A DNA stretch of 64,000 nt from Streptomyces sp. NBC_01689 (GTDB taxonomy: Bacteria; Actinomycetota; Actinomycetes; Streptomycetales; Streptomycetaceae), in NCBI RefSeq assembly GCF_036250675.1, contig NZ_CP109592.1, positions 6,324,001-6,388,000 on the forward strand. Reading direction: 5' to 3'. This document shows positions 1-64,000 of this stretch, in pieces (the stretch's first letter is position 1; each line of letters opens with the position of its first letter). A model generated the notes under the pieces. That model was given only the letters and a program-made list of their open reading frames with translations. It was not told where the DNA came from and did no database searches. Position numbers and translations under genes: made by a program.

Positions 1-278
1 CGGCCGGAGACCGAGCGCCGGGACTGCGAGGAGCGCGACGACGTACGGGAGCTGGCGGGCGAGCCCGAGCGCGCGCTGCGGCTGCCGGACCCGCGCGAAC
101 CCCGTCCGCCGGCCGTGATCCCGGTCGGCACCGAGCCCACCGCCCCGGTCGCCGAGACGACCGGCGCCAGACCGCACGTGTCGCAGTACAGCTCGCCGCC
201 GCCCATGTCCTCGTACGACCCCGGACAACCGGGCCGCTGGCACGCGCGGCGTTCCTCGCCCACCGGCTCTTCACTCAT
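1..278 (-). CDS. pknG: Serine/threonine protein kinase PknG, N-terminal fragment (partial)
   Basis: Only the first ~92 codons lie in the window; the gene runs off the left edge. The ATG at 278 follows a good ribosome-binding site (GAAGGTG). A zinc/rubredoxin-like module is visible near the start: a C-x4-C pair (CQRPGC), a short acidic and Gly-rich stretch, then CDTCG. Actinobacterial PknG carries such a rubredoxin-like module ahead of its kinase domain. A low-complexity Arg/Ser/Gly stretch follows. The kinase domain itself is not visible, so the assignment rests on this module and on the upstream GlnX/GlnH genes. In mycobacteria PknG is a soluble kinase that phosphorylates the FHA protein GarA/OdhI and so controls glutamate and TCA-cycle metabolism. 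It lies 19 nt after the coiled-coil gene, probably in one operon. Confidence 0.8.
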   Translation of the reverse strand, partial: MSEEPVGEERRACQRPGCPGSYEDMGGGELYCDTCGLAPVVSATGAVGSVPTGITAGGRGSRGSGSRSARSGSPASSRTSSRSSQSRRSVSG

Positions 279-297
279 ACCGCATCACCTTCGACGC

Positions 298-1623
298 TCA
301 CGCCTGGGGCCCCCTTCGGTCGGTGGGCCCGCCCTGCTCCGGCACCCGCGGGCTCAACAGATCGGCCGCCGCGTGCTGATAGCGCAGCACCGCGTCCTCC
401 GCGACCCGCAGATCGCAGGGCGCGCTCCACAGCATGCGGCGCGCCGCGTCGTAGCGCTCGACGAGGAACGGGTCCTCCGCGAGGCCGTGCCGGGCCACCT
501 TCGCCTTGTACGCGTCGAGCCGGCCGCGCAGTTCGGCGCGGATCGCCAGCGGCGCGGTGACCGCCGTCAACGACTCGCGGGCGCGCAGCAGTTCGTCCTC
601 GGCCTTCTCCTCCAGGGCCTCCAGAAGCGGCGACAGGCGGTGCCACTGGGCGTGCCTGCGGTACTCCGCGGCCGTCGCCAGCTGCTCCTGCAGCACCGTC
701 GGCGGGCCGCTGACGGCCGGGACCTCGGACGCGGCGATCTTCGCGAGCACCTCACCGCGGGCGCTCCGGGCCTCCGCGAGGGTGCGGTCGGCACGGCTGA
801 GCAGGTCGCGCAGCCGCACCAGACGTGCCTCCGCGTCCTGCCGGACGGTGAGCACCGCGTCGATCTCCCGGCGCACGTCCTCCAGGGCACGTGCCTCGCG
901 GTCGTAGGCCGTCGTGTCCGGACGGCCGCCGCCGGGCGCCGAACTGCCCTGCGCGGGAACCCAGTAGGCGAGCGGGTCGGAGACGACGCGCTCGCGCAGG
1001 GTGGTCAGCGTCCGGGTGATCCGTTCCAGATCGTCTCCCGACGGGTGCTCGCCCGGGCGCACGCCCACGGAGTGCGCGAGCCGGCGGGTGCGCTGGAGCT
1101 CCGCGGCCAGTAAATCGATCCGGGCGGGCAGCGCGGACCAGACGGCGTCCGCGGTCACGACCATGTCGAGCGAGGCCGCGTACAGCTCGTTCATCCGCTC
1201 GACCAGGGTGGCCAGCGAGAACTGTTCGCTGAGCCGGCCCGCGCCGGACAGCGTCGGGGCGTTCGCCGTCGCGGTGGCCGAACCGGCGACCGTGACGCTC
1301 GTGCCGCGCAGCAGCTCGGTCAGTTCGACCAGGTCCTCGCGGCTCGACCAGCGCCGCCGCGAACGGATGTCACGGGCGGCGCGCAACGCGTCCGTGTACG
1401 CGTCGAAGTACGCCCACAGCAGCGTGATCGACGCGTCCGCGGTCGACCAGCGTTCCTTGGTCGTGCCTGTGAGTTCGGCGCCTTCGAGGAGTCTGCGGCC
1501 CGCGTGGTCCTGCAGGGCGAGGAGCGAGGTCTCGATGGCCTCGTGCTCCGCGCCGAGCCGCGCCAGCGCACGGTCCACCTCGTCCCGGTCCATCACCGGC
1601 CCGGGGGGTCCCGTGACGCCCAT
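298..1623 (-). CDS. Coiled-coil protein of the GlnX-GlnH-PknG operon, function unknown
   Basis: 441 residues with no signal peptide or membrane segment. The composition is rich in Ala, Arg, Glu and Leu, with long heptad-like stretches (for example LEDVRREIDAVLTVRQDAEA and LLEALEEKAEDELLRARES), indicating an extended helical or coiled-coil cytosolic protein. The ATG at 1623 has the ribosome-binding site GAGGTGA; a second ATG at 1593 is less well placed. It lies between the GlnH-like binding protein and PknG, so it is probably an adaptor or scaffold in the same signalling pathway. That role is inferred from position only. The three-gene mycobacterial glnX-glnH-pknG arrangement has no equivalent that I know of. 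No enzymatic motif was recognised. Confidence 0.7.
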   Translation of the reverse strand: MGVTGPPGPVMDRDEVDRALARLGAEHEAIETSLLALQDHAGRRLLEGAELTGTTKERWSTADASITLLWAYFDAYTDALRAARDIRSRRRWSSREDLVELTELLRGTSVTVAGSATATANAPTLSGAGRLSEQFSLATLVERMNELYAASLDMVVTADAVWSALPARIDLLAAELQRTRRLAHSVGVRPGEHPSGDDLERITRTLTTLRERVVSDPLAYWVPAQGSSAPGGGRPDTTAYDREARALEDVRREIDAVLTVRQDAEARLVRLRDLLSRADRTLAEARSARGEVLAKIAASEVPAVSGPPTVLQEQLATAAEYRRHAQWHRLSPLLEALEEKAEDELLRARESLTAVTAPLAIRAELRGRLDAYKAKVARHGLAEDPFLVERYDAARRMLWSAPCDLRVAEDAVLRYQHAAADLLSPRVPEQGGPTDRRGPQA

Positions 1624-1737
1624 CGATCACCTCTCGCTCTCGGTCCTGTCCCGCGCGCCCGTCCGGTGCGCCGGGGTGACTCTCCAGTCGTATCAGCTCG
1701 GTCGGCCTCGCCGCTCGCGCCGAGGCGTCCGCCCGCG

Positions 1738-2754
1738 TCACGTCGTCGGCGGCTTCGACGACGGCGAGTCCGCGCCCAGGGTCGGCGACAGCCACTTGTC
1801 GTACGAGGCCTGCCAGCCACCGCTCTTGACGTAGTCCACCAGCACCTGGTTGACCCGGCGTACCAGATCCTCCGGGCCCCTCTTCATCGCCACGCCGTAG
1901 TACTCGGTGGTGAAGGTGCTGCCCTTCAGCTCGACCGTCGGATCCTGCGCGGCCTGGCTCGCGGCGAGCGCGCCGTCCGTCACCACGGCGTCGACCTGAC
2001 CGAGCTGCAGCCTTACCAGGCAGTCGAGTTGGTTGGGCACGGTGGTGGAGATGTCCGCCGAGGAGACGAGCCTGCCCGCCTTCTGGTCGGCGGCCAGCTT
2101 GTCGTGGGCGGTGGACCCCGACGCCGTGCAGATCCGCTGCTTCGCCAGCGACTTGTCGTAGCCGTCGATGCCCGAGGCCTTCGGCGCCAGTACCTGCTGG
2201 CCGGTCACGAAGTACGGGTCGGAGAACGCGACGTCCTTCAGCCGGTCGCAGGTGATCGTCATGGTGCGGACCACCATGTCGACCTGGCCGTTCTGGATCG
2301 CCGGGACCCGCTGGTTGGTCGGGATGGCGTGGAACCGGACGGCGGTGGGGCTGCCGAGGATCTCCTTGGCGATCTCGTGCGCGAGATCGATGTCGAAGCC
2401 CTCCAGGTCGCTGCTCTTCTTGGTGCTGTTGGGATCGCGGTAGCCCCAGCGGTAGCTGTTCTGGTCGACGCCGACCGACAGGTAGCCGCGCGCCTTGATG
2501 GCCGCGATCGTGTCGCCGCTCTCGTCGCCGGACGGGTCGGGGCTGCGGTCCTGGGCGGTGTCGTCGGTGCACGAGCCGGCCTTCGCCTGCGTGCCCCGGG
2601 CCACGCCCTGGCCGCCGAGACCCGGACCGCCCTCCCCGTGGGCGCTGCTCAGCGACAGCAGCAGGGCGAAGACGGCGGTGAGGGCCAGGGCGACGGCCAT
2701 CGCTCCCACGCCGCCCCAGCCCCGCAGGCTCGCCCTCAGGCGCCGTACGGTCAT
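1738..2754 (-). CDS. glnH: GlnH-like periplasmic amino-acid-binding protein
   Basis: 338 residues. The N-terminus (MTVRRLRASLR followed by a ~22-residue hydrophobic segment) is a signal peptide or membrane anchor. No convincing lipobox precedes the first Cys (KAGSC, ~residue 60), unlike the lipoprotein GlnH of mycobacteria. The mature part is a type-II periplasmic binding fold (SBP_bac_3): GYLSVGVDQNSYRWG near the start, EGFDIDLAHEIAKEI, then VDMVVRTMTITCDR and the late VDAVVTDGALAA segment. The ATG at 2754 follows GGGGGA, and the gene starts 14 nt after glnX ends. No cognate ABC permease is adjacent. With glnX and pknG beside it, it is better read as an extracellular Asp/Glu sensor than as a transport protein. 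Ligand identity is inferred from mycobacterial GlnH. Confidence 0.82.
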   Translation of the reverse strand: MTVRRLRASLRGWGGVGAMAVALALTAVFALLLSLSSAHGEGGPGLGGQGVARGTQAKAGSCTDDTAQDRSPDPSGDESGDTIAAIKARGYLSVGVDQNSYRWGYRDPNSTKKSSDLEGFDIDLAHEIAKEILGSPTAVRFHAIPTNQRVPAIQNGQVDMVVRTMTITCDRLKDVAFSDPYFVTGQQVLAPKASGIDGYDKSLAKQRICTASGSTAHDKLAADQKAGRLVSSADISTTVPNQLDCLVRLQLGQVDAVVTDGALAASQAAQDPTVELKGSTFTTEYYGVAMKRGPEDLVRRVNQVLVDYVKSGGWQASYDKWLSPTLGADSPSSKPPTT

Positions 2755-2768
2755 CGCCGATCCCCCTT

Positions 2769-4220
2769 TCACCGGTACTCCGAAAGCCTGCGCCCGATGC
2801 CCAGCAGCGCGCCCGCGGCGGCCAGCACCGCGAGGGCCGCGGCACCGGCCGGCAGACCGGTCATCGCGCCCAGGCCGTCGCTCGCGGCCCGCTTGAACTC
2901 GTCCTGCTCGTGCGTCAGCGCCAGTGCCAGATTGGTGTCGACCCCGTCGAAGCACTCACCCGTCGCGCCCTTGGCCCCTATCACCTTGTCCAGCGCGCCC
3001 TGGTAGTTGCCGTCGTCGTCGGCCTTGCGGGCGTCCAGGTGACGGGCCTTCCACACCTTCATGTTGCCGGTCGCCGCGGTCACCGGGCTCGCGCCCGCCT
3101 TGTCGTCGGCGAGGTCCGCCGCCAGGGCGAGACCCTTGGTGAGGCTCTTCATGTCCTGCTGGAATTCGTAGTCGTAGCGGTCCACGACCTCGGTGGCCGA
3201 CACCTTCTTGGTCTCCGCGCCGCGGCTGACAAGCGTCAGGTTCTCGTTGCCCCGGGCGTTCAGCGACGCGATCCGGGCGTCGTGCAGCACGTTCAGCGAA
3301 CGGACGCCGTGGTCGTACGAGGCGTTCAGCTCGGAGCGGGCCACGGTGTGGCCGACCACGAGCCAGAGGAGGACGACCGTCGAGGCGGCGGTGGCGGCGA
3401 CCATGCCCTGGTTCAGCACCCGGTTGGTGTGCCGGTACTGGCGGTGCTGGGCCCAGGCGAGTCCCGCGAGCACCAGCAGGCCGAGGCCGATGGCCGCCCA
3501 CGGGTAGGGCTTGGCGTCCGCGTAGTCGGCGCCCAGCCGCTTGTTCTCCCGCTCGTAGAGATCCTTGGCGGCCGGGAGCATCTCGCCCTGCATCTTCTCG
3601 TTCGCGTACCGGAGATAGGCACCGCCCAGCGGGTAGCCCAGGCGGTTGTTGGCGCGGGCCCGTTCGACCAGGCCCTTGTACTCCGGCAGCAGTTGGTTGA
3701 GCTTCGTGATGGTGTGCGCGGAGGGAGAGCCGGGGTCGGAGCTGGCCGCCGCGGTGACCAGGCCCTGGGCCGCCGTCCTGATGTCCTTCTCGTACAGGTC
3801 GCGGGTGGCCGCGGTCTCCTGGCCGCCCGCCAGGAAGCCGCTGGAGGCGGCGGTGTTGGCGTCGGCGAGCGAACGGTAGATGTCCGCGGCGCCGGCGCTC
3901 AGCGGCTGGCTGCTGTGCAGCACGTCGTCCGCCGCCGCCGAGCGCTCCGTCGTCTGCCACGCGGTGACCGCGCCGAACGCGACGACCAGCAGGGCGAGTA
4001 CGGCGCCGATGATGCGGAGCCGGCCCGGCTCCGTCGTCGCCGCGGCGCGGAGCCGGTCGACGCCCTCCGCCCAGGCGGTGCGGCGCGCGGGCAGGGTGTC
4101 CGGTGCCGTCGCCGGAGGGCGGCCGGGCGCGGGGGAGCCGGGCTGCGGCGGGACGGCCGGTGTCGTGGCCGCGACTGTGGGCCGTGGTGGTGCCGTGCTG
4201 CCTTGCGGCGGGTGTGTCAC
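2769..4220 (-). CDS. glnX: GlnX-like four-helix membrane sensor protein
   Basis: 483 residues. A Pro-rich cytosolic N-terminus (~60 residues) precedes a first hydrophobic helix (~70-90). A ~150-residue mostly helical segment follows, rich in DLYEKDIR and AKDLYERENK-type helices. Two closely spaced helices lie at ~240-290, then a second extracellular segment with a Cys (GECFDGVD), and a C-terminal helix (~452-475) ends in IGRRLSEYR. This topology, with two extracytoplasmic loops, matches mycobacterial GlnX, which relays GlnH ligand state to PknG. It is the first gene of the operon and is followed by glnH after 14 nt. Upstream is a 470-bp gene-free stretch carrying inverted repeats. Family assignment is by topology and synteny; loop sequences diverge quickly in this family. 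Confidence 0.75.
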   Translation of the reverse strand: MTHPPQGSTAPPRPTVAATTPAVPPQPGSPAPGRPPATAPDTLPARRTAWAEGVDRLRAAATTEPGRLRIIGAVLALLVVAFGAVTAWQTTERSAAADDVLHSSQPLSAGAADIYRSLADANTAASSGFLAGGQETAATRDLYEKDIRTAAQGLVTAAASSDPGSPSAHTITKLNQLLPEYKGLVERARANNRLGYPLGGAYLRYANEKMQGEMLPAAKDLYERENKRLGADYADAKPYPWAAIGLGLLVLAGLAWAQHRQYRHTNRVLNQGMVAATAASTVVLLWLVVGHTVARSELNASYDHGVRSLNVLHDARIASLNARGNENLTLVSRGAETKKVSATEVVDRYDYEFQQDMKSLTKGLALAADLADDKAGASPVTAATGNMKVWKARHLDARKADDDGNYQGALDKVIGAKGATGECFDGVDTNLALALTHEQDEFKRAASDGLGAMTGLPAGAAALAVLAAAGALLGIGRRLSEYR

Positions 4221-4450
4221 TTGACCTCCCCCATGGTCATCCGTCGGTCACCGGTCCCCGCGGGCGCGGGAGCGCGAGGGGAGGTGCACGGCCGCAAGTA
4301 TCGCCGCCGGGGCCGACATCCGCACAGGCCTTGACTGGATCTTGTTCGGATTCCGACGGTGGCGCTTCGCGGTCTCCCCCTGACCATGAATACGCGTTCG
4401 GTATCCGTTCGGTTCCCTCGCCCCCGCCGCCCCTACCCGACCCGTCCCGC

Positions 4451-4546
4451 ACCTGGGGCTTCCGCCCCCGGACCCCCGCCAAGGGGCTGCCGCCCCCTGG
4501 ACCCCCGCATCGCCCGGAGGGCTCGTCCTCAAACGCCGGACGGGCT
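4451..4546 (-). repeat. Streptomyces intergenic repeat, copy A (inverted)
   Basis: On the minus strand this reads CCCGTCCGGCGTTTGAGGAC, then GAGCCCTCCGGGCGATG and a G-rich part with GGGGGCGG and AGCCCC. The same core occurs at 4614 and 59718. Copies A and B face each other across ~67 nt, so the transcript could form a long hairpin. Together they fill the 470-bp gap between glnX and csnK. Confidence 0.8.
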
Positions 4547-4613
4547 GGAGATGCGCGCCCACGCCGGAAAGATCACCTCCGCGCACAAGCCCTTCGGCTC
4601 CGGCCGGCACCAT

Positions 4614-4690
4614 CAGCCCGTCCGGCGCTTGAGGACGAGGCCGTCCAGGGGGAACGGGGGTCTGGGGGCGGAGCCCCCGGTGGGGGGTGA
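4614..4690 (+). repeat. Streptomyces intergenic repeat, copy B
   Basis: Plus-strand copy with CCCGTCCGGCGCTTGAGGAC, then GAGG, and ending GGGGGCGGAGCCCCCGG. It ends within 10 nt of the csnK stop codon, so it may act as a terminator or processing structure for the csn operon. Confidence 0.8.
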
Positions 4691-4692
4691 CC

Positions 4693-5706
4693 TCAGGAAC
4701 CCTCGTAGAAGCGCCGTACGCGCGCCCGCGCCGCGTCCCCCGCCCCGATGTGGTCCAGTGCCAGCAGCGCGGCGCCCAGCACGGGGCGGGCGGTGACCAC
4801 TTGGGGGACGGCCTTGGGGACGCGCTCGGCGAGCAGTTCGCGGATGCGGTCGTCGAGTTGGGGGTGGCGGGCGGCGAGGATGCTGCCGCCGAGCAGGACG
4901 GGAGCCTCCTCGTCCATGAGGTCGAGCCGGGCCAGCGCGACCGTCGCCATCGCGACGACCTCGTCGGCGAGCCGGTCGACGAGGGCGCGCGCCACCGGAT
5001 CCCCGTCCACGGCCGTGGCGAACAGCACCGGCGTCAGCTCGTGCCGCCGTGCCTGCCCGATGTGCTCCAGATGCAGCGCCTCGATCAGCGCGTACATGGA
5101 GTCGAGCCCGAAGTGGCCGGGCAGCGTGCGGGTCAGCGCCGTCGGGCCGCCCCGTCCGTCCTCGGCCCGTGCGGCGTGCCACAGGGCCTCCTCCGCGAGG
5201 CCCCAGCCACCGCCCCAGTCACCGGAGATGCGGCCGAGCGCCGGGAAGCGGGCGGTGCGGCCGTCGGGCAGCATGCCGACGCAGTTGATGCCGGCGCCGC
5301 ACACCACGGCGACCCCGCGCGGCTCCGCTATCCCGGCCCGCAGGATCGCGAACGTGTCGTTGCGCACGTCCACCCCGCCGCCCCAGCCCCGCGCCCGCAG
5401 CGCGTCCGCCAACTGCGCCTCCTCCACGGGGAGATCGGCGTTGGCCAGGCATGCCGAGACATGGGTGACCGAGTCGGTCCCGGCCTCCGCGAAGGCCCGG
5501 CCGACCGCGTCGGCGAGCGCGTCCACGGCCACGTCGACACCGACCGTCGGCGGCCGGAAGCCGCCACCGCGCGCGGTGGCGAGCACCGTGCCGTCGGCCG
5601 CGACCACCGCGACGTCGGTCTTGCTGTTCCCCGCGTCGATGGCGAGCACCGGACCCGCGGGGCCGGACCCGGAGGCCGTCCCGGCTCCGGATCCCGATGA
5701 GGTCAT
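4693..5706 (-). CDS. csnK: Sugar kinase of the csn operon (BadF/BadG/BcrA family, GlcNAc-kinase-like)
   Basis: 337 residues. The ASKHA phosphate-1 motif (LAIDAGNSKTDVAV) is near the N-terminus. The adenosine-side motif VVCGAGINCVGM is mid-protein and ALLALDHIGAGD is near the end. The family phosphorylates GlcNAc, GlcN or related sugars with ATP in the cytoplasm. The ATG at 5706 overlaps the stop codon of the GH4 gene (ATGA), so the two are translationally coupled; a GTG two codons earlier is less likely. It is the last gene of the ROK-SBP-permease-permease-GH4-kinase operon. Its predicted role is to phosphorylate glucosamine or short glucosamine oligomers after import. That substrate comes from the csnR-K operon of S. 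coelicolor, not from the sequence. Confidence 0.82.
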   Translation of the reverse strand: MTSSGSGAGTASGSGPAGPVLAIDAGNSKTDVAVVAADGTVLATARGGGFRPPTVGVDVAVDALADAVGRAFAEAGTDSVTHVSACLANADLPVEEAQLADALRARGWGGGVDVRNDTFAILRAGIAEPRGVAVVCGAGINCVGMLPDGRTARFPALGRISGDWGGGWGLAEEALWHAARAEDGRGGPTALTRTLPGHFGLDSMYALIEALHLEHIGQARRHELTPVLFATAVDGDPVARALVDRLADEVVAMATVALARLDLMDEEAPVLLGGSILAARHPQLDDRIRELLAERVPKAVPQVVTARPVLGAALLALDHIGAGDAARARVRRFYEGS

Positions 5707-6968
5707 GCCCACGCGAGGTGCTCCCGGTTGTGCGCGATCAGCTGGTCGGTCAGGGCTTCGGCGTACGCGTACTGGCCGACCAGGGGGTGGCTGAGGAGGG
5801 CCCGGAAGACCCGGTCGCGGCCGCCCCGCAGGGCCGCCTCCAGCGCCAGGTCCTCGTAGGCGGTGACGCTCGCCATCAGCCCGGCGTACAGCGGGTCCAC
5901 GGGCTGCACCGGCAGGGGCGTCGGACCGTGCGGGCCCACCGCCGCCTGCACCTCGATCACGGCGTCGTCCGGCAGGAACGGCAGGGTGCCCTTGTTGTAC
6001 GTGTTCACCACCTGGTAGGGGCTGCCGCCTCCGCCGAGCAGCGCGGCGGCGAGATCGACGGCCGCCTCCGAGTAGTAGGCGCCGCCCCGCTTGGCGAGCA
6101 GCGCGGGCTTCTCGTCGAGGGCCGGGTCGCCGTACATCTTCAGCAGTTCCCGTTCCATCTCGGCGACCTCGGCGGCCCGGGACGGCTTGGTGCGCAGCTC
6201 CCGTACGACCTCGTCGTGGGCGTAGAAGTAGCGCAGGTAGTAGGACGGGACGACGCCCAGCCGGTCGAGGACGGCGCGCGGCAGACGGAGCTCGTCGGCG
6301 AGGGAGTCGCCGTGCTCGGCGAGCAGCTTCGGCAGCGCGTTGTCACCCTCGGGGCCGCCCAGCCGTACGCCGGTCTCCCAGGTGAGGTGGTTGAGGCCCA
6401 CGTGGTCCAGGTGGACGTCCGCGGGCGCGACCCCGAGCAGGCCGGCGAACCTGCGCTGGAACCCGATCGCCACGTTGCACAGTCCGACGGCCCGGTGTCC
6501 GGCCTGGAGCAGGGCGCGGGTGACGATCCCGACCGGGTTGGTGAAGTCGATGATCCAGGCGTCCGGGTTGGCGCGGCGGACGCGCTCGGCGATGTCCAGC
6601 ACCACCGGCACCGTGCGCAGCGCCTTGGCCAGGCCGCCCGCGCCGGTCGTCTCCTGGCCGACGCAGCCGCACTCCAGGGGCCAGGTCTCGTCCTGCTCGC
6701 GGGCGGCCTGGCCGCCGACGCGCAGCTGGAGCAGGACGGCGTCGGCGCCCTCGACGCCCGCGTCCAGGTCGTCGGTGGTGACGATCCGGCCGGGGTGCCC
6801 CTGCTTGGCGAAGATGCGCCGGGCGAGTCCGCCCACCAGCTCCAGCCGTTCGGGGGCCGGATCGACGAGGACCAGCTCCTCGACCGGCAGGGTGTCCCGC
6901 AACCGGGCGAAGCCGTCGATGAGTTCAGGGGTGTAGGTGGAGCCCCCGCCCACTACTGCCAGTTTCAT
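5703..6968 (-). CDS. csnH: GH4 family 6-phospho-beta-glycosidase-like enzyme
   Basis: 421 residues. The N-terminal Rossmann motif VVGGGSTYTPELIDGF binds NAD. The GH4 metal-binding residues are visible: the Cys of GLCNVAIGF (~165) and the His of GLNHLTW (~194). The active-site region DFTNPVGIVTRALL is also present. GH4 enzymes cleave glycosides, usually 6-phosphorylated, by an NAD- and Mn-dependent oxidation-elimination route. The start ATG is 2 nt after the preceding permease stop. In this operon it should split imported amino-sugar oligosaccharides in the cytosol. The specificity (glucosaminide versus glucoside) cannot be read from sequence. Confidence 0.85.
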   Translation of the reverse strand: MKLAVVGGGSTYTPELIDGFARLRDTLPVEELVLVDPAPERLELVGGLARRIFAKQGHPGRIVTTDDLDAGVEGADAVLLQLRVGGQAAREQDETWPLECGCVGQETTGAGGLAKALRTVPVVLDIAERVRRANPDAWIIDFTNPVGIVTRALLQAGHRAVGLCNVAIGFQRRFAGLLGVAPADVHLDHVGLNHLTWETGVRLGGPEGDNALPKLLAEHGDSLADELRLPRAVLDRLGVVPSYYLRYFYAHDEVVRELRTKPSRAAEVAEMERELLKMYGDPALDEKPALLAKRGGAYYSEAAVDLAAALLGGGGSPYQVVNTYNKGTLPFLPDDAVIEVQAAVGPHGPTPLPVQPVDPLYAGLMASVTAYEDLALEAALRGGRDRVFRALLSHPLVGQYAYAEALTDQLIAHNREHLAWA

Positions 6969-6970
6969 AG

Positions 6971-7885
6971 TCAGCCCTTCACTCCGGTGAGCGTGACGCC
7001 CTCGACGAACGCCTTCTGTGCGAAGAAGAACACGAGGATCACGGGGGCCATGACCAGTACGGTCGCGGCCATGGTGAGATTCCAGTCGGTGTGGTGCGCG
7101 CCCTTGAACGACTCCAGGCCGTAGGACAGGGTCCAGGCGCCGGGGTTCTCGGAGGCGTAGATCTGCGGCCCGAAGTAGTCGTTCCAGGCGTAGAAGAACT
7201 GGAACAGGGCCACGGCGGCGATCCCGGGCCGCGCCATCGGCAGGACGACCCTCAGCAGGGTCCGCAGGTCCCCGCAGCCGTCGACCTTCGCCGCGTCGAG
7301 GTACTCGTTCGGGATGGTCATCAGGAACTGCCGCAGCAGGAAGATGGAGAAGGCGTCGCCGAACGCCATCGGGATGATCAGGGGCCAGAGGGTCCCGGAC
7401 AGGTCCAGCTGCTTCGCCCAGAACAGGTACATCGGGATGATGACGACCTGGGGCGGAAGCATCATCATCGAGATGACCAGCATCAGCGACAGGTTCCGGC
7501 CGCGGAAGCGGAACTTGGCGAGCGCGTAGGCGACGGGGATCGACGAGACGACCGTCAGGACGGTGCCGGCGCCGGCGTACAGCAGGGTGTTCTTCCACCA
7601 GGTGAGGAAGCCGGGGGTGTCGAAGACCTTCCGGTAGTTGCCCCATTCCCAGGTGTGCGGGATCAGGTCGCGGCTGAGCGCCTGGGTGTCGCTCATCAGC
7701 GAGGTGAGGAAGACGAACACGAAGGGGAGGACGAAGAAGAGGGCGGCGGCGACACCGAGCGCGTGGACCGCGATCCACTCCAGGAGCGTCCTGCGGCGGG
7801 CGGTGCGTTCGGCGGGGGAGAGGGTCCGCGCCGGCGGCGGTGCCGGCCGGTCGAGCACACCGGACACCTGAGGTGCTTGGGTCAT
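6971..7885 (-). CDS. csnG: CUT1 ABC transporter permease (MalG type)
   Basis: 304 residues with six predicted membrane helices. The first follows a basic N-terminal stretch (AERTARRRTLLEW). The EAA coupling loop reads EYLDAAKVDGCGDLRTLLRV, the docking site for the ATPase. The C-terminus (FVEGVTLTGVKG) is typical of MalG-type sugar permeases. The gene starts 2 nt after the preceding permease and ends 2 nt before GH4. No ATPase gene is in the operon, so a shared MsiK-type ATPase elsewhere must energise it, as is common for Streptomyces sugar importers. Confidence 0.88.
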   Translation of the reverse strand: MTQAPQVSGVLDRPAPPPARTLSPAERTARRRTLLEWIAVHALGVAAALFFVLPFVFVFLTSLMSDTQALSRDLIPHTWEWGNYRKVFDTPGFLTWWKNTLLYAGAGTVLTVVSSIPVAYALAKFRFRGRNLSLMLVISMMMLPPQVVIIPMYLFWAKQLDLSGTLWPLIIPMAFGDAFSIFLLRQFLMTIPNEYLDAAKVDGCGDLRTLLRVVLPMARPGIAAVALFQFFYAWNDYFGPQIYASENPGAWTLSYGLESFKGAHHTDWNLTMAATVLVMAPVILVFFFAQKAFVEGVTLTGVKG

Positions 7886-7887
7886 GG

Positions 7888-8832
7888 TCAGTCACCTGCC
7901 TGGATGAGACCGCCCCGGCGCCGCATCAGGAACGCGGTGAACACCATGGACAGGGCGAACAGCACGAGCGCGACCACACAGGCGGAGCCGTAGTCGAAGC
8001 GCTGGAAGCCGAGGTTGTAGACGAGCTGGGGCAGGGTGAGCGTCGACTTGTCGGGGTAGCCGGGTTCGAACTGCGTGCCGGCGCCCTGGATGACGCCCGA
8101 GGCGACCTTCCCGGCGATGAGGGGTTGCGTGTAGTACTGCATGGTCTGGATCACGCCGGTGACCACCGCGAACATCACGATCGGCGAGATGTTCGGCAGC
8201 GTCACGAAGCGGAACCGCTGCCAGGCCGACGCGCCGTCGAGTTCCGCCGCCTCGTACTGCTCGGTCGGTACGTCGAGCAGCGCGGCCATGAAGATGACCA
8301 TGAGGTCGCCGATGCCCCACAGGGCGAGCAGGGTCAGGGCCGGCTTGGACCAGCTGGGGTCGTTGAACCAGCCGGGGGCCGGGATGCCGACCTTCTCCAG
8401 GATCGAGTTGACCGGCCCCGTACCGGGGTTGAGGAGGAAGGCGAAGGCCATCGTGGCGGCGACGGGCGGTGCGAGGTAGGGCAGGTAGAAGAGGGTGCGG
8501 AAGATCCCCGTGGCCGTCTTGATCTTCGTGATGAGCAGTCCGACGCCGAGTCCGAAGACGACGCGCAGGGTCACCATGACCAGGACCAGCCAGAGGGTGT
8601 TGCGCAGCGCGGGCCAGAACAGCGGGTAGTGCCGGAAGACGTAGGACCAGTTCTTGGTGCCGCTCCACGTCGGCGGTTTGAAGCCGTCGTAGTGCATGAA
8701 CGAGAAGTAGACGGTCGAGAGCAGCGGATAGGCGAAGAAGACCGCGAAGCCGATCAGCCAGGGCGACATGAAGGCGGCTGTTCTCAGGGCCGCCCGGCGT
8801 CGCTTGGCGCGCAGGGTGTAGGTGGCGCTCAT
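7888..8832 (-). CDS. csnF: CUT1 ABC transporter permease (MalF type)
   Basis: 314 residues with six membrane helices; the first is AFMSPWLIGFAVFFAYPLL, typical of UgpA/MalF-type permeases. The EAA loop reads EQYEAAELDGASAWQRFRF. The ATG at 8832 lies 14 nt after the binding-protein stop. With CsnG it forms the membrane channel for the imported oligosaccharide. Confidence 0.88.
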   Translation of the reverse strand: MSATYTLRAKRRRAALRTAAFMSPWLIGFAVFFAYPLLSTVYFSFMHYDGFKPPTWSGTKNWSYVFRHYPLFWPALRNTLWLVLVMVTLRVVFGLGVGLLITKIKTATGIFRTLFYLPYLAPPVAATMAFAFLLNPGTGPVNSILEKVGIPAPGWFNDPSWSKPALTLLALWGIGDLMVIFMAALLDVPTEQYEAAELDGASAWQRFRFVTLPNISPIVMFAVVTGVIQTMQYYTQPLIAGKVASGVIQGAGTQFEPGYPDKSTLTLPQLVYNLGFQRFDYGSACVVALVLFALSMVFTAFLMRRRGGLIQAGD

Positions 8833-8846
8833 GTCCGTGCCGCTTC

Positions 8847-10184
8847 CTACTTCGCCTGCGCGATGTCCGTGTCGATCTGCGCGGCGGTCTTCTCCAGACC
8901 GGCCTTCAGATCCTTGGACTTGCCGCTCTCGTAGTCGTAGCCGAACTGCTGGATCGTCACCAGGTAGGTGCCGCCGTTGATGGACGCGGGGGTCGTCGTC
9001 GAGTTCGGGTCCGAGGCGATGTCCAGGAAGGTCTTGAAGCGCGGGTCGTACTTCAGCTTCGGCGACTTGAGCGCGGCGAGCGTGGAGGGCACGTTGTGGA
9101 TGGCGTTGGCGAAGCCGACGACCGCGTCCGTGTCCGTGGTCATGTATTTGACCAGTTCCCAGGCCGCGTTCTGCTTCTTGCTGGTGGCCGCGATGCCCGC
9201 GATGGTGCCGGTGATGTAGCCCTTGCCGTACTGGTCGGCCCGGTCGTCGGGAACGGGCAGCGGGGCGACGCCGATCTCGAAGCCGGGCTTGGCCTCCTCG
9301 GCCATGCCGAGCCGCCACTCGCCGTCCAGCTGCATGGCGACCTGGCCGGTGTGGAAGGGGTGCTTGGGGCCCCACTCGTCACCGAGCTTGGAGCGGTAGG
9401 TCTCCAGCTTCTTGAAGCCGCCGAGTTCGTCGACCAGCTTCTTCTGGAGGGTGAAACCGGCCGTGAACGCCGGGTCCTTGGCGATGTTCGACTTGCCGCT
9501 GCTGTCGAAGTACGTCGGTGAGAACTGACCGAAGTAGTGCTCGGTGGTCGACTCCCAGCCGTGGTAGTTCGGCATGAAGCCGAGCTGCGAGTACGAGTCG
9601 CCCTTGGCGATGGTCAGCTTCTTGGCGTCCGCCTCGAATTCGGACCAGGTCTTCGGGGGAGCGGCGATCCCGGCCTTCTTGAACGCGTCCTTGTTGTAGT
9701 AGAGCCCGTACGCGTCACCGAGCAGCGGCACCGTGCAGCGGTCGCCGTCGAACTGGGTGTACTCGTTCATCGCCTTCGGGAAGGTCGTCGCCGGGTCGAT
9801 GCCCGCCTTCTTGAAGAAGGGGTTGAGGTCGACGAGCGCGCCGGAGGAGCAGAACTTGCCCACGTTGTTGGTGGTGAACGAGGAGATCACGTCGGGCGCC
9901 TTGTCACCGCCGGAGCGCAGCGCCTGGTTGATCTTGTCGTCGGTCACGTTGGCGACGATGTTGACGTGGATGTTGGGGTGGGCCTTCTCGAAACCCGCGA
10001 CCAGGGCCTTCACGCCCTGGACCTCGCCCGGTGCGCTCCAGGCGTGCCAGAAGTTGATCGTCGTCTCCTTGGAGGCGTCGTCGCTCGCGCCGGAGTCCGA
10101 CTGGCCGGTACAGGCCGTGGTGAGGAGGGCGAGCGATGCGGAAGCGGCGAGTGCGGTGGCGACTTTCCTGGATATTCCGGGCAT
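8847..10184 (-). CDS. csnE: Extracellular solute-binding lipoprotein (family 1) for oligosaccharides
   Basis: 445 residues. A lipoprotein signal peptide ends in LALLTTAC (Cys ~25), followed by a Ser/Gly/Asp-rich linker. The mature part is a CUT1 binding protein: INFWHAWSAPGEVQGVKALV at the start, GDAYGLYYNKDAFKKAGI mid-way, and a late WELVKYMTTD segment. The ATG follows GGGAGAA. It is the first transport gene after the ROK regulator, 65 nt downstream. S. coelicolor CsnE binds chitosan-derived glucosamine oligomers; the same ligand is inferred here from the gene order. Confidence 0.85.
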   Translation of the reverse strand: MPGISRKVATALAASASLALLTTACTGQSDSGASDDASKETTINFWHAWSAPGEVQGVKALVAGFEKAHPNIHVNIVANVTDDKINQALRSGGDKAPDVISSFTTNNVGKFCSSGALVDLNPFFKKAGIDPATTFPKAMNEYTQFDGDRCTVPLLGDAYGLYYNKDAFKKAGIAAPPKTWSEFEADAKKLTIAKGDSYSQLGFMPNYHGWESTTEHYFGQFSPTYFDSSGKSNIAKDPAFTAGFTLQKKLVDELGGFKKLETYRSKLGDEWGPKHPFHTGQVAMQLDGEWRLGMAEEAKPGFEIGVAPLPVPDDRADQYGKGYITGTIAGIAATSKKQNAAWELVKYMTTDTDAVVGFANAIHNVPSTLAALKSPKLKYDPRFKTFLDIASDPNSTTTPASINGGTYLVTIQQFGYDYESGKSKDLKAGLEKTAAQIDTDIAQAK

Positions 10185-10249
10185 GGCGGGTTCTCCCTAG
10201 GGCAGGGCCGGGGCGATGGGGTGGGCGGGTCGGGCGAGGGGGTCGGGGT

Positions 10250-11461
10250 TCAGCGCGAGGTGTCGAACACCTCGTCGCGGGTGGCGGCCAGCGCGCTCTC
10301 CAACGCGCCGCGCAGTACGGGGTGTTCGATGACGTCGCCGAGCACGAGGCGCGGACGGGACGCGGCCAGTTCCTCCAGCTCGGCCTGGACCAGGGCGCGC
10401 AGCGGTTCGCCGCCGGCGGTGAGCGAGGAGCCGCTGAGGACGACGAGTTCGGGGTCGAGCACCGAGACGAGTGAGGCGAGACCGGTGGCCAGGCCGGTCG
10501 CGTACGTCTCCAGGAGCCTGCGGTGCGGGCCTTCGTCACGGGTGGCGGCCTGCCCGACGAGGGCGGCGGCCACCTCGGTGTACGACCCGGTGGGAACGGG
10601 CTGCACGCCCAGTTCGCGGGCGAGTTTCGGGAGCGCCTGGGAGCCGGCGAGTTCCTGGTAGCCGCCGCTGTTGGCCTTGGTCACCTGGCGGACGAGGGGT
10701 GCGCCGGGCACCGGCAGGAAGCCGACCTCGCCGGCGCCGCCGGTCCAGCCGCGGTGCAGCCGGCCGCCGAGCACGAGGGCGGCGCCCAGTCCGCCCTCGT
10801 TCCACAGCAGGACGAAGTCCTCGTGTCCCCGGGCCGCGCCCAGCCGCTGTTCGGCGATGGCGACGAGGTTCACGTCGTTCTCGTACTCGACCGGCATGGG
10901 CAGTGCGGCCGCGAGGTCGTCGAGGAGGCTCGGGGCGTGCCAGCCGGGCAGGTGGGAGGCGTACCGCAGCCGTCCGGTGTTGGGGTCGAAGGCGCCGGGG
11001 GTGCCGATGACGAGGCGGTGGACGTCGTCACGGGCCAGGCCGGCCTCCTTGACCGCGCCGTCGAGCGCGTCGGTGACCTGGCGCACGACGGGCTGCGCGG
11101 GCCGCCGGCCGGGCGTCAGCAGTTCGTACTCGCCCACGGTCCGCCCCGTCACGTCGGCGACCGCGGCGAGGATGCGCTCGGGGGTGACGTCCAGGCCCGC
11201 CGCGTGGGCGGCGACCGGGTTCACCGCGTACAGCTGGGCGTTGGGGCCCGGCCGCCCCTCGCTGGTGCCGGTGGCGAGCACCAGTCCGGCGGCCTCCAGC
11301 CGGGCGAGGAGCTGGGACGCGGTCGGCTTGGACAGCCCGGTCAGCTTCCCGATACGGGTCCGCGAGAGCGGCCCGTGCGCGAGCAGCAGGTCGAGGGCGG
11401 CGCGGTCGTTCATGGCGCGCAGGACGCGCGGGGTGCCCGGCGTACCGGCGGATCCTGCCAT
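10250..11461 (-). CDS. csnR: ROK-family transcriptional regulator CsnR
   Basis: 403 residues. The N-terminal winged helix-turn-helix (~15-75) includes LSRTRIGKLTGLSKPTASQL. The ROK sugar-kinase-like domain follows, with the glycine-rich NEGGLGAALVLGGRL. The usual ROK zinc site is missing: GEVGF replaces the GEIGH-type His, and ANSGGYQE stands where CxCGxxGC would be. The gene heads an operon in the order regulator, binding protein, permeases, GH4, kinase, matching csnR-K. In S. lividans CsnR represses its own operon and the csnA chitosanase gene and is released by chitosan oligomers. A likely operator lies 87 bp upstream. Confidence 0.85.
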   Translation of the reverse strand: MAGSAGTPGTPRVLRAMNDRAALDLLLAHGPLSRTRIGKLTGLSKPTASQLLARLEAAGLVLATGTSEGRPGPNAQLYAVNPVAAHAAGLDVTPERILAAVADVTGRTVGEYELLTPGRRPAQPVVRQVTDALDGAVKEAGLARDDVHRLVIGTPGAFDPNTGRLRYASHLPGWHAPSLLDDLAAALPMPVEYENDVNLVAIAEQRLGAARGHEDFVLLWNEGGLGAALVLGGRLHRGWTGGAGEVGFLPVPGAPLVRQVTKANSGGYQELAGSQALPKLARELGVQPVPTGSYTEVAAALVGQAATRDEGPHRRLLETYATGLATGLASLVSVLDPELVVLSGSSLTAGGEPLRALVQAELEELAASRPRLVLGDVIEHPVLRGALESALAATRDEVFDTSR

Positions 11462-11547
11462 GGTGACGACACCTGCCTCTCTGTGCTGCCCAGCCTTCCA
11501 GCGACCGGGTGGGGGCGTCCAGAAGGCGACACCGCAAGATCACTGTT

Positions 11548-11560
11548 AGGAAAGTTTCCT
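11548..11560. promoter_or_regulatory. Candidate CsnR operator
   Basis: A perfect odd palindrome, AGGAAAGTTTCCT, sits 87-99 bp upstream of csnR in an otherwise very GC-rich spacer. Its AT-rich core is in the right place to overlap the operon promoter. Binding by the adjacent ROK regulator is inferred. Confidence 0.65.
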
Positions 11561-11609
11561 GTTCGGTGGGGGCAACCTAGGCCGGGCGCGGAGGGGGCGT
11601 CAAGAGAAA

Positions 11610-11647
11610 CCGCCCCCGAGGCAACAGAGTCGTTACCTCGGGGGCGG
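11610..11647 (-). terminator. Hairpin terminator downstream of mscS
   Basis: Stem CCGCCCCCGAGG / CCTCGGGGGCGG (12 bp) with a partly paired loop. It ends 39 nt past the mscS stop codon. Confidence 0.7.
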
Positions 11648-11685
11648 GAGTCATCGCCTCGCGGGAGGCGCGGGCGGGGCCGTTC

Positions 11686-12792
11686 CTACTTCGGCACGCC
11701 CGACGGCGCCGCTGTCGTGGGCGGGGCGATCGGGGCGGCCGCCTCCGACTGGGGGGACGCCGGGTTTCCGAGGGCCGACGGGGCCGCCACCGCGGCGCTC
11801 GGGTCGACGGGCTCCTCCTCGACGGCGGCCGTGGGGCCGCCCACGATGCGGATGTCCGCGACGTCGAAGGCGCGCTTGACGCGCCAGCGCAGCTCGCGCT
11901 CGACGGCGAGCGCCTTGCCGGGCATCGTCCGGGCCGAGACCCGCACGACCATGGAGTCGAGGAGCACGCTCTCCAGGCCGAGGACCTCGACCGGGCCCCA
12001 GAGGCGCTCGTTCCAGGGCTCCTCCTTGCTCATCGCCTCGGCGACCTCGTCCAGCACGGACCGGACGTGGTCCAGGTCCTCGGAGGCGCGGACCGTGACG
12101 TCGACGCCGGCGGTGGCCCAGCCCTGGGAGAGGTTGCCGATGCGCTTGACCTCGCCGTTGCGGACGTACCAGATCTCCCCGTTGTCGCCGCGCAGCTTGG
12201 TGACGCGCAGGCCGACCTCGATGACCTCGCCGGAGGCCACCCCGGCGTCGATCGTGTCGCCCACGCCGTACTGGTCCTCCAGGATCATGAAGACGCCGGA
12301 GAGGAAGTCCGTCACCAGGTTGCGGGCGCCGAAACCGATGGCGACACCGGCGACACCGGCCGAGGCCAGCAGCGGGGCGAGATTGATCTCGAACGTGCCG
12401 AGGATCATCAGGGCGGCGGTGCCGATGATCAGGAAGGACGCCACCGACCGCAGCACGGAGCCGATCGCCTGGGAGCGCTGGCGACGGCGCTCGACGTTCA
12501 CCAGCAGACCGCCCAGGGCCGTCCCGTCGACCGCCTGGACGGTGCGGGTCATGCGGTCGATCAGCTTGGTGATCGCCCGCCGGACCGCCACTCTCAGTAC
12601 CGCCGCGATCACCAGGATCAGCAGCACGCGCAGGCCTATCGCGAGCCATGTGGACCAGTTCTGCTCGACCCAGCTCGCGGCGTTGGTCGCGCTTTCCTGG
12701 GCGTCCTGGAGCGTGGTGACCGCGGGGCCCGTCGTCGCCGAGGGAGAGGGCGACGGACTGGACCCTGCGGCCCGCAGGACGGTCGAGAACAC
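11686..12792 (-). CDS. MscS-family small-conductance mechanosensitive channel
   Basis: 368 residues from the GTG at 12792, which follows GGAGGT with a 7-nt spacer. Three N-terminal hydrophobic helices are visible, the first being WLAIGLRVLLILVIAAVL. The conserved MscS pore-lining region contains ASAGVAGVAIGFGARNLVTD, then FMILEDQYGVGD begins the beta domain. The C-terminus is a Pro/Ala-rich tail (~320-368) ending APSGVPK. The protein releases solutes under hypo-osmotic stress. It is monocistronic, with a hairpin terminator behind it. Confidence 0.87.
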   Translation of the reverse strand: MFSTVLRAAGSSPSPSPSATTGPAVTTLQDAQESATNAASWVEQNWSTWLAIGLRVLLILVIAAVLRVAVRRAITKLIDRMTRTVQAVDGTALGGLLVNVERRRQRSQAIGSVLRSVASFLIIGTAALMILGTFEINLAPLLASAGVAGVAIGFGARNLVTDFLSGVFMILEDQYGVGDTIDAGVASGEVIEVGLRVTKLRGDNGEIWYVRNGEVKRIGNLSQGWATAGVDVTVRASEDLDHVRSVLDEVAEAMSKEEPWNERLWGPVEVLGLESVLLDSMVVRVSARTMPGKALAVERELRWRVKRAFDVADIRIVGGPTAAVEEEPVDPSAAVAAPSALGNPASPQSEAAAPIAPPTTAAPSGVPK

Positions 12793-13065
12793 AGCAGGTA
12801 CCTCCAGGTATGGCGGTCTGCCCGCGGCTCGGGGACAGGTGAGAGACGCCGCCGGGCAGAACAACCACACTAACGGGGCATCGTGTGTGGATCGTTGTGA
12901 TGTTCGGGGGAGAGACGGTACTCACCTGGGGATGAAGAGGATGTGGTCGAAAACACTCCCAGCCCGTTACCGGGACATGGTGGCGCTTCCACCAGGCAAG
13001 AGGGGAGACTGACTGCAGATCGTCCCGGCGCGAGCCACGCGCCGCCGGCGTACAAGGAGGCATCC

Positions 13066-13602
13066 GTGCCGCATGTCCTGGTCCTCAACGCGTCGTACGA
13101 ACCACTCGGCGTCGTACCGCTCCGCCGCGCGCTCATCCTCGTCCTTGAGAACAAGGCCGTCTCTCTCGAGGAATCCGGCGCCTTCATGCACAGCGCGACC
13201 GTTACTGTCCCCGCACCCAGCGTGGTCCGGCTGAAGAGGTTTGTGCGGGTCCCTTACCGGGGGCCCGTCCCGCTGACCCGTCGGGCACTGTTCGCCCGCG
13301 ACGGCGGCCGGTGCATGTACTGCGGTGGCGTCGCAACCAGCGTCGACCACGTCATCCCGCGCTCCCGCGGGGGTCAGCACGCCTGGGACAACGTGGTGGC
13401 GTCCTGCCGCCGCTGCAACCACACCAAGGCCGACCGCCATCTGGTCGAGATCGGCTGGCGCCTGCGCCATAAACCCGCCCCGCCGACGGGGCTCGCCTGG
13501 CGCATCATCGGAACAGGGCACAGGGACCCGCGGTGGCTGCCCTACCTGCAGCCGTACGGCGCGGAGGACGCGATGGCCCGGATCGACGGCATTTCCGCCT
13601 GA
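13066..13602 (+). CDS. HNH endonuclease
   Basis: 178 residues from the GTG at 13066, preceded by the strong ribosome-binding site AAGGAGG. A ~75-residue N-terminal domain (LVLNASYEPLGVVPLRRALI) precedes the HNH module: CMYCGG, then VDHVIPRSRGGQHAWDN, then CRRCNHTKADR. The four Cys bind a structural zinc, and the His-Asn residues form the beta-beta-alpha-metal site. Single HNH genes of this length are very common in Streptomyces chromosomes and their biological target is not established. A housekeeping DNA-processing role is more likely than restriction, since no methylase is nearby. Confidence 0.85.
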   Translation: MPHVLVLNASYEPLGVVPLRRALILVLENKAVSLEESGAFMHSATVTVPAPSVVRLKRFVRVPYRGPVPLTRRALFARDGGRCMYCGGVATSVDHVIPRSRGGQHAWDNVVASCRRCNHTKADRHLVEIGWRLRHKPAPPTGLAWRIIGTGHRDPRWLPYLQPYGAEDAMARIDGISA

Positions 13603-13618
13603 CGATCCGGGCTTTTGT

Positions 13619-13637
13619 GCACCCGTGGCCGGGGTGC
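13619..13637. terminator. Weak hairpin between convergent genes
   Basis: GCACCC and GGGTGC arms around a short GC-rich loop, just after the HNH stop codon and before the end of the opposite-strand membrane gene. Confidence 0.3.
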
Positions 13638-13666
13638 GCCGTGGCCCGCCCCGGGTGCCGCCGCGC

Positions 13667-14296
13667 TCAGCCGCGGGGTCCTTCGGGGCGGGCGCCGCAC
13701 ACCGCGTACAGCCCGGCGCCCAGCGTGAACAGCGCGAGGGCGGCGGCCCACGCGGCGCGCTCGGGGCCGGCCTGGACGGGCCAGGTCAGGAGCGTCGCCC
13801 GCCTCATGTGCGGCGACGCGGCCGACAGGTACACGGCACTGAAGTACAGCGTCGTGGGCATCCAGCCGGCGCGGGCCCCGCACAGCACCGCACCGAGCGC
13901 GGTGACTCCGACGGCGCCCAGGGTGTTGCGGACCATCCCCACGGCACCGAACACCTGTGCGTCCCCCGGTACGGCGAGGGCCAGCGTGCCGGCCGCGAGC
14001 GCGGTGAGCACCAGCAGGTGGGCCAGGCGACGGGGCCACCAGGGGCGCACCGCGGTGTCGTCCAGATCCCGCCCGTACACGTGCAGGCCCGTACCGATCG
14101 CCGCCGAGACCGTCAGCGGGGCCAGCGAGAGCAGTGGAACCCTGCGGTAGGGGTCGAGGAAGACGTCCGGGACGGTCGCCGCCCAGCGGGTGAGGAGGGC
14201 GGCGCAGACGAGGGCGGCCAGCGTGGCCGGGACGGCACGGGAACGCGCGTAGAGGGCGAGGGGGGCCGGCCGGGCGGCCCCGCGCGAGACGTTCAC
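13667..14296 (-). CDS. Membrane protein, last gene of the sigma/ABC operon
   Basis: 209 residues from the GTG at 14296, which overlaps the previous stop (GTGA). About six hydrophobic helices are seen, including PATLAALVCAALLTRWA, LLSLAPLTVSAAIGTGL and LAHLLVLTALAAGTLALAV. No catalytic motif is present. The four-nucleotide coupling to the ABC operon suggests that it is a transporter subunit or accessory permease. Its exact role is not recognisable. Confidence 0.7.
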   Translation of the reverse strand: MNVSRGAARPAPLALYARSRAVPATLAALVCAALLTRWAATVPDVFLDPYRRVPLLSLAPLTVSAAIGTGLHVYGRDLDDTAVRPWWPRRLAHLLVLTALAAGTLALAVPGDAQVFGAVGMVRNTLGAVGVTALGAVLCGARAGWMPTTLYFSAVYLSAASPHMRRATLLTWPVQAGPERAAWAAALALFTLGAGLYAVCGARPEGPRG

Positions 14297-15978
14297 AGGG
14301 ACGGCACCCCGCTCCCGTCGGGGGAGCACTCCTGGACCGTGGCGAAGTACCGGCCGAGCCAGGCGCGCCGCTCGTCGTCGCCCAGGGCGGCGAGGCGCGC
14401 GTACGCCCTGTCCTCGGCGCGGAACCCGGCCGGCACCCCCGCGTCGCCGCGCTCGCGCGCCGATCGCAGGGAGCGTTCGCGGTAGTCCTTCCACGCGGAG
14501 TGCGGGGCCAGCCAGCGCAGCACGGCCCCGTCGACGGCTCGGACGCGCCCCGCGGACGGAGTCCTCCCGCACTCAGGACGCACCTGGACCAGGTTCAGGG
14601 CGGCCTGCCAGGCGTACCCCCGCGGATCGAGCACCCTGCCGCGCACCGACCACCAGCCGAGCGGGGTGAGCAGCGGCAGCTCCGCCTCGTCCGCGCGCGG
14701 ACGGCGCGACAGGTCCTCGAAGCGGACCGGTACGTTGTGTACGCCCTGCAGCCGGGCGGTGACCCCGGACAGCACCCGGACCGCCTCCGGCAGCAGATCC
14801 GGACGGGTGGCGTTGACGCAGACGTGCGGGGTGGTCGAGTCGTCGCACACCTGACGGTGCGCGAGCGGGTTGTCGCGCACCCTCCCGTCACCCGTGTGGA
14901 GCAGCAGCGCGGCGGCGACGAGGGACGCGGCGAGCGGCAGCAGGGCGGTGCCGCGGCGACGGGCGGAATGGGCCAGCACCGCGGCGGCGGCGAGCCCGGC
15001 CGCCCACAGGGCCGACACGAGGGGACACCACCAGACCGGCAGACCGCCGTCGCCGACCAGTCGCAGGGAGGCCGGGGCCAGCGCGGCGGGACCGGAGGAG
15101 GAGCCGGTGGTGACGCCGGCCAGGACGTACCCGCCGACCGCGAGCAGGGGAGGCGCCGCCCGCCAGGGCAGCACCCGCCCGGCGACCTGCCCGAGCACCG
15201 CGCACGCGGCGATGGACAGCGCGTCCCCGGCGAAGACGGTCGGGACCGGGCCGCCCGCCGACACATAGGGTGCGCAGGCCAGCAGCGCGCCGGCCACCGC
15301 CACCAGGTACGCACCCGCCAGCACGCAGGCGAGCGGCAGGGCGGCGGTCAGGAGCTGGGCGAGCGGGCCGCGCGGGCTCGACGCGCGCAGGTCCGTCATC
15401 CGCCGCCGGCGGTCCCGGCCGCCCTGCCAGGCTCCCGCGGCGAGGGCGAAGGGGACGCCGATCACCGCGGCGGCCGTGCTCAGCCTGCCCGTCGTCGCGC
15501 CCCAGCTGCCCTGCCACTGTGCCGCCGTGGCCGCGAGCGGCCAGCCGAGAGCCACCAGCAGCGCGGCGGCCGCCCAGGGGGTGGACCCGCGCAGGAACTC
15601 GGTGCGGAGGGGGTGCGGCGCGCGGGCCGCCGGACCGGCGGCCGCGAGGGGTGGGGCGCCCGCCGCGCGGACGGAAGGCTCCCGGGCCGGTGTGCTCGTG
15701 GCGGGCCCCGGGCGGGGGTGGGGGCGACGGTCCGCCGGGCTGTTGTCCTCCGCTCCCGGCCCCGGGGCGGCGGGGTGCTGGTGTGCCGGTCCGTCCGGGC
15801 GGGCGGCCGGGGGGCCGTCGTCCGGCTCGGGCCGCCGGTGCGGTCGCGGGGTCCGGCCGGGCGGGGTGTGCGGGCCTGCAAGGGTGTGCGGGCCGGGCAG
15901 GGTGTGCGGGTCGGCCAGTGCGTCTCGGGCCGACGGTCCGGCCGGGCGGTCCTCGTCCGGGTGGACGCGTGCGGTCAT
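14293..15978 (-). CDS. Large membrane protein, ABC-exporter-associated
   Basis: 561 residues. The first ~125 are disordered, Pro/Arg/Ala-rich, with short repeats (GPHTLAGPHTPPG). They are followed by several membrane helices (WAAAALLVALGWPLAATAA through LAHSARRRGTALLPLAAS, ~135-375). A soluble C-terminal domain of ~170 residues contains two Cys early (QVCDDSTTPHVCVN) and two later (RPECGRT and VQECSPDG). The membrane part resembles ABC-2-type permeases, and the C-terminal part is probably extracytoplasmic. The ATG at 15978 overlaps the ATPase stop codon (ATGA). Confidence 0.68.
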   Translation of the reverse strand: MTARVHPDEDRPAGPSARDALADPHTLPGPHTLAGPHTPPGRTPRPHRRPEPDDGPPAARPDGPAHQHPAAPGPGAEDNSPADRRPHPRPGPATSTPAREPSVRAAGAPPLAAAGPAARAPHPLRTEFLRGSTPWAAAALLVALGWPLAATAAQWQGSWGATTGRLSTAAAVIGVPFALAAGAWQGGRDRRRRMTDLRASSPRGPLAQLLTAALPLACVLAGAYLVAVAGALLACAPYVSAGGPVPTVFAGDALSIAACAVLGQVAGRVLPWRAAPPLLAVGGYVLAGVTTGSSSGPAALAPASLRLVGDGGLPVWWCPLVSALWAAGLAAAAVLAHSARRRGTALLPLAASLVAAALLLHTGDGRVRDNPLAHRQVCDDSTTPHVCVNATRPDLLPEAVRVLSGVTARLQGVHNVPVRFEDLSRRPRADEAELPLLTPLGWWSVRGRVLDPRGYAWQAALNLVQVRPECGRTPSAGRVRAVDGAVLRWLAPHSAWKDYRERSLRSARERGDAGVPAGFRAEDRAYARLAALGDDERRAWLGRYFATVQECSPDGSGVPSL

Positions 15979-16805
15979 CGGGCCGCCCCCGTCCCCACCG
16001 TCGTGCGGTGGCCGCGCAGCGCCCTGGTGTAGCCGCGCTCGATCGCGTTGCCGTCGGACTCGTGACCGTCCGCCCCGAGGGCGGCCAGCGTCCCGGGGGT
16101 GCCGCGGTAGGCGACCCGGCCCGCCTCGATCAGCGTCACCTGCGTGCACGCGGCGGCCACGTCCTCCACCAGATGGGTGGAGACGATCACGGTGGCCTCC
16201 TCACCCAACTCCCGCAGCAGTGCCCGGAACTCGACGCGCTGCTCCGGGTCGAGTCCGGCGGTGGGCTCGTCGAGGAGCAGCACCCGGGGATCGTTCACGA
16301 TGGCCTGGGCGACTCCGACGCGGCGGATCATCCCTCCGGACAGCGTCCGGACCTTCGCGTCGATCCGGTCGGTGAGCCCGACCCGGGCCACGGCCCGCTC
16401 GACCGACGCCGCGGCGTCACCGGCCGGGAGCTCCTTCAACCAGGCCACGTACGCCACGAATTCGCGGACCGTGAACCCCGGGTAGAACCCGAAGTCCTGT
16501 GGCAGATAGCCGAGTCGGCGGCGGAACGCGGCGCGCGCCCCGTGCCGACGCAGGTCGTCGCCGGACATCTCCACGCGGCCCGCGGTGGGTTCGGCGACGG
16601 TCGCGAGGACCCGGAGCAGAGAGGTCTTGCCGGCCCCGTTGGGGCCGAGCAGGCCGTGGACACCGGGGCCGAAGTCCAGGTCGACCGCGTCGAGCGCGGT
16701 GGTCCTGCGGTGCCGGACCGTCAGCTCCGACACCCGGATCGCGGCGGGTCCGGTGTCCCGGCCCCCGTCCCCCGGGCAAGTGCCGTGCGGTGCTGGGGTG
16801 TTCAC
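15975..16805 (-). CDS. ABC transporter ATP-binding protein
   Basis: 276 residues. Walker A GPNGAGKTS, Q-loop YLPQDFGFYPGFT, signature LSGGMIRRV, Walker B VLLLDEP and the switch His in VIVSTHLVED are all intact. It belongs to the DrrA/CcmA-like exporter ATPases. The GTG start at 16805 overlaps the stop of the anti-sigma gene, and its own stop overlaps the next start. Its partners are the membrane proteins on both sides. The substrate is unknown. Confidence 0.9.
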   Translation of the reverse strand: MNTPAPHGTCPGDGGRDTGPAAIRVSELTVRHRRTTALDAVDLDFGPGVHGLLGPNGAGKTSLLRVLATVAEPTAGRVEMSGDDLRRHGARAAFRRRLGYLPQDFGFYPGFTVREFVAYVAWLKELPAGDAAASVERAVARVGLTDRIDAKVRTLSGGMIRRVGVAQAIVNDPRVLLLDEPTAGLDPEQRVEFRALLRELGEEATVIVSTHLVEDVAAACTQVTLIEAGRVAYRGTPGTLAALGADGHESDGNAIERGYTRALRGHRTTVGTGAAR

Positions 16806-17938
16806 ATCGTCTCCAGACGGTCGTACGCGGTACGGCGCGCGGTGAGCAGCAGGGCGCACAGCGCGGCCGCGGCCGCCCACCCCCACTGCGTGGACGCGCC
16901 GGTGAAGTAGAGGGAGAGCTGCTGGGAGAGACGGGCGGTCACGCCCGGACCGGTGGCGGCCGGGCCCGGGCCGCCGGCCGTGAGGACCGGTGCGGTCAGC
17001 GCGAGCAGCCAGCCGCCGCCCACCACCGCGGAGCCGGTACGGCAGTTCGTGAACCCGGACAACGCCAGCGCGGCCAGGGTCAGGGCGAGCCCCGGCAGCA
17101 GCCAGGCCGCCGCCGCGGGCGACTGGGGCAGGCGGGGACCGGCGGCGGGGAGCAGCAGCCCCGCCGCCGTCAGCAGCGGCACACTCACCGCCAGTACGGC
17201 GGCCGTCCGGGTGAGGAGGAGCCGCAGCCCCCCGGAGGGGGACGTCGCGACGATCTCGTGCAGCGGGTCGGCGTACCGGCCGTAGGAGAGGGCCACCCCG
17301 GCCACGGGGACCACCGGCGCGACGGCCAGCAGCAGTGGGCGCGCGCCGCCGGAACCGCCGCCGTACGCCAGCGCGAGGGCCCCGAGGGCCACCAGCAGCA
17401 CGGCTCCGGTCCAGGCGCCGCGCAGCGCGGGCCCGGCGGCCCACCCGATCCGTACGAACCCTCCGGGCCGTACGAACCCTCCGAGCCGTCCGGGCCGTCC
17501 TCCGGAGGCTCGGACGAGCCCGGGTGCCGGGGGAGCGGCCGCCGGGACCCCGGGCGCGGACGGCGGAATCCCGGGTGCCGGTGCCGGTGCCGGTGCCGGT
17601 GCCCGTGTCGGTGCCCGTGTCGGTGCCGGTGTGGGTGTGGGTGTGGGTGTGGACGCCGACGCGGGCACGGGCGCGTGCGCCGGCGTCGCCGGTACGGGAA
17701 GCGAGGGCGCCGACGCCGGCAGGGGCGCCCGGGCCGGGTGCGTGACGGTGTCCAGGACCGCGTCCCGCACCCGCGCCAGCACCGGCCCCGCCGCCCCCGC
17801 GCGTGCCGCCCGCGAGGCCCGCGCCGCGCAGGGACCGCAGCCCTCCAGATGCCTCTCCAGGGACCAGGCGTCCGGCTCCGCGAGGGAGCCGTCCGTGTAA
17901 CGGGCGACGAGATCGTCGCCGGCGTGCCAGCCGGTCAT
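16802..17938 (-). CDS. Zinc-finger anti-sigma domain fused to an ABC-2-like membrane domain
   Basis: 378 residues. The N-terminus has the zf-HC2 anti-sigma signature H30-x3-C34-x2-C37 (RHLEGCGPC). Next comes a Pro/Ala/Thr linker of ~90 residues encoded by microsatellite DNA. The rest is a six-helix membrane region (~190-370) with an ABC-2-type loop (GRYADPLHEIVATSPSGG). The ATG at 17938 overlaps the sigma stop codon (ATGA), and the stop overlaps the ABC ATPase start. The layout suggests an anti-sigma factor that is itself a transporter subunit, so ECF sigma activity could respond to exporter state. That link is inference. Fusion rather than frameshift is supported by continuous codon bias through the linker. 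Confidence 0.75.
   Translation of the reverse strand: MTGWHAGDDLVARYTDGSLAEPDAWSLERHLEGCGPCAARASRAARAGAAGPVLARVRDAVLDTVTHPARAPLPASAPSLPVPATPAHAPVPASASTPTPTPTPAPTRAPTRAPAPAPAPAPGIPPSAPGVPAAAPPAPGLVRASGGRPGRLGGFVRPGGFVRIGWAAGPALRGAWTGAVLLVALGALALAYGGGSGGARPLLLAVAPVVPVAGVALSYGRYADPLHEIVATSPSGGLRLLLTRTAAVLAVSVPLLTAAGLLLPAAGPRLPQSPAAAAWLLPGLALTLAALALSGFTNCRTGSAVVGGGWLLALTAPVLTAGGPGPAATGPGVTARLSQQLSLYFTGASTQWGWAAAAALCALLLTARRTAYDRLETM
17574..17652. repeat. Hexanucleotide microsatellite inside the anti-sigma fusion gene
   Basis: On the plus strand, runs of GTGCCG are followed by alternating GTGCCC/GTGTCG and runs of GTGTGG. It encodes the Pro-Thr/Pro-Ala linker. The unit is six bases, so copy-number changes keep the reading frame and would only alter linker length. 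Confidence 0.85.
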
Positions 17939-18549
17939 GCCGGGCCTCCCAGCGGTGACGGGTCCCCGGAGGGGGCCAGATGGGCGAGCGCCGCCCTGAG
18001 CTCCGCGCGCGCCCGCATCGCGCGCGTCTTGACCGTGCCCTCGGGTATCCCGAGCAGCCGGGCCGTCTCGCGCGTGGTCAGCCCGTCGACGACGGTGGCG
18101 CGCAGCACCTCGCGCAGTTCGGGGGAGATACGGTCCAGGGCCGCGCCCACGTCCCCGTACTCCAGACCCGCCAGCACACGCTCCTCCGCGGAGGGGGCGG
18201 GCGGCGGCGCCATGAACCCGTCCTGCCCGGCCCGTTCGACCCGTACGGCCCGCTCCGTCGCCCGCCGGGCGTCGACGAGCCGGCGCGCCGCGATCGTCCA
18301 CAGCCAGCCGCCCGCCTCCGTGCCCCGGTGCCCGGCCGCCGACCGCCACACCGTCACGAAGGTGTCCTGCAGCACCTCCCGGACGACCTCGGGATCGGCG
18401 CAGCGCCGGGTCAGCCGCGTGTGCAGCCACCCGGCGTGCCGGTCGTACAGTGCGGCCAGCGCCGCCGAGTCCCCGTCCGCGACGGCCCGCAGCAGTGCCG
18501 CGTCCGTGGCGTCCTCCCGGTGGCCCCTCACGGGGCGGAACAGTCTCAC
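17935..18549 (-). CDS. ECF RNA polymerase sigma factor
   Basis: 204 residues. Region 2 (~25-95) contains LYDRHAGWLHTRL, EVLQDTFVTVWRSA and GGWLWTIAARRLVDARR. Region 4 (~130-190) contains LREVLRATVVDGLTTRETAR and LLGIPEGTVKTRAMRARAEL. The GTG at 18549 is chosen, although the GAGGGGG ahead of it is very close; a GTG at 18531 is the alternative. It is the first gene of a five-gene, fully overlapping operon with its probable zinc-finger anti-sigma immediately downstream. Confidence 0.88.
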   Translation of the reverse strand: MRLFRPVRGHREDATDAALLRAVADGDSAALAALYDRHAGWLHTRLTRRCADPEVVREVLQDTFVTVWRSAAGHRGTEAGGWLWTIAARRLVDARRATERAVRVERAGQDGFMAPPPAPSAEERVLAGLEYGDVGAALDRISPELREVLRATVVDGLTTRETARLLGIPEGTVKTRAMRARAELRAALAHLAPSGDPSPLGGPA

Positions 18550-18723
18550 ACCCCCTCTATCGGCCCCCTCGCGGCAGGCGGTTCGCTCCCGCCCGTCCGA
18601 GCGGCCCGAGCCGGAACAGAACGTGACCAAAACCACATTGTTCGCCCGTGTACGTCTGCGGTCCCGCGCGTTGGGTAGGGCTGCGATAACCCGCCCGCCG
18701 CCGTACCCGACAAGGAGGCCCCC

Positions 18724-18999
18724 GTGGCCGCATCGGCACACCTTCTGCTCTCGGCCCTCTCCAAACGTCCTACGGAACCGGCCGCCGACCCCTGTTTCTC
18801 CGTCGAACCCCGCATCTCCGTCGAACCCCGCTTCTGCCTCTTCACCGCGGAGGGCACCGCCGCCGAGGCGCCGCTCACCAGCGAACCTCCCCTGCCCGAC
18901 GCCGAGCCGCTGACCAGCGAGCCGCCGCTGGCCGACGCCGCGCACCTGACCAGCGAACCCATCTCCACCGGCGCCGCCACGGATGCCTCGGGGGTCTAG
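18724..18999 (+). CDS. Small repeat-containing protein upstream of malQ, function unknown
   Basis: 91 residues from the GTG at 18724, with a strong ribosome-binding site (AAGGAGG, 5-nt spacer). Its TAG stop directly abuts the malQ ATG (TAGATG), so the two are probably co-translated. Two internal repeats are seen: SVEPR twice, and LTSEP three times at ~16-residue spacing within an acidic Pro-rich C-terminal half. Third-position GC bias is normal. There is no signal peptide, and the two Cys are far apart. No family was recognised. Co-expression with MalQ hints at maltodextrin or glycogen metabolism, but nothing in the sequence shows an activity. Confidence 0.6.
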   Translation: MAASAHLLLSALSKRPTEPAADPCFSVEPRISVEPRFCLFTAEGTAAEAPLTSEPPLPDAEPLTSEPPLADAAHLTSEPISTGAATDASGV

Positions 19000-21090
19000 A
19001 TGCCGCTGTCCCGGCTCGCCGCACTGCACGGCGTCGCCACCTCCTACAGCCCCTCGCCCGGCCGGACGGTCCCGGCCACCGACACCGCCGTCGTCGCCGC
19101 CCTGGCGGCGCTCGGCGTCGACGCGAGCACCCCGGACGCCGTCCGCGCGGCCCTCGCCGCCCGGGAGGCCGAGACCCGGGACCGGCTCCTGCCGCCGACC
19201 GTGGTCTGCTGGGGAGGCCGGCCGTCCGACGCCCTCTCCGCGCTGCCCGACGGAACCCGTCTGCGCATCACCACCGAACAGGGCGAGACCCGCGCCGGGG
19301 CCGAACAACTCCCGCCAGGCGTGCACGCGTTGCGCGCCACCGCGCCCGACGGACGCACCGCCGACGCCCATCTCGTCGTCGCCCCCGACCGGCTGCCCAC
19401 CCCGCCCGGGCGCAGCTACGGACTCCTCGTCCAGCTCTACTCCCTCCTCTCCCGCCGCTCCTGGGGCATGGGCGACCTCGGCGACCTCGCCGAACTGACC
19501 GCCTGGGCCGGCCGCGCGCTGGGCGCCGGATTCGTCCAGGTCAACCCCCTGCACGCGGCCGTGCCCGGCACCCCCACGGACCCCTCCCCGTACCGGCCGT
19601 CCTCCCGCCGCTTCCCCGATCCGGTGCACCTGCGGATCGAGGACATCCCCGAGTTCGCGTACGTCGACGACCGCGACCGCCTCCGTGCGCTGCTGGAGCG
19701 CGCCGGGCGGCTGCGCGCGTCCGTGCTCGACAAGGACGCGCTGATCGACCGCGACGCCGTGTGGGAACTCAAGCGCGAGGCACTGGAGCTGATCCGCGAG
19801 GTGCCGCTCGGACCCGGACGGCGCGCCGCCTACGCCGACTTCCTCGCCGAGGAGGGCGAGGCACTGGAGGACCACGTCACCTGGTGCGCGCTCGCCGAGG
19901 TCCACGGTCCGGAGTGGCAGCGGTGGCCGGTGGGCCTGCGTGACCCCCGCTCACCCGAAACCGCCCGAGCCCGCCGCGAGTTGATGGACCGCGTCGACTT
20001 CCACAGCCGCCTCGCCTGGCTCACCGACGCGCAGCTCGCCACCGCACAGCGCTCCGCCCGCGACGCCGGCATGCCGGTGGGACTCGTGCACGACCTCGCG
20101 GTCGGCGTGCATCCGGGCGGGGCCGACGCCTGGGCGCAGCAGGAGTACTACGCGGCGGGCATGTCGGTCGGCGCGCCCCCGGACGCCTTCAACGCGCGCG
20201 GCCAGGACTGGGGCCTGCCGCCCTGGCGCCCGGACCGGCTGGCCGCCTCGGGCTACGCCCCCTACCGCCACCTGCTGCGCGCCCTCTTCCGGTACACGGG
20301 CGCGCTGCGTATCGACCATGTCATGGGTCTGTTCCGGCTCTGGTGGATCCCGCAGGGGCAGCCGCCCACGGAGGGGACCTACGTCCGTCACGACGCGGAG
20401 GCGATGCTCGCCGTCCTGACACTGGAGGCCTCACGGGCCGGAGCGCTGGTGATCGGCGAGGACCTCGGCACCGTCGAGCCCGGAGTGCGCGAGACGCTCC
20501 AGGAGCGCGGGGTGCTGGGCACCTCGGTGCTCTGGTTCGAACGCGACTGGGAGGGCGACGGCCGGCCCCTTCCTCCCGAGCGCTGGCGCGCGGACTGTCT
20601 GGCCACCGCCACCACCCACGACCTGCCGCCCACCGCCTCCCGGCTCACCGGCGGCCATGTCGAACTCCGGGACCGGCTGGGGCTGCTGACCGGCGCCCTG
20701 GCGGACGAGCGGGCCGCGGCCTCGGCCGAGACCGGCGAGTGGCTCGCGTTCTTCGCCCGGCTCGGACTGCTGCGCGGCTCGGGCTCCGCGGTGTCGGAGG
20801 AGGCCGAGATCCAGGCCGTGCACCGGTTCCTGCTGCGCACCCCGGCCCGCATGGTCGGGATCTGGCTCCCGGACGCGGTCGGCGACCGGCGCCCGCAGAA
20901 CCTGCCCGGGACCTGGGACCAGTACCCCAACTGGCGGCTGCCCGTGGCCGACGCGGCCGGCCGGCCGATGACACTGGAGGAACTGGCCGCCTCACCGCGG
21001 CTGCACGCCCTCCTCGACGTGGTGCGGGCGCGTGCGGGAGACGTACGGGCACGTGCGGGAGACGACGGAGGAGGCCGTCCACGGCGCTGA
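19000..21090 (+). CDS. malQ: 4-alpha-glucanotransferase (amylomaltase)
   Basis: 696 residues, the usual length for actinobacterial GH77 enzymes. The GH77 core starts after an N-terminal extension of ~140 residues. Signatures include GYGLLVQLYSLLSRRSWGMG-like entry residues (RSYGLLVQLYSLLSRRSWGM), FVQVNPLHA, LRIDHVMGLFRLWWIP with the nucleophile Asp, VIGEDLGTV with the acid/base Glu, and ATTHDLPP with the third Asp. It transfers alpha-1,4-glucan segments between maltodextrins and releases glucose. The start directly follows the small repeat protein's stop. Confidence 0.93.
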   Translation: MPLSRLAALHGVATSYSPSPGRTVPATDTAVVAALAALGVDASTPDAVRAALAAREAETRDRLLPPTVVCWGGRPSDALSALPDGTRLRITTEQGETRAGAEQLPPGVHALRATAPDGRTADAHLVVAPDRLPTPPGRSYGLLVQLYSLLSRRSWGMGDLGDLAELTAWAGRALGAGFVQVNPLHAAVPGTPTDPSPYRPSSRRFPDPVHLRIEDIPEFAYVDDRDRLRALLERAGRLRASVLDKDALIDRDAVWELKREALELIREVPLGPGRRAAYADFLAEEGEALEDHVTWCALAEVHGPEWQRWPVGLRDPRSPETARARRELMDRVDFHSRLAWLTDAQLATAQRSARDAGMPVGLVHDLAVGVHPGGADAWAQQEYYAAGMSVGAPPDAFNARGQDWGLPPWRPDRLAASGYAPYRHLLRALFRYTGALRIDHVMGLFRLWWIPQGQPPTEGTYVRHDAEAMLAVLTLEASRAGALVIGEDLGTVEPGVRETLQERGVLGTSVLWFERDWEGDGRPLPPERWRADCLATATTHDLPPTASRLTGGHVELRDRLGLLTGALADERAAASAETGEWLAFFARLGLLRGSGSAVSEEAEIQAVHRFLLRTPARMVGIWLPDAVGDRRPQNLPGTWDQYPNWRLPVADAAGRPMTLEELAASPRLHALLDVVRARAGDVRARAGDDGGGRPRR

Positions 21091-21149
21091 GACCTCCGTA
21101 CGGCACCCCCGGGCGCGCGGGTCGTCCGGGGGTTCGCTACGTTTGCACC

Positions 21150-21389
21150 GTGGACAAGAAGAACGCCCTGCGCGCCGGCGCCCTGGCCTCCGGTACGACG
21201 CTGATGATGCTGCTCATGTCGTCCCCCGCGCTCGCGCTGACCCGCGACGACGGTGACGACCCCGGCAAGGGTCTGAGCGTGATCGACACGGTCGGCCTCT
21301 ACGTCGTGGCGCCGATCCTGCTCTTCCTGATCATCGCTGGTCTCGTGATGGTCATGGACAAGTCCCCCAAGCAGGCGAAGCGGGGCTGA
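21150..21389 (+). CDS. Small single-helix membrane protein, probably a leaderless transcript
   Basis: 79 residues from the GTG at 21150. A signal-peptide-like N-terminus (LASGTTLMMLLMSSPALALT) is followed by an acidic linker (RDDGDDPGKG). A transmembrane helix (VGLYVVAPILLFLIIAGLVM) precedes a basic tail (KSPKQAKRG). No ribosome-binding site is visible, but a -10-like TACGTT ends 8 nt before the GTG, as expected for a leaderless mRNA. The family is common and uncharacterised in Streptomyces. A hairpin terminator follows. Confidence 0.72.
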   Translation: MDKKNALRAGALASGTTLMMLLMSSPALALTRDDGDDPGKGLSVIDTVGLYVVAPILLFLIIAGLVMVMDKSPKQAKRG

Positions 21390-21423
21390 TCCCGGCTCTT
21401 CTGCGCCCTTCCGTCTCTCCGCC

Positions 21424-21467
21424 GAGGGAGTCCGCGCCCACCCGACCGGGTGAGCGCGGACTCCCTC
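21424..21467. terminator. Long hairpin terminator between convergent genes
   Basis: Arms GAGGGAGTCCGCGC / GCGCGGACTCCCTC (14 bp) continue into an inner CACCC/GGGTG stem. It lies between the small membrane gene (plus) and the tetR gene (minus). Confidence 0.8.
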
Positions 21468-21544
21468 GACGTGTTTCCAGGGGCGGTCCCGCCGCGGCTC
21501 GCCGTTCGGATCAGGCGGCGCGCTCCGGGAGTTCTCCGTTCGGA

Positions 21545-22174
21545 TCAGACGGCGCCGGGGTGCGGTGCCGTCAGGTACCGCTGCACCGTGGGTGCCAGCC
21601 AGGCGGCGATCTCCTCGCGCGGCAGCGCCACGGCGGGCGGGAAGCGCAGGACATAGCGCGTGAGGGCGAGGCCCAGCAGCTGTGAGGCGGTGAGCGCGGC
21701 CCGGACCGGGGCCTGCTCCGGGTCGGGGCACAGGTGCAGGGCGATCGGCAGCAACTGGTCCCGGAAGATGTGCTGCATGCGCTCGGCCCCGGCCTGATTG
21801 GTCACGCCGACCCTCAGCACCGCGGTGAGCACCTCGTTCTCCTCCCACAGGTCCAGGAAGTGCGCGACGAGCGCCTGGCCCACCTCCTGCCGGGTCAGCC
21901 CCTCCGGCGCAGGCAGCCGCAGGTCGACGTCGAGGACCGCCGCGAACAGTCCCTCCTTCGAGCCGTAGTACCGCATGACCATCGACGGGTCGATACGGGC
22001 GTCCTTGGCGATGGCGCGGATGGTGGCACGCTCGTAGCCGTCGGCGGCGAAGCGCTCGCGGGCGGCGGTGAGGATCGCGGTGCGGGTGGTGTCGGAGCGG
22101 CGGGACGGGGCCGCGGGTGAGGGGGACGGCGAGGGCGAGGGCGGCGGGGTGGCCGAGGGTTCCTTGACGGGCAT
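21545..22174 (-). CDS. TetR-family transcriptional repressor
   Basis: 209 residues. A Pro/Ser-rich N-terminus (~25 residues) precedes the TetR DNA-binding domain: TRTAILTAARERFAADGYER, TIRAIAKDARIDPSMVMRYY and GSKEGLFAAV. The C-terminal ligand domain is of the kind often paired with AcrR-like regulators. The ATG at 22174 sits ~7 nt from the end of a -10-like TACGGT on the same strand, so the mRNA may be leaderless. It is divergent from a FAD monooxygenase, with four matching palindromes between the two genes. Autoregulation and control of the monooxygenase are therefore very likely. Confidence 0.88.
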   Translation of the reverse strand: MPVKEPSATPPPSPSPSPSPAAPSRRSDTTRTAILTAARERFAADGYERATIRAIAKDARIDPSMVMRYYGSKEGLFAAVLDVDLRLPAPEGLTRQEVGQALVAHFLDLWEENEVLTAVLRVGVTNQAGAERMQHIFRDQLLPIALHLCPDPEQAPVRAALTASQLLGLALTRYVLRFPPAVALPREEIAAWLAPTVQRYLTAPHPGAV

Positions 22175-22181
22175 GCCAACA

Positions 22182-22210
22182 ACCGTAGGCCAACACGTGT
22201 TGACAGTCCA
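22182..22210 (-). promoter_or_regulatory. Predicted tetR promoter
   Basis: On the minus strand, TGGACT - 17 nt - TACGGT, with the start point expected at or next to the tetR ATG. Operator 1 fills the spacer, which fits repression by the TetR protein. Confidence 0.5.
22189..22204. promoter_or_regulatory. TetR operator site 1
   Basis: GCCAACACGTGTTGAC, near-palindromic, matching the shared pattern GYCAACRMGYGTTGRC. It lies in the tetR promoter spacer and touches the -35 of the divergent promoter. Confidence 0.75.
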
Positions 22211-22228
22211 GTGTGGGCGTTCTACGTT
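22200..22228 (+). promoter_or_regulatory. Predicted monooxygenase promoter
   Basis: Consensus TTGACA - exactly 17 nt - TACGTT on the plus strand. Operator 1 overlaps the -35 and operator 2 starts 2 nt after the -10. The start codon is 135 bp downstream. Confidence 0.6.
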
Positions 22229-22229
22229 T

Positions 22230-22245
22230 GTCAACGAGCGTTGGC
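22230..22245. promoter_or_regulatory. TetR operator site 2
   Basis: GTCAACGAGCGTTGGC, same 16-bp pattern as the other three sites, placed at the expected transcription start of the monooxygenase promoter. Confidence 0.75.
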
Positions 22246-22259
22246 CAACAAGCGTTGAC
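22244..22259. promoter_or_regulatory. TetR operator site 3
   Basis: GCCAACAAGCGTTGAC, overlapping site 2 by 2 bp, so two repressor dimers could bind side by side. Confidence 0.75.
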
Positions 22260-22318
22260 AGGGTGTTGGTCGATGGTCGCCGCACGTCACCCGACGGGAG
22301 CCGCCCGTGGGATCGCTG

Positions 22319-22334
22319 GTCAACGAGTGTTGGC
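22319..22334. promoter_or_regulatory. TetR operator site 4
   Basis: GTCAACGAGTGTTGGC, ~75 bp beyond site 3 and just ahead of the monooxygenase ribosome-binding site (AGGAGG). Confidence 0.75.
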
Positions 22335-22362
22335 CTGTAGTGGTTGGCATCAGGAGGTCAAC

Positions 22363-23832
22363 ATGATCGGCACGCCCCGCACCGACGCCGCTTCCCGGAC
22401 CGTGATCGTCGTCGGCTCCGGCCCCACCGGCCTGCTGCTGGCCGCCGACCTCGCCGGCGCCGGGGTCCCCGTGACTCTCGTCGAGAAGCGCCCGCACAAG
22501 ATCAGCAGCCTCTCCCGCGCCTTCGTCCTGCACGCCCGGACCCTGGAGCAGCTCGACGCTCGCGGTCTCGCCGACGAACTGGAGGCCCTGGGCCGCCCCC
22601 TCGACCGCATCCGGCTCTTCGGCCGGCTCACCGTCGAGCTCGACACCCTCCCCTCCCGTTTCAACCACCTGCTGGTGATTCCGCAGTACGAGGTGGAGAA
22701 GGCCCTGGAGCGGCGGGCGGTGGAGGCCGGGGTGCGGTTCGTGTACGAGACGGAGGCGACCGGGCTGCGCCAGGACGCGGACGGGGTGACGCTCGACGTC
22801 CGGCACCCGGACGGGGAGCCCGGGGAACTGCGCGGCGCGTACGTCGTCGGCACGGACGGGATGCGCAGCGCGGTACGCGAGGCGATCGGACTGCCGTTCC
22901 CCGGCAAGTCCGTCATCCGGTCCGTCGTCCTCGCGGACGTCCGGCTCGCCGAGGAACCGGAGTCGGTGCTGACCGCCGACGCGGTCGGCGACGCCTTCGC
23001 CTTCATCGCGCCCTTCGGGGACGGCTACCACCGCGTGATCGGCTGGCACCGGGGCCGCAACGTCCCGGACAGCGAGCCGCTCGGACTCGACGAGGTCAGG
23101 GAGATCACCCGGCTCTCCCTGGGCCGCGACTACGGCATGCACGACGCCCGCTGGATGTCCCGCTTCCACAGCGACGAGCGCCAGGCACCCGCGTACCGGG
23201 TCGGCCGGGTCTTCCTCGCGGGCGACGCCGCCCATGTCCACACCCCGGCCGGCGGCCAGGGCATGAACACCGGCCTCCAGGACGCGGCGAACCTCGGTTG
23301 GAAGCTGGCCCTGGTCGTCAACGGCCACGCGGCGCCCGCCCTGCTGGACACCTACCAGGCCGAGCGCCACCCGGTGGGCAGATCGGTGCTGCGCAGCAGC
23401 GGCGGGATCGTACGGCTCGCGATGGCCAAGCGCCCCTGGACGATGGCGCTGCGCGCCGCCCTCACCATGGTCCTCAACGGGGTCGGCCCGGCGGCGCGGA
23501 AGGCGGCAGGCCAGATCACCGGCATCGGATACGCCTACAAGGCGCCGCGCGGCGCGCACGCCCTCGTCGGCACCCGCGCCCCCGACGTGGCCCTGCGCGG
23601 CGGACGTCTCTACGAGGCCCTGCGGGGCGGCAGGTTCGTCCTCGTGACACCGGGACCGGCCTCCCGGCCGTACGGGGTGGGCGACCGCAAGGACCGCCTC
23701 ACGGTGGGGAACTGGGCGGGCGGCCGGCGTACGACGCTGCTCGTGCGGCCCGACGGATACGTGGCCTGGGCCGCCGAGTCCCCGGACGCGGCGGCGGTCG
23801 AGGCGGCGGTGACGGCCGCGGTGGGTGCCTGA
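22363..23832 (+). CDS. FAD-dependent aromatic monooxygenase (PHBH/RebC type)
   Basis: 489 residues from the ATG at 22363, with AGGAGG in front. The FAD-binding motif VIVVGSGPTGLLLAADLAGA is at the N-terminus. The DG motif is VVGTDGMRSAVR (~165), and the second FAD motif FLAGDAAHVHTPAGGQGMN is at ~285. The C-terminal thioredoxin-like region (~390-489) is short but present. Enzymes of this class hydroxylate aromatic or polyketide compounds with NAD(P)H and oxygen. Divergent placement beside a TetR repressor suggests induction by the substrate, typically an antibiotic (rifampicin- or tetracycline-modifying relatives exist) or an aromatic. The substrate cannot be told from sequence. Confidence 0.88.
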   Translation: MIGTPRTDAASRTVIVVGSGPTGLLLAADLAGAGVPVTLVEKRPHKISSLSRAFVLHARTLEQLDARGLADELEALGRPLDRIRLFGRLTVELDTLPSRFNHLLVIPQYEVEKALERRAVEAGVRFVYETEATGLRQDADGVTLDVRHPDGEPGELRGAYVVGTDGMRSAVREAIGLPFPGKSVIRSVVLADVRLAEEPESVLTADAVGDAFAFIAPFGDGYHRVIGWHRGRNVPDSEPLGLDEVREITRLSLGRDYGMHDARWMSRFHSDERQAPAYRVGRVFLAGDAAHVHTPAGGQGMNTGLQDAANLGWKLALVVNGHAAPALLDTYQAERHPVGRSVLRSSGGIVRLAMAKRPWTMALRAALTMVLNGVGPAARKAAGQITGIGYAYKAPRGAHALVGTRAPDVALRGGRLYEALRGGRFVLVTPGPASRPYGVGDRKDRLTVGNWAGGRRTTLLVRPDGYVAWAAESPDAAAVEAAVTAAVGA

Positions 23833-23926
23833 GAGGTGCCGCGCGGGCCGGGCCGATCGCCTTCGCGGGACCGGGCCGCGGCGATAGCGTCACGACGGTC
23901 CCGTGACGTGTCCCTGGGAGGTTCCC

Positions 23927-25546
23927 GTGACCGATGCCGCGTGCCGCAGTTGTGCCCGGCCGCTGGCCGGGCGGGACGGCCGGGCGGGGCGCAGCTCGGT
24001 GTACTGCTCCGCGGCCTGCCGGCAGAAGGCGTACCGGGAGCGGCGGGCGGCCCCCGACGGCACCGTGCGCGGGCTGATCGAGGACGTCGGGCGACAGGTC
24101 GAGGCGCTGGTGCCGCAGCCGCCGTCCGTCTTCTACGCGGGCGTGAGCGACCTCGCCGCCTCGGTCGGACGTCTGCGCCGCATCGCCCGGGTGGCCCGGG
24201 ACACCGCGCAGGACGATTCCGTCACGCGGACCGCCGTGACGAAAGAGGCCGGCTCACCGTCCCCCGCGGTTCGACCCGCCACCGGGGACGCCGCCGCGCC
24301 GCACACCACCGGCCCGCGGACCGGCGCAGCGCATCCGTCCGCCCCGCGCGCCGGCGGCCCGCACCCGTCCGCCCCGCGGACCGCGTCGGACGAGACCTCC
24401 CGTACACGGGATCCCGTGACGGGGGATTCCGTCCCGCGGGCCGCGGTACCCCGGGACTCCGCCGCACGGGATTCCGTCACGCGGGCCGCCGTGACGCATG
24501 ACTCCGTCCCGCAGGACACCGTCACGCAGGACTCCGGGACACAGACCCCTCAGGAGCAAGTCCGCCTCGGGGAGAGCGACTTCGCCGCGCTCGTCGAGCC
24601 GTACCGGCGGGAGCTGCGCGTGCACTGCTACCGGATGGCGGGCTCGTACGACGACGCCGAGGACCTCGTCCAGGAGACGTTCCTGCGGGCCTGGCGGGCC
24701 CGGGACGGCTTCTCGGGACGGGCGAGCGTCCGGACCTGGCTGTACCGGATCGCCACCAACACCTGTCTGGACTTCCAGCGGCGCACCGCCCGCCGCCCCC
24801 GGCGCTACGAGCCGCTGCCCGGCATGAACCACGGCAGCGCCGAACCCCCGGCCCGTATCACCTGGCTCCAGCCGTACCCCGACGAGGAGCTGCCCTCCGC
24901 CGACGAGCAGCCCGACGCCCTCGCCGTCTCCCGGGAGACCATGGAGCTCGTCCTCCTCGCCGCCATCCAGCATCTGCCGCCCCGCCAGCGCGCCGTCCTG
25001 CTCCTGCGCGACCTGGTCGGCCTCTCGGCGGTAGAGACCGCGCAGGCGCTGGAGATGACGCCGGCCTCGGTCAACAGCGCCCTGCAGCGCGCCCGGCCGG
25101 CCCTGCGCGACCGGATGCCCCGTCGCCGCAGCGACTGGACGGCCGAGGCCGACGCCCGTGAACGCGCGGTCCTCGGGCGTTACATGGCCGCCGCCGAAAG
25201 CCTCGACCTCGGCGCGTTCACCGACCTGCTCAGCGAGGACATCAGGCTCACCATGCCGCCGAACCCGTACTGGTTCGTCGGCCGCGCCGCGATCACCGAG
25301 TTCCTCTCGATCAGTCTCGAACCGGCCTCCCCGCTGTTCCTCGGTCACTGGCGCCACCTCCCCGCTCGGGCCAACGGTCATCTCGCCGCGGGGGGTTACG
25401 TGCGACGGCCCGGAACGACCGTGTACCGGGCGCAGGTTCTCGACGTCCTGCGCATCGAGGGCGACCGCGTCGTCGAGATCACCTCCTTCGAACCGCACCT
25501 CTTCCCGGCGTTCGGACTGCCCCTGCGGCTCCCGGCCGACCGCTGA
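23927..25546 (+). CDS. ECF sigma factor with SnoaL-like C-terminus and a zinc-ribbon/repeat N-terminal extension
   Basis: 539 residues from the GTG at 23927 (GGGAGG ahead). A Cys cluster (CRSC at ~6-9, then YCSAAC at ~32) looks like a small zinc ribbon. Helical and low-complexity DNA-repeat segments follow to ~210, with many DSVT and AAVT repeats and HPSAPR twice. Sigma region 2 starts at ~216 (FAALVEPYRRELRVHCYRMA, DAEDLVQETFLRAWRA), and region 4 is at ~345-395 (LPPRQRAVLLLRDLVGLSAV). A SnoaL-like domain (~410-535) closes the protein. ITWLQPYPDE between regions 2 and 4 is typical of the SigG/ECF41-like group, whose SnoaL tail modulates activity in cis. The ~215-residue extension roughly doubles the usual upstream length. 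Confidence 0.83.
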   Translation: MTDAACRSCARPLAGRDGRAGRSSVYCSAACRQKAYRERRAAPDGTVRGLIEDVGRQVEALVPQPPSVFYAGVSDLAASVGRLRRIARVARDTAQDDSVTRTAVTKEAGSPSPAVRPATGDAAAPHTTGPRTGAAHPSAPRAGGPHPSAPRTASDETSRTRDPVTGDSVPRAAVPRDSAARDSVTRAAVTHDSVPQDTVTQDSGTQTPQEQVRLGESDFAALVEPYRRELRVHCYRMAGSYDDAEDLVQETFLRAWRARDGFSGRASVRTWLYRIATNTCLDFQRRTARRPRRYEPLPGMNHGSAEPPARITWLQPYPDEELPSADEQPDALAVSRETMELVLLAAIQHLPPRQRAVLLLRDLVGLSAVETAQALEMTPASVNSALQRARPALRDRMPRRRSDWTAEADARERAVLGRYMAAAESLDLGAFTDLLSEDIRLTMPPNPYWFVGRAAITEFLSISLEPASPLFLGHWRHLPARANGHLAAGGYVRRPGTTVYRAQVLDVLRIEGDRVVEITSFEPHLFPAFGLPLRLPADR

Positions 25547-25679
25547 GCGCGGGGCGGCGACGACGAGCGCGGGAAGGCGGCCGATGAGTGCGGGCAGGCG
25601 CGTACGTCTGTATGACCGTCCCGTTCGACGGACCCGTACGACGCACGCGTACGGTCACGCATCCCCAGGAGAGACCACC

Positions 25680-26456
25680 ATGCTGCTCACCGACAAGACC
25701 GCGATCATCTACGGCGCCGGCGGATCCATCGGCGGTGCCGTCGCGCGCACCTTCGCCCAGGAGGGCGCCCGCGTCCACCTGGTGGGGCGTACCGGCGAGA
25801 CGCTGGACACGGTGGCGAAGGACATCACGGCCGCGGGCGGGTACGCCGAGACCGCGGTGCTCGACGCGCTCGACGAGGCGGCGGTCGAGGCGCACGTCGC
25901 GTCGCTGGACGCCGTCGACATCTCGTTCAATCTGGTCACGCGGGGCGACGTGCAGGGCGTTCCGCTGGTCGACCTGCCGGTCGAGGACTTCGTACGGCCC
26001 GTCGAGACCGGTCTGCGCGCCGCCTTCACGACCGCGCGCGCCGCCGCCCGGCGGATGGCCGAGGCGGGCTCGGGCGTGGTGCTCACGCTCAACAGCGGCT
26101 CCGCGCACGGCAGTCCGATGATGGGCGGCACCGGACCGGCCGACGCGGCGATCGACACGCTGGTACGGAACCTGGCGTCGGAGCTGGGACCGCGCGGACT
26201 GCGGGTCGTGGGCCTGTGGGCGGCCGGGGTGCCCGAGACCCTGACCCGGGAGAAGCTCGCCGCCGTCGACAGCCGGATGGACCTCGACGAGACGGCTCTG
26301 CGGGGCCTGCTCGACCGGCTCGCGGGGATGCGGATGACCCGCCGCAATCCCACCCTCGCCGAGATCGCCGCGACCGCCGCCTTCCTCGCCTCCGACCGGG
26401 CGGGCGGCATCACCGGCACGTTCGTCAACGTCACCGGCGGGATGGTCCCGCACTGA
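25680..26456 (+). CDS. Short-chain dehydrogenase/reductase-fold protein lacking the catalytic Tyr-Lys pair
   Basis: 258 residues from the ATG at 25680 (AGGAGA ahead). The nucleotide-binding motif IIYGAGGSIGGAVARTFAQE is intact, and LNSGS provides the Ser position. Where YxxxK should follow, the sequence reads GGTGPADAAIDTLVRNL, so both Tyr and Lys are absent. The C-terminus (GGITGTFVNVTGGMVPH) is normal for the family. It may be a binding protein or use another mechanism. Its 3' end overlaps the convergent M50 gene by 26 bp. Confidence 0.82.
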   Translation: MLLTDKTAIIYGAGGSIGGAVARTFAQEGARVHLVGRTGETLDTVAKDITAAGGYAETAVLDALDEAAVEAHVASLDAVDISFNLVTRGDVQGVPLVDLPVEDFVRPVETGLRAAFTTARAAARRMAEAGSGVVLTLNSGSAHGSPMMGGTGPADAAIDTLVRNLASELGPRGLRVVGLWAAGVPETLTREKLAAVDSRMDLDETALRGLLDRLAGMRMTRRNPTLAEIAATAAFLASDRAGGITGTFVNVTGGMVPH

Positions 26457-27708
26457 GTCTGCGCCCCCGCCACCAGGTGCGCGCCCACAGCAGGTGGACC
26501 CCGCCGAGCGCGACCACGACCGCCGCCGAGTCGAGGCGCTGGGCGGCGGAGTGGCCCGCGCCCAGGCGGGAGACCGCGCGGGCGAACAGGGTGACGTCCG
26601 CGGGCAGCGTGACGGCGAGGAGGAACGCGAGACACAGCGCGGTGCCCACGACGAGCACGGCGCTGTACACGCGCACGGCCCGCCGTTCGTGGGCGGGCAG
26701 GTCGCGGCTCGGATCGGGGGCGTGTGCCCGCCGCAGCAGGCGGCGGGCCGTGTACCTGGAGAACGCCAGCCCGTCCCCGTACAGATCACGGCAGCGCGTC
26801 AGGTCCTGGAGCACGAAGTACAGGTCCGTGCGCATGAAGACCATCAGCTGGAAGGGGAGCGGGAGCAGGGCGAGCAGCGCGAGGGCGGCGAGCACCCGGC
26901 GTGCCGTGCCGTCGGTGGCGTCGGCCGCGAGGGCGGCGAGCGAGGCGACGGACAGGTTGGTCGCGATGCCGGCGAGATAGGCGGTCAGACGGTGCCGGCG
27001 CGGGGCGAGTTCGATGCCGCTGATGTCCGTCTGCATGACGAGGAACTGGAGCCGGGTGCCCAGCCGCATCCGGCCCGGCACGCCGGTCGCGCGGGCGGCC
27101 ACCAGGTGGGCGCATTCGTGGAGCAGCAGCAGGGCCCACCCCGCGCCCGCTCCGAGGGCGATCACCGCGCTGCCGTGCGGGCTCCACAGGAGGGTGCGGT
27201 AGCCGAGCGGGACGGGCGGACGGACGAGGAGGGCGGCCGCGATCAGCAGCCCGACCAGGACCGGGACGACGGGGCTCAGTACCCAGCGCACGTGCCGGGG
27301 GCGGATGCGGGCGAGCGTCGGTTTCGGCGGAGGCGGCCCCTGCGTGGGCCGTCCGTCCACTTCGGCCACGAACCCGAGGTCCACCAGCGCCTCGACGAAA
27401 TCGGGTACGTCGATGTCGTCTCCGGTCGCCTTCCGCAGCCGTCGCCCGACCTCGGCGGCGTCCAGCCCCTGCCCGAGCAGGTCCAGCGCCTGTTTGCCGA
27501 CCTCGGGCAGCGCGACGAACCGGCCGGTCGCCAGCCGTCCGACGATCCATTCGTCCCCGTCGGGACGGGAGTCGAGCCGGTGGAGCCGTACGTGCGGGGC
27601 GGCGCCGGCTCCGGGGACCGGGGCGCGGGCGGGGGCGTGGGCGGGGCTCGCCGGGGGGTGGCCGGTGGGGCCGGCGCACCCGTGACGCTCCTCGGCGGAC
27701 GGGGTCAC
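26431..27708 (-). CDS. M50-type membrane zinc metalloprotease with N-terminal PqqD/RRE-like domain
   Basis: 425 residues from the GTG at 27708, which overlaps the ThiF stop (GTGA). After a Pro/Ala-rich head (~38 residues), a winged-helix-like segment (~40-120; GRFVALPEVGKQALDLLGQG, then a VEALVDLGFVAEVDG helix) resembles PqqD/RiPP-recognition domains. Hydrophobic helices follow. The zinc motif HECAH is at 197-201 within LLLLHECAHLVAARATGVPG, and the likely third ligand is in RTDLYFVLQDL (~293-303). More helices fill the C-terminal part. M50/site-2-type enzymes cleave within or near the membrane. Coupled to a ThiF enzyme and opposite two tiny peptide genes, it is a candidate leader peptidase or exporter-protease for the peptides. 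Confidence 0.82.
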   Translation of the reverse strand: MTPSAEERHGCAGPTGHPPASPAHAPARAPVPGAGAAPHVRLHRLDSRPDGDEWIVGRLATGRFVALPEVGKQALDLLGQGLDAAEVGRRLRKATGDDIDVPDFVEALVDLGFVAEVDGRPTQGPPPPKPTLARIRPRHVRWVLSPVVPVLVGLLIAAALLVRPPVPLGYRTLLWSPHGSAVIALGAGAGWALLLLHECAHLVAARATGVPGRMRLGTRLQFLVMQTDISGIELAPRRHRLTAYLAGIATNLSVASLAALAADATDGTARRVLAALALLALLPLPFQLMVFMRTDLYFVLQDLTRCRDLYGDGLAFSRYTARRLLRRAHAPDPSRDLPAHERRAVRVYSAVLVVGTALCLAFLLAVTLPADVTLFARAVSRLGAGHSAAQRLDSAAVVVALGGVHLLWARTWWRGRRLSAGPSRR

Positions 27709-29162
27709 CCCGGTTCTCCGGCCGGGCTTCCCGGCCGGCCCGGGGGCGAGCCTCCGTCCGTGTCCCCGGGCCGGACCCCGGCCCGGGGAACGGCGGAGCC
27801 GGAGGGCGGCTCGGACGGGGCGGACCGAGTGGGCGGCTCGGGCGGGGCGGACCGAGTGGGCGGCTCGGACGGGGCGGACGGCTCCGATGGCTCGGGCGTG
27901 GCGGGCCGGGTAGGCGGTTCGGGCGGTTCGGGCCGGGCGGGTCCTCCGGTGGGACGGTCGCCGCAGGCCGGGCAGTCGGGTCGCCGCGGGGACCTCTCCA
28001 GGACCGGATCCCCCGGCAGCATCAGGTTCATCCCGAAGCGGAAGCCCGGTTCGAGTGCGGGCACGCCCGTGAGCAGGGCCAGGGCCGCGTGGGCGAGCAG
28101 GCCGCCGGAGAGACCGGCGGTGACCGCGCTCGCCGGGTTCCACGGCAGATGCGGGGAGGCGACCCGCTCGTCCTGTCCCGGCGCCAGCCGCAGATCGCGG
28201 CGGGCGACCTCGGTGGCCCGCAGACACTCCCAGCAGGCGCCCCGGCCCGGCACGTGCACCCCGGCCGTCACCAGGGGACCCCGGTATCCGGCGTCGACCC
28301 ACGGCAGGCCCGCGGCCAGGCAGACACGGTTCGCCCACCGCCGGATGTCGTCCGGGCGGTCGGCGGCGAGAACCAGCAGGTCGTACGGCTCGGACGCGCC
28401 CGTGGTCGTGGACGCGTCCGGAGCCCCGGGCGGGGGCGGGCTCCCGGACGGACGCGAGCCCCCGGGAGCCCCGGCCCGCACCAGCTCCGTCAGATCCCCC
28501 GGCCCGCGCACCTCCCGCCGTTCCCCGGTCACCGTCACGTCCGAGTTCAGGGCCCGCAGGGTGGCGAGCGCGGCCTCGACCTTGGGGCGGCCGAGGTCGG
28601 ACTCGCGGAACAGGGGCTGGCGGTTGAGGTTCGACAGTTCGACCACGTCCGGGTCCACGCAGTGCAGCCGGCCGACCCCGGACGCGACCAGGCTCTGCGC
28701 GGCGTACCCGCCGGTCCCGCCGACGCCGATCAGCAGCACGCGGGCACCGCCCAGCCGGAGCTGGGTGTCCCACGGGGTCGCGCGGGGCCCGAGGTCCATC
28801 CAGCGCAGCAGCGGCACGCCCCGGCTGTAGCGGACGCGCTCCCGCCCGGACACCGGTACGGGCGCGCCCGCGTCCTCCACGAACCCGGCGTCGAGCAGAT
28901 CGGCCATCGCCTGCCGGGTGTCCCCGTCCGTGAGACCGGGAAGCCCGGGATGCGCCCGCAGCACCGTGTCGACCACCTCGGCGGGCCGTCGCGTCCCGTC
29001 CATCGCCTCGACCAGGGTCCAGACCCAGCCCTCCGGGTCCGCGATCTCCGCGCCGATGCCGTGGACGACGCTGCCGATGCGGACGTTGCCGTCGATCGTG
29101 CGGTAGGGCCGGTGCTCGGGTTTGATCCGGGGCCGGCGGAGCGTGTCGACCGTGACCGTCAC
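27705..29162 (-). CDS. ThiF/MoeB/MccB-like adenylating enzyme with N-terminal PqqD/RRE-like domain
   Basis: 485 residues from the GTG at 29162 (GAAGGGG ahead). Residues ~10-98 look like a leader-recognition winged helix (EGWVWTLVEAMDGTRRPAEV and AMADLLDAGFVEDAG). The E1 core follows: LLIGVGGTGGYAAQSL (ATP loop, 143-158), CVDPDVVELSNLNRQPLF (Asp170; Arg181), and two zinc pairs CWEC (310/313) and CPAC (397/400). A ~30-residue Pro/Ser/Thr-rich insert sits at ~233-258, and a repetitive Pro/Glu/Ser tail starts at ~405. The family activates a C-terminal carboxylate as acyl-AMP. In MccB the target is a short ribosomal peptide. No sulfur-carrier or ubiquitin-like gene is nearby, so the adjacent 24-25-residue peptides are the natural substrates. 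Confidence 0.85.
   Translation of the reverse strand: MTVTVDTLRRPRIKPEHRPYRTIDGNVRIGSVVHGIGAEIADPEGWVWTLVEAMDGTRRPAEVVDTVLRAHPGLPGLTDGDTRQAMADLLDAGFVEDAGAPVPVSGRERVRYSRGVPLLRWMDLGPRATPWDTQLRLGGARVLLIGVGGTGGYAAQSLVASGVGRLHCVDPDVVELSNLNRQPLFRESDLGRPKVEAALATLRALNSDVTVTGERREVRGPGDLTELVRAGAPGGSRPSGSPPPPGAPDASTTTGASEPYDLLVLAADRPDDIRRWANRVCLAAGLPWVDAGYRGPLVTAGVHVPGRGACWECLRATEVARRDLRLAPGQDERVASPHLPWNPASAVTAGLSGGLLAHAALALLTGVPALEPGFRFGMNLMLPGDPVLERSPRRPDCPACGDRPTGGPARPEPPEPPTRPATPEPSEPSAPSEPPTRSAPPEPPTRSAPSEPPSGSAVPRAGVRPGDTDGGSPPGRPGSPAGEPG
27804..27880. repeat. 27-bp tandem repeat in the ThiF C-terminal tail
   Basis: About 2.8 copies of a 27-bp unit beginning GGGCGGCTCGG and ending GACCGAGT. It encodes a nine-residue Pro-Glu-Pro-Pro-Thr-Arg-Ser-Ala-type motif on the minus strand and keeps the frame. 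Confidence 0.85.
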
Positions 29163-29189
29163 CAGGACCCCTTCCCGTTACAGGTACAT

Positions 29190-29226
29190 GCCTTGACACT
29201 CTGGTGCCCCGAGTCGAGCCTTGACA
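29190..29226. promoter_or_regulatory. Duplicated GCCTTGACA element in the divergent peptide/ThiF spacer
   Basis: Identical 9-mers at 29190-29198 and 29218-29226, offset by 28 bp, in the 123-bp spacer between the ThiF gene and the first peptide gene. TTGACA matches a -35 box, but no convincing -10 follows either copy at 16-18 nt. They may be regulator half-sites. Confidence 0.4.
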
Positions 29227-29285
29227 AGACGCGGTCGGCGATCGCGTCGCGATGCACAACATCCTTGTGAGGGGGAGGAGTTGGC

Positions 29286-29363
29286 ATGCCTACCAAGATC
29301 GTGATCCGTCCGTTGGACAAGAAGGAGACCACGGGCGACAGCAGCGGGGGCAACGGCGGCTGA
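29286..29363 (+). CDS. Candidate RiPP precursor peptide 1 (25 residues)
   Basis: The ATG follows GGGGGAGGAG with a 5-nt spacer. The peptide starts MPTK, continues with the block IVIRPLDKKETTG (residues 5-17) and ends DSSGGNGG. The block is shared residue for residue with the second peptide 160 bp downstream, and the DNA is identical over 36 nt. The C-terminal eight residues are Gly/Ser/Asn-rich and differ between the two. There is no signal peptide and no Cys. The likely reading is a conserved leader with a variable core. The reverse (the block is the mature part) cannot be excluded. The flanking ThiF, M50 and M14 genes are the expected processing enzymes. Confidence 0.72.
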   Translation: MPTKIVIRPLDKKETTGDSSGGNGG

Positions 29364-29492
29364 CCAGCCCGTCGTACTCGTCCGGCGGCCCGGCGCGGAC
29401 CGGGCCGCTCCGTCGCGCGGACCGTCGTGAAGGAGAGGGGACCACATGGCTGCGAGGATCGTGATCCGTCCGTTGGACAAGAAGGAGACCAC
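29297..29492 (+). repeat. 36-nt direct repeat from the two peptide genes
   Basis: Identical 36-nt units at 29297-29332 and 29457-29492 (start GATCGTGATCCG, end AGGAGACCAC) span codons of the shared block. Identity includes third positions, so the duplication is recent or homogenised. Confidence 0.9.
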
Positions 29493-29520
29493 CGGGGCCA
29501 GTAACGCGAACGGCACCTGA
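29446..29520 (+). CDS. Candidate RiPP precursor peptide 2 (24 residues)
   Basis: The ATG follows GGAGAGGGG with a 4-5-nt spacer. It reads MAAR, then IVIRPLDKKETTG, then ASNANGT. Compared with peptide 1, the first residues and the last seven differ while the central 13 are identical. Its stop codon is 12 nt before the ATG of the M14 carboxypeptidase, so peptides and protease are probably one transcript. A tandem paralogue with its own ribosome-binding site supports real expression rather than a chance reading frame. Confidence 0.72.
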   Translation: MAARIVIRPLDKKETTGASNANGT

Positions 29521-29532
29521 CCGGATTCCGGC

Positions 29533-31047
29533 ATGCGGGGAACCCCGTATCCCACCCTGGACGAGCTGCTGAGAGGCGCTCGTGAGGCGGTGGCCGCGCG
29601 GCCCGGCGTCCTGCGACTGCGCGACATCGGGTGCTCGCGTGCCGGCCGTCCGCTGTGGCTGCTGTCGGCCGGGAACGGCCCGCGCCAGCTGCTCACGGTG
29701 GCCGGCGCGCACGCCAACGAACCGGTGGGCGGCGCCACTTCGCTCCGGTGCGCCCGGTACCTCGCCCGTGACCCGAGGATCCTGGGCCGGGGTGCCGGGG
29801 GGCTGGACTGCACCTGGCACTTCCTGCTCTGCCTCGATCCCGACGGGGCGAGTCTCGCCGAGGGCTGGATGACCGCGAGCACCTTCCCCGTCCCGGGGCC
29901 CACGGGCGCGACGGGCGGCCCGGACGTCACTCGGGGTGCGGGTACCCCGAACGTCGCCGGGGGTGCGGAGACCCCGGACGCCGCGTACCGGATGCGTACT
30001 CCGCATGCCGCGGACGCCACGGGAGCCCATGACCCCGCGGCCCTCGTGGGCTCCGGAGGCGCCCCGGAGAGCGCGCACGGACGGACGGCCGCGGTGCCGT
30101 CCGGCGCCGGCCCGGTGCCGGGGGCCGCGGCGCCCGCGGCCCCCACCGGCGCGGCCCCACCCATCGGGAGCTACTACCGGGGCTTCTACCGCCCCGCCTT
30201 CGCCGCCCAGCCCGAGTTCCCGCCCGTCGTCGGCGATCCGCGCGCGCCGATGCCGGAGTCCGAGGCCCTGCTCGGGCTCCTCGACGAACTGCGGCCCGTC
30301 GCGCAGTTCTCGCTGCACGGCGTCGAAGTAGGAGGAACCTTCCTGCAGCTGACCCGGGCGGTGCCCGGAGCGCCCGCCGCCTATCGCCGGATCGCGGCGG
30401 ACCTGGGTGTCCCGCTGGAACACCGGCCCTTCGACGGCATGGGGTGGCTGGTCGAGGGACCGGGCGTCCTCGTCCTGCCCGAGGGCAGCCCCGCCGAGGA
30501 ACGGGACCCCTCCGGGTTCGTCTCGCGGGCGACCTGGCTGCACGGCATGCGGCACGGCACGGTCTCGGCGGTGGTCGAGGCGCCCTTCTGGAGCGTGGCG
30601 GGGGTCGGCGATCCACGGCCGGTGGCCGAACCGCACCGCGAACTCGCCGACGTCAGCGAACTCCTGCTCGGCCGGGTCAAGCAACTGAGTTCATTGGTCG
30701 ACGAGTTGGATCCACAGCCGCCGGAAACAGCCGGCCGGCTGGCCCACTTCACCGCGGCCCGTGAACTGATGGACATCGGCTCCGGCGTCGTGGACACCTG
30801 GAGCGCCGCCGAACTGGCCGCCACCGTGGGCAACTCCGTCTCCCTCGGCATCGCGGCCCGCCGCATCCCGCTGCGCGCGGCGGCCATGATGAGCCAGGCG
30901 CTGGGCGGCGCGCCGGAACTGGACGCGCTCGTGGCCGGATGGGCCCGCGAGCTGGAGCGCACCTTCGACGCCCGCTGGGTGCCCGTCGCCGACCAGACCG
31001 CGCTCCAGGCCCGCACCATGCTCGTCCTCGCCCGCGCCCTGCTGTGA
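29533..31047 (+). CDS. M14-family zinc carboxypeptidase of the peptide locus
   Basis: 504 residues. The M14 zinc motif HxxE is GAHANEPVGG (His60, Glu63). The probable third ligand is the His of FSLHGVEVGG (~263), and the catalytic Glu is in VVEAPFW (~355). A disordered Gly/Ala/Pro/Thr insert at ~125-215 (TPNVAGGAETPDAA and relatives) interrupts the fold between the first zinc pair and the third ligand. No signal peptide is visible, so it is probably cytosolic. It begins 12 nt after peptide 2 with only a weak ribosome-binding site, suggesting coupling. M14 enzymes remove C-terminal residues or cleave isopeptide-like bonds. Trimming the variable C-terminus of the peptides is the simplest inference. 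Confidence 0.8.
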   Translation: MRGTPYPTLDELLRGAREAVAARPGVLRLRDIGCSRAGRPLWLLSAGNGPRQLLTVAGAHANEPVGGATSLRCARYLARDPRILGRGAGGLDCTWHFLLCLDPDGASLAEGWMTASTFPVPGPTGATGGPDVTRGAGTPNVAGGAETPDAAYRMRTPHAADATGAHDPAALVGSGGAPESAHGRTAAVPSGAGPVPGAAAPAAPTGAAPPIGSYYRGFYRPAFAAQPEFPPVVGDPRAPMPESEALLGLLDELRPVAQFSLHGVEVGGTFLQLTRAVPGAPAAYRRIAADLGVPLEHRPFDGMGWLVEGPGVLVLPEGSPAEERDPSGFVSRATWLHGMRHGTVSAVVEAPFWSVAGVGDPRPVAEPHRELADVSELLLGRVKQLSSLVDELDPQPPETAGRLAHFTAARELMDIGSGVVDTWSAAELAATVGNSVSLGIAARRIPLRAAAMMSQALGGAPELDALVAGWARELERTFDARWVPVADQTALQARTMLVLARALL

Positions 31048-31085
31048 GTCCCCCCGCGGCACGCGGGCGGAACCGGTGGACGGAA

Positions 31086-31114
31086 GGGGCGCCCGGCGAA
31101 ACGCCGGACGCCCC
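31086..31114. terminator. Hairpin between M14 and pepN (convergent)
   Basis: GGGGCGCCCGGCG / CGCCGGACGCCCC with a three-base AAA loop and one mismatch. It serves both converging genes. Confidence 0.75.
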
Positions 31115-31168
31115 TGTGCCCGTACGGGGCTGCGATCCCGTCCGTAAGGGCCTACGCCCCGCGGCCGG

Positions 31169-33742
31169 TCAGGAAGCCGCCGCGTCCGCCGCCTGGGCCT
31201 TCAGGGCGCGCTCGATCCCGGCACGGGACTCCGAGACCAGACGCCGCAGGGCCGCGTTGGACTCGGCGGAGGCCAGCCACGCGTCCGTCTTGGCGAGGGT
31301 CTCCTCGGAGACCTGGATCGACGGGTACAGGCCGACCGCGATCTGCTGGGCGATCTCGTGCGAACGGGAGTCCCAGATGTCCTTCACCACGGCGAAGAAC
31401 CGGTCCGCGTACGGAGCGAGCAGCTCACGCTGGTCGGTCTGCACGAAGCCGCCGATCACCGCCTCCTGCACGGCGTTCGGAAGCTTGTCGGACTCGATGA
31501 CCGAGGTCCAGGCCTCCTCCTTCGCCTCCACGGTGGGGCGGCCCGCCCGCGCGGTGGCCGCGTGCCGCTCACCGGCCGCCGTGCGGTCCCGCTCGTACTC
31601 GGCCGCGATCTCGGCCTCGTCGTAGCGCCCGACCGCGGCGAGCCGCTGGACGAACGCCCAGCGCAGCTCGGTGTCGACGGCGAGACCCTCGACACTCTCC
31701 CGGTCCTCCAGCAGCCCCTCCAGGAGGTCCAGCTGCTCCGGGGTCCGGGCGGTCGCCGCGAACGCGCGCGCCCAGGCGAGCTGGTGGTCGCCGCCGGCCT
31801 CGGCCGCGCGCAGGTGCGCGAGGGTCGCCTCGGTCCAGCGGGTCAGCAGCGTCTCGCGGGTGGCCGGGTCGGCGTACATCTCGATCGCCAGCTTCAGCTG
31901 CCGCTGCAGCGACTGCACGACACCGATGTCGGACTCCTTGCCGATGCCGGACAGCACCAGGGACAGGTAGTCGCGGGTGGCGAGCTCCCCGTCGCGGGTC
32001 ATGTCCCAGGCGGAGGCCCAGCACAGCGCGCGCGGCAGCGAGGACTCGAAGTCGCCGAGGTGCTCCGTCACGAAGGCCAGCGAGTCCTCGTCGAGACGGA
32101 CCTTGGCGTACGACAGGTCGTCGTCGTTGAGCAGGAAGACGGCCGGACGGCGCCGGCCGGCCAGCTCCGGCACGGCGGTCAGCTCACCGTCGACGTCGAG
32201 CTCGATCCGCTCGTCGCGCACCAGCTTGCCGCTCGCGTCGTCGAGGTCGTAGAGGCCGATCGCGATGCGGTGGGGGCGCAGCGTCGACTCGCCCTTGGCG
32301 CCGGCCGGGAGCGCCGGGGCCTCCTGGCGGATCGCGAAGGAGGTGATGACCCCGTTCGCGTCCGTCTCGATCTCGGGGCGCAGGACGTTGATGCCGGCGG
32401 TCCGCAGCCACTTCTCCGACCAGTTCTTCAGGTCGCGCCCGGAGGTCTCCTCCAGCGCGCCCAGCAGGTCGGACAGGCGCGTGTTGCCGTACGCGTGCCG
32501 CTTGAAGTAGGCCTGCACGCCCCGGAAGAACTCGTCCATGCCGACGTACGCGACGAGCTGCTTCAGTACGCTCGCGCCCTTCGCGTACGTGATCCCGTCG
32601 AAGTTGACGAGCACGTCGTCCAGGTCGCGGATCTCCGCCATGATCGGGTGGGTCGAGGGCAGCTGGTCCTGCCGGTACGCCCAGGTCTTCATGGAGTTGG
32701 CGAAGGTGGTCCACGAGTGCGGCCAGCGGCTGCCCTCGGCGTACGCCTGGCAGGCGATGGAGGTGTAGGTGGCGAACGACTCGTTCAGCCACAGGTCGTT
32801 CCACCACTCCATGGTCACGAGGTCGCCGAACCACATGTGGGCGAGCTCGTGCAGGATCGTCTCGGCGCGCACCTCGTACGCGGCGTCCGTGACCTTCGAC
32901 CGGAACACGTACTGGTCCCGGATCGTCACCGCGCCCGCGTTCTCCATCGCGCCGGCGTTGAACTCCGGCACGAAGAGCTGGTCGTACTTCTCGAACGGGT
33001 ACGCGTAGTCGAACTTCTCCTGGAACCACTCGAAGCCCTGCCGGGTGACCTCGAAGATCGCGTCCGAGTCGAGGAACTCGGCGAGCGAGGGACGACAGTA
33101 GATGCCGAGCGGCACGCTCTGTCCGTCCTTCTCGTACACGCTGTGCACCGAGTGGTACGGGCCGACGATCAGCGCGGTGATGTACGTGGAGATCCGCGGA
33201 GTCGGCTCGAAGGCCCAGATGTCGTCCTTGGGCTCGGGCGTCGGCGAGTTGGAAATGACGGTCCAGCCGGAGGGCGCCTTCACGGTGAACCGGAAGGTGG
33301 CCTTCAGGTCGGGCTGCTCGAAGGACGCGAAGACGCGCCGGGCGTCCGGGACCTCGAACTGGGTGTACAGGTAGGCCTGCTGGTCGACGGGGTCGACGAA
33401 CCGGTGCAGGCCCTCGCCGGTGTTGGTGTACGCGCAGTCCGCGACGACCCGCAGGACGTTGCGGCCCTCCAGCAGGCCCGGCAGCGCGATCCGCGAGTCC
33501 TCGAAGACGTCGGCGGGGTCGAGGGCGTCCCCGTTCAGGACCACCTCGTGAACGGCGGGGGCCACCAGGTCGATGAAGGTCTCCGCGCCGCTCTCGGCCA
33601 CGTCGAAGCGCACCGTGGTCACGGACCGGTAGGTGCCGCCCTCCTGCGCGCCCGAGAGGTCGAGATCGATCTCGTACGAGTCAACGGTGAGCAGCTTCGC
33701 GCGCTGCTGCGCCTCTTCGCGGGTCAGGTTTGTGCCAGGCAC
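31169..33742 (-). CDS. pepN: Aminopeptidase N (M1 family), first paralogue
   Basis: 857 residues from the GTG at 33742 (GAGGAG ahead). The exopeptidase motif GAMENAG is followed by the zinc site HELAHMWFGDLVTMEWW, with the third ligand in WLNESFA. A C-terminal ERAP1-like helical domain fills the last ~330 residues. No signal peptide, so it is cytosolic. It releases N-terminal residues from peptides during protein turnover. A second M1 enzyme lies at 46856-49459. Confidence 0.95.
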   Translation of the reverse strand: MPGTNLTREEAQQRAKLLTVDSYEIDLDLSGAQEGGTYRSVTTVRFDVAESGAETFIDLVAPAVHEVVLNGDALDPADVFEDSRIALPGLLEGRNVLRVVADCAYTNTGEGLHRFVDPVDQQAYLYTQFEVPDARRVFASFEQPDLKATFRFTVKAPSGWTVISNSPTPEPKDDIWAFEPTPRISTYITALIVGPYHSVHSVYEKDGQSVPLGIYCRPSLAEFLDSDAIFEVTRQGFEWFQEKFDYAYPFEKYDQLFVPEFNAGAMENAGAVTIRDQYVFRSKVTDAAYEVRAETILHELAHMWFGDLVTMEWWNDLWLNESFATYTSIACQAYAEGSRWPHSWTTFANSMKTWAYRQDQLPSTHPIMAEIRDLDDVLVNFDGITYAKGASVLKQLVAYVGMDEFFRGVQAYFKRHAYGNTRLSDLLGALEETSGRDLKNWSEKWLRTAGINVLRPEIETDANGVITSFAIRQEAPALPAGAKGESTLRPHRIAIGLYDLDDASGKLVRDERIELDVDGELTAVPELAGRRRPAVFLLNDDDLSYAKVRLDEDSLAFVTEHLGDFESSLPRALCWASAWDMTRDGELATRDYLSLVLSGIGKESDIGVVQSLQRQLKLAIEMYADPATRETLLTRWTEATLAHLRAAEAGGDHQLAWARAFAATARTPEQLDLLEGLLEDRESVEGLAVDTELRWAFVQRLAAVGRYDEAEIAAEYERDRTAAGERHAATARAGRPTVEAKEEAWTSVIESDKLPNAVQEAVIGGFVQTDQRELLAPYADRFFAVVKDIWDSRSHEIAQQIAVGLYPSIQVSEETLAKTDAWLASAESNAALRRLVSESRAGIERALKAQAADAAAS

Positions 33743-33855
33743 GCGGTCATCTCCTCGTTATGTGACGGTTGCGCCATCCTTCCACGGGACCGGCACGGAG
33801 CGCGATGTCCGTATCCCGCCGGTGACCGGGGCGTTCGGGCGCGAGCCTGGAGCGC

Positions 33856-34338
33856 ATGACGACCTACATCGCACGCCCCGTCGGACCGGAGGTCCTGAAG
33901 GATCTCCGCACAGCTGACGACGCCGGCCGCCCGATGGTTCCCGTCACGGACGAGGAGGGCGGGGCTCCGCTCCGCTGCTGTCTGCGCCGCAGCGAGCCGG
34001 GGGAGCGGATCGCGCTCGTCTCGTACGCCCCGCTGCGCCGCTGGGCCGCCGCGGCCGGCGTCGATCCGGGCGCGTACGACGAGCAGGGTCCGGTCTTCGT
34101 GCACGCCCGGGAGTGCGGGGGGCCGGCCGCGGATGTGCGGCCCTTCGAGGGCGCCCACCGCACCGTGCGGCGCTACTCCGCCGCGGGGCGCATCCTCGGG
34201 GGCCGGCTGGTGGAGGCCCCGGAGTGGCCGGCGTTCGAGGAGGCCTTCGAGGCGGCGTTCGCCGACCCGGCGGTGGAACTGGTCCACGTGCGGGCCGTCG
34301 AGTACGGCTGCTTCCTGTACGAGGTCCACCGGCCGTGA
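33856..34338 (+). CDS. DUF1203 family protein
   Basis: 160 residues from the ATG at 33856. The DUF1203 pattern is visible: PLRCCLRRSEPGERIALVSY (here with the RCC pair), GPVFVHARECGG in the middle, and VHVRAVEYGCFLYEV at the end. No catalytic mechanism is established for this family. The gene stands alone, divergent from pepN, and converges on asd with a strong hairpin between them. Confidence 0.85.
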   Translation: MTTYIARPVGPEVLKDLRTADDAGRPMVPVTDEEGGAPLRCCLRRSEPGERIALVSYAPLRRWAAAAGVDPGAYDEQGPVFVHARECGGPAADVRPFEGAHRTVRRYSAAGRILGGRLVEAPEWPAFEEAFEAAFADPAVELVHVRAVEYGCFLYEVHRP

Positions 34339-34482
34339 CGCGCGGGGCCCGGCGGACCTGACCGGCCGGGAGCCGGAGGGCCGGGACCGGTTCCGGGCGG
34401 GGGTGTCGGCCCGGGTCCGGTCGGTCCGGTTCCGGGCGGGGCGGTCCGGACGGGTGGTGCGGGGCACGGGCAGGGCACAACC

Positions 34483-34512
34483 GGGGGCGGTCACCGTGCG
34501 GTGACCGCCCCC
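34483..34512. terminator. Perfect hairpin between DUF1203 and asd
   Basis: Thirteen-base-pair perfect stem GGGGGCGGTCACC / GGTGACCGCCCCC around a GTGC loop, 28 nt past the asd stop codon. Confidence 0.85.
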
Positions 34513-34539
34513 GGGGCGTCGAGGGGTGCGCCGAGGGCG

Positions 34540-37126
<2,587 letters not shown>

Positions 37127-37200
37127 GGACGCGGGCGGACGACCGGGCCCGGAGCACCCCGCACCTCCGCACCGCGTACCGGACGTCCGGGTACGGGAAA

Positions 37201-37236
37201 GGGGGCGGGCGCCCGGAATCCCGGACGCCCGCCCCC
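37201..37236. terminator. Hairpin terminator downstream of the subtilase gene
   Basis: Sixteen-nucleotide arms (GGGGGCGGGCGCCCGG / CCGGACGCCCGCCCCC) with one mismatch and an AATC loop, 16 nt after the subtilase stop codon. It also faces the ECF partner gene. Confidence 0.85.
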
Positions 37237-37252
37237 CTCAGGGACGCACGGG

Positions 37253-40200
37253 TTACTGCGTGACCTTCTCGATCTTCACGTTGCCGAGACCGGCGGCGGT
37301 GCCTCGGGCGTTCACCAGCTGGACCTGGCCGAAGAACTCGCGTCCCTCGGGGGCCGGGGCCAGGGCGGTGATCGTGCCGGACACCGTCGCCGTGCCGCCC
37401 GTGGCGAGCTTCACCGGGGCGGACGCGTCGACGCCGACCGAGCCGAGCGCGGACGAGAAGAAGACGTCACGGTAGTCGTACGCGGTCGAGCCCGACGGGA
37501 CCGAGTAGCCCACGACCTCGACGGTGTACGTGCCGGGGGCGGGGTTCGGGATGGAGACCGCCTCCTCCGAGTCGCCGTCCGCGGACTGGGCGACCTGCTT
37601 GCCGGCGGAGTCGTACACCGTCAGGTCGAGGTCGGCGGCGGTGTCGGAGACGTTGCCGATGGCCACGTCCAGCGAGGCGGCGCCCGCCGGCACGTCGACC
37701 GTGGTGGTCTGCGTGGCGTTCTGGGCGATGGTCGGCCGGTCCGTCTTGGAGGAGCCGAGCGGGCCGCCCCGCAGTCTGCCGTCGATCGCGGCGAACCGGT
37801 TCGTCACCTTCCAGGAGGCGGTGACGGGGGTGCCCACCTTGGCCTCGGGCACCGTCACGGTCTCCGGGTCGAAGGCCGCGCCGAGGACGGTGGCCTCCAG
37901 CTTGTACGGGTTGTCGAGCAGCGGCGACGTACGGCGCGCCTCGACCTCGACCTCCCAGACACCGGGCTGCGGGTCGGCGTACGCGCGCACGTCGGGCTTG
38001 CAGCCGTTGGTGTTGGGGTAGTTGCTGTAGCAGTACGGGGTGCCGGTGTCCTCGACCGGGACGCCGTAGGGGTGGATGGAGATGAACCGGGTCTGGCTCA
38101 GGCCCTTCAGCCCGCCGATGGCGACCTCCAGGCTCCTGGCGCCCTCGGGCACGGTCAGGAAGTACGACCGCGTGCTGTTGCGCTGGATCGAACCCGACGC
38201 GGAGAACGCGTACTTGACCGGCGTCGAGACCACGACCGTGGTCAGGATCTGCCGGTCGACGCCCTCGGTCCGCGGGTCGTCGAGTTCGAGGATCGCGCTC
38301 TTGACGCCGGCCGAGGAGGCCTTGGCGGAGACCTTGACGGTGACCGGCTGGTTCAGTCCGAGCTTCACCTCGTCGGAGCCGACGATCCGGAAGGTGCCAC
38401 CGGCGTTGTTCGCGAAGTGCAGCTCGTGGCGGATGGCCCGGTCCGGACCGGAGGTACGGGTGACGGTGATCTCGTAGGTCTTCTTCACACCGGCCTTGAG
38501 ACCGCCCTCGCGGTCGTACAGTCCGGTGCCGAAGCCGGGGGTCTTCAGCGCGTAGTCGATCGCGGTGTCGACCGGCGCCTTCACCGTGTACTCGTGGGCG
38601 GTCGCGTCGCGCCTGATGGCCTTCCACGCGTCCACGATGTCGATGAGGCCCGCGCCCTCCTCGTACGCCTGCACACCCCTGATGTGGTCGGCGGTCGAGG
38701 TGAGGGCCGTGCGCAGGTCCGCGGGCGTCAGGGCGATGTGCTGCTGCTTGGCGGCGCTCAGCAGCAGCGCGGACGCGCCCGCGGCCTGCGGGGACGCCAT
38801 CGAGGTGCCCTGCAGCATCGAGTAGCCGGCCGGCAGGGTGTAGCCCGCCTCGGCGACCGGGGAGCCCGGCAGCCAGGTCTGGGTGGTGTTGATCGCGGCG
38901 CCGGGTGCCGTCAGCGTCGGCGTGAAGCCGCCGTCCTCACGCGGGCCGCGCGAGGAGAACGGCATCATCGCGTACTTCTTCTCCACGGCCGAGCCGTAGT
39001 TGGCGGCCCAGGTCTCCTTGGAGATCGACGCGCCGACCGAGATGACCTTGTCGGCGAGGCCGGGGTCACCGATGGTGTTGGCACCGGGGCCGGAGTTGCC
39101 GGCGGAGATCACCAGCTGGACGCCGTAGGTGTCGATGAGACGCGTGTAGAGCTCGGAGCGCGCGTTGTTGCCGTCGTTCAGCGCGGGCAGGCCGCCGATG
39201 GACATGTTGACGATGTCGACGCCACGGTTGACGACGAGGTCGATCATGCCCTCGGTGAGCGCGATGTTGGTGCAGCCGGGGCCGAAGACGCAGGCGCGGG
39301 ACGAGACGAGCTTCGCGCCGGGGGCGGCGCCGTTCATCCTGCCGCCGAACAGGCCGTTGGCGGAGGTGATGCCCGCCACGTGCGTGCCGTGCTCGCTGGA
39401 GATGACGCCGATGTTGACGTAGTCGGCCTTGGAACCGGCCGCGTCGTAGACCACGTCCTTGCGGATCTCGACGACGAACGGGATGCGTTCGACGACGTCG
39501 GTCGCCGGGTTGTCCTTGCCGAAGTAGCCGACCTGGAAACCGTCCTTGTACGGCTTCATCGGCACGTCGTCGGTGAAGTCGAGGTTGTCGTTCGTGTCGA
39601 CCCGCACGGTTCCGGAGGCCGGGTCGTAGAGCACGCCCCAGGCGTCGGTGGTGTCGCCGTCGCGGTTCAGGTCGCCCGCTTCGTCGCCGCCCGCGGTGGC
39701 CGACTCGTACATGTAGTTGAACTTGTAGGCGCCGGCGGGGGCCTTGAAGCTCTCGGTGCCCTGACTGGCCGTCGTGATGGCGAAGGACGGGCCGGAGACC
39801 GAACTGGTCATCCGCCGCCAGCTGCCGTCGCCGTCGTTGACCGGGTCGGTGGACGTGACCCAGTCGACGATCTTCCGCTCGCCGGTGGTGGTCTTCTGCA
39901 GCGCGGGGTGGCCCAGGTCCACGCCCGAGTCGAGGATGCCGATGGTGATGCCGCGGCCGTCCGCCTTCGGGTTCTTCTTCACGAAGTCGACGGCGCCCGT
40001 CTCGAAGGACGGGTTGTACGGGTTCTCGGCGGGGGTGTTCTTGTTCGGGGCGGAGCGGGTGACCGTGCCCGTGGCCCGGCCGGCGCCCTTGGCGGTGTCC
40101 GCGCTCGGGGTCGGGTCGTCCAGCGCGATGTCCTGGCGCAGGTCGATGCCGTGCACGGAGGAGAGCTTGGCGGCGGCCGCGATGGCCGCGTCCGCCTTGG

Positions 40201-40564
40201 CGGTCGGGACGGTGGCGCGGACGTAGCCGACCTTGTCGAAGGTCCGGCCGACGAGACCGCCCTGGACCGCGTCCAGTTGCCGGGCGACCTGCTCGGTCTG
40301 GCCGGGCGCGGTGGCGACCATCATGGTGACGTTCTTGGTGCCGTCGGCCTTGGCCTCGGCGAGGAGGGCCGCGTCGTCCGAACCGAGCTTGGCGCTCGCG
40401 GACTTGGTGCCCGGGTCGGGCGTCGCGGCGGGTGCGTGGTCCGCGGCGAGGGCCATGGGTATCGGTCCGGCCGCGGAGAGTGCGGCCACCAGACCGGCGG
40501 CCACGGCTATGCGGGCCACGCGTCTCGCGCCCGACAGTGGAGCGCGCTGGGGGTCGTGGGTCAT
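37253..40564 (-). CDS. Large secreted S8 subtilisin-like serine protease
   Basis: 1103 residues from the ATG at 40564, whose ribosome-binding site AAGGG is at the right distance; an ATG two codons upstream touches it. A signal peptide (RIAVAAGLVAALSAAGPIPM) leads to a ~130-residue inhibitor-like propeptide (VTMMVATAPGQTEQVARQLD). The triad is intact: Asp in TIGILDSGVDLGHP (~212), His in SEHGTHVAGITSA (~392) and Ser in QGTSMASPQAAGASALLL (~588). The Ser-side insert and the C-terminal ~450 residues form beta-rich domains, with a pre-peptidase-like end (PAPGTYTVEVVGYSVPSG). It is probably an extracellular nutritional protease. It is monocistronic. Confidence 0.93.
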   Translation of the reverse strand: MTHDPQRAPLSGARRVARIAVAAGLVAALSAAGPIPMALAADHAPAATPDPGTKSASAKLGSDDAALLAEAKADGTKNVTMMVATAPGQTEQVARQLDAVQGGLVGRTFDKVGYVRATVPTAKADAAIAAAAKLSSVHGIDLRQDIALDDPTPSADTAKGAGRATGTVTRSAPNKNTPAENPYNPSFETGAVDFVKKNPKADGRGITIGILDSGVDLGHPALQKTTTGERKIVDWVTSTDPVNDGDGSWRRMTSSVSGPSFAITTASQGTESFKAPAGAYKFNYMYESATAGGDEAGDLNRDGDTTDAWGVLYDPASGTVRVDTNDNLDFTDDVPMKPYKDGFQVGYFGKDNPATDVVERIPFVVEIRKDVVYDAAGSKADYVNIGVISSEHGTHVAGITSANGLFGGRMNGAAPGAKLVSSRACVFGPGCTNIALTEGMIDLVVNRGVDIVNMSIGGLPALNDGNNARSELYTRLIDTYGVQLVISAGNSGPGANTIGDPGLADKVISVGASISKETWAANYGSAVEKKYAMMPFSSRGPREDGGFTPTLTAPGAAINTTQTWLPGSPVAEAGYTLPAGYSMLQGTSMASPQAAGASALLLSAAKQQHIALTPADLRTALTSTADHIRGVQAYEEGAGLIDIVDAWKAIRRDATAHEYTVKAPVDTAIDYALKTPGFGTGLYDREGGLKAGVKKTYEITVTRTSGPDRAIRHELHFANNAGGTFRIVGSDEVKLGLNQPVTVKVSAKASSAGVKSAILELDDPRTEGVDRQILTTVVVSTPVKYAFSASGSIQRNSTRSYFLTVPEGARSLEVAIGGLKGLSQTRFISIHPYGVPVEDTGTPYCYSNYPNTNGCKPDVRAYADPQPGVWEVEVEARRTSPLLDNPYKLEATVLGAAFDPETVTVPEAKVGTPVTASWKVTNRFAAIDGRLRGGPLGSSKTDRPTIAQNATQTTTVDVPAGAASLDVAIGNVSDTAADLDLTVYDSAGKQVAQSADGDSEEAVSIPNPAPGTYTVEVVGYSVPSGSTAYDYRDVFFSSALGSVGVDASAPVKLATGGTATVSGTITALAPAPEGREFFGQVQLVNARGTAAGLGNVKIEKVTQ

Positions 40565-40807
40565 CGGCATCCCTTGTAGGTAAAGGAACGAGCGTGGAGT
40601 GACCGGTCCCGACGTTCCAGCGGGACCTGATCACATCAGTCCGGAATGTGAACCCGGATGACCGCTCAGCTTTACCCAAGGGAGAGATATTTGGGGAGAG
40701 TTGACCCTGGCAGGAAGGAAGCATGGCGTACTTCCGCCATACGTCACGCCGGTGATAGCGGCGTATGGGCGGACATGCCGGACGCCTCCGGCCGCCGGGG
40801 TGCGGGC

Positions 40808-41368
40808 TCAGCCCTCCTTCGTGCGCGCGTAGTGGCGGGACGCCTTCGCGCGGTTACCGCAGCTCGCCATCGAGCACCAGCGGCGGGTGCCGTTGCGCGA
40901 GGTGTCGAGGAAGTGCAGGACGCAGCTCTCGTGGGCGCAGCGCCGGATGCGGTCAGGGGAAGTGCTCAGCAGCTCCAGGTAGTTGCGTGCGGCGAGCCAG
41001 CCGGGGCCCCATGCGGGGTCCTCGAACTCGGGCCGCTCGCCCGGCCCTTCGGGGGTCAGGGTGAGCCTGATCCGTCCGTGCGCGAGGACGCCGTCGATCC
41101 GCTCGGCCCCGGCCGCCCGGGTCCCGCCGGCCGTCTCCCGCGCGGGTCCGTCCACCACGGCGCGCAGGGCGTCGCGCGCCTGGAGGGTGTGGCGCAGCAC
41201 CGTCTCGTCGGCCGGGAGGCCGAGCCCGTTCGCGGCCAGCCACACCGCCAGCCCCCCGGTGTCCGTGAGGAGGTCCTGGGGCACCCCGTCGCTGATCCAG
41301 CGGGTGTTGAGCAGGTCGAGCGAGAGGGGCTCCCCGGTGAGGGGGCGGGGGTCGGTGGCGGTGGACAC
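40808..41368 (-). CDS. CGNR zinc-finger regulator (ABATE domain)
   Basis: 186 residues from the GTG at 41368 (AAGGGAG ahead). The N-terminal ABATE-like domain starts with LTGEPLSLDLLNTRWISDGV. The C-terminal treble-clef zinc finger is visible as RRCAHESCVLHFLDTSRN, then RRWCSMASCGNRAKASRHY, including the CGNR signature. These proteins are presumed DNA-binding stress regulators. It is divergent from a VOC/flavin/Nudix gene run, and a pseudo-palindrome sits in the shared spacer. Confidence 0.88.
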   Translation of the reverse strand: MSTATDPRPLTGEPLSLDLLNTRWISDGVPQDLLTDTGGLAVWLAANGLGLPADETVLRHTLQARDALRAVVDGPARETAGGTRAAGAERIDGVLAHGRIRLTLTPEGPGERPEFEDPAWGPGWLAARNYLELLSTSPDRIRRCAHESCVLHFLDTSRNGTRRWCSMASCGNRAKASRHYARTKEG

Positions 41369-41414
41369 GGTGGGGCTCCCTTCGGCGGCTAACCGTTCAA
41401 GAGTAGATGACCGG

Positions 41415-41443
41415 TTGACGTTCTCCATTCTAACCCTTAATCT
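41415..41443 (+). promoter_or_regulatory. Predicted promoter of the VOC/flavin-binding gene run
   Basis: TTGACG - 17 nt - TAATCT, one of the best sigma-70-like promoters in the window, 56 bp upstream of the VOC start codon. Confidence 0.65.
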
Positions 41444-41459
41444 TGTTGAGAAAGGTTAG
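41430..41459. promoter_or_regulatory. Inverted repeat overlapping the VOC promoter
   Basis: CTAACC and GGTTAG arms 18 nt apart, with CTTAA and GAAA inside, in an AT-rich island. It overlaps the -10 and start region of the predicted promoter and is a candidate site for the CGNR regulator. Confidence 0.5.
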
Positions 41460-41498
41460 CCCTCGGTGTGGGGGCCACCACCGTCCCGGAGGACAGCC

Positions 41499-41951
41499 AT
41501 GACACCGCGCACCGGCCACGTCGGCCTGAACGTCACGGACCTCGACCGCTCGCTCGCCTTCTACCGGGACCTGCTCGGCTTCACCCTCCTCGCCGAGGGC
41601 AAGGAGGAGATGCGCCGCTTCGCGTTCCTGGGCTCCTCGGACGGGGACGGCGGGCCCGTCCTCACGCTCTGGCAGCAGGCGCGGGCGCCGTACGCCGAGG
41701 ACCGCGCGGGCCTCCACCACCTCGCCCTGGAGGTCGACTCGATCGACCGGGTCAGGACGTACGAGTCGGCGCTGCGCGCGCACGGTGTCACGTTCGCCCA
41801 CGAGGGCGTGGTCGCCCACCGCGAGGGCTCGGCCTCCGGCGGCATCTTCTTCCACGACCCGGACGGCACCCGGCTGGAGATCTATGCCCCGGCCGGCGCC
41901 GAAGGGGCGCCCGCACCCGCCGAGTCGGCTCCGACCTGCGGTTTCTTCTAG
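41499..41951 (+). CDS. VOC-family (glyoxalase/dioxygenase-fold) protein
   Basis: 150 residues from the ATG at 41499 (GGAGGA ahead). VOC motifs: TGHVGLNVTDLDRSLAFYRD at the N-terminus, LHHLALEVDSIDRV mid-way and FFHDPDGTRLEIYAP at the end. The metal ligands are likely the His of GHVGL, His of LHHLA and Glu of LEIYAP. The reaction is not determined; glyoxalase, dioxygenase or fosfomycin-type thiol transfer are possible. A 12-nt gap leads to the next gene, so they form an operon. Confidence 0.87.
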   Translation: MTPRTGHVGLNVTDLDRSLAFYRDLLGFTLLAEGKEEMRRFAFLGSSDGDGGPVLTLWQQARAPYAEDRAGLHHLALEVDSIDRVRTYESALRAHGVTFAHEGVVAHREGSASGGIFFHDPDGTRLEIYAPAGAEGAPAPAESAPTCGFF

Positions 41952-41963
41952 ACGGAGGGCGAG

Positions 41964-42842
41964 ATGACCTACCACTCCGGCTCGCGCGCCGTACAGGAAC
42001 GGGTCGGCGTCCGTGATCTCGCCGACCACGTCGGGCAGGCGGTCGGCCAGGGCATCCGCCCGGTGGCCGCCGCCTTCCTCGAACAGCAGCCGATGCTGGT
42101 GGCCGGGGCGGCCGATCCGGCCACCGGCGCGGTGTGGGCCTCACTGCTCACGGGCCCGCCCGGCTTCGTACGGGCCACCGGCGTCCGGCAGATCTCGGTC
42201 ACCGGCCGCCCCTCCGACGGCGATCCCCTCGCCGCCGCCCTCGCCGCCGAGGGCACCCTCGTCGGCACCATCGCGCTCGACCCCCGCACCCGCCGCCGGA
42301 TGCGCCTCAACGGCCGGTCCCGGCCCACCGCCCGGGGGTTCGCCGTGGAGGCCGACCGCGTCTTCGCCAACTGCCCGAAGTACCTCCAGCGCAGGGAGTC
42401 CTACGAGACGGTCGCGCGAGAGCCCGGCGACGTGCGCCGCTCCGCCTCCCTCACCCCCCGGCAGCTCGCCCTCGTCGAATCCGCCGACACCTTCTTCCTC
42501 GCCACCGTCCACGCGGACGGCGCGGACGCCAGCCACCGGGGCGGCAATCCGGGCTTCGTGCGCGCCGACGGCCCGTCCGCGCTGCGCTGGCGCGACTACC
42601 CCGGCAACTCCATGTTCCTGACCCTCGGCAACCTGGAGGCGGACCCGCGGGCCGGACTGCTCTTCCTGGACTGGACATCGGGAACGCTGCTGCGGCTCAC
42701 CGGCACGGCCCGCGCGCGGTACGCGCCGGACGGGGAGCGCACGGTCCGCTTCACCGTCACCGGGGTCGTCGAGACACCCGCCGGCAGCCCCCTGCGCTGG
42801 TCGCCGCCCGAATACTCACCGGCCAACCCGTCCCTGCCGTAA
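41964..42842 (+). CDS. Pyridoxamine 5'-phosphate oxidase-like flavin-binding protein
   Basis: 292 residues from the ATG at 41964 (GGAGGG ahead). Two split-barrel-like halves are seen. The first includes FLEQQPMLVAGAADPATGAV and ISVTGRPSDGDPLAAALAAE; the second includes ADTFFLATVHADGADASHRG and NSMFLTLGNLEADPRAGLLF. The second half is the typical PNPOx-like FMN domain of general stress and heme-degradation relatives. A bona fide vitamin B6 role is unlikely. The gene is the middle of a VOC-flavin-Nudix run with 9-12-nt spacers. Confidence 0.82.
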   Translation: MTYHSGSRAVQERVGVRDLADHVGQAVGQGIRPVAAAFLEQQPMLVAGAADPATGAVWASLLTGPPGFVRATGVRQISVTGRPSDGDPLAAALAAEGTLVGTIALDPRTRRRMRLNGRSRPTARGFAVEADRVFANCPKYLQRRESYETVAREPGDVRRSASLTPRQLALVESADTFFLATVHADGADASHRGGNPGFVRADGPSALRWRDYPGNSMFLTLGNLEADPRAGLLFLDWTSGTLLRLTGTARARYAPDGERTVRFTVTGVVETPAGSPLRWSPPEYSPANPSLP

Positions 42843-42851
42843 CGTCTGGGC

Positions 42852-43460
42852 ATGCCGAAGCAGTTGAGGGTGGCGGCCTACGCCGTGTGCGTGCGGGACG
42901 GACAGATGCTGTTGGCCCGGTGGGTGGCGGGCGACGGGACCAGACGGTGGACCCTGCCGGGCGGCGGCATGGACCACGGAGAGGACCCCTACGACACGGT
43001 CGTCCGCGAGGTCGACGAGGAGACGGGGTACACCGTCGAACCGGTGGCGCTCCTCGGTATCGACTCCCAACTGCGCACGCATCCGCGCCGGATGGGCGGC
43101 GCCACCGACTTCCACGGCCTGCGGATCGTCTACGAGGCCCGGATCACCGGCGGCGACCTGCGGCACGAGACCGACGGCTCCACCGACATGGCGGCCTGGT
43201 ATCCCCTCGGCGAGGTGCCGTCGCTGGAGCGCGTCGGACTGGTCGACACGGGCCTGGAACTCTGGCGTGAGCGGCCCGCCCCCGGACGGACGGCACGCCC
43301 CCCGGAGCGCGCCGGGTCCGGTCACGACCAGGGGCCCGCTACCCCTGAAGATGAACACGGAGTGACCGCCTCCCGGCCGTCCGGGGAGAGCTCCGTGGAC
43401 GCGCAGGGTAGCCCAAGATCCACGTACGGTGATCGGCGTCGGGCGTTGCCGCCGAGTTAA
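42852..43460 (+). CDS. Nudix hydrolase
   Basis: 202 residues from the ATG at 42852, 9 nt after the flavin protein. The Nudix box is complete: GGGMDHGEDPYDTVVREVDE followed by ETGY. The last ~60 residues are polar and disordered (RPPERAGSGHDQGPATPEDE). No ribosome-binding site is obvious. A -10-like TAACGT ends 7 nt before the ATG, so a leaderless transcript is possible in addition to read-through. It hydrolyses a nucleoside diphosphate linked to another moiety; the substrate is unknown. Confidence 0.88.
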   Translation: MPKQLRVAAYAVCVRDGQMLLARWVAGDGTRRWTLPGGGMDHGEDPYDTVVREVDEETGYTVEPVALLGIDSQLRTHPRRMGGATDFHGLRIVYEARITGGDLRHETDGSTDMAAWYPLGEVPSLERVGLVDTGLELWRERPAPGRTARPPERAGSGHDQGPATPEDEHGVTASRPSGESSVDAQGSPRSTYGDRRRALPPS

Positions 43461-43565
43461 CGTCCAGGTCATCCCGGGTGCCAACGATCCAGTATGAGCG
43501 GGGAGTCACCGCAAACAGCCCCCCGCGACCACTGCCGACGCGTTCGCACTCGGGGAGATCGCGCC

Positions 43566-45338
43566 ATGTCGCGCATACGCTCTGTCGCCACCGCCGCTGC
43601 CATGAACCGCCGTACCCTCCTCGCCGCCACCGGGGCGGTGACCCTGTCCGCGGGCATCGGCTACGCCCTGCGGCCCGACTCGGAGGCGCACGCCGCCGAG
43701 GCGCGCGGGGCGCACGCCGCCGACCCCGGAGAGGCTCCGGTGGCCGTCTCCCGCAAGGCGCCGCCCGCTCCCCTCGCGCCCTACGAGCGCGGCACCACCC
43801 TGCACAGCGTCGCCGCCCCGCGGACCGGCTCCGGCGGCTACCGGCGGCTCGGCGACGGACCCGCCTGGAAGCGGGTGGTGCGCGGCGAGCTGGCGTCGGC
43901 GAAGGCCGGCCGGGCCGAGCGGCGCACCGCGCTCGCCTCCTTCGTCCAGTTCACCGACCTGCACCTGACCGACGTCCAGCACCCGCTGCGGCTGGAGTTC
44001 CTGCGCTCGGGCGCGGCGAACGCCTGGCGCCCGCAGGAGGCGCTGACCGTCGCGGGCGCCGTCTCGCTCGTCGAGCGGGTCAACTCGCTGCGGGGAGCGC
44101 CCGTCACCGGCTCCCCGCTGCACTTCGTGATGACCACCGGGGACAACACGGACAACAACTCCCGCACGGAACTCGACTGGTTCCTGAAGGTCATGAGCGG
44201 GGGCCGCATCCGCCCCAACAGCGGTGACCCGCGCCACTACGAGGGCGTCCAGAACAGCGGGATCACCACGTACTGGCAGCCCGACGGCGCCGTGCGCGAC
44301 GCCGACAAGCAGCGCGGCTTCCCGCACCTGAACGGCTTCCTGGCCGCCGCCGTCCGTGAACTGCGCAGCCCGGGCCTCGCCCTGCCCTGGTACTCCACCG
44401 TCGGCAACCACGACGCGCTGCCGCTGGGCTGCTACCGGCACGGCGACTCCTTCCTCGCCGAGTTCGCCGTCGGCGGCAAGAAGCTGATGAGCCTGCCGGC
44501 CGCGCAGAGCGTCGACCTGCGCGCCGCCATCAAGAACGACAAGGACCCCAAGGGCACCCTGCTGCGGGACCTGCTCAAGGCGCACGCGCGGCAGCTCAGG
44601 TCGGTCACCCCCGACGCCTCGCGGGCCCCCTTCACCCCCGCCGAGTACCTCAAGGCGCACCTCGACCCGGCGCACACCGGCCCGGGCCCGGTCGGACACG
44701 GCTACTCGGAGGCGAACCTCGCGGCGGGCACCCAGTACTACGCCTTCCGGATCGCCGACGACGTCATCGGTGTCAGCCTCGACACCACCGACCCGGGCGG
44801 CCACTACGAGGGCTCGATCGGCACGGCCCAGCTCAAGTGGCTGGAGCGGACGCTCACCGAGAACAAGGACTCGTACGCGATCGTCTTCAGCCACCACACC
44901 AGCAAGTCCATGCACAACACCCGCAAGGACCCCGCCCACCCGACCGAGCAGCGTCACGGCGGAGGGGACGTCGTCGCCGCGCTCTCCCGCCACCGCAACG
45001 TCCTGGCCTGGGTCAACGGCCACACCCACAAGAACGAGATCATCGCGCACTCGGCGCCGGGCAACGGATCGTTCTGGGAGATCAACACCGCCTCCCACGT
45101 CGACTTCCCGCACCTCGCCCGCATCGTCGAGGTGGTCGACAACAAGGACGGCACGCTCTCCCTCTTCACCACCCTCATCGAGTCCGCCGCCCCGCACCGC
45201 ACGGACTTCTCCGACCTGAGCCAGACGGGCCTGGCGGCGCTCTACCGAGAGCTGTCCTACAACGCGCCCGGCCGCAGCACCGTACTGAGCGGCACCCCGG
45301 GCGACCGCAACACGGAGCTCCTGCTGAAGAAGGGCTGA
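43566..45338 (+). CDS. Secreted metallophosphoesterase with Tat-type signal
   Basis: 590 residues from the ATG at 43566 (GGGGAGA ahead). A twin-arginine signal (MNRRTLLAATGAVTLSAG) begins ~12 residues in. Metallophosphoesterase motifs: QFTDLHLTDVQHP (D-x-H), TTGDNTDNNSR (GD), STVGNHDALPLG (GNHD), and late VFSHHTSKSMHN and WVNGHTHKNEI. Long spacers between motifs place it in the large actinobacterial TIGR03767-type group. It is probably an exported phosphodiesterase or phosphatase using two metal ions. A start at 43494 is possible but lacks a good ribosome-binding site. Confidence 0.88.
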   Translation: MSRIRSVATAAAMNRRTLLAATGAVTLSAGIGYALRPDSEAHAAEARGAHAADPGEAPVAVSRKAPPAPLAPYERGTTLHSVAAPRTGSGGYRRLGDGPAWKRVVRGELASAKAGRAERRTALASFVQFTDLHLTDVQHPLRLEFLRSGAANAWRPQEALTVAGAVSLVERVNSLRGAPVTGSPLHFVMTTGDNTDNNSRTELDWFLKVMSGGRIRPNSGDPRHYEGVQNSGITTYWQPDGAVRDADKQRGFPHLNGFLAAAVRELRSPGLALPWYSTVGNHDALPLGCYRHGDSFLAEFAVGGKKLMSLPAAQSVDLRAAIKNDKDPKGTLLRDLLKAHARQLRSVTPDASRAPFTPAEYLKAHLDPAHTGPGPVGHGYSEANLAAGTQYYAFRIADDVIGVSLDTTDPGGHYEGSIGTAQLKWLERTLTENKDSYAIVFSHHTSKSMHNTRKDPAHPTEQRHGGGDVVAALSRHRNVLAWVNGHTHKNEIIAHSAPGNGSFWEINTASHVDFPHLARIVEVVDNKDGTLSLFTTLIESAAPHRTDFSDLSQTGLAALYRELSYNAPGRSTVLSGTPGDRNTELLLKKG

Positions 45339-45422
45339 ACCCGGCCCTCCGGACGCCCGCGGCCCGGGTTTGGGCCCGGGCCCGGGAGGCGCGTACCCGT
45401 GGACCCGGGGCCGCGCACACGA

Positions 45423-45453
45423 GGAGGGGCCACCGGCACCCGGTGGCCCCTCC
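45423..45453. terminator. Perfect 14-bp hairpin between convergent genes
   Basis: GGAGGGGCCACCGG / CCGGTGGCCCCTCC with a CAC loop, between the metallophosphoesterase and the AbiEi/nuclease-like gene. Confidence 0.88.
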
Positions 45454-45490
45454 GCTCCCCTCCTGCTCCCGCCGGCCGGCCGGTCCGTCC

Positions 45491-46543
45491 CTACCGGGGC
45501 AGCACCACGACGTACACGGCCGGTTCGCGCTCGTCCGCCGCCATCAGCGCGGTCCGTACCACCGTCGCCTGCTGCTCGGCCGTGTCGCGGAGCTTCTTCG
45601 GCGTGATGTGGACGACGGTGATGCCCAGCCGCTCCAGGTGTTCGCGCTTGCGGGCGTACTCCGACCAGAGGGCGTCCTCGTCGTGGCGGGGAGTCCGGGT
45701 GTCCAGCTCCAGGGCCACCGCCTGCTCCGGCCAGTAGGCGTCCAGACCGCCCAGGTGAGGGCCGCCCGCCAGCCGCAGGTCCACGTTCCAGACCGGTTCG
45801 GGCAGACCGTGCTCACGGACCATGCGGTAGAGACGGTCCTCCGCGACGGCGCGTCCCTCGGCCAGCAGGGAGTCGACGGCGTCCACCACATGCGGCCGGC
45901 TCAGCAGCCTGGCCTGCGTCAGCTCCCGCACCAGCGCGGCCGGATCGCAGTGACCGCCGCGCACCGCCTCGGTCAGCAGACGGCGTACCAGGTCCGCGTC
46001 CGTCAGCTCCGCCACCGCGTCGGCCAGGGCGCGCGGGACCGGGGCGACCGGGACGCCGGTGACGTGGGCCGGAGCGGGCAGGGAGGCGGTACGGACGATG
46101 CGGGCGCAGCCTTGCGAGCGCAGCCGGCGCAGCCGGGGGACCAGGACGTCGATCCTGTCGAGGGAGAGCAGGGAGGGCGCCGACGTGAAGCCGTACAGGG
46201 TGAGCGCGGCGAGGCCGGTGATCAGCGCGTCCGCGTAGGGCTGGGGGGCGTGCGGCTGCTCGGGCCCGGGCTGGACGGGGATCGCGGTCGCGGGCACCGT
46301 CGCGGGGGTGCGGGCGGCGAACAGGAGTACCGCGTGCAGGCGTTCCTCGGAGGTGGGCGGTCCGGGGTGGAGGAGGAAGACGCCCGGCAGGAACTGCTGC
46401 CAGGGTCCGCCGGACCTGCACCTCTCGCTCGCCCCGGCGGCGGTGACGCCGCGGGCGCGCAGCTGGGCGGTGGTCAGCACCCGGCGCCGGACGTCGGAGA
46501 GGGGACGCGGGGGGCGGGGGGAGAGCGGGGTGTTGTGGTTCAT
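45491..46543 (-). CDS. AbiEi-antitoxin-like / DUF559 nuclease-fold protein
   Basis: 350 residues from the ATG at 46543. The N-terminal winged helix (VLTTAQLRARGVTAAGASER, then GPWQQFLPGVFLLHPGPPTS) matches the AbiEi-type antitoxin domain. The middle part is helical. The C-terminal ~90 residues (DAYWPEQAVALELDTRTPRH, KREHLERLGITVVHITPKKL) resemble a DUF559/Vsr-like PD-(D/E)xK fold with possible metal residues in ALELD. No AbiEii toxin gene is adjacent. Orphan proteins of this architecture are frequent in actinobacteria and may be DNA-end or defence-related, but no function is established. A good promoter lies 41 nt upstream. Confidence 0.7.
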   Translation of the reverse strand: MNHNTPLSPRPPRPLSDVRRRVLTTAQLRARGVTAAGASERCRSGGPWQQFLPGVFLLHPGPPTSEERLHAVLLFAARTPATVPATAIPVQPGPEQPHAPQPYADALITGLAALTLYGFTSAPSLLSLDRIDVLVPRLRRLRSQGCARIVRTASLPAPAHVTGVPVAPVPRALADAVAELTDADLVRRLLTEAVRGGHCDPAALVRELTQARLLSRPHVVDAVDSLLAEGRAVAEDRLYRMVREHGLPEPVWNVDLRLAGGPHLGGLDAYWPEQAVALELDTRTPRHDEDALWSEYARKREHLERLGITVVHITPKKLRDTAEQQATVVRTALMAADEREPAVYVVVLPR

Positions 46544-46583
46544 GCACGGGGGCTTTCCGCGACCGGTCCGTCCCCTAACCGCT

Positions 46584-46612
46584 GTTACACGCTCGTCGGC
46601 AAATGCGGACAA
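46584..46612 (-). promoter_or_regulatory. Predicted promoter of the AbiEi/nuclease-like gene
   Basis: On the minus strand, TTGTCC - 17 nt - TGTAAC, ending 41 nt from the start codon. It sits in an unusually AT-rich stretch (46570-46720). Confidence 0.55.
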
Positions 46613-46676
46613 GCTCGTCCTAAAGTACGGGCGTTCGACTGCCGAAAGGCGCTGGTCCGGATGGGTAACGGAGAGG

Positions 46677-46709
46677 GGTTACGGCTCTGCTTACCTGAAT
46701 TTCGTAACC
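46677..46709. promoter_or_regulatory. Inverted repeat with GGTTACG/CGTAACC arms
   Basis: Seven-base arms 19 nt apart in the 312-bp gene-free stretch between two minus-strand genes. A further GGTAAC (46665) and TTACC (46691) lie close by. It is ~65 bp upstream of the AbiEi-like promoter and may be a regulator site. Confidence 0.4.
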
Positions 46710-46790
46710 ACCCGTTCCAGTGACGGCCGTGGCGGCGGGGCGGGCGTGGCGGAGACACGGCGGACGGGCGGACGTGGCGGGGACACGGCG

Positions 46791-46820
46791 GAGGGGCACC
46801 GGCCGGAACCGGTGCCCCTC
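46791..46820 (-). terminator. Hairpin terminator downstream of the second pepN
   Basis: Twelve-base-pair perfect stem GAGGGGCACCGG / CCGGTGCCCCTC with a CCGGAA loop, 36 nt after the stop codon. Confidence 0.85.
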
Positions 46821-46855
46821 TGGTGTCGTTGCCCGTGCGGCTCGTGCCGTTCGGC

Positions 46856-49459
46856 TCAGCCGGCGCTCGTGGCCGTGGTCCCCGCGTCGTGCCGCTGGCC
46901 GCGCAGCGCCCGTGCCAGGTCGTCGCGGGCCTCCAGGACCAGTCGGCGCAGGGCCGGTGCCGCGCCCTCGTGCGCCGCCAGCCACGCGTCCGTCGCGTCC
47001 AGGGTCTCCTGGGAGTCCCGCAGGGAGGGGAACAGCCCCCTGACCACGTCCATGCCGATCTGGATGGACCGTTCGGCCCAGATCCGCTCGATGGCGGCGA
47101 AGTACTTCTCGGCGTACGGGGCGATCAGCTCCCGCTGGGACGCCTGGGTGAAGCCCGCGATGGTCGCCTCCACCAGCGCGTTCGACAGCGTGTCCGACTC
47201 GACGACCTGCGCCCAGGCCTGGGCCTTGACCGCCGCGGACGGGCGGGCGGCGAGGCAGCGGACCTGATGGCGCTTGCCGGAGGCCGTGTCGTCCCGGGCC
47301 AGCTCGGCGGCGAGCGCGGACTCGTCGGCGACACCGTGCGCGGCCAGCGGCTCCAGCAACGCCCAGCGCAGCTCCTGGTCGACGTCCAGGCCGTCGATCT
47401 TCGCCGTGCCGTCCAGCAGGTCCTGGAGCAGCCGCAGGTCGTCCCGTCCGGACGCGACCGCCGCGAAGAAACGGGCCCAGGCCAGCTGGTGCTGGCTGCC
47501 GGGCTCGGCGAGCCGCAGCTCCTTCAGGGCGCCCTCGGCCAGGAGCCGGCCGCCGGTCTCCCGCCAGTCCGGCGCCACGTAGTGGGTGAGCGCCGAGTCG
47601 GCCCAGGCGTGCAGCGTCTGGAGCACGCCGATGTCCGACTCGCGGCCGGCGAAGCGCAGCACCAGGCCGACGAAGTCACGGGCCGGCATCAGCCCGTCCC
47701 GGGTCAGGTTCCACAGCGCCGACCAGCACAGCGCGCGGGCGAGCGGATCGGTCATGTCGCCGAGGAGTTCGCGCAGCGTGGCCAGCGAGGTCTCGTCGAA
47801 GCGGATCTTGCAGTACGTCAGGTCGTCGTCGTTGACGAGGACCAGCTCCGGGGCGTCGGCACCGGCGAGTTCCCCGACCACCGTGCGCGGGCCGTCGACG
47901 TCCGTCTCGACGCGGGCGTAGCGCACCAGCGGACCGGTCTCCCCGTCCGGCCGGGTCTCGCGCCGGTAGAGGCCCACCGCGACGCGGTGCGGGCGCAGTT
48001 CGGGATGCGACTCGGCCGCCTCCTGGAGCACGGACAGTTCGGCCACCCGGCCGTCCGCGCCCAGGATCACCTGCGGGGTCAGCGAGTTGACCCCGGCCGT
48101 CTGCAGCCACGCCCGGGACCAGGTGGCCAGATCGCGTCCGCTGGTCTCCTCCAGCGCCGACAGCAGGTCACCGAGGCGCGTGTTGCCGTACGCGTTCCGC
48201 TTGAAGTAGCGGCGCGCGCCCTCCAGGAACGCGTCCTGGCCGACGTACGCGACGAGCTGCTTGAGGACCGAGGCGCCCTTGGCGTACGTGATGCCGTCGA
48301 AGTTGAGCTTGGCGTCCTGCAGATCGCGGATGTCCGCCGTGACGGGGTGCGTGGACGGCAGCTGGTCGGCACGGTAGGCCCACGCCTTGCGGCGGTTGGC
48401 GAAGGTGATCCAGCCGTCCTTGAAGCGGGTCGCCCCGACCAGCGCGAACGCGCCCATGAAGTCGGCGAAGGACTCCTTGAGCCACAGGTCGTCCCACCAC
48501 TCCATGGTGACGAGGTCCCCGAACCACATGTGCGCCATCTCGTGCAGGACGACGTTCGCCCGGCCCTCGTAGGACGCCTGCGTGACCTTGCCGCGGAAGA
48601 TGTACTCCTCGCGGAAGGTGACGAGCCCCGGGTTCTCCATCGCGCCGAGGTTGTACTCGGGCACGAAGGCCTGGTCGTACTTGCCGAAGGGGTACGGGTA
48701 GTCGAAGTGGTCGTGGAAGAAGTCCAGACCCTGCTTGGTGACGAGGAAGACGTCGTCCGCGTCGAAGTGGGGCGCGAGACCCTTACGGCACATCGCGCCG
48801 AGCGGGATCTCCAGCGTCGTACCGTCGTCGAAGGTACGGGAGTAGCTGTCCGTCACATAGTGGTACGGGCCCGCCACGATCGCCGTGATGTACGTCGAGA
48901 TCGGCTTCGTCTCGGCGAACTTCCAGACGCCGTCCGTGAGTTCACCGACGCCGTTGCTCCACACCACCCAGCCCTCGGGGGCCCGTGCCTCGAAGCGGAA
49001 GGGCGCCTTGAGGTCCGGCTGCTCGAAGTTGGCGAAGACGCGCCGGGAGTCCGCGGGCTCGTACTGGGTGTAGAGGTAGGTCTCGCCGTCCTCGGGGTCG
49101 ACGAAGCGGTGCATGCCCTCGCCGGTCCGGGAGTAGGCGCACTGGGCGTCGACCACCAGCTCGTTCTCCGCGGCGAGGTCCTCCAGCCGGATGCGGGTGC
49201 CGTCGAAGACCTCGCCGGGGTCGAGGTCCCGCCCGTTGAGCGAGACGGCGGTGACGCTCGGCGCGATCAGGTCGGCGAAGGTCGCGGCGCCGGGCTCGGA
49301 ACAGCGGAAGCGGATCGTGGTGACCGAGCGGAACGTACGGGCTCCGGCCTCGGCGGTGCCCACGGCGGATCGCAGGTCGAGCGAGACCTCGTACCCGTCC
49401 ACGGACAGCAGGGCTGCCCGCTCCTGGGCCTCGTCGCGGGACAGATTCTCACCGGGCAC
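46856..49459 (-). CDS. pepN: Aminopeptidase N (M1 family), second paralogue
   Basis: 867 residues from the GTG at 49459 (GAGGGAG with an 8-nt spacer). This start aligns the N-terminus (VPGENLSRDEAQERAALL) with that of the 31169 paralogue (MPGTNLTREEAQQRAKLL). The core reads GAMENPGLVTF, then HEMAHMWFGDLVTMEWWDDL with LKESFA. All M1 ligands are intact. It is cytosolic with an ERAP1-like C-terminal domain. Two complete PepN proteins 13 kb apart suggest different peptide preferences or expression conditions. Confidence 0.94.
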   Translation of the reverse strand: MPGENLSRDEAQERAALLSVDGYEVSLDLRSAVGTAEAGARTFRSVTTIRFRCSEPGAATFADLIAPSVTAVSLNGRDLDPGEVFDGTRIRLEDLAAENELVVDAQCAYSRTGEGMHRFVDPEDGETYLYTQYEPADSRRVFANFEQPDLKAPFRFEARAPEGWVVWSNGVGELTDGVWKFAETKPISTYITAIVAGPYHYVTDSYSRTFDDGTTLEIPLGAMCRKGLAPHFDADDVFLVTKQGLDFFHDHFDYPYPFGKYDQAFVPEYNLGAMENPGLVTFREEYIFRGKVTQASYEGRANVVLHEMAHMWFGDLVTMEWWDDLWLKESFADFMGAFALVGATRFKDGWITFANRRKAWAYRADQLPSTHPVTADIRDLQDAKLNFDGITYAKGASVLKQLVAYVGQDAFLEGARRYFKRNAYGNTRLGDLLSALEETSGRDLATWSRAWLQTAGVNSLTPQVILGADGRVAELSVLQEAAESHPELRPHRVAVGLYRRETRPDGETGPLVRYARVETDVDGPRTVVGELAGADAPELVLVNDDDLTYCKIRFDETSLATLRELLGDMTDPLARALCWSALWNLTRDGLMPARDFVGLVLRFAGRESDIGVLQTLHAWADSALTHYVAPDWRETGGRLLAEGALKELRLAEPGSQHQLAWARFFAAVASGRDDLRLLQDLLDGTAKIDGLDVDQELRWALLEPLAAHGVADESALAAELARDDTASGKRHQVRCLAARPSAAVKAQAWAQVVESDTLSNALVEATIAGFTQASQRELIAPYAEKYFAAIERIWAERSIQIGMDVVRGLFPSLRDSQETLDATDAWLAAHEGAAPALRRLVLEARDDLARALRGQRHDAGTTATSAG

Positions 49460-49598
49460 GGGCGGCACTCCCTCATGGCGTCATAGACATGTGTGAACGG
49501 GACCGATCCTCCCATGTGCACCTGAGCGCGGGCACCCGGGAATGAGCCGGGGCACCGGCGGCGTTGGGGCCGGAAAAGAGGACCTCTTGAGGAGAACC

Positions 49599-50255
49599 AT
49601 GTCCGAGACCACCTCCGGCAAGACCCCCGTCGACTTCTGGTTCGACCCGCTGTGCCCCTGGGCCTGGATGACCTCGCGCTGGGTCCTGGAGGTGGAGAAG
49701 GTCCGGGACATCGAGGTCCGCTGGCACATCATGAGCCTCGCCGTGCTGAACGAGGACAAGCTGGACACGCTCCCCGACGAGTACCGGGAGATGCTCGCCA
49801 CCAAGGCCTGGAAGCCGATCCGGGTGGTCACCGCCGCCTGGCAGAAGCACGGCGAGGACGTCCTCGGCCCGCTCTACACCGCGCTCGGCACCCGCATCCA
49901 CAACCAGGGCGAGGGCCCGACCGTCGAGGCGGTCGCGGGCGCGCTCGCCGACGTCGGCCTGCCGGCCTCCCTGATCGACTACGCCGACCAGGAGGACTTC
50001 GAGTTCGACGCCGAGCTGCGCGCCTCCCACAAGGAGGGCATCGACAAGGTCGGCCAGGAGGTCGGCACCCCGGTGATCGCGCTCCCCGGCGACGACGGCG
50101 AGCAGATCGCCTTCTTCGGCCCGGTCGTCACCCCGACCCCGCAGGGCGAGGCCGCGGCCAGGCTCTGGGACGGCACGCTGCTGGTCGCCTCCACCCCCGG
50201 CTTCTACGAGATCAAGCGGACGCGGACGGCCGGACCGGACTTCAGCAACCTCTGA
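49599..50255 (+). CDS. DsbA-fold oxidoreductase with a CPWA site (mycothiol-nitroreductase-like)
   Basis: 218 residues from the ATG at 49599 (TTGAGGAG ahead). The active site is FWFDPLCPWAWMTSRW: a single Cys in a CPWA motif rather than CxxC. The thioredoxin-fold cis-Pro region is EVGTPVIALPG. A helical insert (~60-140) is typical of DsbA proteins. There is no signal peptide, so it is cytosolic. Closest in feel is the actinobacterial Rv2466c-like mycothiol-dependent family. A one-Cys site would need mycothiol or another protein thiol as the resolving partner. It is divergent from pepN. Confidence 0.85.
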   Translation: MSETTSGKTPVDFWFDPLCPWAWMTSRWVLEVEKVRDIEVRWHIMSLAVLNEDKLDTLPDEYREMLATKAWKPIRVVTAAWQKHGEDVLGPLYTALGTRIHNQGEGPTVEAVAGALADVGLPASLIDYADQEDFEFDAELRASHKEGIDKVGQEVGTPVIALPGDDGEQIAFFGPVVTPTPQGEAAARLWDGTLLVASTPGFYEIKRTRTAGPDFSNL

Positions 50256-50273
50256 GCCGGCCTCTCGCGTCGG

Positions 50274-50510
50274 TCACTCCGGCTCGGGCATCTTCCGTGG
50301 CGGGTCGAACGGCTTGACCCGCCACGCGTGCCGGATGTTGCGGCAGTCGTGGTCGGTGCTGCCGCAGATCCAGTAGTCGTCCACATACGCCCGGGGACGG
50401 GCGGCGTGCGTCAGTTCGCGGATGAAATCCCGTTCCCGGTCGTCCCGGGGCTGTCGGTGCGGTTGGCGCGATCCGCACGTGTAGCAGGGATACGTCATTT
50501 CCCTGGGCAT
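50274..50510 (-). CDS. Small zinc-ribbon-like protein, function unknown
   Basis: 78 residues from the ATG at 50510; an ATG at 50498 (MTYPCYTCG) is equally possible. CYTCG near the N-terminus and WICGSTDHDCRN in the second half could bind a zinc ion. The rest is polar and basic. It converges on the DsbA-like gene with an 18-nt gap. No family was recognised. Confidence 0.55.
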   Translation of the reverse strand: MPREMTYPCYTCGSRQPHRQPRDDRERDFIRELTHAARPRAYVDDYWICGSTDHDCRNIRHAWRVKPFDPPRKMPEPE

Positions 50511-50941
50511 CCGGCCAGAATGCACCGGAAGCGCCCGTACCGTAAGGCGCCGCACCCCCCGGCGCCACGCACCGCACCCGTACGCCCCACGGCCGCGGAG
50601 CGGTGGGGCGCGTGGCGCCGCCACGCGCCCCGGGGCAGCCCGTTGTGGAGCACACCGCGGGCTGCCCACGGCGGTCGGCCGCCGGGCGGGGCGTCGGGCG
50701 TCGGCGCGGGCGCGTTGTCGGCGGCCTTTCCGGACGCCGGCTGGACCGGACGGCGGCCGCCCACGAACCCGCGTCCGTCCCCGCCCGTCCGCTCGTCTCA
50801 CCCGGCGAACGTTTTCCCTTCCCCGCCCCGGCCGCCGTCCCCTTCGTCGCGGCTGCTCGGCGTACCCGGGGAACACGGCCGGCCGTCCGCTTCCCTCGGA
50901 GCGCACGCACGCGCCCGCCTCGACCTGGATACTGCGGGGTC
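50511..50941. other. Gene-free stretch (431 bp)
   Basis: Divergent spacer between the small zinc-ribbon gene and the histidine phosphatase. It is GC-rich and shows no convincing gene, hairpin or repeat. A GGATACT -10-like element ~8 nt before the phosphatase ATG could give a leaderless mRNA. Confidence 0.5.
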
Positions 50942-51598
50942 ATGAGGACGACGCACACCGACGACGACGCCACGGGCCCCGGGACTCCGGCGAGCACGAC
51001 CCTGCTGCTGGTCCGGCACGGCCAGACCGTCTGGCACGCCGAGAACCGCTACGCCGGGGTGAGCGACGTGGCCCTCACGGACGAGGGCCGCGCCCAGGCG
51101 GAGGAGCTCGGCCGCTGGGCCGCCGCCCACCCCGTGGACGCGGTGTGGACGTCGACCCTCTCCCGCGCCGTCGCCACCGCGGCCCCCGCCTGCCAGGCCC
51201 TCGGTCTCACCGCACACCGTGAACCCGCCCTGCGCGAATGCGACTTCGGTGTCGTGGAGGGCCGTACCCTCGCCGAGTTCGAGGCCGACAACCCGGCCCG
51301 CGCGAAGGCGTACCGGTCGGACCCGGTCTCCTACCCCTTCCCGGAGGCGGAGGACCCCCGGACCGCGGCGGCCCGCGGCACCGCGGCCCTGCGCCGCACC
51401 GCGGCGGCCCATCCCGGCGAACGCGTCCTGGTCGTCGCCCACAACACCCTCCTGCGACTGGTGCTGTGCTCGCTGCTCGGCATCCCGCTGGGCGACTACC
51501 GCCAGGTCCTCCCGCGGTTGCGCAACACGGCGCTCACCGAGCTCCGGATGACGGACGGGGCCGCCGCGCTGCTGTCGCTCAACGTGCCCTGCGCCTGA
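50942..51598 (+). CDS. Histidine phosphatase (phosphoglycerate-mutase-like)
   Basis: 218 residues from the ATG at 50942. The catalytic LLVRHGQTVWHAENRYAG motif is at ~25, the second Arg/Glu region is LRECDFGVVEGRTLAEF, and the second catalytic His is in VLVVAHNTLLRLVL (~163). No ribosome-binding site is seen. Members remove phosphate from small metabolites; the substrate is not determined. A 15-bp hairpin follows. Confidence 0.9.
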   Translation: MRTTHTDDDATGPGTPASTTLLLVRHGQTVWHAENRYAGVSDVALTDEGRAQAEELGRWAAAHPVDAVWTSTLSRAVATAAPACQALGLTAHREPALRECDFGVVEGRTLAEFEADNPARAKAYRSDPVSYPFPEAEDPRTAAARGTAALRRTAAAHPGERVLVVAHNTLLRLVLCSLLGIPLGDYRQVLPRLRNTALTELRMTDGAAALLSLNVPCA

Positions 51599-51699
51599 GC
51601 CACGACGTCCGGCGGACCCCGCGGAGCAGGTGCGGGCGGGGGCTCGCCGCGCCTTCGCCCGCCGCGTGAACCGGTCTCCGTGACCTGGACGGGAGCGGC

Positions 51700-51734
51700 G
51701 GAGGGCCCTCGCGCGGGGTGCGCGAGGGCCCTCC
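51700..51734. terminator. Perfect 15-bp hairpin between convergent genes
   Basis: GGAGGGCCCTCGCGC / GCGCGAGGGCCCTCC with a GGGGT loop, between the histidine phosphatase and the amino-acid permease. Confidence 0.88.
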
Positions 51735-51757
51735 GGGGATGCCGGTGAGCCGTGGGC

Positions 51758-53146
51758 TCAGCCCTTGGCGCGCAGCCGCTGCCTGGCGTATCCGGCGGCC
51801 GCCAGCAGCAGCGTCATCCCGCCCGTGGAGTACAGCTGCACCCGGGTGCCGGGCTCCCGGGCCATCAGGACGAAGATCGCGGCCATGCAGGCCAGCGCGA
51901 CCCAGGTCAGCCCGGGGAACAGCCACATCCGTACGACCAGCCGCTCCGGTGTCTCGCGCTCCACCGCGCGGCGCAGCCGCAACTGGGAGACCGCGATGAA
52001 GATCCAGACGACCAGGATCACCGCGCCGATCATGTTCAGCAGCCAGGGGAAGACGTCGTCGGGCCGCCAGTAGCTCAGCAGGACGCAGACGAATCCGAAG
52101 ACGCAGGAGACGAGCACGGCGACGCGCGGCACCCCGGCGAAGACCCTTCCGAGCGCCTTCGGTCCCTGGCCGCGCTCCACCAGCGAGTAGGCGATGCGCG
52201 AGGAGCCGTAGATGTTCGCGTTCATCGCCGAGAGCAGGGCCACCAGCACGACCACGTTCATCAGCTGGCCGGCGCCGGGGATGCCCAGCCGGTCCAGGGC
52301 GGCGACGTACGGGCCCTGTTCGACGACCGCCTTCGAGTCCCAGGGCACCAGGGTCACGATGACCGCCATCGAACCGACGTAGAAGAGCGCGATGCGCCAC
52401 ATCGCGGTACGGACGGCACGCGCGACGCCCTGGACCGGGTTCTCCGACTCGGCCGCCGCGATGGTGACCGTCTCCAGACCGCCGTACGCGAAGACCGACG
52501 CGAGCAGTCCGACGACCAGTCCCTCGCTGCCGTGCGGCAGGAAGTCGGCGAGGTTGGCCGTGCCCGGGGAGTCGGTGCCCGGCAGCACCCCGGCGACGGC
52601 CAGTACGCCGAGGACGAGGAACAGGCCGATGGCACCGACCTTCAGCGCGGCGAACCAGAACTCGAACTCGCCGAAGTTCTTCACGGCGGCGAGGTTCGTG
52701 GCGCAGAAGACCACCATGAAGAGAGCGACCCAGCCCCACTCGGGCGTCCCCGGCAGCCAGCCGGTGACGATCTTCGCGGCGCCGATGCCCTCCAGGCCCA
52801 CGGCCGTGCACAGCAGCACCCAGAAGGACCAGCCGGCGGTGAAGCCGGCCCACGGGCCCATCGCCCGCTCGGCGTGCGCCGAGAAGGAGCCCGAGGACGG
52901 ATGGGCCGCCGACATCTCGCCGAGCATCCGCATCACCAGCATGACGAGCAGACCGGAGACGGCGTACGCGATCACGATCGACGGTCCGGCGGCGGCGATG
53001 CCCGCGCCGGAGCCGACGAACAGACCCGCGCCGATCACCCCGCCGAGGGCGATCATCGAGAGGTGGCGCTGCTTGAGGCCGTGGGAGAGCGCGACGTCCA
53101 CGCCGGCCGGGGTGGCGGGCGGGGTGTCGAGGGTGGTGCGGGACAT
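51758..53146 (-). CDS. APC-family amino-acid permease
   Basis: 462 residues with ~12 membrane helices. The family entry motif is HLSMIALGGVIGAGLFVGSG, with GEMSAAHPSSGSFSAHAERA after helix 2. It is close to the second permease at 57436-58917 in length and motif order. Such proteins carry amino acids or GABA by proton symport. The ATG at 53146 is chosen, since the upstream in-frame extension lacks hydrophobic or conserved sequence. Confidence 0.88.
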   Translation of the reverse strand: MSRTTLDTPPATPAGVDVALSHGLKQRHLSMIALGGVIGAGLFVGSGAGIAAAGPSIVIAYAVSGLLVMLVMRMLGEMSAAHPSSGSFSAHAERAMGPWAGFTAGWSFWVLLCTAVGLEGIGAAKIVTGWLPGTPEWGWVALFMVVFCATNLAAVKNFGEFEFWFAALKVGAIGLFLVLGVLAVAGVLPGTDSPGTANLADFLPHGSEGLVVGLLASVFAYGGLETVTIAAAESENPVQGVARAVRTAMWRIALFYVGSMAVIVTLVPWDSKAVVEQGPYVAALDRLGIPGAGQLMNVVVLVALLSAMNANIYGSSRIAYSLVERGQGPKALGRVFAGVPRVAVLVSCVFGFVCVLLSYWRPDDVFPWLLNMIGAVILVVWIFIAVSQLRLRRAVERETPERLVVRMWLFPGLTWVALACMAAIFVLMAREPGTRVQLYSTGGMTLLLAAAGYARQRLRAKG

Positions 53147-53554
53147 GAGAGCGGGTGGTCCCTTACGTGCGAGGGGCAAAACGCCCACAGTCTGGGCGGG
53201 CCCTCCGCACCGGGGCCGCTCCCGCCCACCACCCGGACGCGGGCGATGCGGAGCGTGACACTCCGGTCACCTGGCCGGGAGCCCGGGAGACGGCCGGGCG
53301 CGGTGCGGAACGGCCTCCGGGCCGGAGGCGAGATGATTTGGCAGGACCCTACAGCGGGCTCCTGCCCATAATCCGGCGCCGAAACGATCCCACCTCAGTG
53401 ACCAGTCTCACGCTCCGGCAGGTGTATGACGCACTTTTGTGAGAGGTGCACCAAGCCGCCGATCTCCGCTTTGTCGACCGCTGACGGTGATCGGCCCGGG
53501 GCCCCTGGGATACCGTCACCGTGTCCCGCACCCCTGTCACCCGCCGGAGTCCCC
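53147..53554. other. Divergent spacer between permease and bioY (408 bp)
   Basis: No gene is supported here. A moderately AT-rich patch (53335-53480) probably holds the two divergent promoters. I could not identify a convincing biotin-regulator box. Confidence 0.5.
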
Positions 53555-54148
53555 ATGAGCACCGCCGCCGTCACGTCCCGCACAGGCATCCGCCCCGGCG
53601 AGGTCCTCGCCGACCTGCTCCCGGCCTCCCGCGTCCGGGACGCCGCCCTGGTGCTCGGCGGCGCCGCGCTCACCGGCATCGCCGCCCAGATCTCCCTCCC
53701 CGTACCGGGCTCCCCGGTACCGGTGACGGGCCAGACCTTCGCCGCCCTGCTCGTCGGCACGGCCCTCGGCGCCGGCCGCGGCTTCCTCTCCCTCCTGGTG
53801 TACGCCCTCGTCGGCATGGCCGGCATGCCCTGGTTCGCCGACGGCGGCTCCGGCTTCGCGGCCCCCTCCCTCGGTTACGTCCTCGGCATGGTCCTCGCCT
53901 CCGCGGCCGTGGGTGCCCTCGCCCGCCGCGGCGCCGACCGCTCGGTCCTGCGCACGGCCGGCGCGATGCTGCTGGGCGAGGCGATCGTCTACGCGGTCGG
54001 CCTCCCGTACCTGGGCGCCTCCACGGGCATGTCGGTCGGCGCGACCCTCGCGGCGGGCCTCACCCCCTTCCTGATCGGCGACGCCCTGAAGGCGGCCCTC
54101 GCGATGGGCCTGCTCCCCACGGCGTGGAAGTTCCTCGACAAGAAGTGA
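53555..54148 (+). CDS. bioY: BioY biotin transporter (ECF-type substrate-binding subunit)
   Basis: 197 residues with six membrane helices. BioY signatures include SLPVPGSPVPVTGQTFAALL and the following LLVGTALGAGRGFLSLLVYA, the glycine-rich GMPWFADGGSGFAAPSLGY, and the final DALKAALAMGL. BioY captures biotin alone or with a shared ECF AT module. No ECF ATPase or T subunit is adjacent, so it must work alone or with subunits elsewhere. Confidence 0.92.
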   Translation: MSTAAVTSRTGIRPGEVLADLLPASRVRDAALVLGGAALTGIAAQISLPVPGSPVPVTGQTFAALLVGTALGAGRGFLSLLVYALVGMAGMPWFADGGSGFAAPSLGYVLGMVLASAAVGALARRGADRSVLRTAGAMLLGEAIVYAVGLPYLGASTGMSVGATLAAGLTPFLIGDALKAALAMGLLPTAWKFLDKK

Positions 54149-54208
54149 CACCGCGGCCCCGACGTGACGTGCCTGGTGTGACGTCACGGGCCCCGGTCCG
54201 ATGATTCC

Positions 54209-54266
54209 CGCGGAAGAGGTTCGCCGGGTCGCGTCGCGGCCTTCGGTCCGGCGGACCTCTTCCGCG
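54209..54266. terminator. Long hairpin between bioY and the LPxTG protein gene
   Basis: Nineteen-nucleotide arms (CGCGGAAGAGGTTCGCCGG / CCGGCGGACCTCTTCCGCG, one wobble) around a 20-nt GC-rich loop. Confidence 0.8.
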
Positions 54267-54360
54267 TCTCCACGTCCTGGTGCTGCGGCGCCGTGGTGGT
54301 CCGCGCCCACGTGATTCCGCGCTCCGGTGACTCCGCGGCGAGATGGTTCCGTGCCGTCGG

Positions 54361-55071
54361 TCAGGACACCCGTCGCCGGGACCACCACAAGCCCGCCGCG
54401 CCCAGCGAGACGAGCGCCGCGCCCGTCGCGCCGAGGGGCAGCAGGTCGGTCCCGGGGCCGGTCCTGGGCAGCTCGTCGCCGCCGGGCGACACCGGCTTGT
54501 TGGTGGTGTCGAGCAGCAGCGGGGTGGTGGGCGCGTTGGGGGACGGGTTCGTCGCGCCGAACGGCACCGGACCCTGCTGCCAGAACGTCTTCTTCCCGGC
54601 TCCGTCCTGCACCGGCAGACAGATCTTCCCGGTCCTGGCGAGATCGAAGGTCGCGTCGACGGCGTACGACCGCGACTTTCCGGCCGCGAGATTTCCTACG
54701 GCGCACACGAAACCGCTGTTCGACCCTTTCGGAAGATCCTTTTCGGCCAGGGCGGAACAGCCCTGGACGCCTTTGATCCGGAGACCGTCGAAACCGACCA
54801 CCAGAAGCCGGATCCCACCGCTTTCCTTGGTCCCCCCGTTCTTTACCGTGGCGGTGATCGAGGTCGAGTGCGAACTGTTGTCGACCGAGATCCTCGCGGG
54901 CAGTGCGGTGGTCAGCCGCACTCCCGCGGGTGCCGGATCGACGGCCTTTCCGCCCTTGCCGCTCCCCGGTCCCTGGTCGTCGGCGACGGCGGTGAAAGAA
55001 AGGATCATCACGGTCGAGAAACATGCCGTGAGCAGCGATCCCACGATGGTCGTCGTGTGACGAGAACTCAT
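54361..55071 (-). CDS. Secreted protein with an LPxTG-type sortase signal
   Basis: 236 residues from the ATG at 55071 (AAGGGGGA ahead). The signal peptide is SLLTACFSTVMILSFTAVAD. The mature part is a beta-sandwich-like domain with two Cys (VQGCSAL and GFVCAVG). The C-terminus carries ELPRTG, then a hydrophobic helix and WWSRRRVS, the classic sortase sorting signal (LPRTG). It is probably covalently anchored to peptidoglycan. It is divergent from the Ser/Thr kinase gene, which has its own extracellular domain. Confidence 0.83.
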   Translation of the reverse strand: MSSRHTTTIVGSLLTACFSTVMILSFTAVADDQGPGSGKGGKAVDPAPAGVRLTTALPARISVDNSSHSTSITATVKNGGTKESGGIRLLVVGFDGLRIKGVQGCSALAEKDLPKGSNSGFVCAVGNLAAGKSRSYAVDATFDLARTGKICLPVQDGAGKKTFWQQGPVPFGATNPSPNAPTTPLLLDTTNKPVSPGGDELPRTGPGTDLLPLGATGAALVSLGAAGLWWSRRRVS

Positions 55072-55219
55072 GTTCGTCCCCCTTGGCTGCGCCTGAATTC
55101 GCAGTACTTGAAGAGGTACCACAAGATTTCTCCGCACTATGCTGGTACGGCCTGAAGTGTGACCATTGCGTTTCCCGTGTGGCGGGCGTTGACGACGGGT
55201 TCCGAGGGGGTGCGGAATA

Positions 55220-57313
55220 TTGACGGGGAATACGAGTGGCCCGAGTGGTGGTGTTCCGGGATTATGGGTGACGGGCCGATATCGGCTGGCCGAGAGTATT
55301 GGCCAGGGGGGAATGGGGCGGGTGTGGCGGGCCACCGACGACGTCCTCGACCGGCAGGTCGCCGTCAAGGAGATGCGGATCGACGGACTCGACCCGGAGA
55401 ACACCCGGACCCGTCGTGAACGCACCCTGCGCGAGGCCAGGGCCACGGCTCGGATCGACCACCCCAACGTCGTACGCGTCTACGACGTCGTGGACGAGGG
55501 CGAGCGGCTGTGGATCGTGATGGAACTGGTCGCGGGCCGCTCGCTCGAACAGGTGGTGGCCGAGGACGGCCCGCTCGACCCGCCCACCGCGGCCCGTGTC
55601 GGCCTGGGACTCGTCTCGGCGCTGCGCCAGGTGCACGCCGGGGGAGTGCTGCACCGCGACATCAAACCGGGCAACGTCCTGATCGAGCGGCGCGGTCAGC
55701 GTGCGGTCCTCACCGACTTCGGCATCGCCGCGCTGCAGGACGCCGAGGCGCTCACGATGGTCGGGATGCTCGTCGGTTCCCCCGACTACATGGCACCGGA
55801 GCGCATCTCGGGCCGCCCGCAGGGCCCGCCGTCCGACGTGTGGTCCCTCGGCGCGACGCTCTGCGCGGCTCTCGGCGGCCGTTCCCCGTTCTCCCGCTCG
55901 ACCACGCTCGCGACCCTGCACGCCGTCCTCTACGAGGAGCCCGAACTCCCGTCCGTGGCGAGCGGTCTGCGGGATGTCCTGGCGGCGCTCCTGGAGAAGG
56001 AACCGTCGACCCGGCCCGGCCTGGAGGAGCTGGAGACGGCGCTGCGGCCGATCGCGTACCCGGAGCGGACGTCCGAGCCGGAGCCGGAGCCGTCGGAAGG
56101 AACGCGGGCGGCGGAATCCGCACCCACCGTCCACCCGGTGCACGAGGAGTCCCCCACGCGGGTTCTCCTGGACCCCCAGCTGCTACGGGAGGCCCGGCGC
56201 CGCCCGCCGCGACGCGAGCCGGATCAGGGACCCGAGCCGGATCAGGGACCCGACGAGACCGGCACCGCCGCCCCCACCCCGGTCCCCGCCCGCACCCCTC
56301 CCTCCCGCACCCCCACCTCGGTCTCCGCTCCCTGCCCCGAGCCGGTGTTGGAGCCGGAGCCCGAGCCCGAGCCGGAGCGGACGTCCGAGGTGGAGCCGGA
56401 GCCCGACCCCGTGCAGGACGCCATTCCCCCGCGGTACACCCCGACGCGGACGTACCCCTCCGGCTCGCGAGACCCCCTGGCCGGGGAGCCCGAACCGTCC
56501 GAACCCCCGGCCCCCGCCCGCCCCGCCACCGCGACGGCTTCCTCCGCCTCCGCTCCGGTCCCCAACGCCTCCACCGAGGTCCCCACCGAACTCCACGCAC
56601 AGGTCCGCTCGGAAACCCCCTCCGCCCCACCGTCCACCCCCACCGCCCCCGCCACCCCCGTCACTCCCTCCGAGGACGGTCACGGGCGCCGCCGGTCGGC
56701 ATGGGTCGCGGCCGGCGGGGTGGCGGTCGCGGGGGCCGTGGTGGGGATCGTGCTCGCGACGACCGGCGGGGCCTCGCACGACACCGGTGGCGCGCCCGCG
56801 TCGTCGGGATCCGCGACGGCCGCACGGACGCCGTCCCGCGCGGTGTCGTCCCCCGCCCCCACCCTGGACGGCACGTCGCGTCCGCCGAGTCTGCCCGCGG
56901 GGGCACGCGAGGAGGCCGGACTGTACGCCTGGGTTCCACCGCGGGGCTGGCAGCGGGTGGCGGAGAGCGGCTCCGAGGTGCACTACACCTCGCCCGACAG
57001 CGCGCAGGAGATCGTGGCCAACGCGAAACCGGCCAAGGGGGATCTGCTGGCGCAGTGGCGGCGGGCCGAGGTGGACACCGGCAAGGGGCTGGACTACGAG
57101 CGGACACGGCTGGAGCGCACGACGTTCAGGGGGGAACCCGCCGTCGCCTGGGAGTACACCGTGAGGGCCAAGGGCCGTCTCTGGCACGTGCGGCTGCTGG
57201 GTTTCCGGTCGGGCGGCACGTCGTACGAGATCAGCACCTGGTACCGCCCGGACATCGAGGCCTCCGCCCTGCGCGTCTACGACCGGGTCAGGGAGAGCTT
57301 CACACCGCTGTGA
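55220..57313 (+). CDS. Transmembrane Ser/Thr protein kinase (PknB type)
   Basis: 697 residues from the TTG at 55220 (GAGGGGG ahead); a GTG at 55268 is the alternative. Kinase domain ~17-285: ESIGQGGMGRVWRA, VAVKEM, VLHRDIKPGNVLI, LTDFGIA, YMAPERISG. A Pro/Glu/Thr-rich juxtamembrane linker of ~200 residues follows. The single membrane helix is at ~492-515. An extracellular domain (~560-697) starts AGLYAWVPPRGWQRVAESGS. No PASTA repeats are present. The linker may be flexible or a phosphorylation target. Confidence 0.92.
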   Translation: MTGNTSGPSGGVPGLWVTGRYRLAESIGQGGMGRVWRATDDVLDRQVAVKEMRIDGLDPENTRTRRERTLREARATARIDHPNVVRVYDVVDEGERLWIVMELVAGRSLEQVVAEDGPLDPPTAARVGLGLVSALRQVHAGGVLHRDIKPGNVLIERRGQRAVLTDFGIAALQDAEALTMVGMLVGSPDYMAPERISGRPQGPPSDVWSLGATLCAALGGRSPFSRSTTLATLHAVLYEEPELPSVASGLRDVLAALLEKEPSTRPGLEELETALRPIAYPERTSEPEPEPSEGTRAAESAPTVHPVHEESPTRVLLDPQLLREARRRPPRREPDQGPEPDQGPDETGTAAPTPVPARTPPSRTPTSVSAPCPEPVLEPEPEPEPERTSEVEPEPDPVQDAIPPRYTPTRTYPSGSRDPLAGEPEPSEPPAPARPATATASSASAPVPNASTEVPTELHAQVRSETPSAPPSTPTAPATPVTPSEDGHGRRRSAWVAAGGVAVAGAVVGIVLATTGGASHDTGGAPASSGSATAARTPSRAVSSPAPTLDGTSRPPSLPAGAREEAGLYAWVPPRGWQRVAESGSEVHYTSPDSAQEIVANAKPAKGDLLAQWRRAEVDTGKGLDYERTRLERTTFRGEPAVAWEYTVRAKGRLWHVRLLGFRSGGTSYEISTWYRPDIEASALRVYDRVRESFTPL

Positions 57314-57368
57314 GCGGACGCGCGGAGAAGCGCACGGAGCAGCGCGCGGAGGGACGCGCGGAGAAAAC

Positions 57369-57407
57369 GGGGCGGGGTCCGGTGGCACCGCCACCGGACC
57401 CCGCCCC
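57369..57407. terminator. Perfect 18-bp hairpin between kinase and permease
   Basis: GGGGCGGGGTCCGGTGGC / GCCACCGGACCCCGCCCC with a three-base ACC loop, the strongest hairpin in the window. It serves two convergent genes. Confidence 0.92.
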
Positions 57408-57435
57408 TCGCTCGTTACTGCCGGACCCGCGCCGC

Positions 57436-58917
57436 TCAGCGGAGGTCGGACGAGGCCTCGACCGGGACCGGTGCGGCCGAGGGCTCCTCGGCCGCGCCGT
57501 CGCCGCGCAGCCGCTGGCGGACCACCGCGACGGCCACCACCACGGCGGCGACGAGCAGGGACAGCAGCACGGTCTCGCGTCCGTCGTGCTCGGTGTCGGT
57601 CAGCATGTAGCCGAGGACGAAGACGATCAGAGCGGCGGTCGCCCAGGTCAGGTACGGGTAGAGCCACATCTTCACGACGAGCTTCTCCGGCGCCTCGCGC
57701 TGGATGATCTTCCGCATGCGCAGCTGCGAGAAGCAGATGACGAGCCACACGAACAGGGCCACCGCGCCGGAGGAGTTGACGAGGAAGAGGAAGACCGAGT
57801 CCGGGAACTTGTAGTTGAAGAAGACGGCGACGAAGCCGAACACGACCGAGACGACGATCGCGGTCATCGGCACACCGCGCGAGGTGGTCCGGGCGAAGGC
57901 CTTGGGCGCGTCGCCGCGCTCACCGAGCGAGAAGGCCATCCGGGAGGCCGTGTACAGGCCGGAGTTGAGACAGGACAGCACGGACGTCAGCACGATGAAG
58001 TTCATGATCTGACCGGCGTGCGCGATACCGAGGGAGTCGAGGGCCGCGACGTAGGAGCCCTTGTCCTTGATGGACGGGTCGTTCCAGGGCAGCAGGGCGA
58101 CGACGACCAGGATCGAGCCGAGGTAGAAGACGCCGATCCGCCAGATGATGCTGTTGGTGGACTTGGTGACGGCCCGCTGCGGGTTCTCGGACTCGCCGGC
58201 GGCGAGGGTCGCGATCTCGCTGCCCATGAAGGAGAAGACGACGAGGAGCACACCGGTGAGGATCGCGCCGGGGCCGTGCGGCAGGAAGCCGCCGTGGTCG
58301 CTCAGGTTCCCCAGGCCGGCCTTCGGGGCGTCGACGCCGGGCAGCACACCGAAGATCGCGAGGCCGCCGACGACGATGAACGCGCCGATCGCCACGACCT
58401 TGATCCCGGCGAACCAGAACTCGAACTCACCGTACGAGCCGACCGAGACCAGGTTGGTCGCGGTGAGCACGATCATCACGATGAGTGCCCAGCCCCACTG
58501 CGGTACCGCGGGGACCCAGCCTTCGAGGATCGTGGCGCCCGCCGTCGCCTCGACGGCCAGGACGACCACCCAGAAGAACCAGTACAGCCAGCCGATCGAG
58601 AAACCGGCCCAGCGTCCGAGCGCGCGGTCGGCGTGGGCGGAGAACGAACCGGAGGTCGGATTGGCCGCGGACATCTCGCCCAGCATCCGCATCACCAGCA
58701 CCACGAGCGTGCCGACGAGGGCGTAGGAGAGCAGGATGCCCGGTCCGGCGGTGGCGATACCGGAACTGGACCCCACGAAGAGGCCCGCTCCGATGACACC
58801 GCCGATGGCGATCATGGTCAGATGACGGTTCTTGAGTCCGGCCTGGAGGCCCGAACCGGGTTCTCCGGGGCCTCCGGGGCCGTCGGCGGCCTTCGTGGGG
58901 GTCGGCTGCGAGGTCAT
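57436..58917 (-). CDS. APC-family amino-acid/GABA permease
   Basis: 493 residues with ~12 helices. The entry motif is HLTMIAIGGVIGAGLFVGSS, then GEMSAANPTSGSFSAHADRA, matching the 51758 paralogue almost word for word. The C-terminus ends in a charged tail (AAPVPVEASSDLR). GabP-like transport of GABA or a neutral amino acid is likely. Two 18-bp direct repeats lie ~80-120 bp upstream. Confidence 0.9.
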   Translation of the reverse strand: MTSQPTPTKAADGPGGPGEPGSGLQAGLKNRHLTMIAIGGVIGAGLFVGSSSGIATAGPGILLSYALVGTLVVLVMRMLGEMSAANPTSGSFSAHADRALGRWAGFSIGWLYWFFWVVVLAVEATAGATILEGWVPAVPQWGWALIVMIVLTATNLVSVGSYGEFEFWFAGIKVVAIGAFIVVGGLAIFGVLPGVDAPKAGLGNLSDHGGFLPHGPGAILTGVLLVVFSFMGSEIATLAAGESENPQRAVTKSTNSIIWRIGVFYLGSILVVVALLPWNDPSIKDKGSYVAALDSLGIAHAGQIMNFIVLTSVLSCLNSGLYTASRMAFSLGERGDAPKAFARTTSRGVPMTAIVVSVVFGFVAVFFNYKFPDSVFLFLVNSSGAVALFVWLVICFSQLRMRKIIQREAPEKLVVKMWLYPYLTWATAALIVFVLGYMLTDTEHDGRETVLLSLLVAAVVVAVAVVRQRLRGDGAAEEPSAAPVPVEASSDLR

Positions 58918-58997
58918 GAGGGGGGATTCCTTTGCGCCGGTGAGCGGATTTCCCGTACTTCCGTCGGGGGGTGAACCGAACGGACTTCACGTACTTC

Positions 58998-59037
58998 CCG
59001 TACGAGCGGTGTACGGGACCCGTACGAGCGGTGTACG
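58998..59037. promoter_or_regulatory. Two direct repeats upstream of the permease
   Basis: CCGTACGAGCGGTGTACG at 58998-59015 and 59020-59037, centre-to-centre 22 bp (about two helical turns). Each copy is itself an inverted repeat (CGTAC-7-GTACG). A regulator bound on one face of the DNA is a natural reading. Confidence 0.65.
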
Positions 59038-59190
59038 AGCCGGTCCAGTGAATCGGAGGCAAAGGGATTCGTGAACCTTTGATTCCGGATCGTTACTTGA
59101 GGTTTTCTTGAGGTTTTGTAGTTCTCCTCACAGTTTTCCCTGGCGGTACCCGGCGAGGCCGATCCGGGACAGCCGTGTCACACTCGGACC

Positions 59191-59676
59191 ATGCGCGTGT
59201 ATCTCGGCTCCGACCATGCTGGTTTCGAACTCAAGAACCACCTCGTGGAGTGGCTCAAGGAGGCCGGCCACGAGCCCGTCGACTGCGGGCCCCTCGTCTA
59301 CGACGCCGAGGACGACTACCCGCCGTTCTGCCTCCGCGCCGCTGAGCGCACGGCGGCCGACCCCGAGGCCCTCGGCGTCGTGATCGGCGGTTCCGGCAAC
59401 GGCGAGCAGATCGCGGCGAACAAGGTGGCCGGCGTCCGCGCCGTCCTCGCGTGGAGCGAGGAGACGGCCGCGCTGGGCCGCGAGCACAACAACGCCAACG
59501 TCATCTCCGTGGGTGCCCGGATGCACTCCGAGAAGGACGCGACCAAGTTCGTCGAGACCTTCCTCACCACCCCGTTCTCCGGCGTGGAACGCCACGTCCG
59601 CCGCATCGACATGCTCTCCGCCTACGAGAGCACGGGCGACCTCCCCCCGATCCCGCCCCACCACCCGCAGGCGTAG
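59191..59676 (+). CDS. rpiB: Ribose-5-phosphate isomerase B
   Basis: 161 residues. RpiB/LacAB motifs: YLGSDHAGFELKNHLVEWLK at the N-terminus, DCGPLVYDAEDDYPPFCLRA, then GVVIGGSGNGEQIAANKVAG with the anion-hole Gly-rich loop. The catalytic His/Arg region is REHNNANVISVGARM. It interconverts ribose-5-phosphate and ribulose-5-phosphate in the pentose phosphate pathway. The start codon ATG is unambiguous. Confidence 0.94.
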   Translation: MRVYLGSDHAGFELKNHLVEWLKEAGHEPVDCGPLVYDAEDDYPPFCLRAAERTAADPEALGVVIGGSGNGEQIAANKVAGVRAVLAWSEETAALGREHNNANVISVGARMHSEKDATKFVETFLTTPFSGVERHVRRIDMLSAYESTGDLPPIPPHHPQA

Positions 59677-59717
59677 CCCCTCCCCGCACGCGACCGGGGA
59701 CGCGGGCCCGCGCCCCC

Positions 59718-59784
59718 GGCCCGTCCGGCGTTCGAGGACGAGCCCTTCGGGTGATGCCGGGGTCCGGGGGCGGAGCCCTCAGGG
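59718..59784 (+). repeat. Streptomyces intergenic repeat, copy C
   Basis: CCCGTCCGGCGTTCGAGGAC, then GAGCCCTTCGGGTGATG and GGGGGCGGAGCCCTCAGGG, the same family as the two copies at 4451-4690. It lies between rpiB and the DNA glycosylase gene. Confidence 0.8.
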
Positions 59785-59862
59785 AGAGGATGACGGGGAA
59801 GGGCGGGGGCGGCGGAAGACGGCCCCCGCCACCGGCAGACGCGCACGACCGAGGAGGACCCC

Positions 59863-60675
59863 GTGCCCGAGGGGCACACGATCCACCGGCTGGCCCAGGA
59901 CTACGCGGCGGCCTTCACCGACGGCACCCCCACCCGCGTCACCAGTCCCCAGGGCAAGTTCGCGGACGCGGCCGCCCTCCTCGACGGCACCCCCCTCCAG
60001 TCCGCCGACGCCCACGGGAAACACCTCTTCCTCGGCTTCCGCGCCGCCGAGTGGATCCACATCCACCTGGGCCTCTTCGGCAAGGTGACCTTCGGCGCCG
60101 CCCCCGCGCCGGCCCCCACGGAAACGGTCCGCCTCCGCCTCGCGAACCCCACCACGTACGTCGACCTGCGGGGCCCGACGACCTGCGCCCTGATCACGGA
60201 CGACGAGAAGCGGGCGGTACACGCCCGCCTCGGCCCGGACCCCCTGCGCCCCGACGCCGACCCCTCCGAGGCCTACCGCCGGGTCTCCCGCAGCCGCACC
60301 ACCATCGCCGCGCTCCTCATGGACCAGAAGGTCATCGCGGGCGTGGGCAACGTCTACCGCGCCGAGGTCCTTTTCCGGCACGGCATCGACCCGTACCGCG
60401 CGGGCAGGGACGTCACCCCCGCCGAGTGGGACGCCGTCTGGACCGACCTCGTGGCCCTGATGCGCGAGGGCGTGCGCAACAACCGCATCGACACGGTGCG
60501 TCCGGAACACGCCCCCGAGGCCATGGGCCGCCCACCCCGTGTGGACGACCACGGCGGCGAGGTCTACGTGTACCGCAGGGCTCCTCTGCCCTGCCACATC
60601 TGTGGCGGCGAGATCCGCACCGCCGGTCTCGCCGCCCGCAATCTCTTCTGGTGCCCGAACTGCCAGCGCCGCTGA
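59863..60675 (+). CDS. Fpg/Nei-family DNA glycosylase
   Basis: 270 residues from the GTG at 59863 (GAGGAGG ahead), which must be removed to expose the catalytic Pro. The N-terminus PEGHTIHRLAQDY carries the Pro/Glu pair; GKHLFLGF gives the Lys. The H2TH region is LLMDQKVIAGVGNVYRAEVL, and the C-terminal zinc finger is CHICGG...CPNC. PEGHTIHR matches actinobacterial Nei2-type enzymes. It excises oxidised bases and cuts the DNA strand. Confidence 0.93.
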   Translation: MPEGHTIHRLAQDYAAAFTDGTPTRVTSPQGKFADAAALLDGTPLQSADAHGKHLFLGFRAAEWIHIHLGLFGKVTFGAAPAPAPTETVRLRLANPTTYVDLRGPTTCALITDDEKRAVHARLGPDPLRPDADPSEAYRRVSRSRTTIAALLMDQKVIAGVGNVYRAEVLFRHGIDPYRAGRDVTPAEWDAVWTDLVALMREGVRNNRIDTVRPEHAPEAMGRPPRVDDHGGEVYVYRRAPLPCHICGGEIRTAGLAARNLFWCPNCQRR

Positions 60676-60777
60676 CCCGGGCCCGCGTCCCGGGCACCCG
60701 TCCCGGGCCGGAACAGCCCCGGGGCCCCGCGACCCGGGCCGGAACCCCTCCGGTTCGCCCGAACCCGTACGACCGGT

Positions 60778-62007
60778 CTAGAACCCGTGCGGCAGCCACG
60801 GCGCGACTGCCGACGAGAAGGCCACCGACGCCTCCGCCAGCGCTCCCTGGCGCAGTTCCCGCACCCGCCCGGCCGCCGCGAGCGACACCAGGGACACCCC
60901 GCCGAGATACGCCGCCCCCAACTCCCGTACGGACAGCGCCAGATCGGCGGGCTCCCGGGTCGGCACGCAGGACGCCCCCTTCGCGTCACCGGTGAGCCGC
61001 CAACGCCCCTCGTTCCAGGGGCAGAACGCGTCCTCGACCTCGAACACCACGTCCACCGGCGCCTGGTACGTCCGCGCCTCCAGCGCGGCGTCCACGTCGA
61101 CCAGCCGGACATGCAGGGCGTCCCGCACCCGCACGGCGCAGCGCCGGATGTCGGACACCATGTGCTGCCACGACTCGTCGACCGGACGCCCCCGGGTGCG
61201 CAGCGTCGTCGTCAGGTCGAGGTCGAAGAGCAGCCGCCACAGCGCGGCGTCCGCCGCGGGATCCAGCGCCTGCAGCTCGTCGAGGACGACGGTGGCCTTC
61301 GCCCCGGTGTGGTCGTGGTCCGGTCTGATCCGGTACCGCGCGTAGCCGACCACCTCGCCGTCCCGCTCCGCGACCACGCACTGCAGGGGCGACGCCCCGT
61401 CCCGCTCGCTCTCCGGGTCGAGCAGCGTCAGCCGGTCCCAGCCGGGGCGCCGGGCCAGCATGCCGGGCCGCCCCGGAACCACCCGCGCGTACACCGACTC
61501 GCAGGCGTCCAGGACATCGGCCGGCGCGGCGAACCGCAGACCTACGTCATCGGTGCCGGGCGGTACGGACAGCCGTACCCGGGTCGTGTCGATCTCGGCG
61601 TGGTGCTGGTACGTCGCGATGCCGTAGCCGAACCGGCCGTAGATCGCCGGTTCCGACGCGGTCAGGACGGCGAGCGGCTCGCCCCAGGAGTGGATGTCGT
61701 CCAGCTGCCGGCGCATCATCGACGTCAGCAGCCCGCGCCGCCGGTGCGTCGCCGCGACGCTCACCATGGTGATGCCCGCGGCCGGTACGGAGGCGCCGCC
61801 GGGGACCGTGACCCGGAAGGAGAACGCCCCCGCGGTGCCCACGCACCGCTCGCCCTCCCAGATTCCCAGGGAACGGTCGTACTCTGTGAGCTCGCTCCAC
61901 AGCTCGCGCTCCTCGGACGACTCCGGTACGCCCCCGAACGCGCGAACCAGATTGTCGTACCACGCATCCCACTCGGGCTGCCGCAGCACCCGCAAGTCAG
62001 TCGTCAT
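60778..62007 (-). CDS. Eis-family GNAT acetyltransferase
   Basis: 409 residues. An N-terminal GNAT domain with acetyl-CoA motif VSVAATHRRRGLLTSMMRRQ, a second GNAT-like domain (~165-290), and a C-terminal SCP2-like domain (ending VRELRQGALAEASVAFSSAV) form the Eis architecture. Eis enzymes acetylate amines, including aminoglycosides and lysines; some relatives have other roles. The ATG at 62007 is used. Confidence 0.9.
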   Translation of the reverse strand: MTTDLRVLRQPEWDAWYDNLVRAFGGVPESSEERELWSELTEYDRSLGIWEGERCVGTAGAFSFRVTVPGGASVPAAGITMVSVAATHRRRGLLTSMMRRQLDDIHSWGEPLAVLTASEPAIYGRFGYGIATYQHHAEIDTTRVRLSVPPGTDDVGLRFAAPADVLDACESVYARVVPGRPGMLARRPGWDRLTLLDPESERDGASPLQCVVAERDGEVVGYARYRIRPDHDHTGAKATVVLDELQALDPAADAALWRLLFDLDLTTTLRTRGRPVDESWQHMVSDIRRCAVRVRDALHVRLVDVDAALEARTYQAPVDVVFEVEDAFCPWNEGRWRLTGDAKGASCVPTREPADLALSVRELGAAYLGGVSLVSLAAAGRVRELRQGALAEASVAFSSAVAPWLPHGF

Positions 62008-62098
62008 GAGCCATGCCTACCAGGGCGGTGCGGCGCGGGCGAGAGAATTTTCCACCGCCGTGGGGGGCGCGTGCGTGATCTTCCGCAGGGGGCTCGCC

Positions 62099-62122
62099 GT
62101 GCAGTTCACTGTGCAGTTCACT
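62099..62122. repeat. 12-bp tandem repeat upstream of the PP2C gene
   Basis: GTGCAGTTCACT occurs twice back to back, followed by GTGATG, 80-100 bp ahead of the gene. Confidence 0.7.
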
Positions 62123-62187
62123 GTGATGTTGAGCGCTCGGACGGGGGACAAGTGGGACCTCCCGTGCCAAGCACCTGGTCCGATGGA

Positions 62188-62193
62188 TAGGGT
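62188..62193 (+). promoter_or_regulatory. Possible -10 element of the PP2C gene
   Basis: TAGGGT ends 9 nt before the ATG; no ribosome-binding site is visible, so a leaderless transcript is likely. No convincing -35 was found. Confidence 0.4.
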
Positions 62194-62202
62194 CCCGAGC
62201 TA

Positions 62203-63396
62203 ATGGCAGCAGGACGAGGGCGGCGCGCGGCGGCCGAGACGTTCACGGCCCGGTTGAGGAAGCAGTGGCACCGGGCCCGCACCGCGCTGCGCAGATCCGC
62301 CGTGGACTACTTCCGCGGGGACGGTTCCGACTGGATCGCGCTGGCCGGTCTGCTGCTCACGATCCCGCTGATCGCGGCGACCACACTGGTCAACTCGGTC
62401 TGGTGCTCACCCGCCGCGCTGGTCCTCCCGATCGTCGCCGGCGGCCTCCTGCTGCGCCCCGCGAGCCTGCTGGGTCTCTACGCGGCCGCCGCCACCGCGC
62501 TGATAGTGGAGTCCGTGAAGCTCGGCCCGTACACGGAGGGCCCGTCGCGGGTGACCCCCGGTGTGGTCCTCGTCGTCGCGGCCTGCGGATTCTTCGGTCT
62601 GCTGATCGCCCAGTTCCGCAGCCGGGTGGGGGTGCCGTGGCGCCGCGGCGGCACCATGCTCTTCGACCTGCGCGAGCGCATCCGGGTCCAGAGCAAGCTG
62701 CCGAAGCTGCCGCTGGGCTGGCATCGCGAGATGGCGCTGCGTCCGGCCGGCGGCCAGTCCTTCTCGGGCGACTTCGTGGTCGCGGCCCGTACGAACGGCG
62801 GCCGGACCCTGGAAGTCGTCCTCACCGACGTGTCCGGCAAGGGCATGGACGCGGGGTCGCGGGCGCTGCTCCTGTCCGGCGCCTTCGGCGGCCTGCTGGG
62901 CTCGCTCCCGCCGCACGCCTTCCTCCCCGCCGCCAACGGCTACCTGCTGCGGCAGGACTGGGACGAGGGCTTCGCCACCTCCATCCACCTGGTCCTCGAC
63001 CTCGACTCCGGCGACTACGAGCTGTTCTCCGCGGGACACCCGCCGGGGCTGCAGCTCAGCGCGGGCAGCGGGCGCTGGGAGGAGAAGGCGGCCGAAGGAC
63101 CGCTGCTCGGTGTCTACGACGGTGCCCAGTTCGACTCCGTGAAGGGTTCGCTGCGGCCCGGTGACGTCCTCATGCTCTTCACGGACGGGCTGGTGGAGAC
63201 TTCCGACCGCGACATCGTCGAGGGCATCGACCGCCTCACCGGCGAGGCCGACCGCTATGTCGCCGGGGGCTTCCACGGCGCCGCCTGGCATCTCATCGAG
63301 GCCGTCGCGAAGGACGTCAACGACGACCGGGCGCTGCTGCTGATCTGCCGCGAGGCCCCCGCCCCGGCCCGTCCCGCCGACCTCCCGTCCCGCTGA
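62203..63396 (+). CDS. Membrane PP2C/SpoIIE-type protein phosphatase
   Basis: 397 residues. A basic N-terminus, then three or four helices (IALAGLLLTIPLIAATTLV, AALVLPIVAGGLLLRPASLL, VTPGVVLVVAACGFFGLLIA). The PP2C/SpoIIE catalytic domain (~170-390) has SFSGDFVVA, LTDVSGKGMDAG, FSAGHPPGL and LMLFTDGLVETSD, with the metal Asp residues intact. Such phosphatases usually act on anti-anti-sigma factors. No STAS or kinase partner is adjacent. Confidence 0.9.
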   Translation: MAAGRGRRAAAETFTARLRKQWHRARTALRRSAVDYFRGDGSDWIALAGLLLTIPLIAATTLVNSVWCSPAALVLPIVAGGLLLRPASLLGLYAAAATALIVESVKLGPYTEGPSRVTPGVVLVVAACGFFGLLIAQFRSRVGVPWRRGGTMLFDLRERIRVQSKLPKLPLGWHREMALRPAGGQSFSGDFVVAARTNGGRTLEVVLTDVSGKGMDAGSRALLLSGAFGGLLGSLPPHAFLPAANGYLLRQDWDEGFATSIHLVLDLDSGDYELFSAGHPPGLQLSAGSGRWEEKAAEGPLLGVYDGAQFDSVKGSLRPGDVLMLFTDGLVETSDRDIVEGIDRLTGEADRYVAGGFHGAAWHLIEAVAKDVNDDRALLLICREAPAPARPADLPSR

Positions 63397-63520
63397 CCCA
63401 CTGTCCCGCGACGCGCCCCGGCGGCGTTGTCCGGACGCCCGGTGCGACGGACGGCGGGACCGGTGCGACGGCGGACCCGGTACCGGCCCGTGCGGCCCCG
63501 CGGCGGGAGACACTGGAGGC

Positions 63521-63976
63521 GTGACGCAGACTCTCCTGACCCTGGCCGAGATAGAGGCCCTCGCCCGCGCGGCGCACTCCGCCCAGACCGACAAGGCGGG
63601 GCGGCCGTACGCCGAGCACCTGCAGGCCGTCGCGGACGGGGTGCGCGAGCGCGGTGGCGACGAGGCGCAACTGGCGGCGGCCTGGCTGCACGACGCCGTC
63701 GAGGACGACGTGCTCTCCGAGGACTGGCTGCGCGAGGCCGCGCTGCCCGCTCGCACACGGGACATCGTGCTGGCCCTCACCAAACACGAAGGAGAGCCCC
63801 CGGAGTCGTACGCGAAGCGCATCCGCACGACTCCCGGCGCCCTCCTGGTGAAGGCCTCGGACCTGGCGCACAACGGCGACCCGGCCCGCCTCGCGGTCCT
63901 CGACGAGCACACCCGCGCACGGCTCACGAAGAAGTACGCCGCCATGCGGGCCCTGCTCGGCCTGCCCCCGGACTGA
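63521..63976 (+). CDS. Small HD-domain hydrolase (RelA/SpoT hydrolase-like)
   Basis: 151 residues from the GTG at 63521. The HD-hydrolase pattern is complete: ARAAHSAQTDKAGRPYAEHL (first His, and the second His in YAEHL), AAWLHDAVEDD (HD and ED), and VKASDLAHNGD (the last Asp). It is the size and pattern of stand-alone (p)ppGpp hydrolases (MESH1/SAH type). This substrate is inferred from motifs only. It is the last gene before the right edge. Confidence 0.85.
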   Translation: MTQTLLTLAEIEALARAAHSAQTDKAGRPYAEHLQAVADGVRERGGDEAQLAAAWLHDAVEDDVLSEDWLREAALPARTRDIVLALTKHEGEPPESYAKRIRTTPGALLVKASDLAHNGDPARLAVLDEHTRARLTKKYAAMRALLGLPPD

Positions 63977-64000
63977 GCCGGGCCCGCGGCCCGCCCGGAC

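What the first reader, a model, noticed from the sequence alone, without database searches (positions are those of the whole stretch)
26431..31047. Candidate new RiPP-type locus: two micro-peptides, a ThiF enzyme, an M50 protease and an M14 carboxypeptidase
Seen: two tandem genes for 25- and 24-residue peptides, each with its own ribosome-binding site, share the 13-residue block IVIRPLDKKETTG and differ after it (DSSGGNGG versus ASNANGT). A ThiF/MccB-like enzyme and an M50 metalloprotease, stop-start coupled, are encoded divergently 123 bp away, and an M14 carboxypeptidase begins 12 nt after the second peptide. Known: MccB adenylates the C-terminus of a short ribosomal peptide; PqqD/RRE domains bind RiPP leaders. 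Inferred: the peptides are substrates, ThiF activates a carboxylate, and M50 and M14 trim or release the product. No YcaO, lanthionine, lasso, radical-SAM or dedicated exporter gene is present, so no named RiPP class fits.
Basis: partly seen in the sequence, partly recalled or inferred. Interest (0 to 1): 0.92.

Follow-up and report, generated by a model that had tools for sequence, protein, structure and literature searches.

The report
Uncharacterised ThiF-type micropeptide (RiPP) locus
A Streptomyces genome and many relatives carry a tiny, strongly conserved peptide gene next to an ATP-using ThiF enzyme, usually with one or two peptide-cutting enzymes, which looks like an unstudied pathway that builds a small modified peptide.

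Summary
Two micropeptide genes (25 and 24 aa) lie divergent from a coupled ThiF-M50 pair and 12 nt before an M14 gene. The peptides are real: 90 of 100 loci scanned (99 relatives, some overlapping, plus the window) encode the motif IxIRxL[D/E][K/R]xET; it is constrained (pN/pS 0.146/0.462), while the 7-9 residue G/S/N-rich tail is not (0.423/0.484). All 45 relatives with ThiF, M50 and M14 together have the peptide. ThiF carries an N-terminal peptide-binding (RRE) domain and is nearest to PaaA (pantocin A) and MccB (microcin C). M50 is probably an RRE-fused site-2 protease like the daptide leader peptidase. M14 is intact but belongs to a widespread Streptomyces family. Best model: leader-guided ThiF adenylates a carboxylate, probably the conserved Glu, which an internal Ser, Thr or Lys captures; M50 removes the leader; M14 trims the C-terminus. 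The RiPP-level reading is strong and the bond unproven; one relative has Gln for Glu, and the fixed tail length favours the C-terminus as rival. No description was found in open-licence papers. New variant of a known kind (ThiF-like RiPPs).

The parts
29286..29363 (+). precursor micropeptide 1 (25 aa): leader MPTKIVIRPLDKK, conserved ETT, variable tail GDSSGGNGG
   Evidence: the same motif plus tail also found in 4 relatives (L001, L006, L028, L090)
29446..29520 (+). precursor micropeptide 2 (24 aa): same motif, tail GASNANGT
   Evidence: L001 and L028 have the nearly identical tail GDSNANGT
27705..29162 (-). RRE-ThiF adenylyltransferase (about residues 10-100 RRE, 105-404 E1/ThiF domain, then a low-confidence, Pro/Glu-rich tail)
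   Evidence: (PF00899 1.2e-38)
26431..27708 (-). RRE-like domain fused to an M50 site-2 (intramembrane) metalloprotease, HExxH at residues 196-200 of P0006
   Evidence: Pfam and NCBIfam scores below their cut-offs; model of low confidence
29533..31047 (+). M14 zinc carboxypeptidase (H60xxE63, H262, E349)
   Evidence: (PF00246 5.5e-9)
29163..29285 (.). 123-bp divergent control region with TTGACA (29193-29198) and TTGACAAGA (29221-29229)
   Evidence: TTGACA in 16 of 18 aligned loci, second element in looser forms

Best explanation
This is a RiPP biosynthetic locus of the ThiF-like adenylyltransferase type. The two micropeptides are precursors: the IxIRxL[D/E][K/R] segment is the leader (recognition strand), ET[T] with the following Ser (or Lys) is the reacting region, and the G/S/N-rich tail is a diversifying follower or ring. 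ThiF holds the leader in its N-terminal RRE and adenylates a carboxylate of the peptide, most likely the side chain of the conserved Glu six residues after the conserved Arg. An internal hydroxyl or amine (Ser/Lys at tail position 3, or the adjacent Thr) captures it, losing water and giving a small macrolactone or macrolactam. The RRE-fused M50 protease then binds the same leader at the membrane and cuts it off, possibly aiding release, and M14 trims the C-terminal tail. Shown here: gene content, peptide conservation, an RRE on ThiF, intact catalytic motifs, recurrent co-location; the RRE on M50 rests on a weaker fold match. Inferred: that ThiF acts on the peptide, which carboxylate and nucleophile react, the order of steps, and any bioactivity.
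Confidence: 0.45

Rival explanations
1. Same RiPP locus, but ThiF adenylates the C-terminal carboxylate of the peptide (as EnfB and IndF do), and the conserved Thr or Ser attacks it, giving a lactone ring made of the variable tail. M14 then destroys uncyclised peptides, which alone keep a free C-terminus.
For: Tail length 7-9 in all 54 distinct peptides; Gly at the second-last position in 24 of 39 distinct tails; end residue small (N, S, A, T or G) in 36 of 39. Thr after Glu is kept in peptides that change Glu (QTT) or the second Thr (ETI, ETA). Fold closest to MccB.
Against: The last residue varies (S, N, A, T, G, E, R); the near-invariance of Glu is then unexplained; Thr was fixed in the search pattern and two looser look-alikes lack it (L068 EAS, L075 KAT).
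Confidence: 0.27
2. Microcin-C-like: the activated group is a C-terminal Asn, joined to a nucleotide; where M14 is present it first trims the tail back to an internal Asn.
For: MccB is among the nearest homologues. The encoded end residue is Asn in 18 of 31 peptide genes without M14 nearby but 1 of 73 with it (relatives only, loci overlap); 51 of 54 distinct peptides have an Asn in the tail.
Against: Clades confound the association; Asn is 15% of tail residues so most tails would hold one by chance; three distinct peptides have no Asn in the tail; the only serine peptidase among 20 flanking proteins searched is a subtilase.
Confidence: 0.1
3. The peptide is a carrier or scaffold whose C-terminus is loaded with sulfur or an amino acid, as in ThiS/MoaD or pearlin systems, and M50 or M14 releases the loaded end.
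For: E1-like enzyme; some peptides end in Gly-Gly or Gly-x; M50 enzymes TglG and TmoG release C-terminal residues of pearlin scaffolds (PMC10885120, passages).
Against: No lanthipeptide-dehydratase-like ligase or rhodanese-type sulfurtransferase among 20 flanking proteins searched with Pfam; the tail changes too fast for a carrier end; the M50 is closer to the daptide leader peptidase.
Confidence: 0.1
4. Not a natural product pathway: an E1-like conjugation or phage-defence module, or chance neighbours.
For: PADLOC E1-E2 models hit the ThiF domain (best 3.3e-13, about 85 residues of the Rossmann part).
Against: No E2-like, JAB-like or nucleotidyltransferase family among 20 flanking proteins searched; RRE on ThiF; co-conserved precursor with diversifying tail; recurring cassette in unrelated contexts.
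Confidence: 0.08

Closest known systems
Pantocin A (PaaP/PaaA), Pantoea
   Same: short precursor with leader, internal Glu core and C-terminal follower; RRE-ThiF enzyme; R174/K187 conserved; Arg-to-Glu spacing of six
   Different: core is ET[T] and not Glu-Glu-Asn; no 2OG oxygenase or EamA transporter found nearby; M50 and M14 peptidases added; the last third of ThiF aligns with MccB, not PaaA
Microcin C (MccA/MccB)
   Different: MccA is a heptapeptide ending in a required Asn; here the precursors have a leader and variable ends
GrcB (thiolactone), EnfB (enterofaecin), IndF (indolylamide)
   Same: RRE-ThiF enzyme cyclising a short precursor with ATP; the ind cluster, too, has a metalloprotease
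   Different: precursors not recognisably related; M16 protease in ind, M50 and M14 here; known from streptococci and enterococci
Daptides (MpaP leader peptidase)
   Same: RRE N-terminally fused to a site-2 protease that removes the leader; several precursors per cluster
   Different: daptide decarboxylase, aminotransferase and methyltransferase not found among 20 flanking proteins; daptide cores are rich in aliphatic residues with an invariant C-terminal Thr, ours are polar

Membership tests
RiPP pathway in general | short genetically encoded precursor with conserved leader and variable core, next to modifying enzymes | tested here: met
RiPP pathway in general | precursor is post-translationally modified and a product released | not testable with these tools
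   needs mass spectrometry or enzyme assay
ThiF-like adenylyltransferase RiPPs | RRE fused to an E1/ThiF domain with the ATP-binding Arg and Lys (and the Asp) | tested here: met
   RRE and fold; R181, K194, D268 invariant in 33 sequences; R181 and K194 aligned with PaaA and MccB, D268 with MccB
ThiF-like adenylyltransferase RiPPs | no YcaO cyclodehydratase partner (which would make ThiF only a docking protein) | tested here: met
   the genome's three YcaO matches lie at C1 502-516 kb, the window at 6324-6388 kb
Pantocin A | Glu-Glu core in the precursor | tested here: not met
   ETT in both window peptides; ETT, ETI, ETA or QTT in relatives matching the pattern
Pantocin A | PaaB 2OG-Fe(II) oxygenase and PaaC EamA transporter in the cluster | tested here: not met
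   no such Pfam family at E 0.001 among 20 of the 21 other gene calls between 13066 and 42842
Microcin C | precursor ends in Asn | tested here: not met
   window peptides end in G and T; Asn ends 10 of 39 distinct tails
Daptides | RRE-site-2 protease | tested here: inconclusive
   M50 with an RRE-like N-terminus but far below the NCBIfam daptide cut-off (19.5 of 300 bits for P0006) and from a low-confidence model
Daptides | invariant C-terminal Thr and ELExMEAP leader | tested here: not met

The most novel reading that the evidence does not exclude
A new RiPP class, common in actinobacteria, in which an E1-like enzyme makes graspetide-type side-chain bonds (Glu to Ser, swapped to Glu to Lys in the ETI clade) without any ATP-grasp ligase, on micropeptides whose leader is read twice, first by the RRE of the cyclase and then by the RRE of an intramembrane protease.
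Probability: 0.3. Interest if true: 0.85.

Novelty: new variant of a known kind. Interest (0 to 1): 0.66.

Why it matters
This ThiF is in 38 of 295 sampled Streptomyces genomes and 14 of 394 sampled genomes of the class at E 1e-45, this genome included in both. The 120 relatives listed of 899 carry only general names (ThiF, HesA/MoeB, dinucleotide-utilising enzyme and the like) or none, and the two window peptides match no Pfam or NCBIfam model. If the model holds it gives a compact system (one enzyme, one tiny peptide) for studying how E1-like enzymes choose between internal and terminal carboxylates, and a source of many naturally varied small peptides in the best-known antibiotic-producing genus.

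Tried and rejected
Considered and set aside: YcaO-dependent classes (the YcaO matches lie 5.8 Mb away); lanthipeptide, lasso and radical-SAM classes (no such Pfam family among 20 flanking proteins, nor among the families that recur with ThiF); an E1-E2 defence system (only the Rossmann part matches); the idea that M14 is specific to this locus (rejected: 172 of 295 Streptomyces genomes have the family at E 1e-40, and the two other copies in this genome sit by genes that look like glycogen/trehalose enzymes, with no such peptide noticed between them); the Asn-end association with M14 as proof of microcin C chemistry (confounded by clade).

Led nowhere or limited: the M50 model is of low confidence (mean pLDDT 67), no solved structure was found for M50 by sequence, and no Foldseek match of its model passed 0.001. 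Paper searches for this family found no description (open-licence PubMed Central only; two searches were for daptide and pantocin background). The IndF study scanned RefSeq, kept 27,400 RRE-ThiF fusions and mentions further unstudied network clusters in its supplement (PMC12150305, passages); the supplement could not be read, so this family may already be there. Papers: PMC12250964 outline, one term search and sections 2.3, 2.4, 3.2, 3.3, 3.4, 4, 5, 6; PMC12150305, PMC10036551, PMC10885120, PMC7470986, PMC12710340, PMC6511847, PMC13348032 passages only; the rest search listings only.

Rows dropped before counts: L050 and L051 (fetched, not true relatives), L052-L054 and L056 (the window itself), L055 (a distant ThiF-domain hit in this genome, E 1.4e-11), L107-L111 (own genome, other sites). 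One search returned loci for 30 of its 38 matches, one of them (L056) the window itself. One search scored only the 7,996 candidates sharing most words.
Full report
What is there. The finding's coordinates check out. On the minus strand a ThiF-family gene (29162-27705) and an M50 gene (27708-26431) overlap by GTGA. On the plus strand, 123 bp from the ThiF start, lie two micropeptide genes (29286-29363, 29446-29520) with good ribosome-binding sites, and an M14 gene (29533-31047) 12 nt further on. The genome is a 9.96-Mb, two-contig assembly. A 29-base stretch of the peptide gene occurs in it, with up to 3 mismatches, only at these two places; this ThiF occurs once, with one distant second hit of E 1.4e-11.

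Are the peptides genes? Yes. With the window, 90 of 100 loci encode a peptide matching IxIRxL[DEG]xx[EQ]T[TIA] (small variations allowed) plus a 5-11 residue tail. The ten others are L039, L044, L048 (cut by the contig end), L067, L068, L069, L074, L075, L076 and L077; three of these (L067, L068, L075) have looser look-alikes. The 106 genes give 74 distinct DNA sequences and 54 distinct peptides. Synonymous change exceeds non-synonymous change in the 12-codon motif (0.462 against 0.146) but barely in the tail (0.484 against 0.423, 43 sequences). The pattern imposes Arg and Thr and allows only Glu or Gln, so I lean on positions that were free or wider: K or R after the acidic residue in 54 of 54, tail length 7-9 in 54 of 54, Ser at tail position 3 in 33 of 39 distinct tails. 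Precursors outside Streptomyces keep the motif: those of Nocardia, Microbispora, Sphaerisporangium and Actinacidiphila have 35-41 residues, those of Micromonospora 23 (starts chosen by script).

Is it a unit? Around the 49 first loci and the window only ThiF (50 loci), M50 (37) and M14 (35) recur; the next family is in 10 of 50, and gene order and flanks differ among clades. Counting only peptidases within 2.5 kb of ThiF, M50 is near in 36 of 49 and 36 of 50 loci of the two sets, M14 in 34 of 49 and 24 of 50 (the second set holds only about 1.5 kb each side), and all 26 and 19 loci with both also have the peptide. In 101 Streptomyces genomes the eight best of 12 M50 matches all lie beside a ThiF match; the other four, of E 1e-42 to 1e-53, do not (read off the coordinates). 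M14 is different: its family is in 172 of 295 Streptomyces genomes, while ThiF is in 38 of the 295, so one member was recruited here. A DUF6879 gene is near ThiF in 7 of 49 and 8 of 50 loci (three checked by Pfam), and in one clade (L029, L030, L032, L036) an ABC-transporter pair or its permease is close by, on either side (Pfam for L029, L030, L032; L036 by sequence cluster only). Of the 21 other gene calls between 13066 and 42842 in the window I searched 20 with Pfam: none is a recognisable further RiPP-type modifying enzyme; an M1 peptidase next to M14 (31169-33742) and a subtilase (37253-40456) are the only other peptidases, and the M1 recurs only in 10 of 50 loci.

How it probably works. 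In known ThiF RiPPs the enzyme reads a leader with its RRE, adenylates a carboxylate, and a nucleophile captures it (PMC12250964, PMC12150305). Here the leader would be IxIRxL[D/E][K/R]. Two carboxylates are candidates. For the Glu side chain speak its near-invariance, the six-residue spacing from the conserved Arg that equals R10-E16 of PaaP, the similarity of the RRE half to PaaA, the Ser-to-Lys swap at tail position 3 in the ETI clade (both nucleophiles), the variable end residue, and M14 as a natural remover of a follower. For the C-terminus speak the narrow tail length, the Gly two from the end, the MccB-like fold, and the Gln-for-Glu peptide of L092. I rate the Glu model at about 0.45 and the C-terminal model at about 0.27; that the locus is a RiPP pathway of some kind I rate at about 0.85. 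The leader would then be removed by the M50, as MpaP does for daptides (PMC10036551).

Relation to what is known. It looks like a ThiF-type RiPP pathway and meets that group's testable features. It is not pantocin A (core and partner genes differ), not microcin C (no required Asn end), and not a daptide (leader and core differ). Seven paper searches found no description (listed under Tried and rejected), but only open-licence papers were searchable, and a published survey of 27,400 RRE-ThiF fusions may well contain this group unnamed. I therefore call it a new variant of a known kind, with the bond chemistry open.

Noticed in passing
29163-29285 and the matching region of 17 relatives: TTGACA (16 of 18 aligned loci) and, about 20 nt on, a looser T(T/G)GCAAGA or TTGACAAGA element recur between ThiF and the peptide gene; could be a shared promoter or operator.
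   Followed up: partly
L108:7905-11212 (own genome C1 near 9.015 Mb): A second protein matching the M50 profile (E 9.5e-43), followed by a 696-aa TPR-repeat protein; possibly another peptide-processing locus. The M50-like protein had no Pfam match below 0.01.
   Followed up: partly
L107:7513-10767 (own genome C1 near 2.978 Mb): Two further M14 paralogues, convergent, beside genes that look like glycogen/trehalose enzymes (by eye); a widespread Streptomyces M14 family.
   Followed up: partly
L109-L111 (own genome C1 502-516 kb): Three YcaO matches close together, probably a separate azole or thioamide type cluster.
   Followed up: no
L096:1115-1347: Three tandem precursor genes with three different tails in one relative, the most seen in one locus.
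   Followed up: no
L102:94-156: A precursor tail with two cysteines (AQSCPRCA) placed after M50, hinting at different ring chemistry in that relative.
   Followed up: no
L016:4439-7105, and L017, L019, L020, L021: An AAA/TPR protein of 828-896 aa (resembling large LuxR-type regulators, name recalled; Pfam for L016 only) downstream of ThiF in this clade, where no M50 was found.
   Followed up: partly
window 31169-33742 and 46856-49468: An M1 aminopeptidase-type gene (Pfam) next to M14, conserved there only within the window's clade; a second look-alike further on (by eye).
   Followed up: partly
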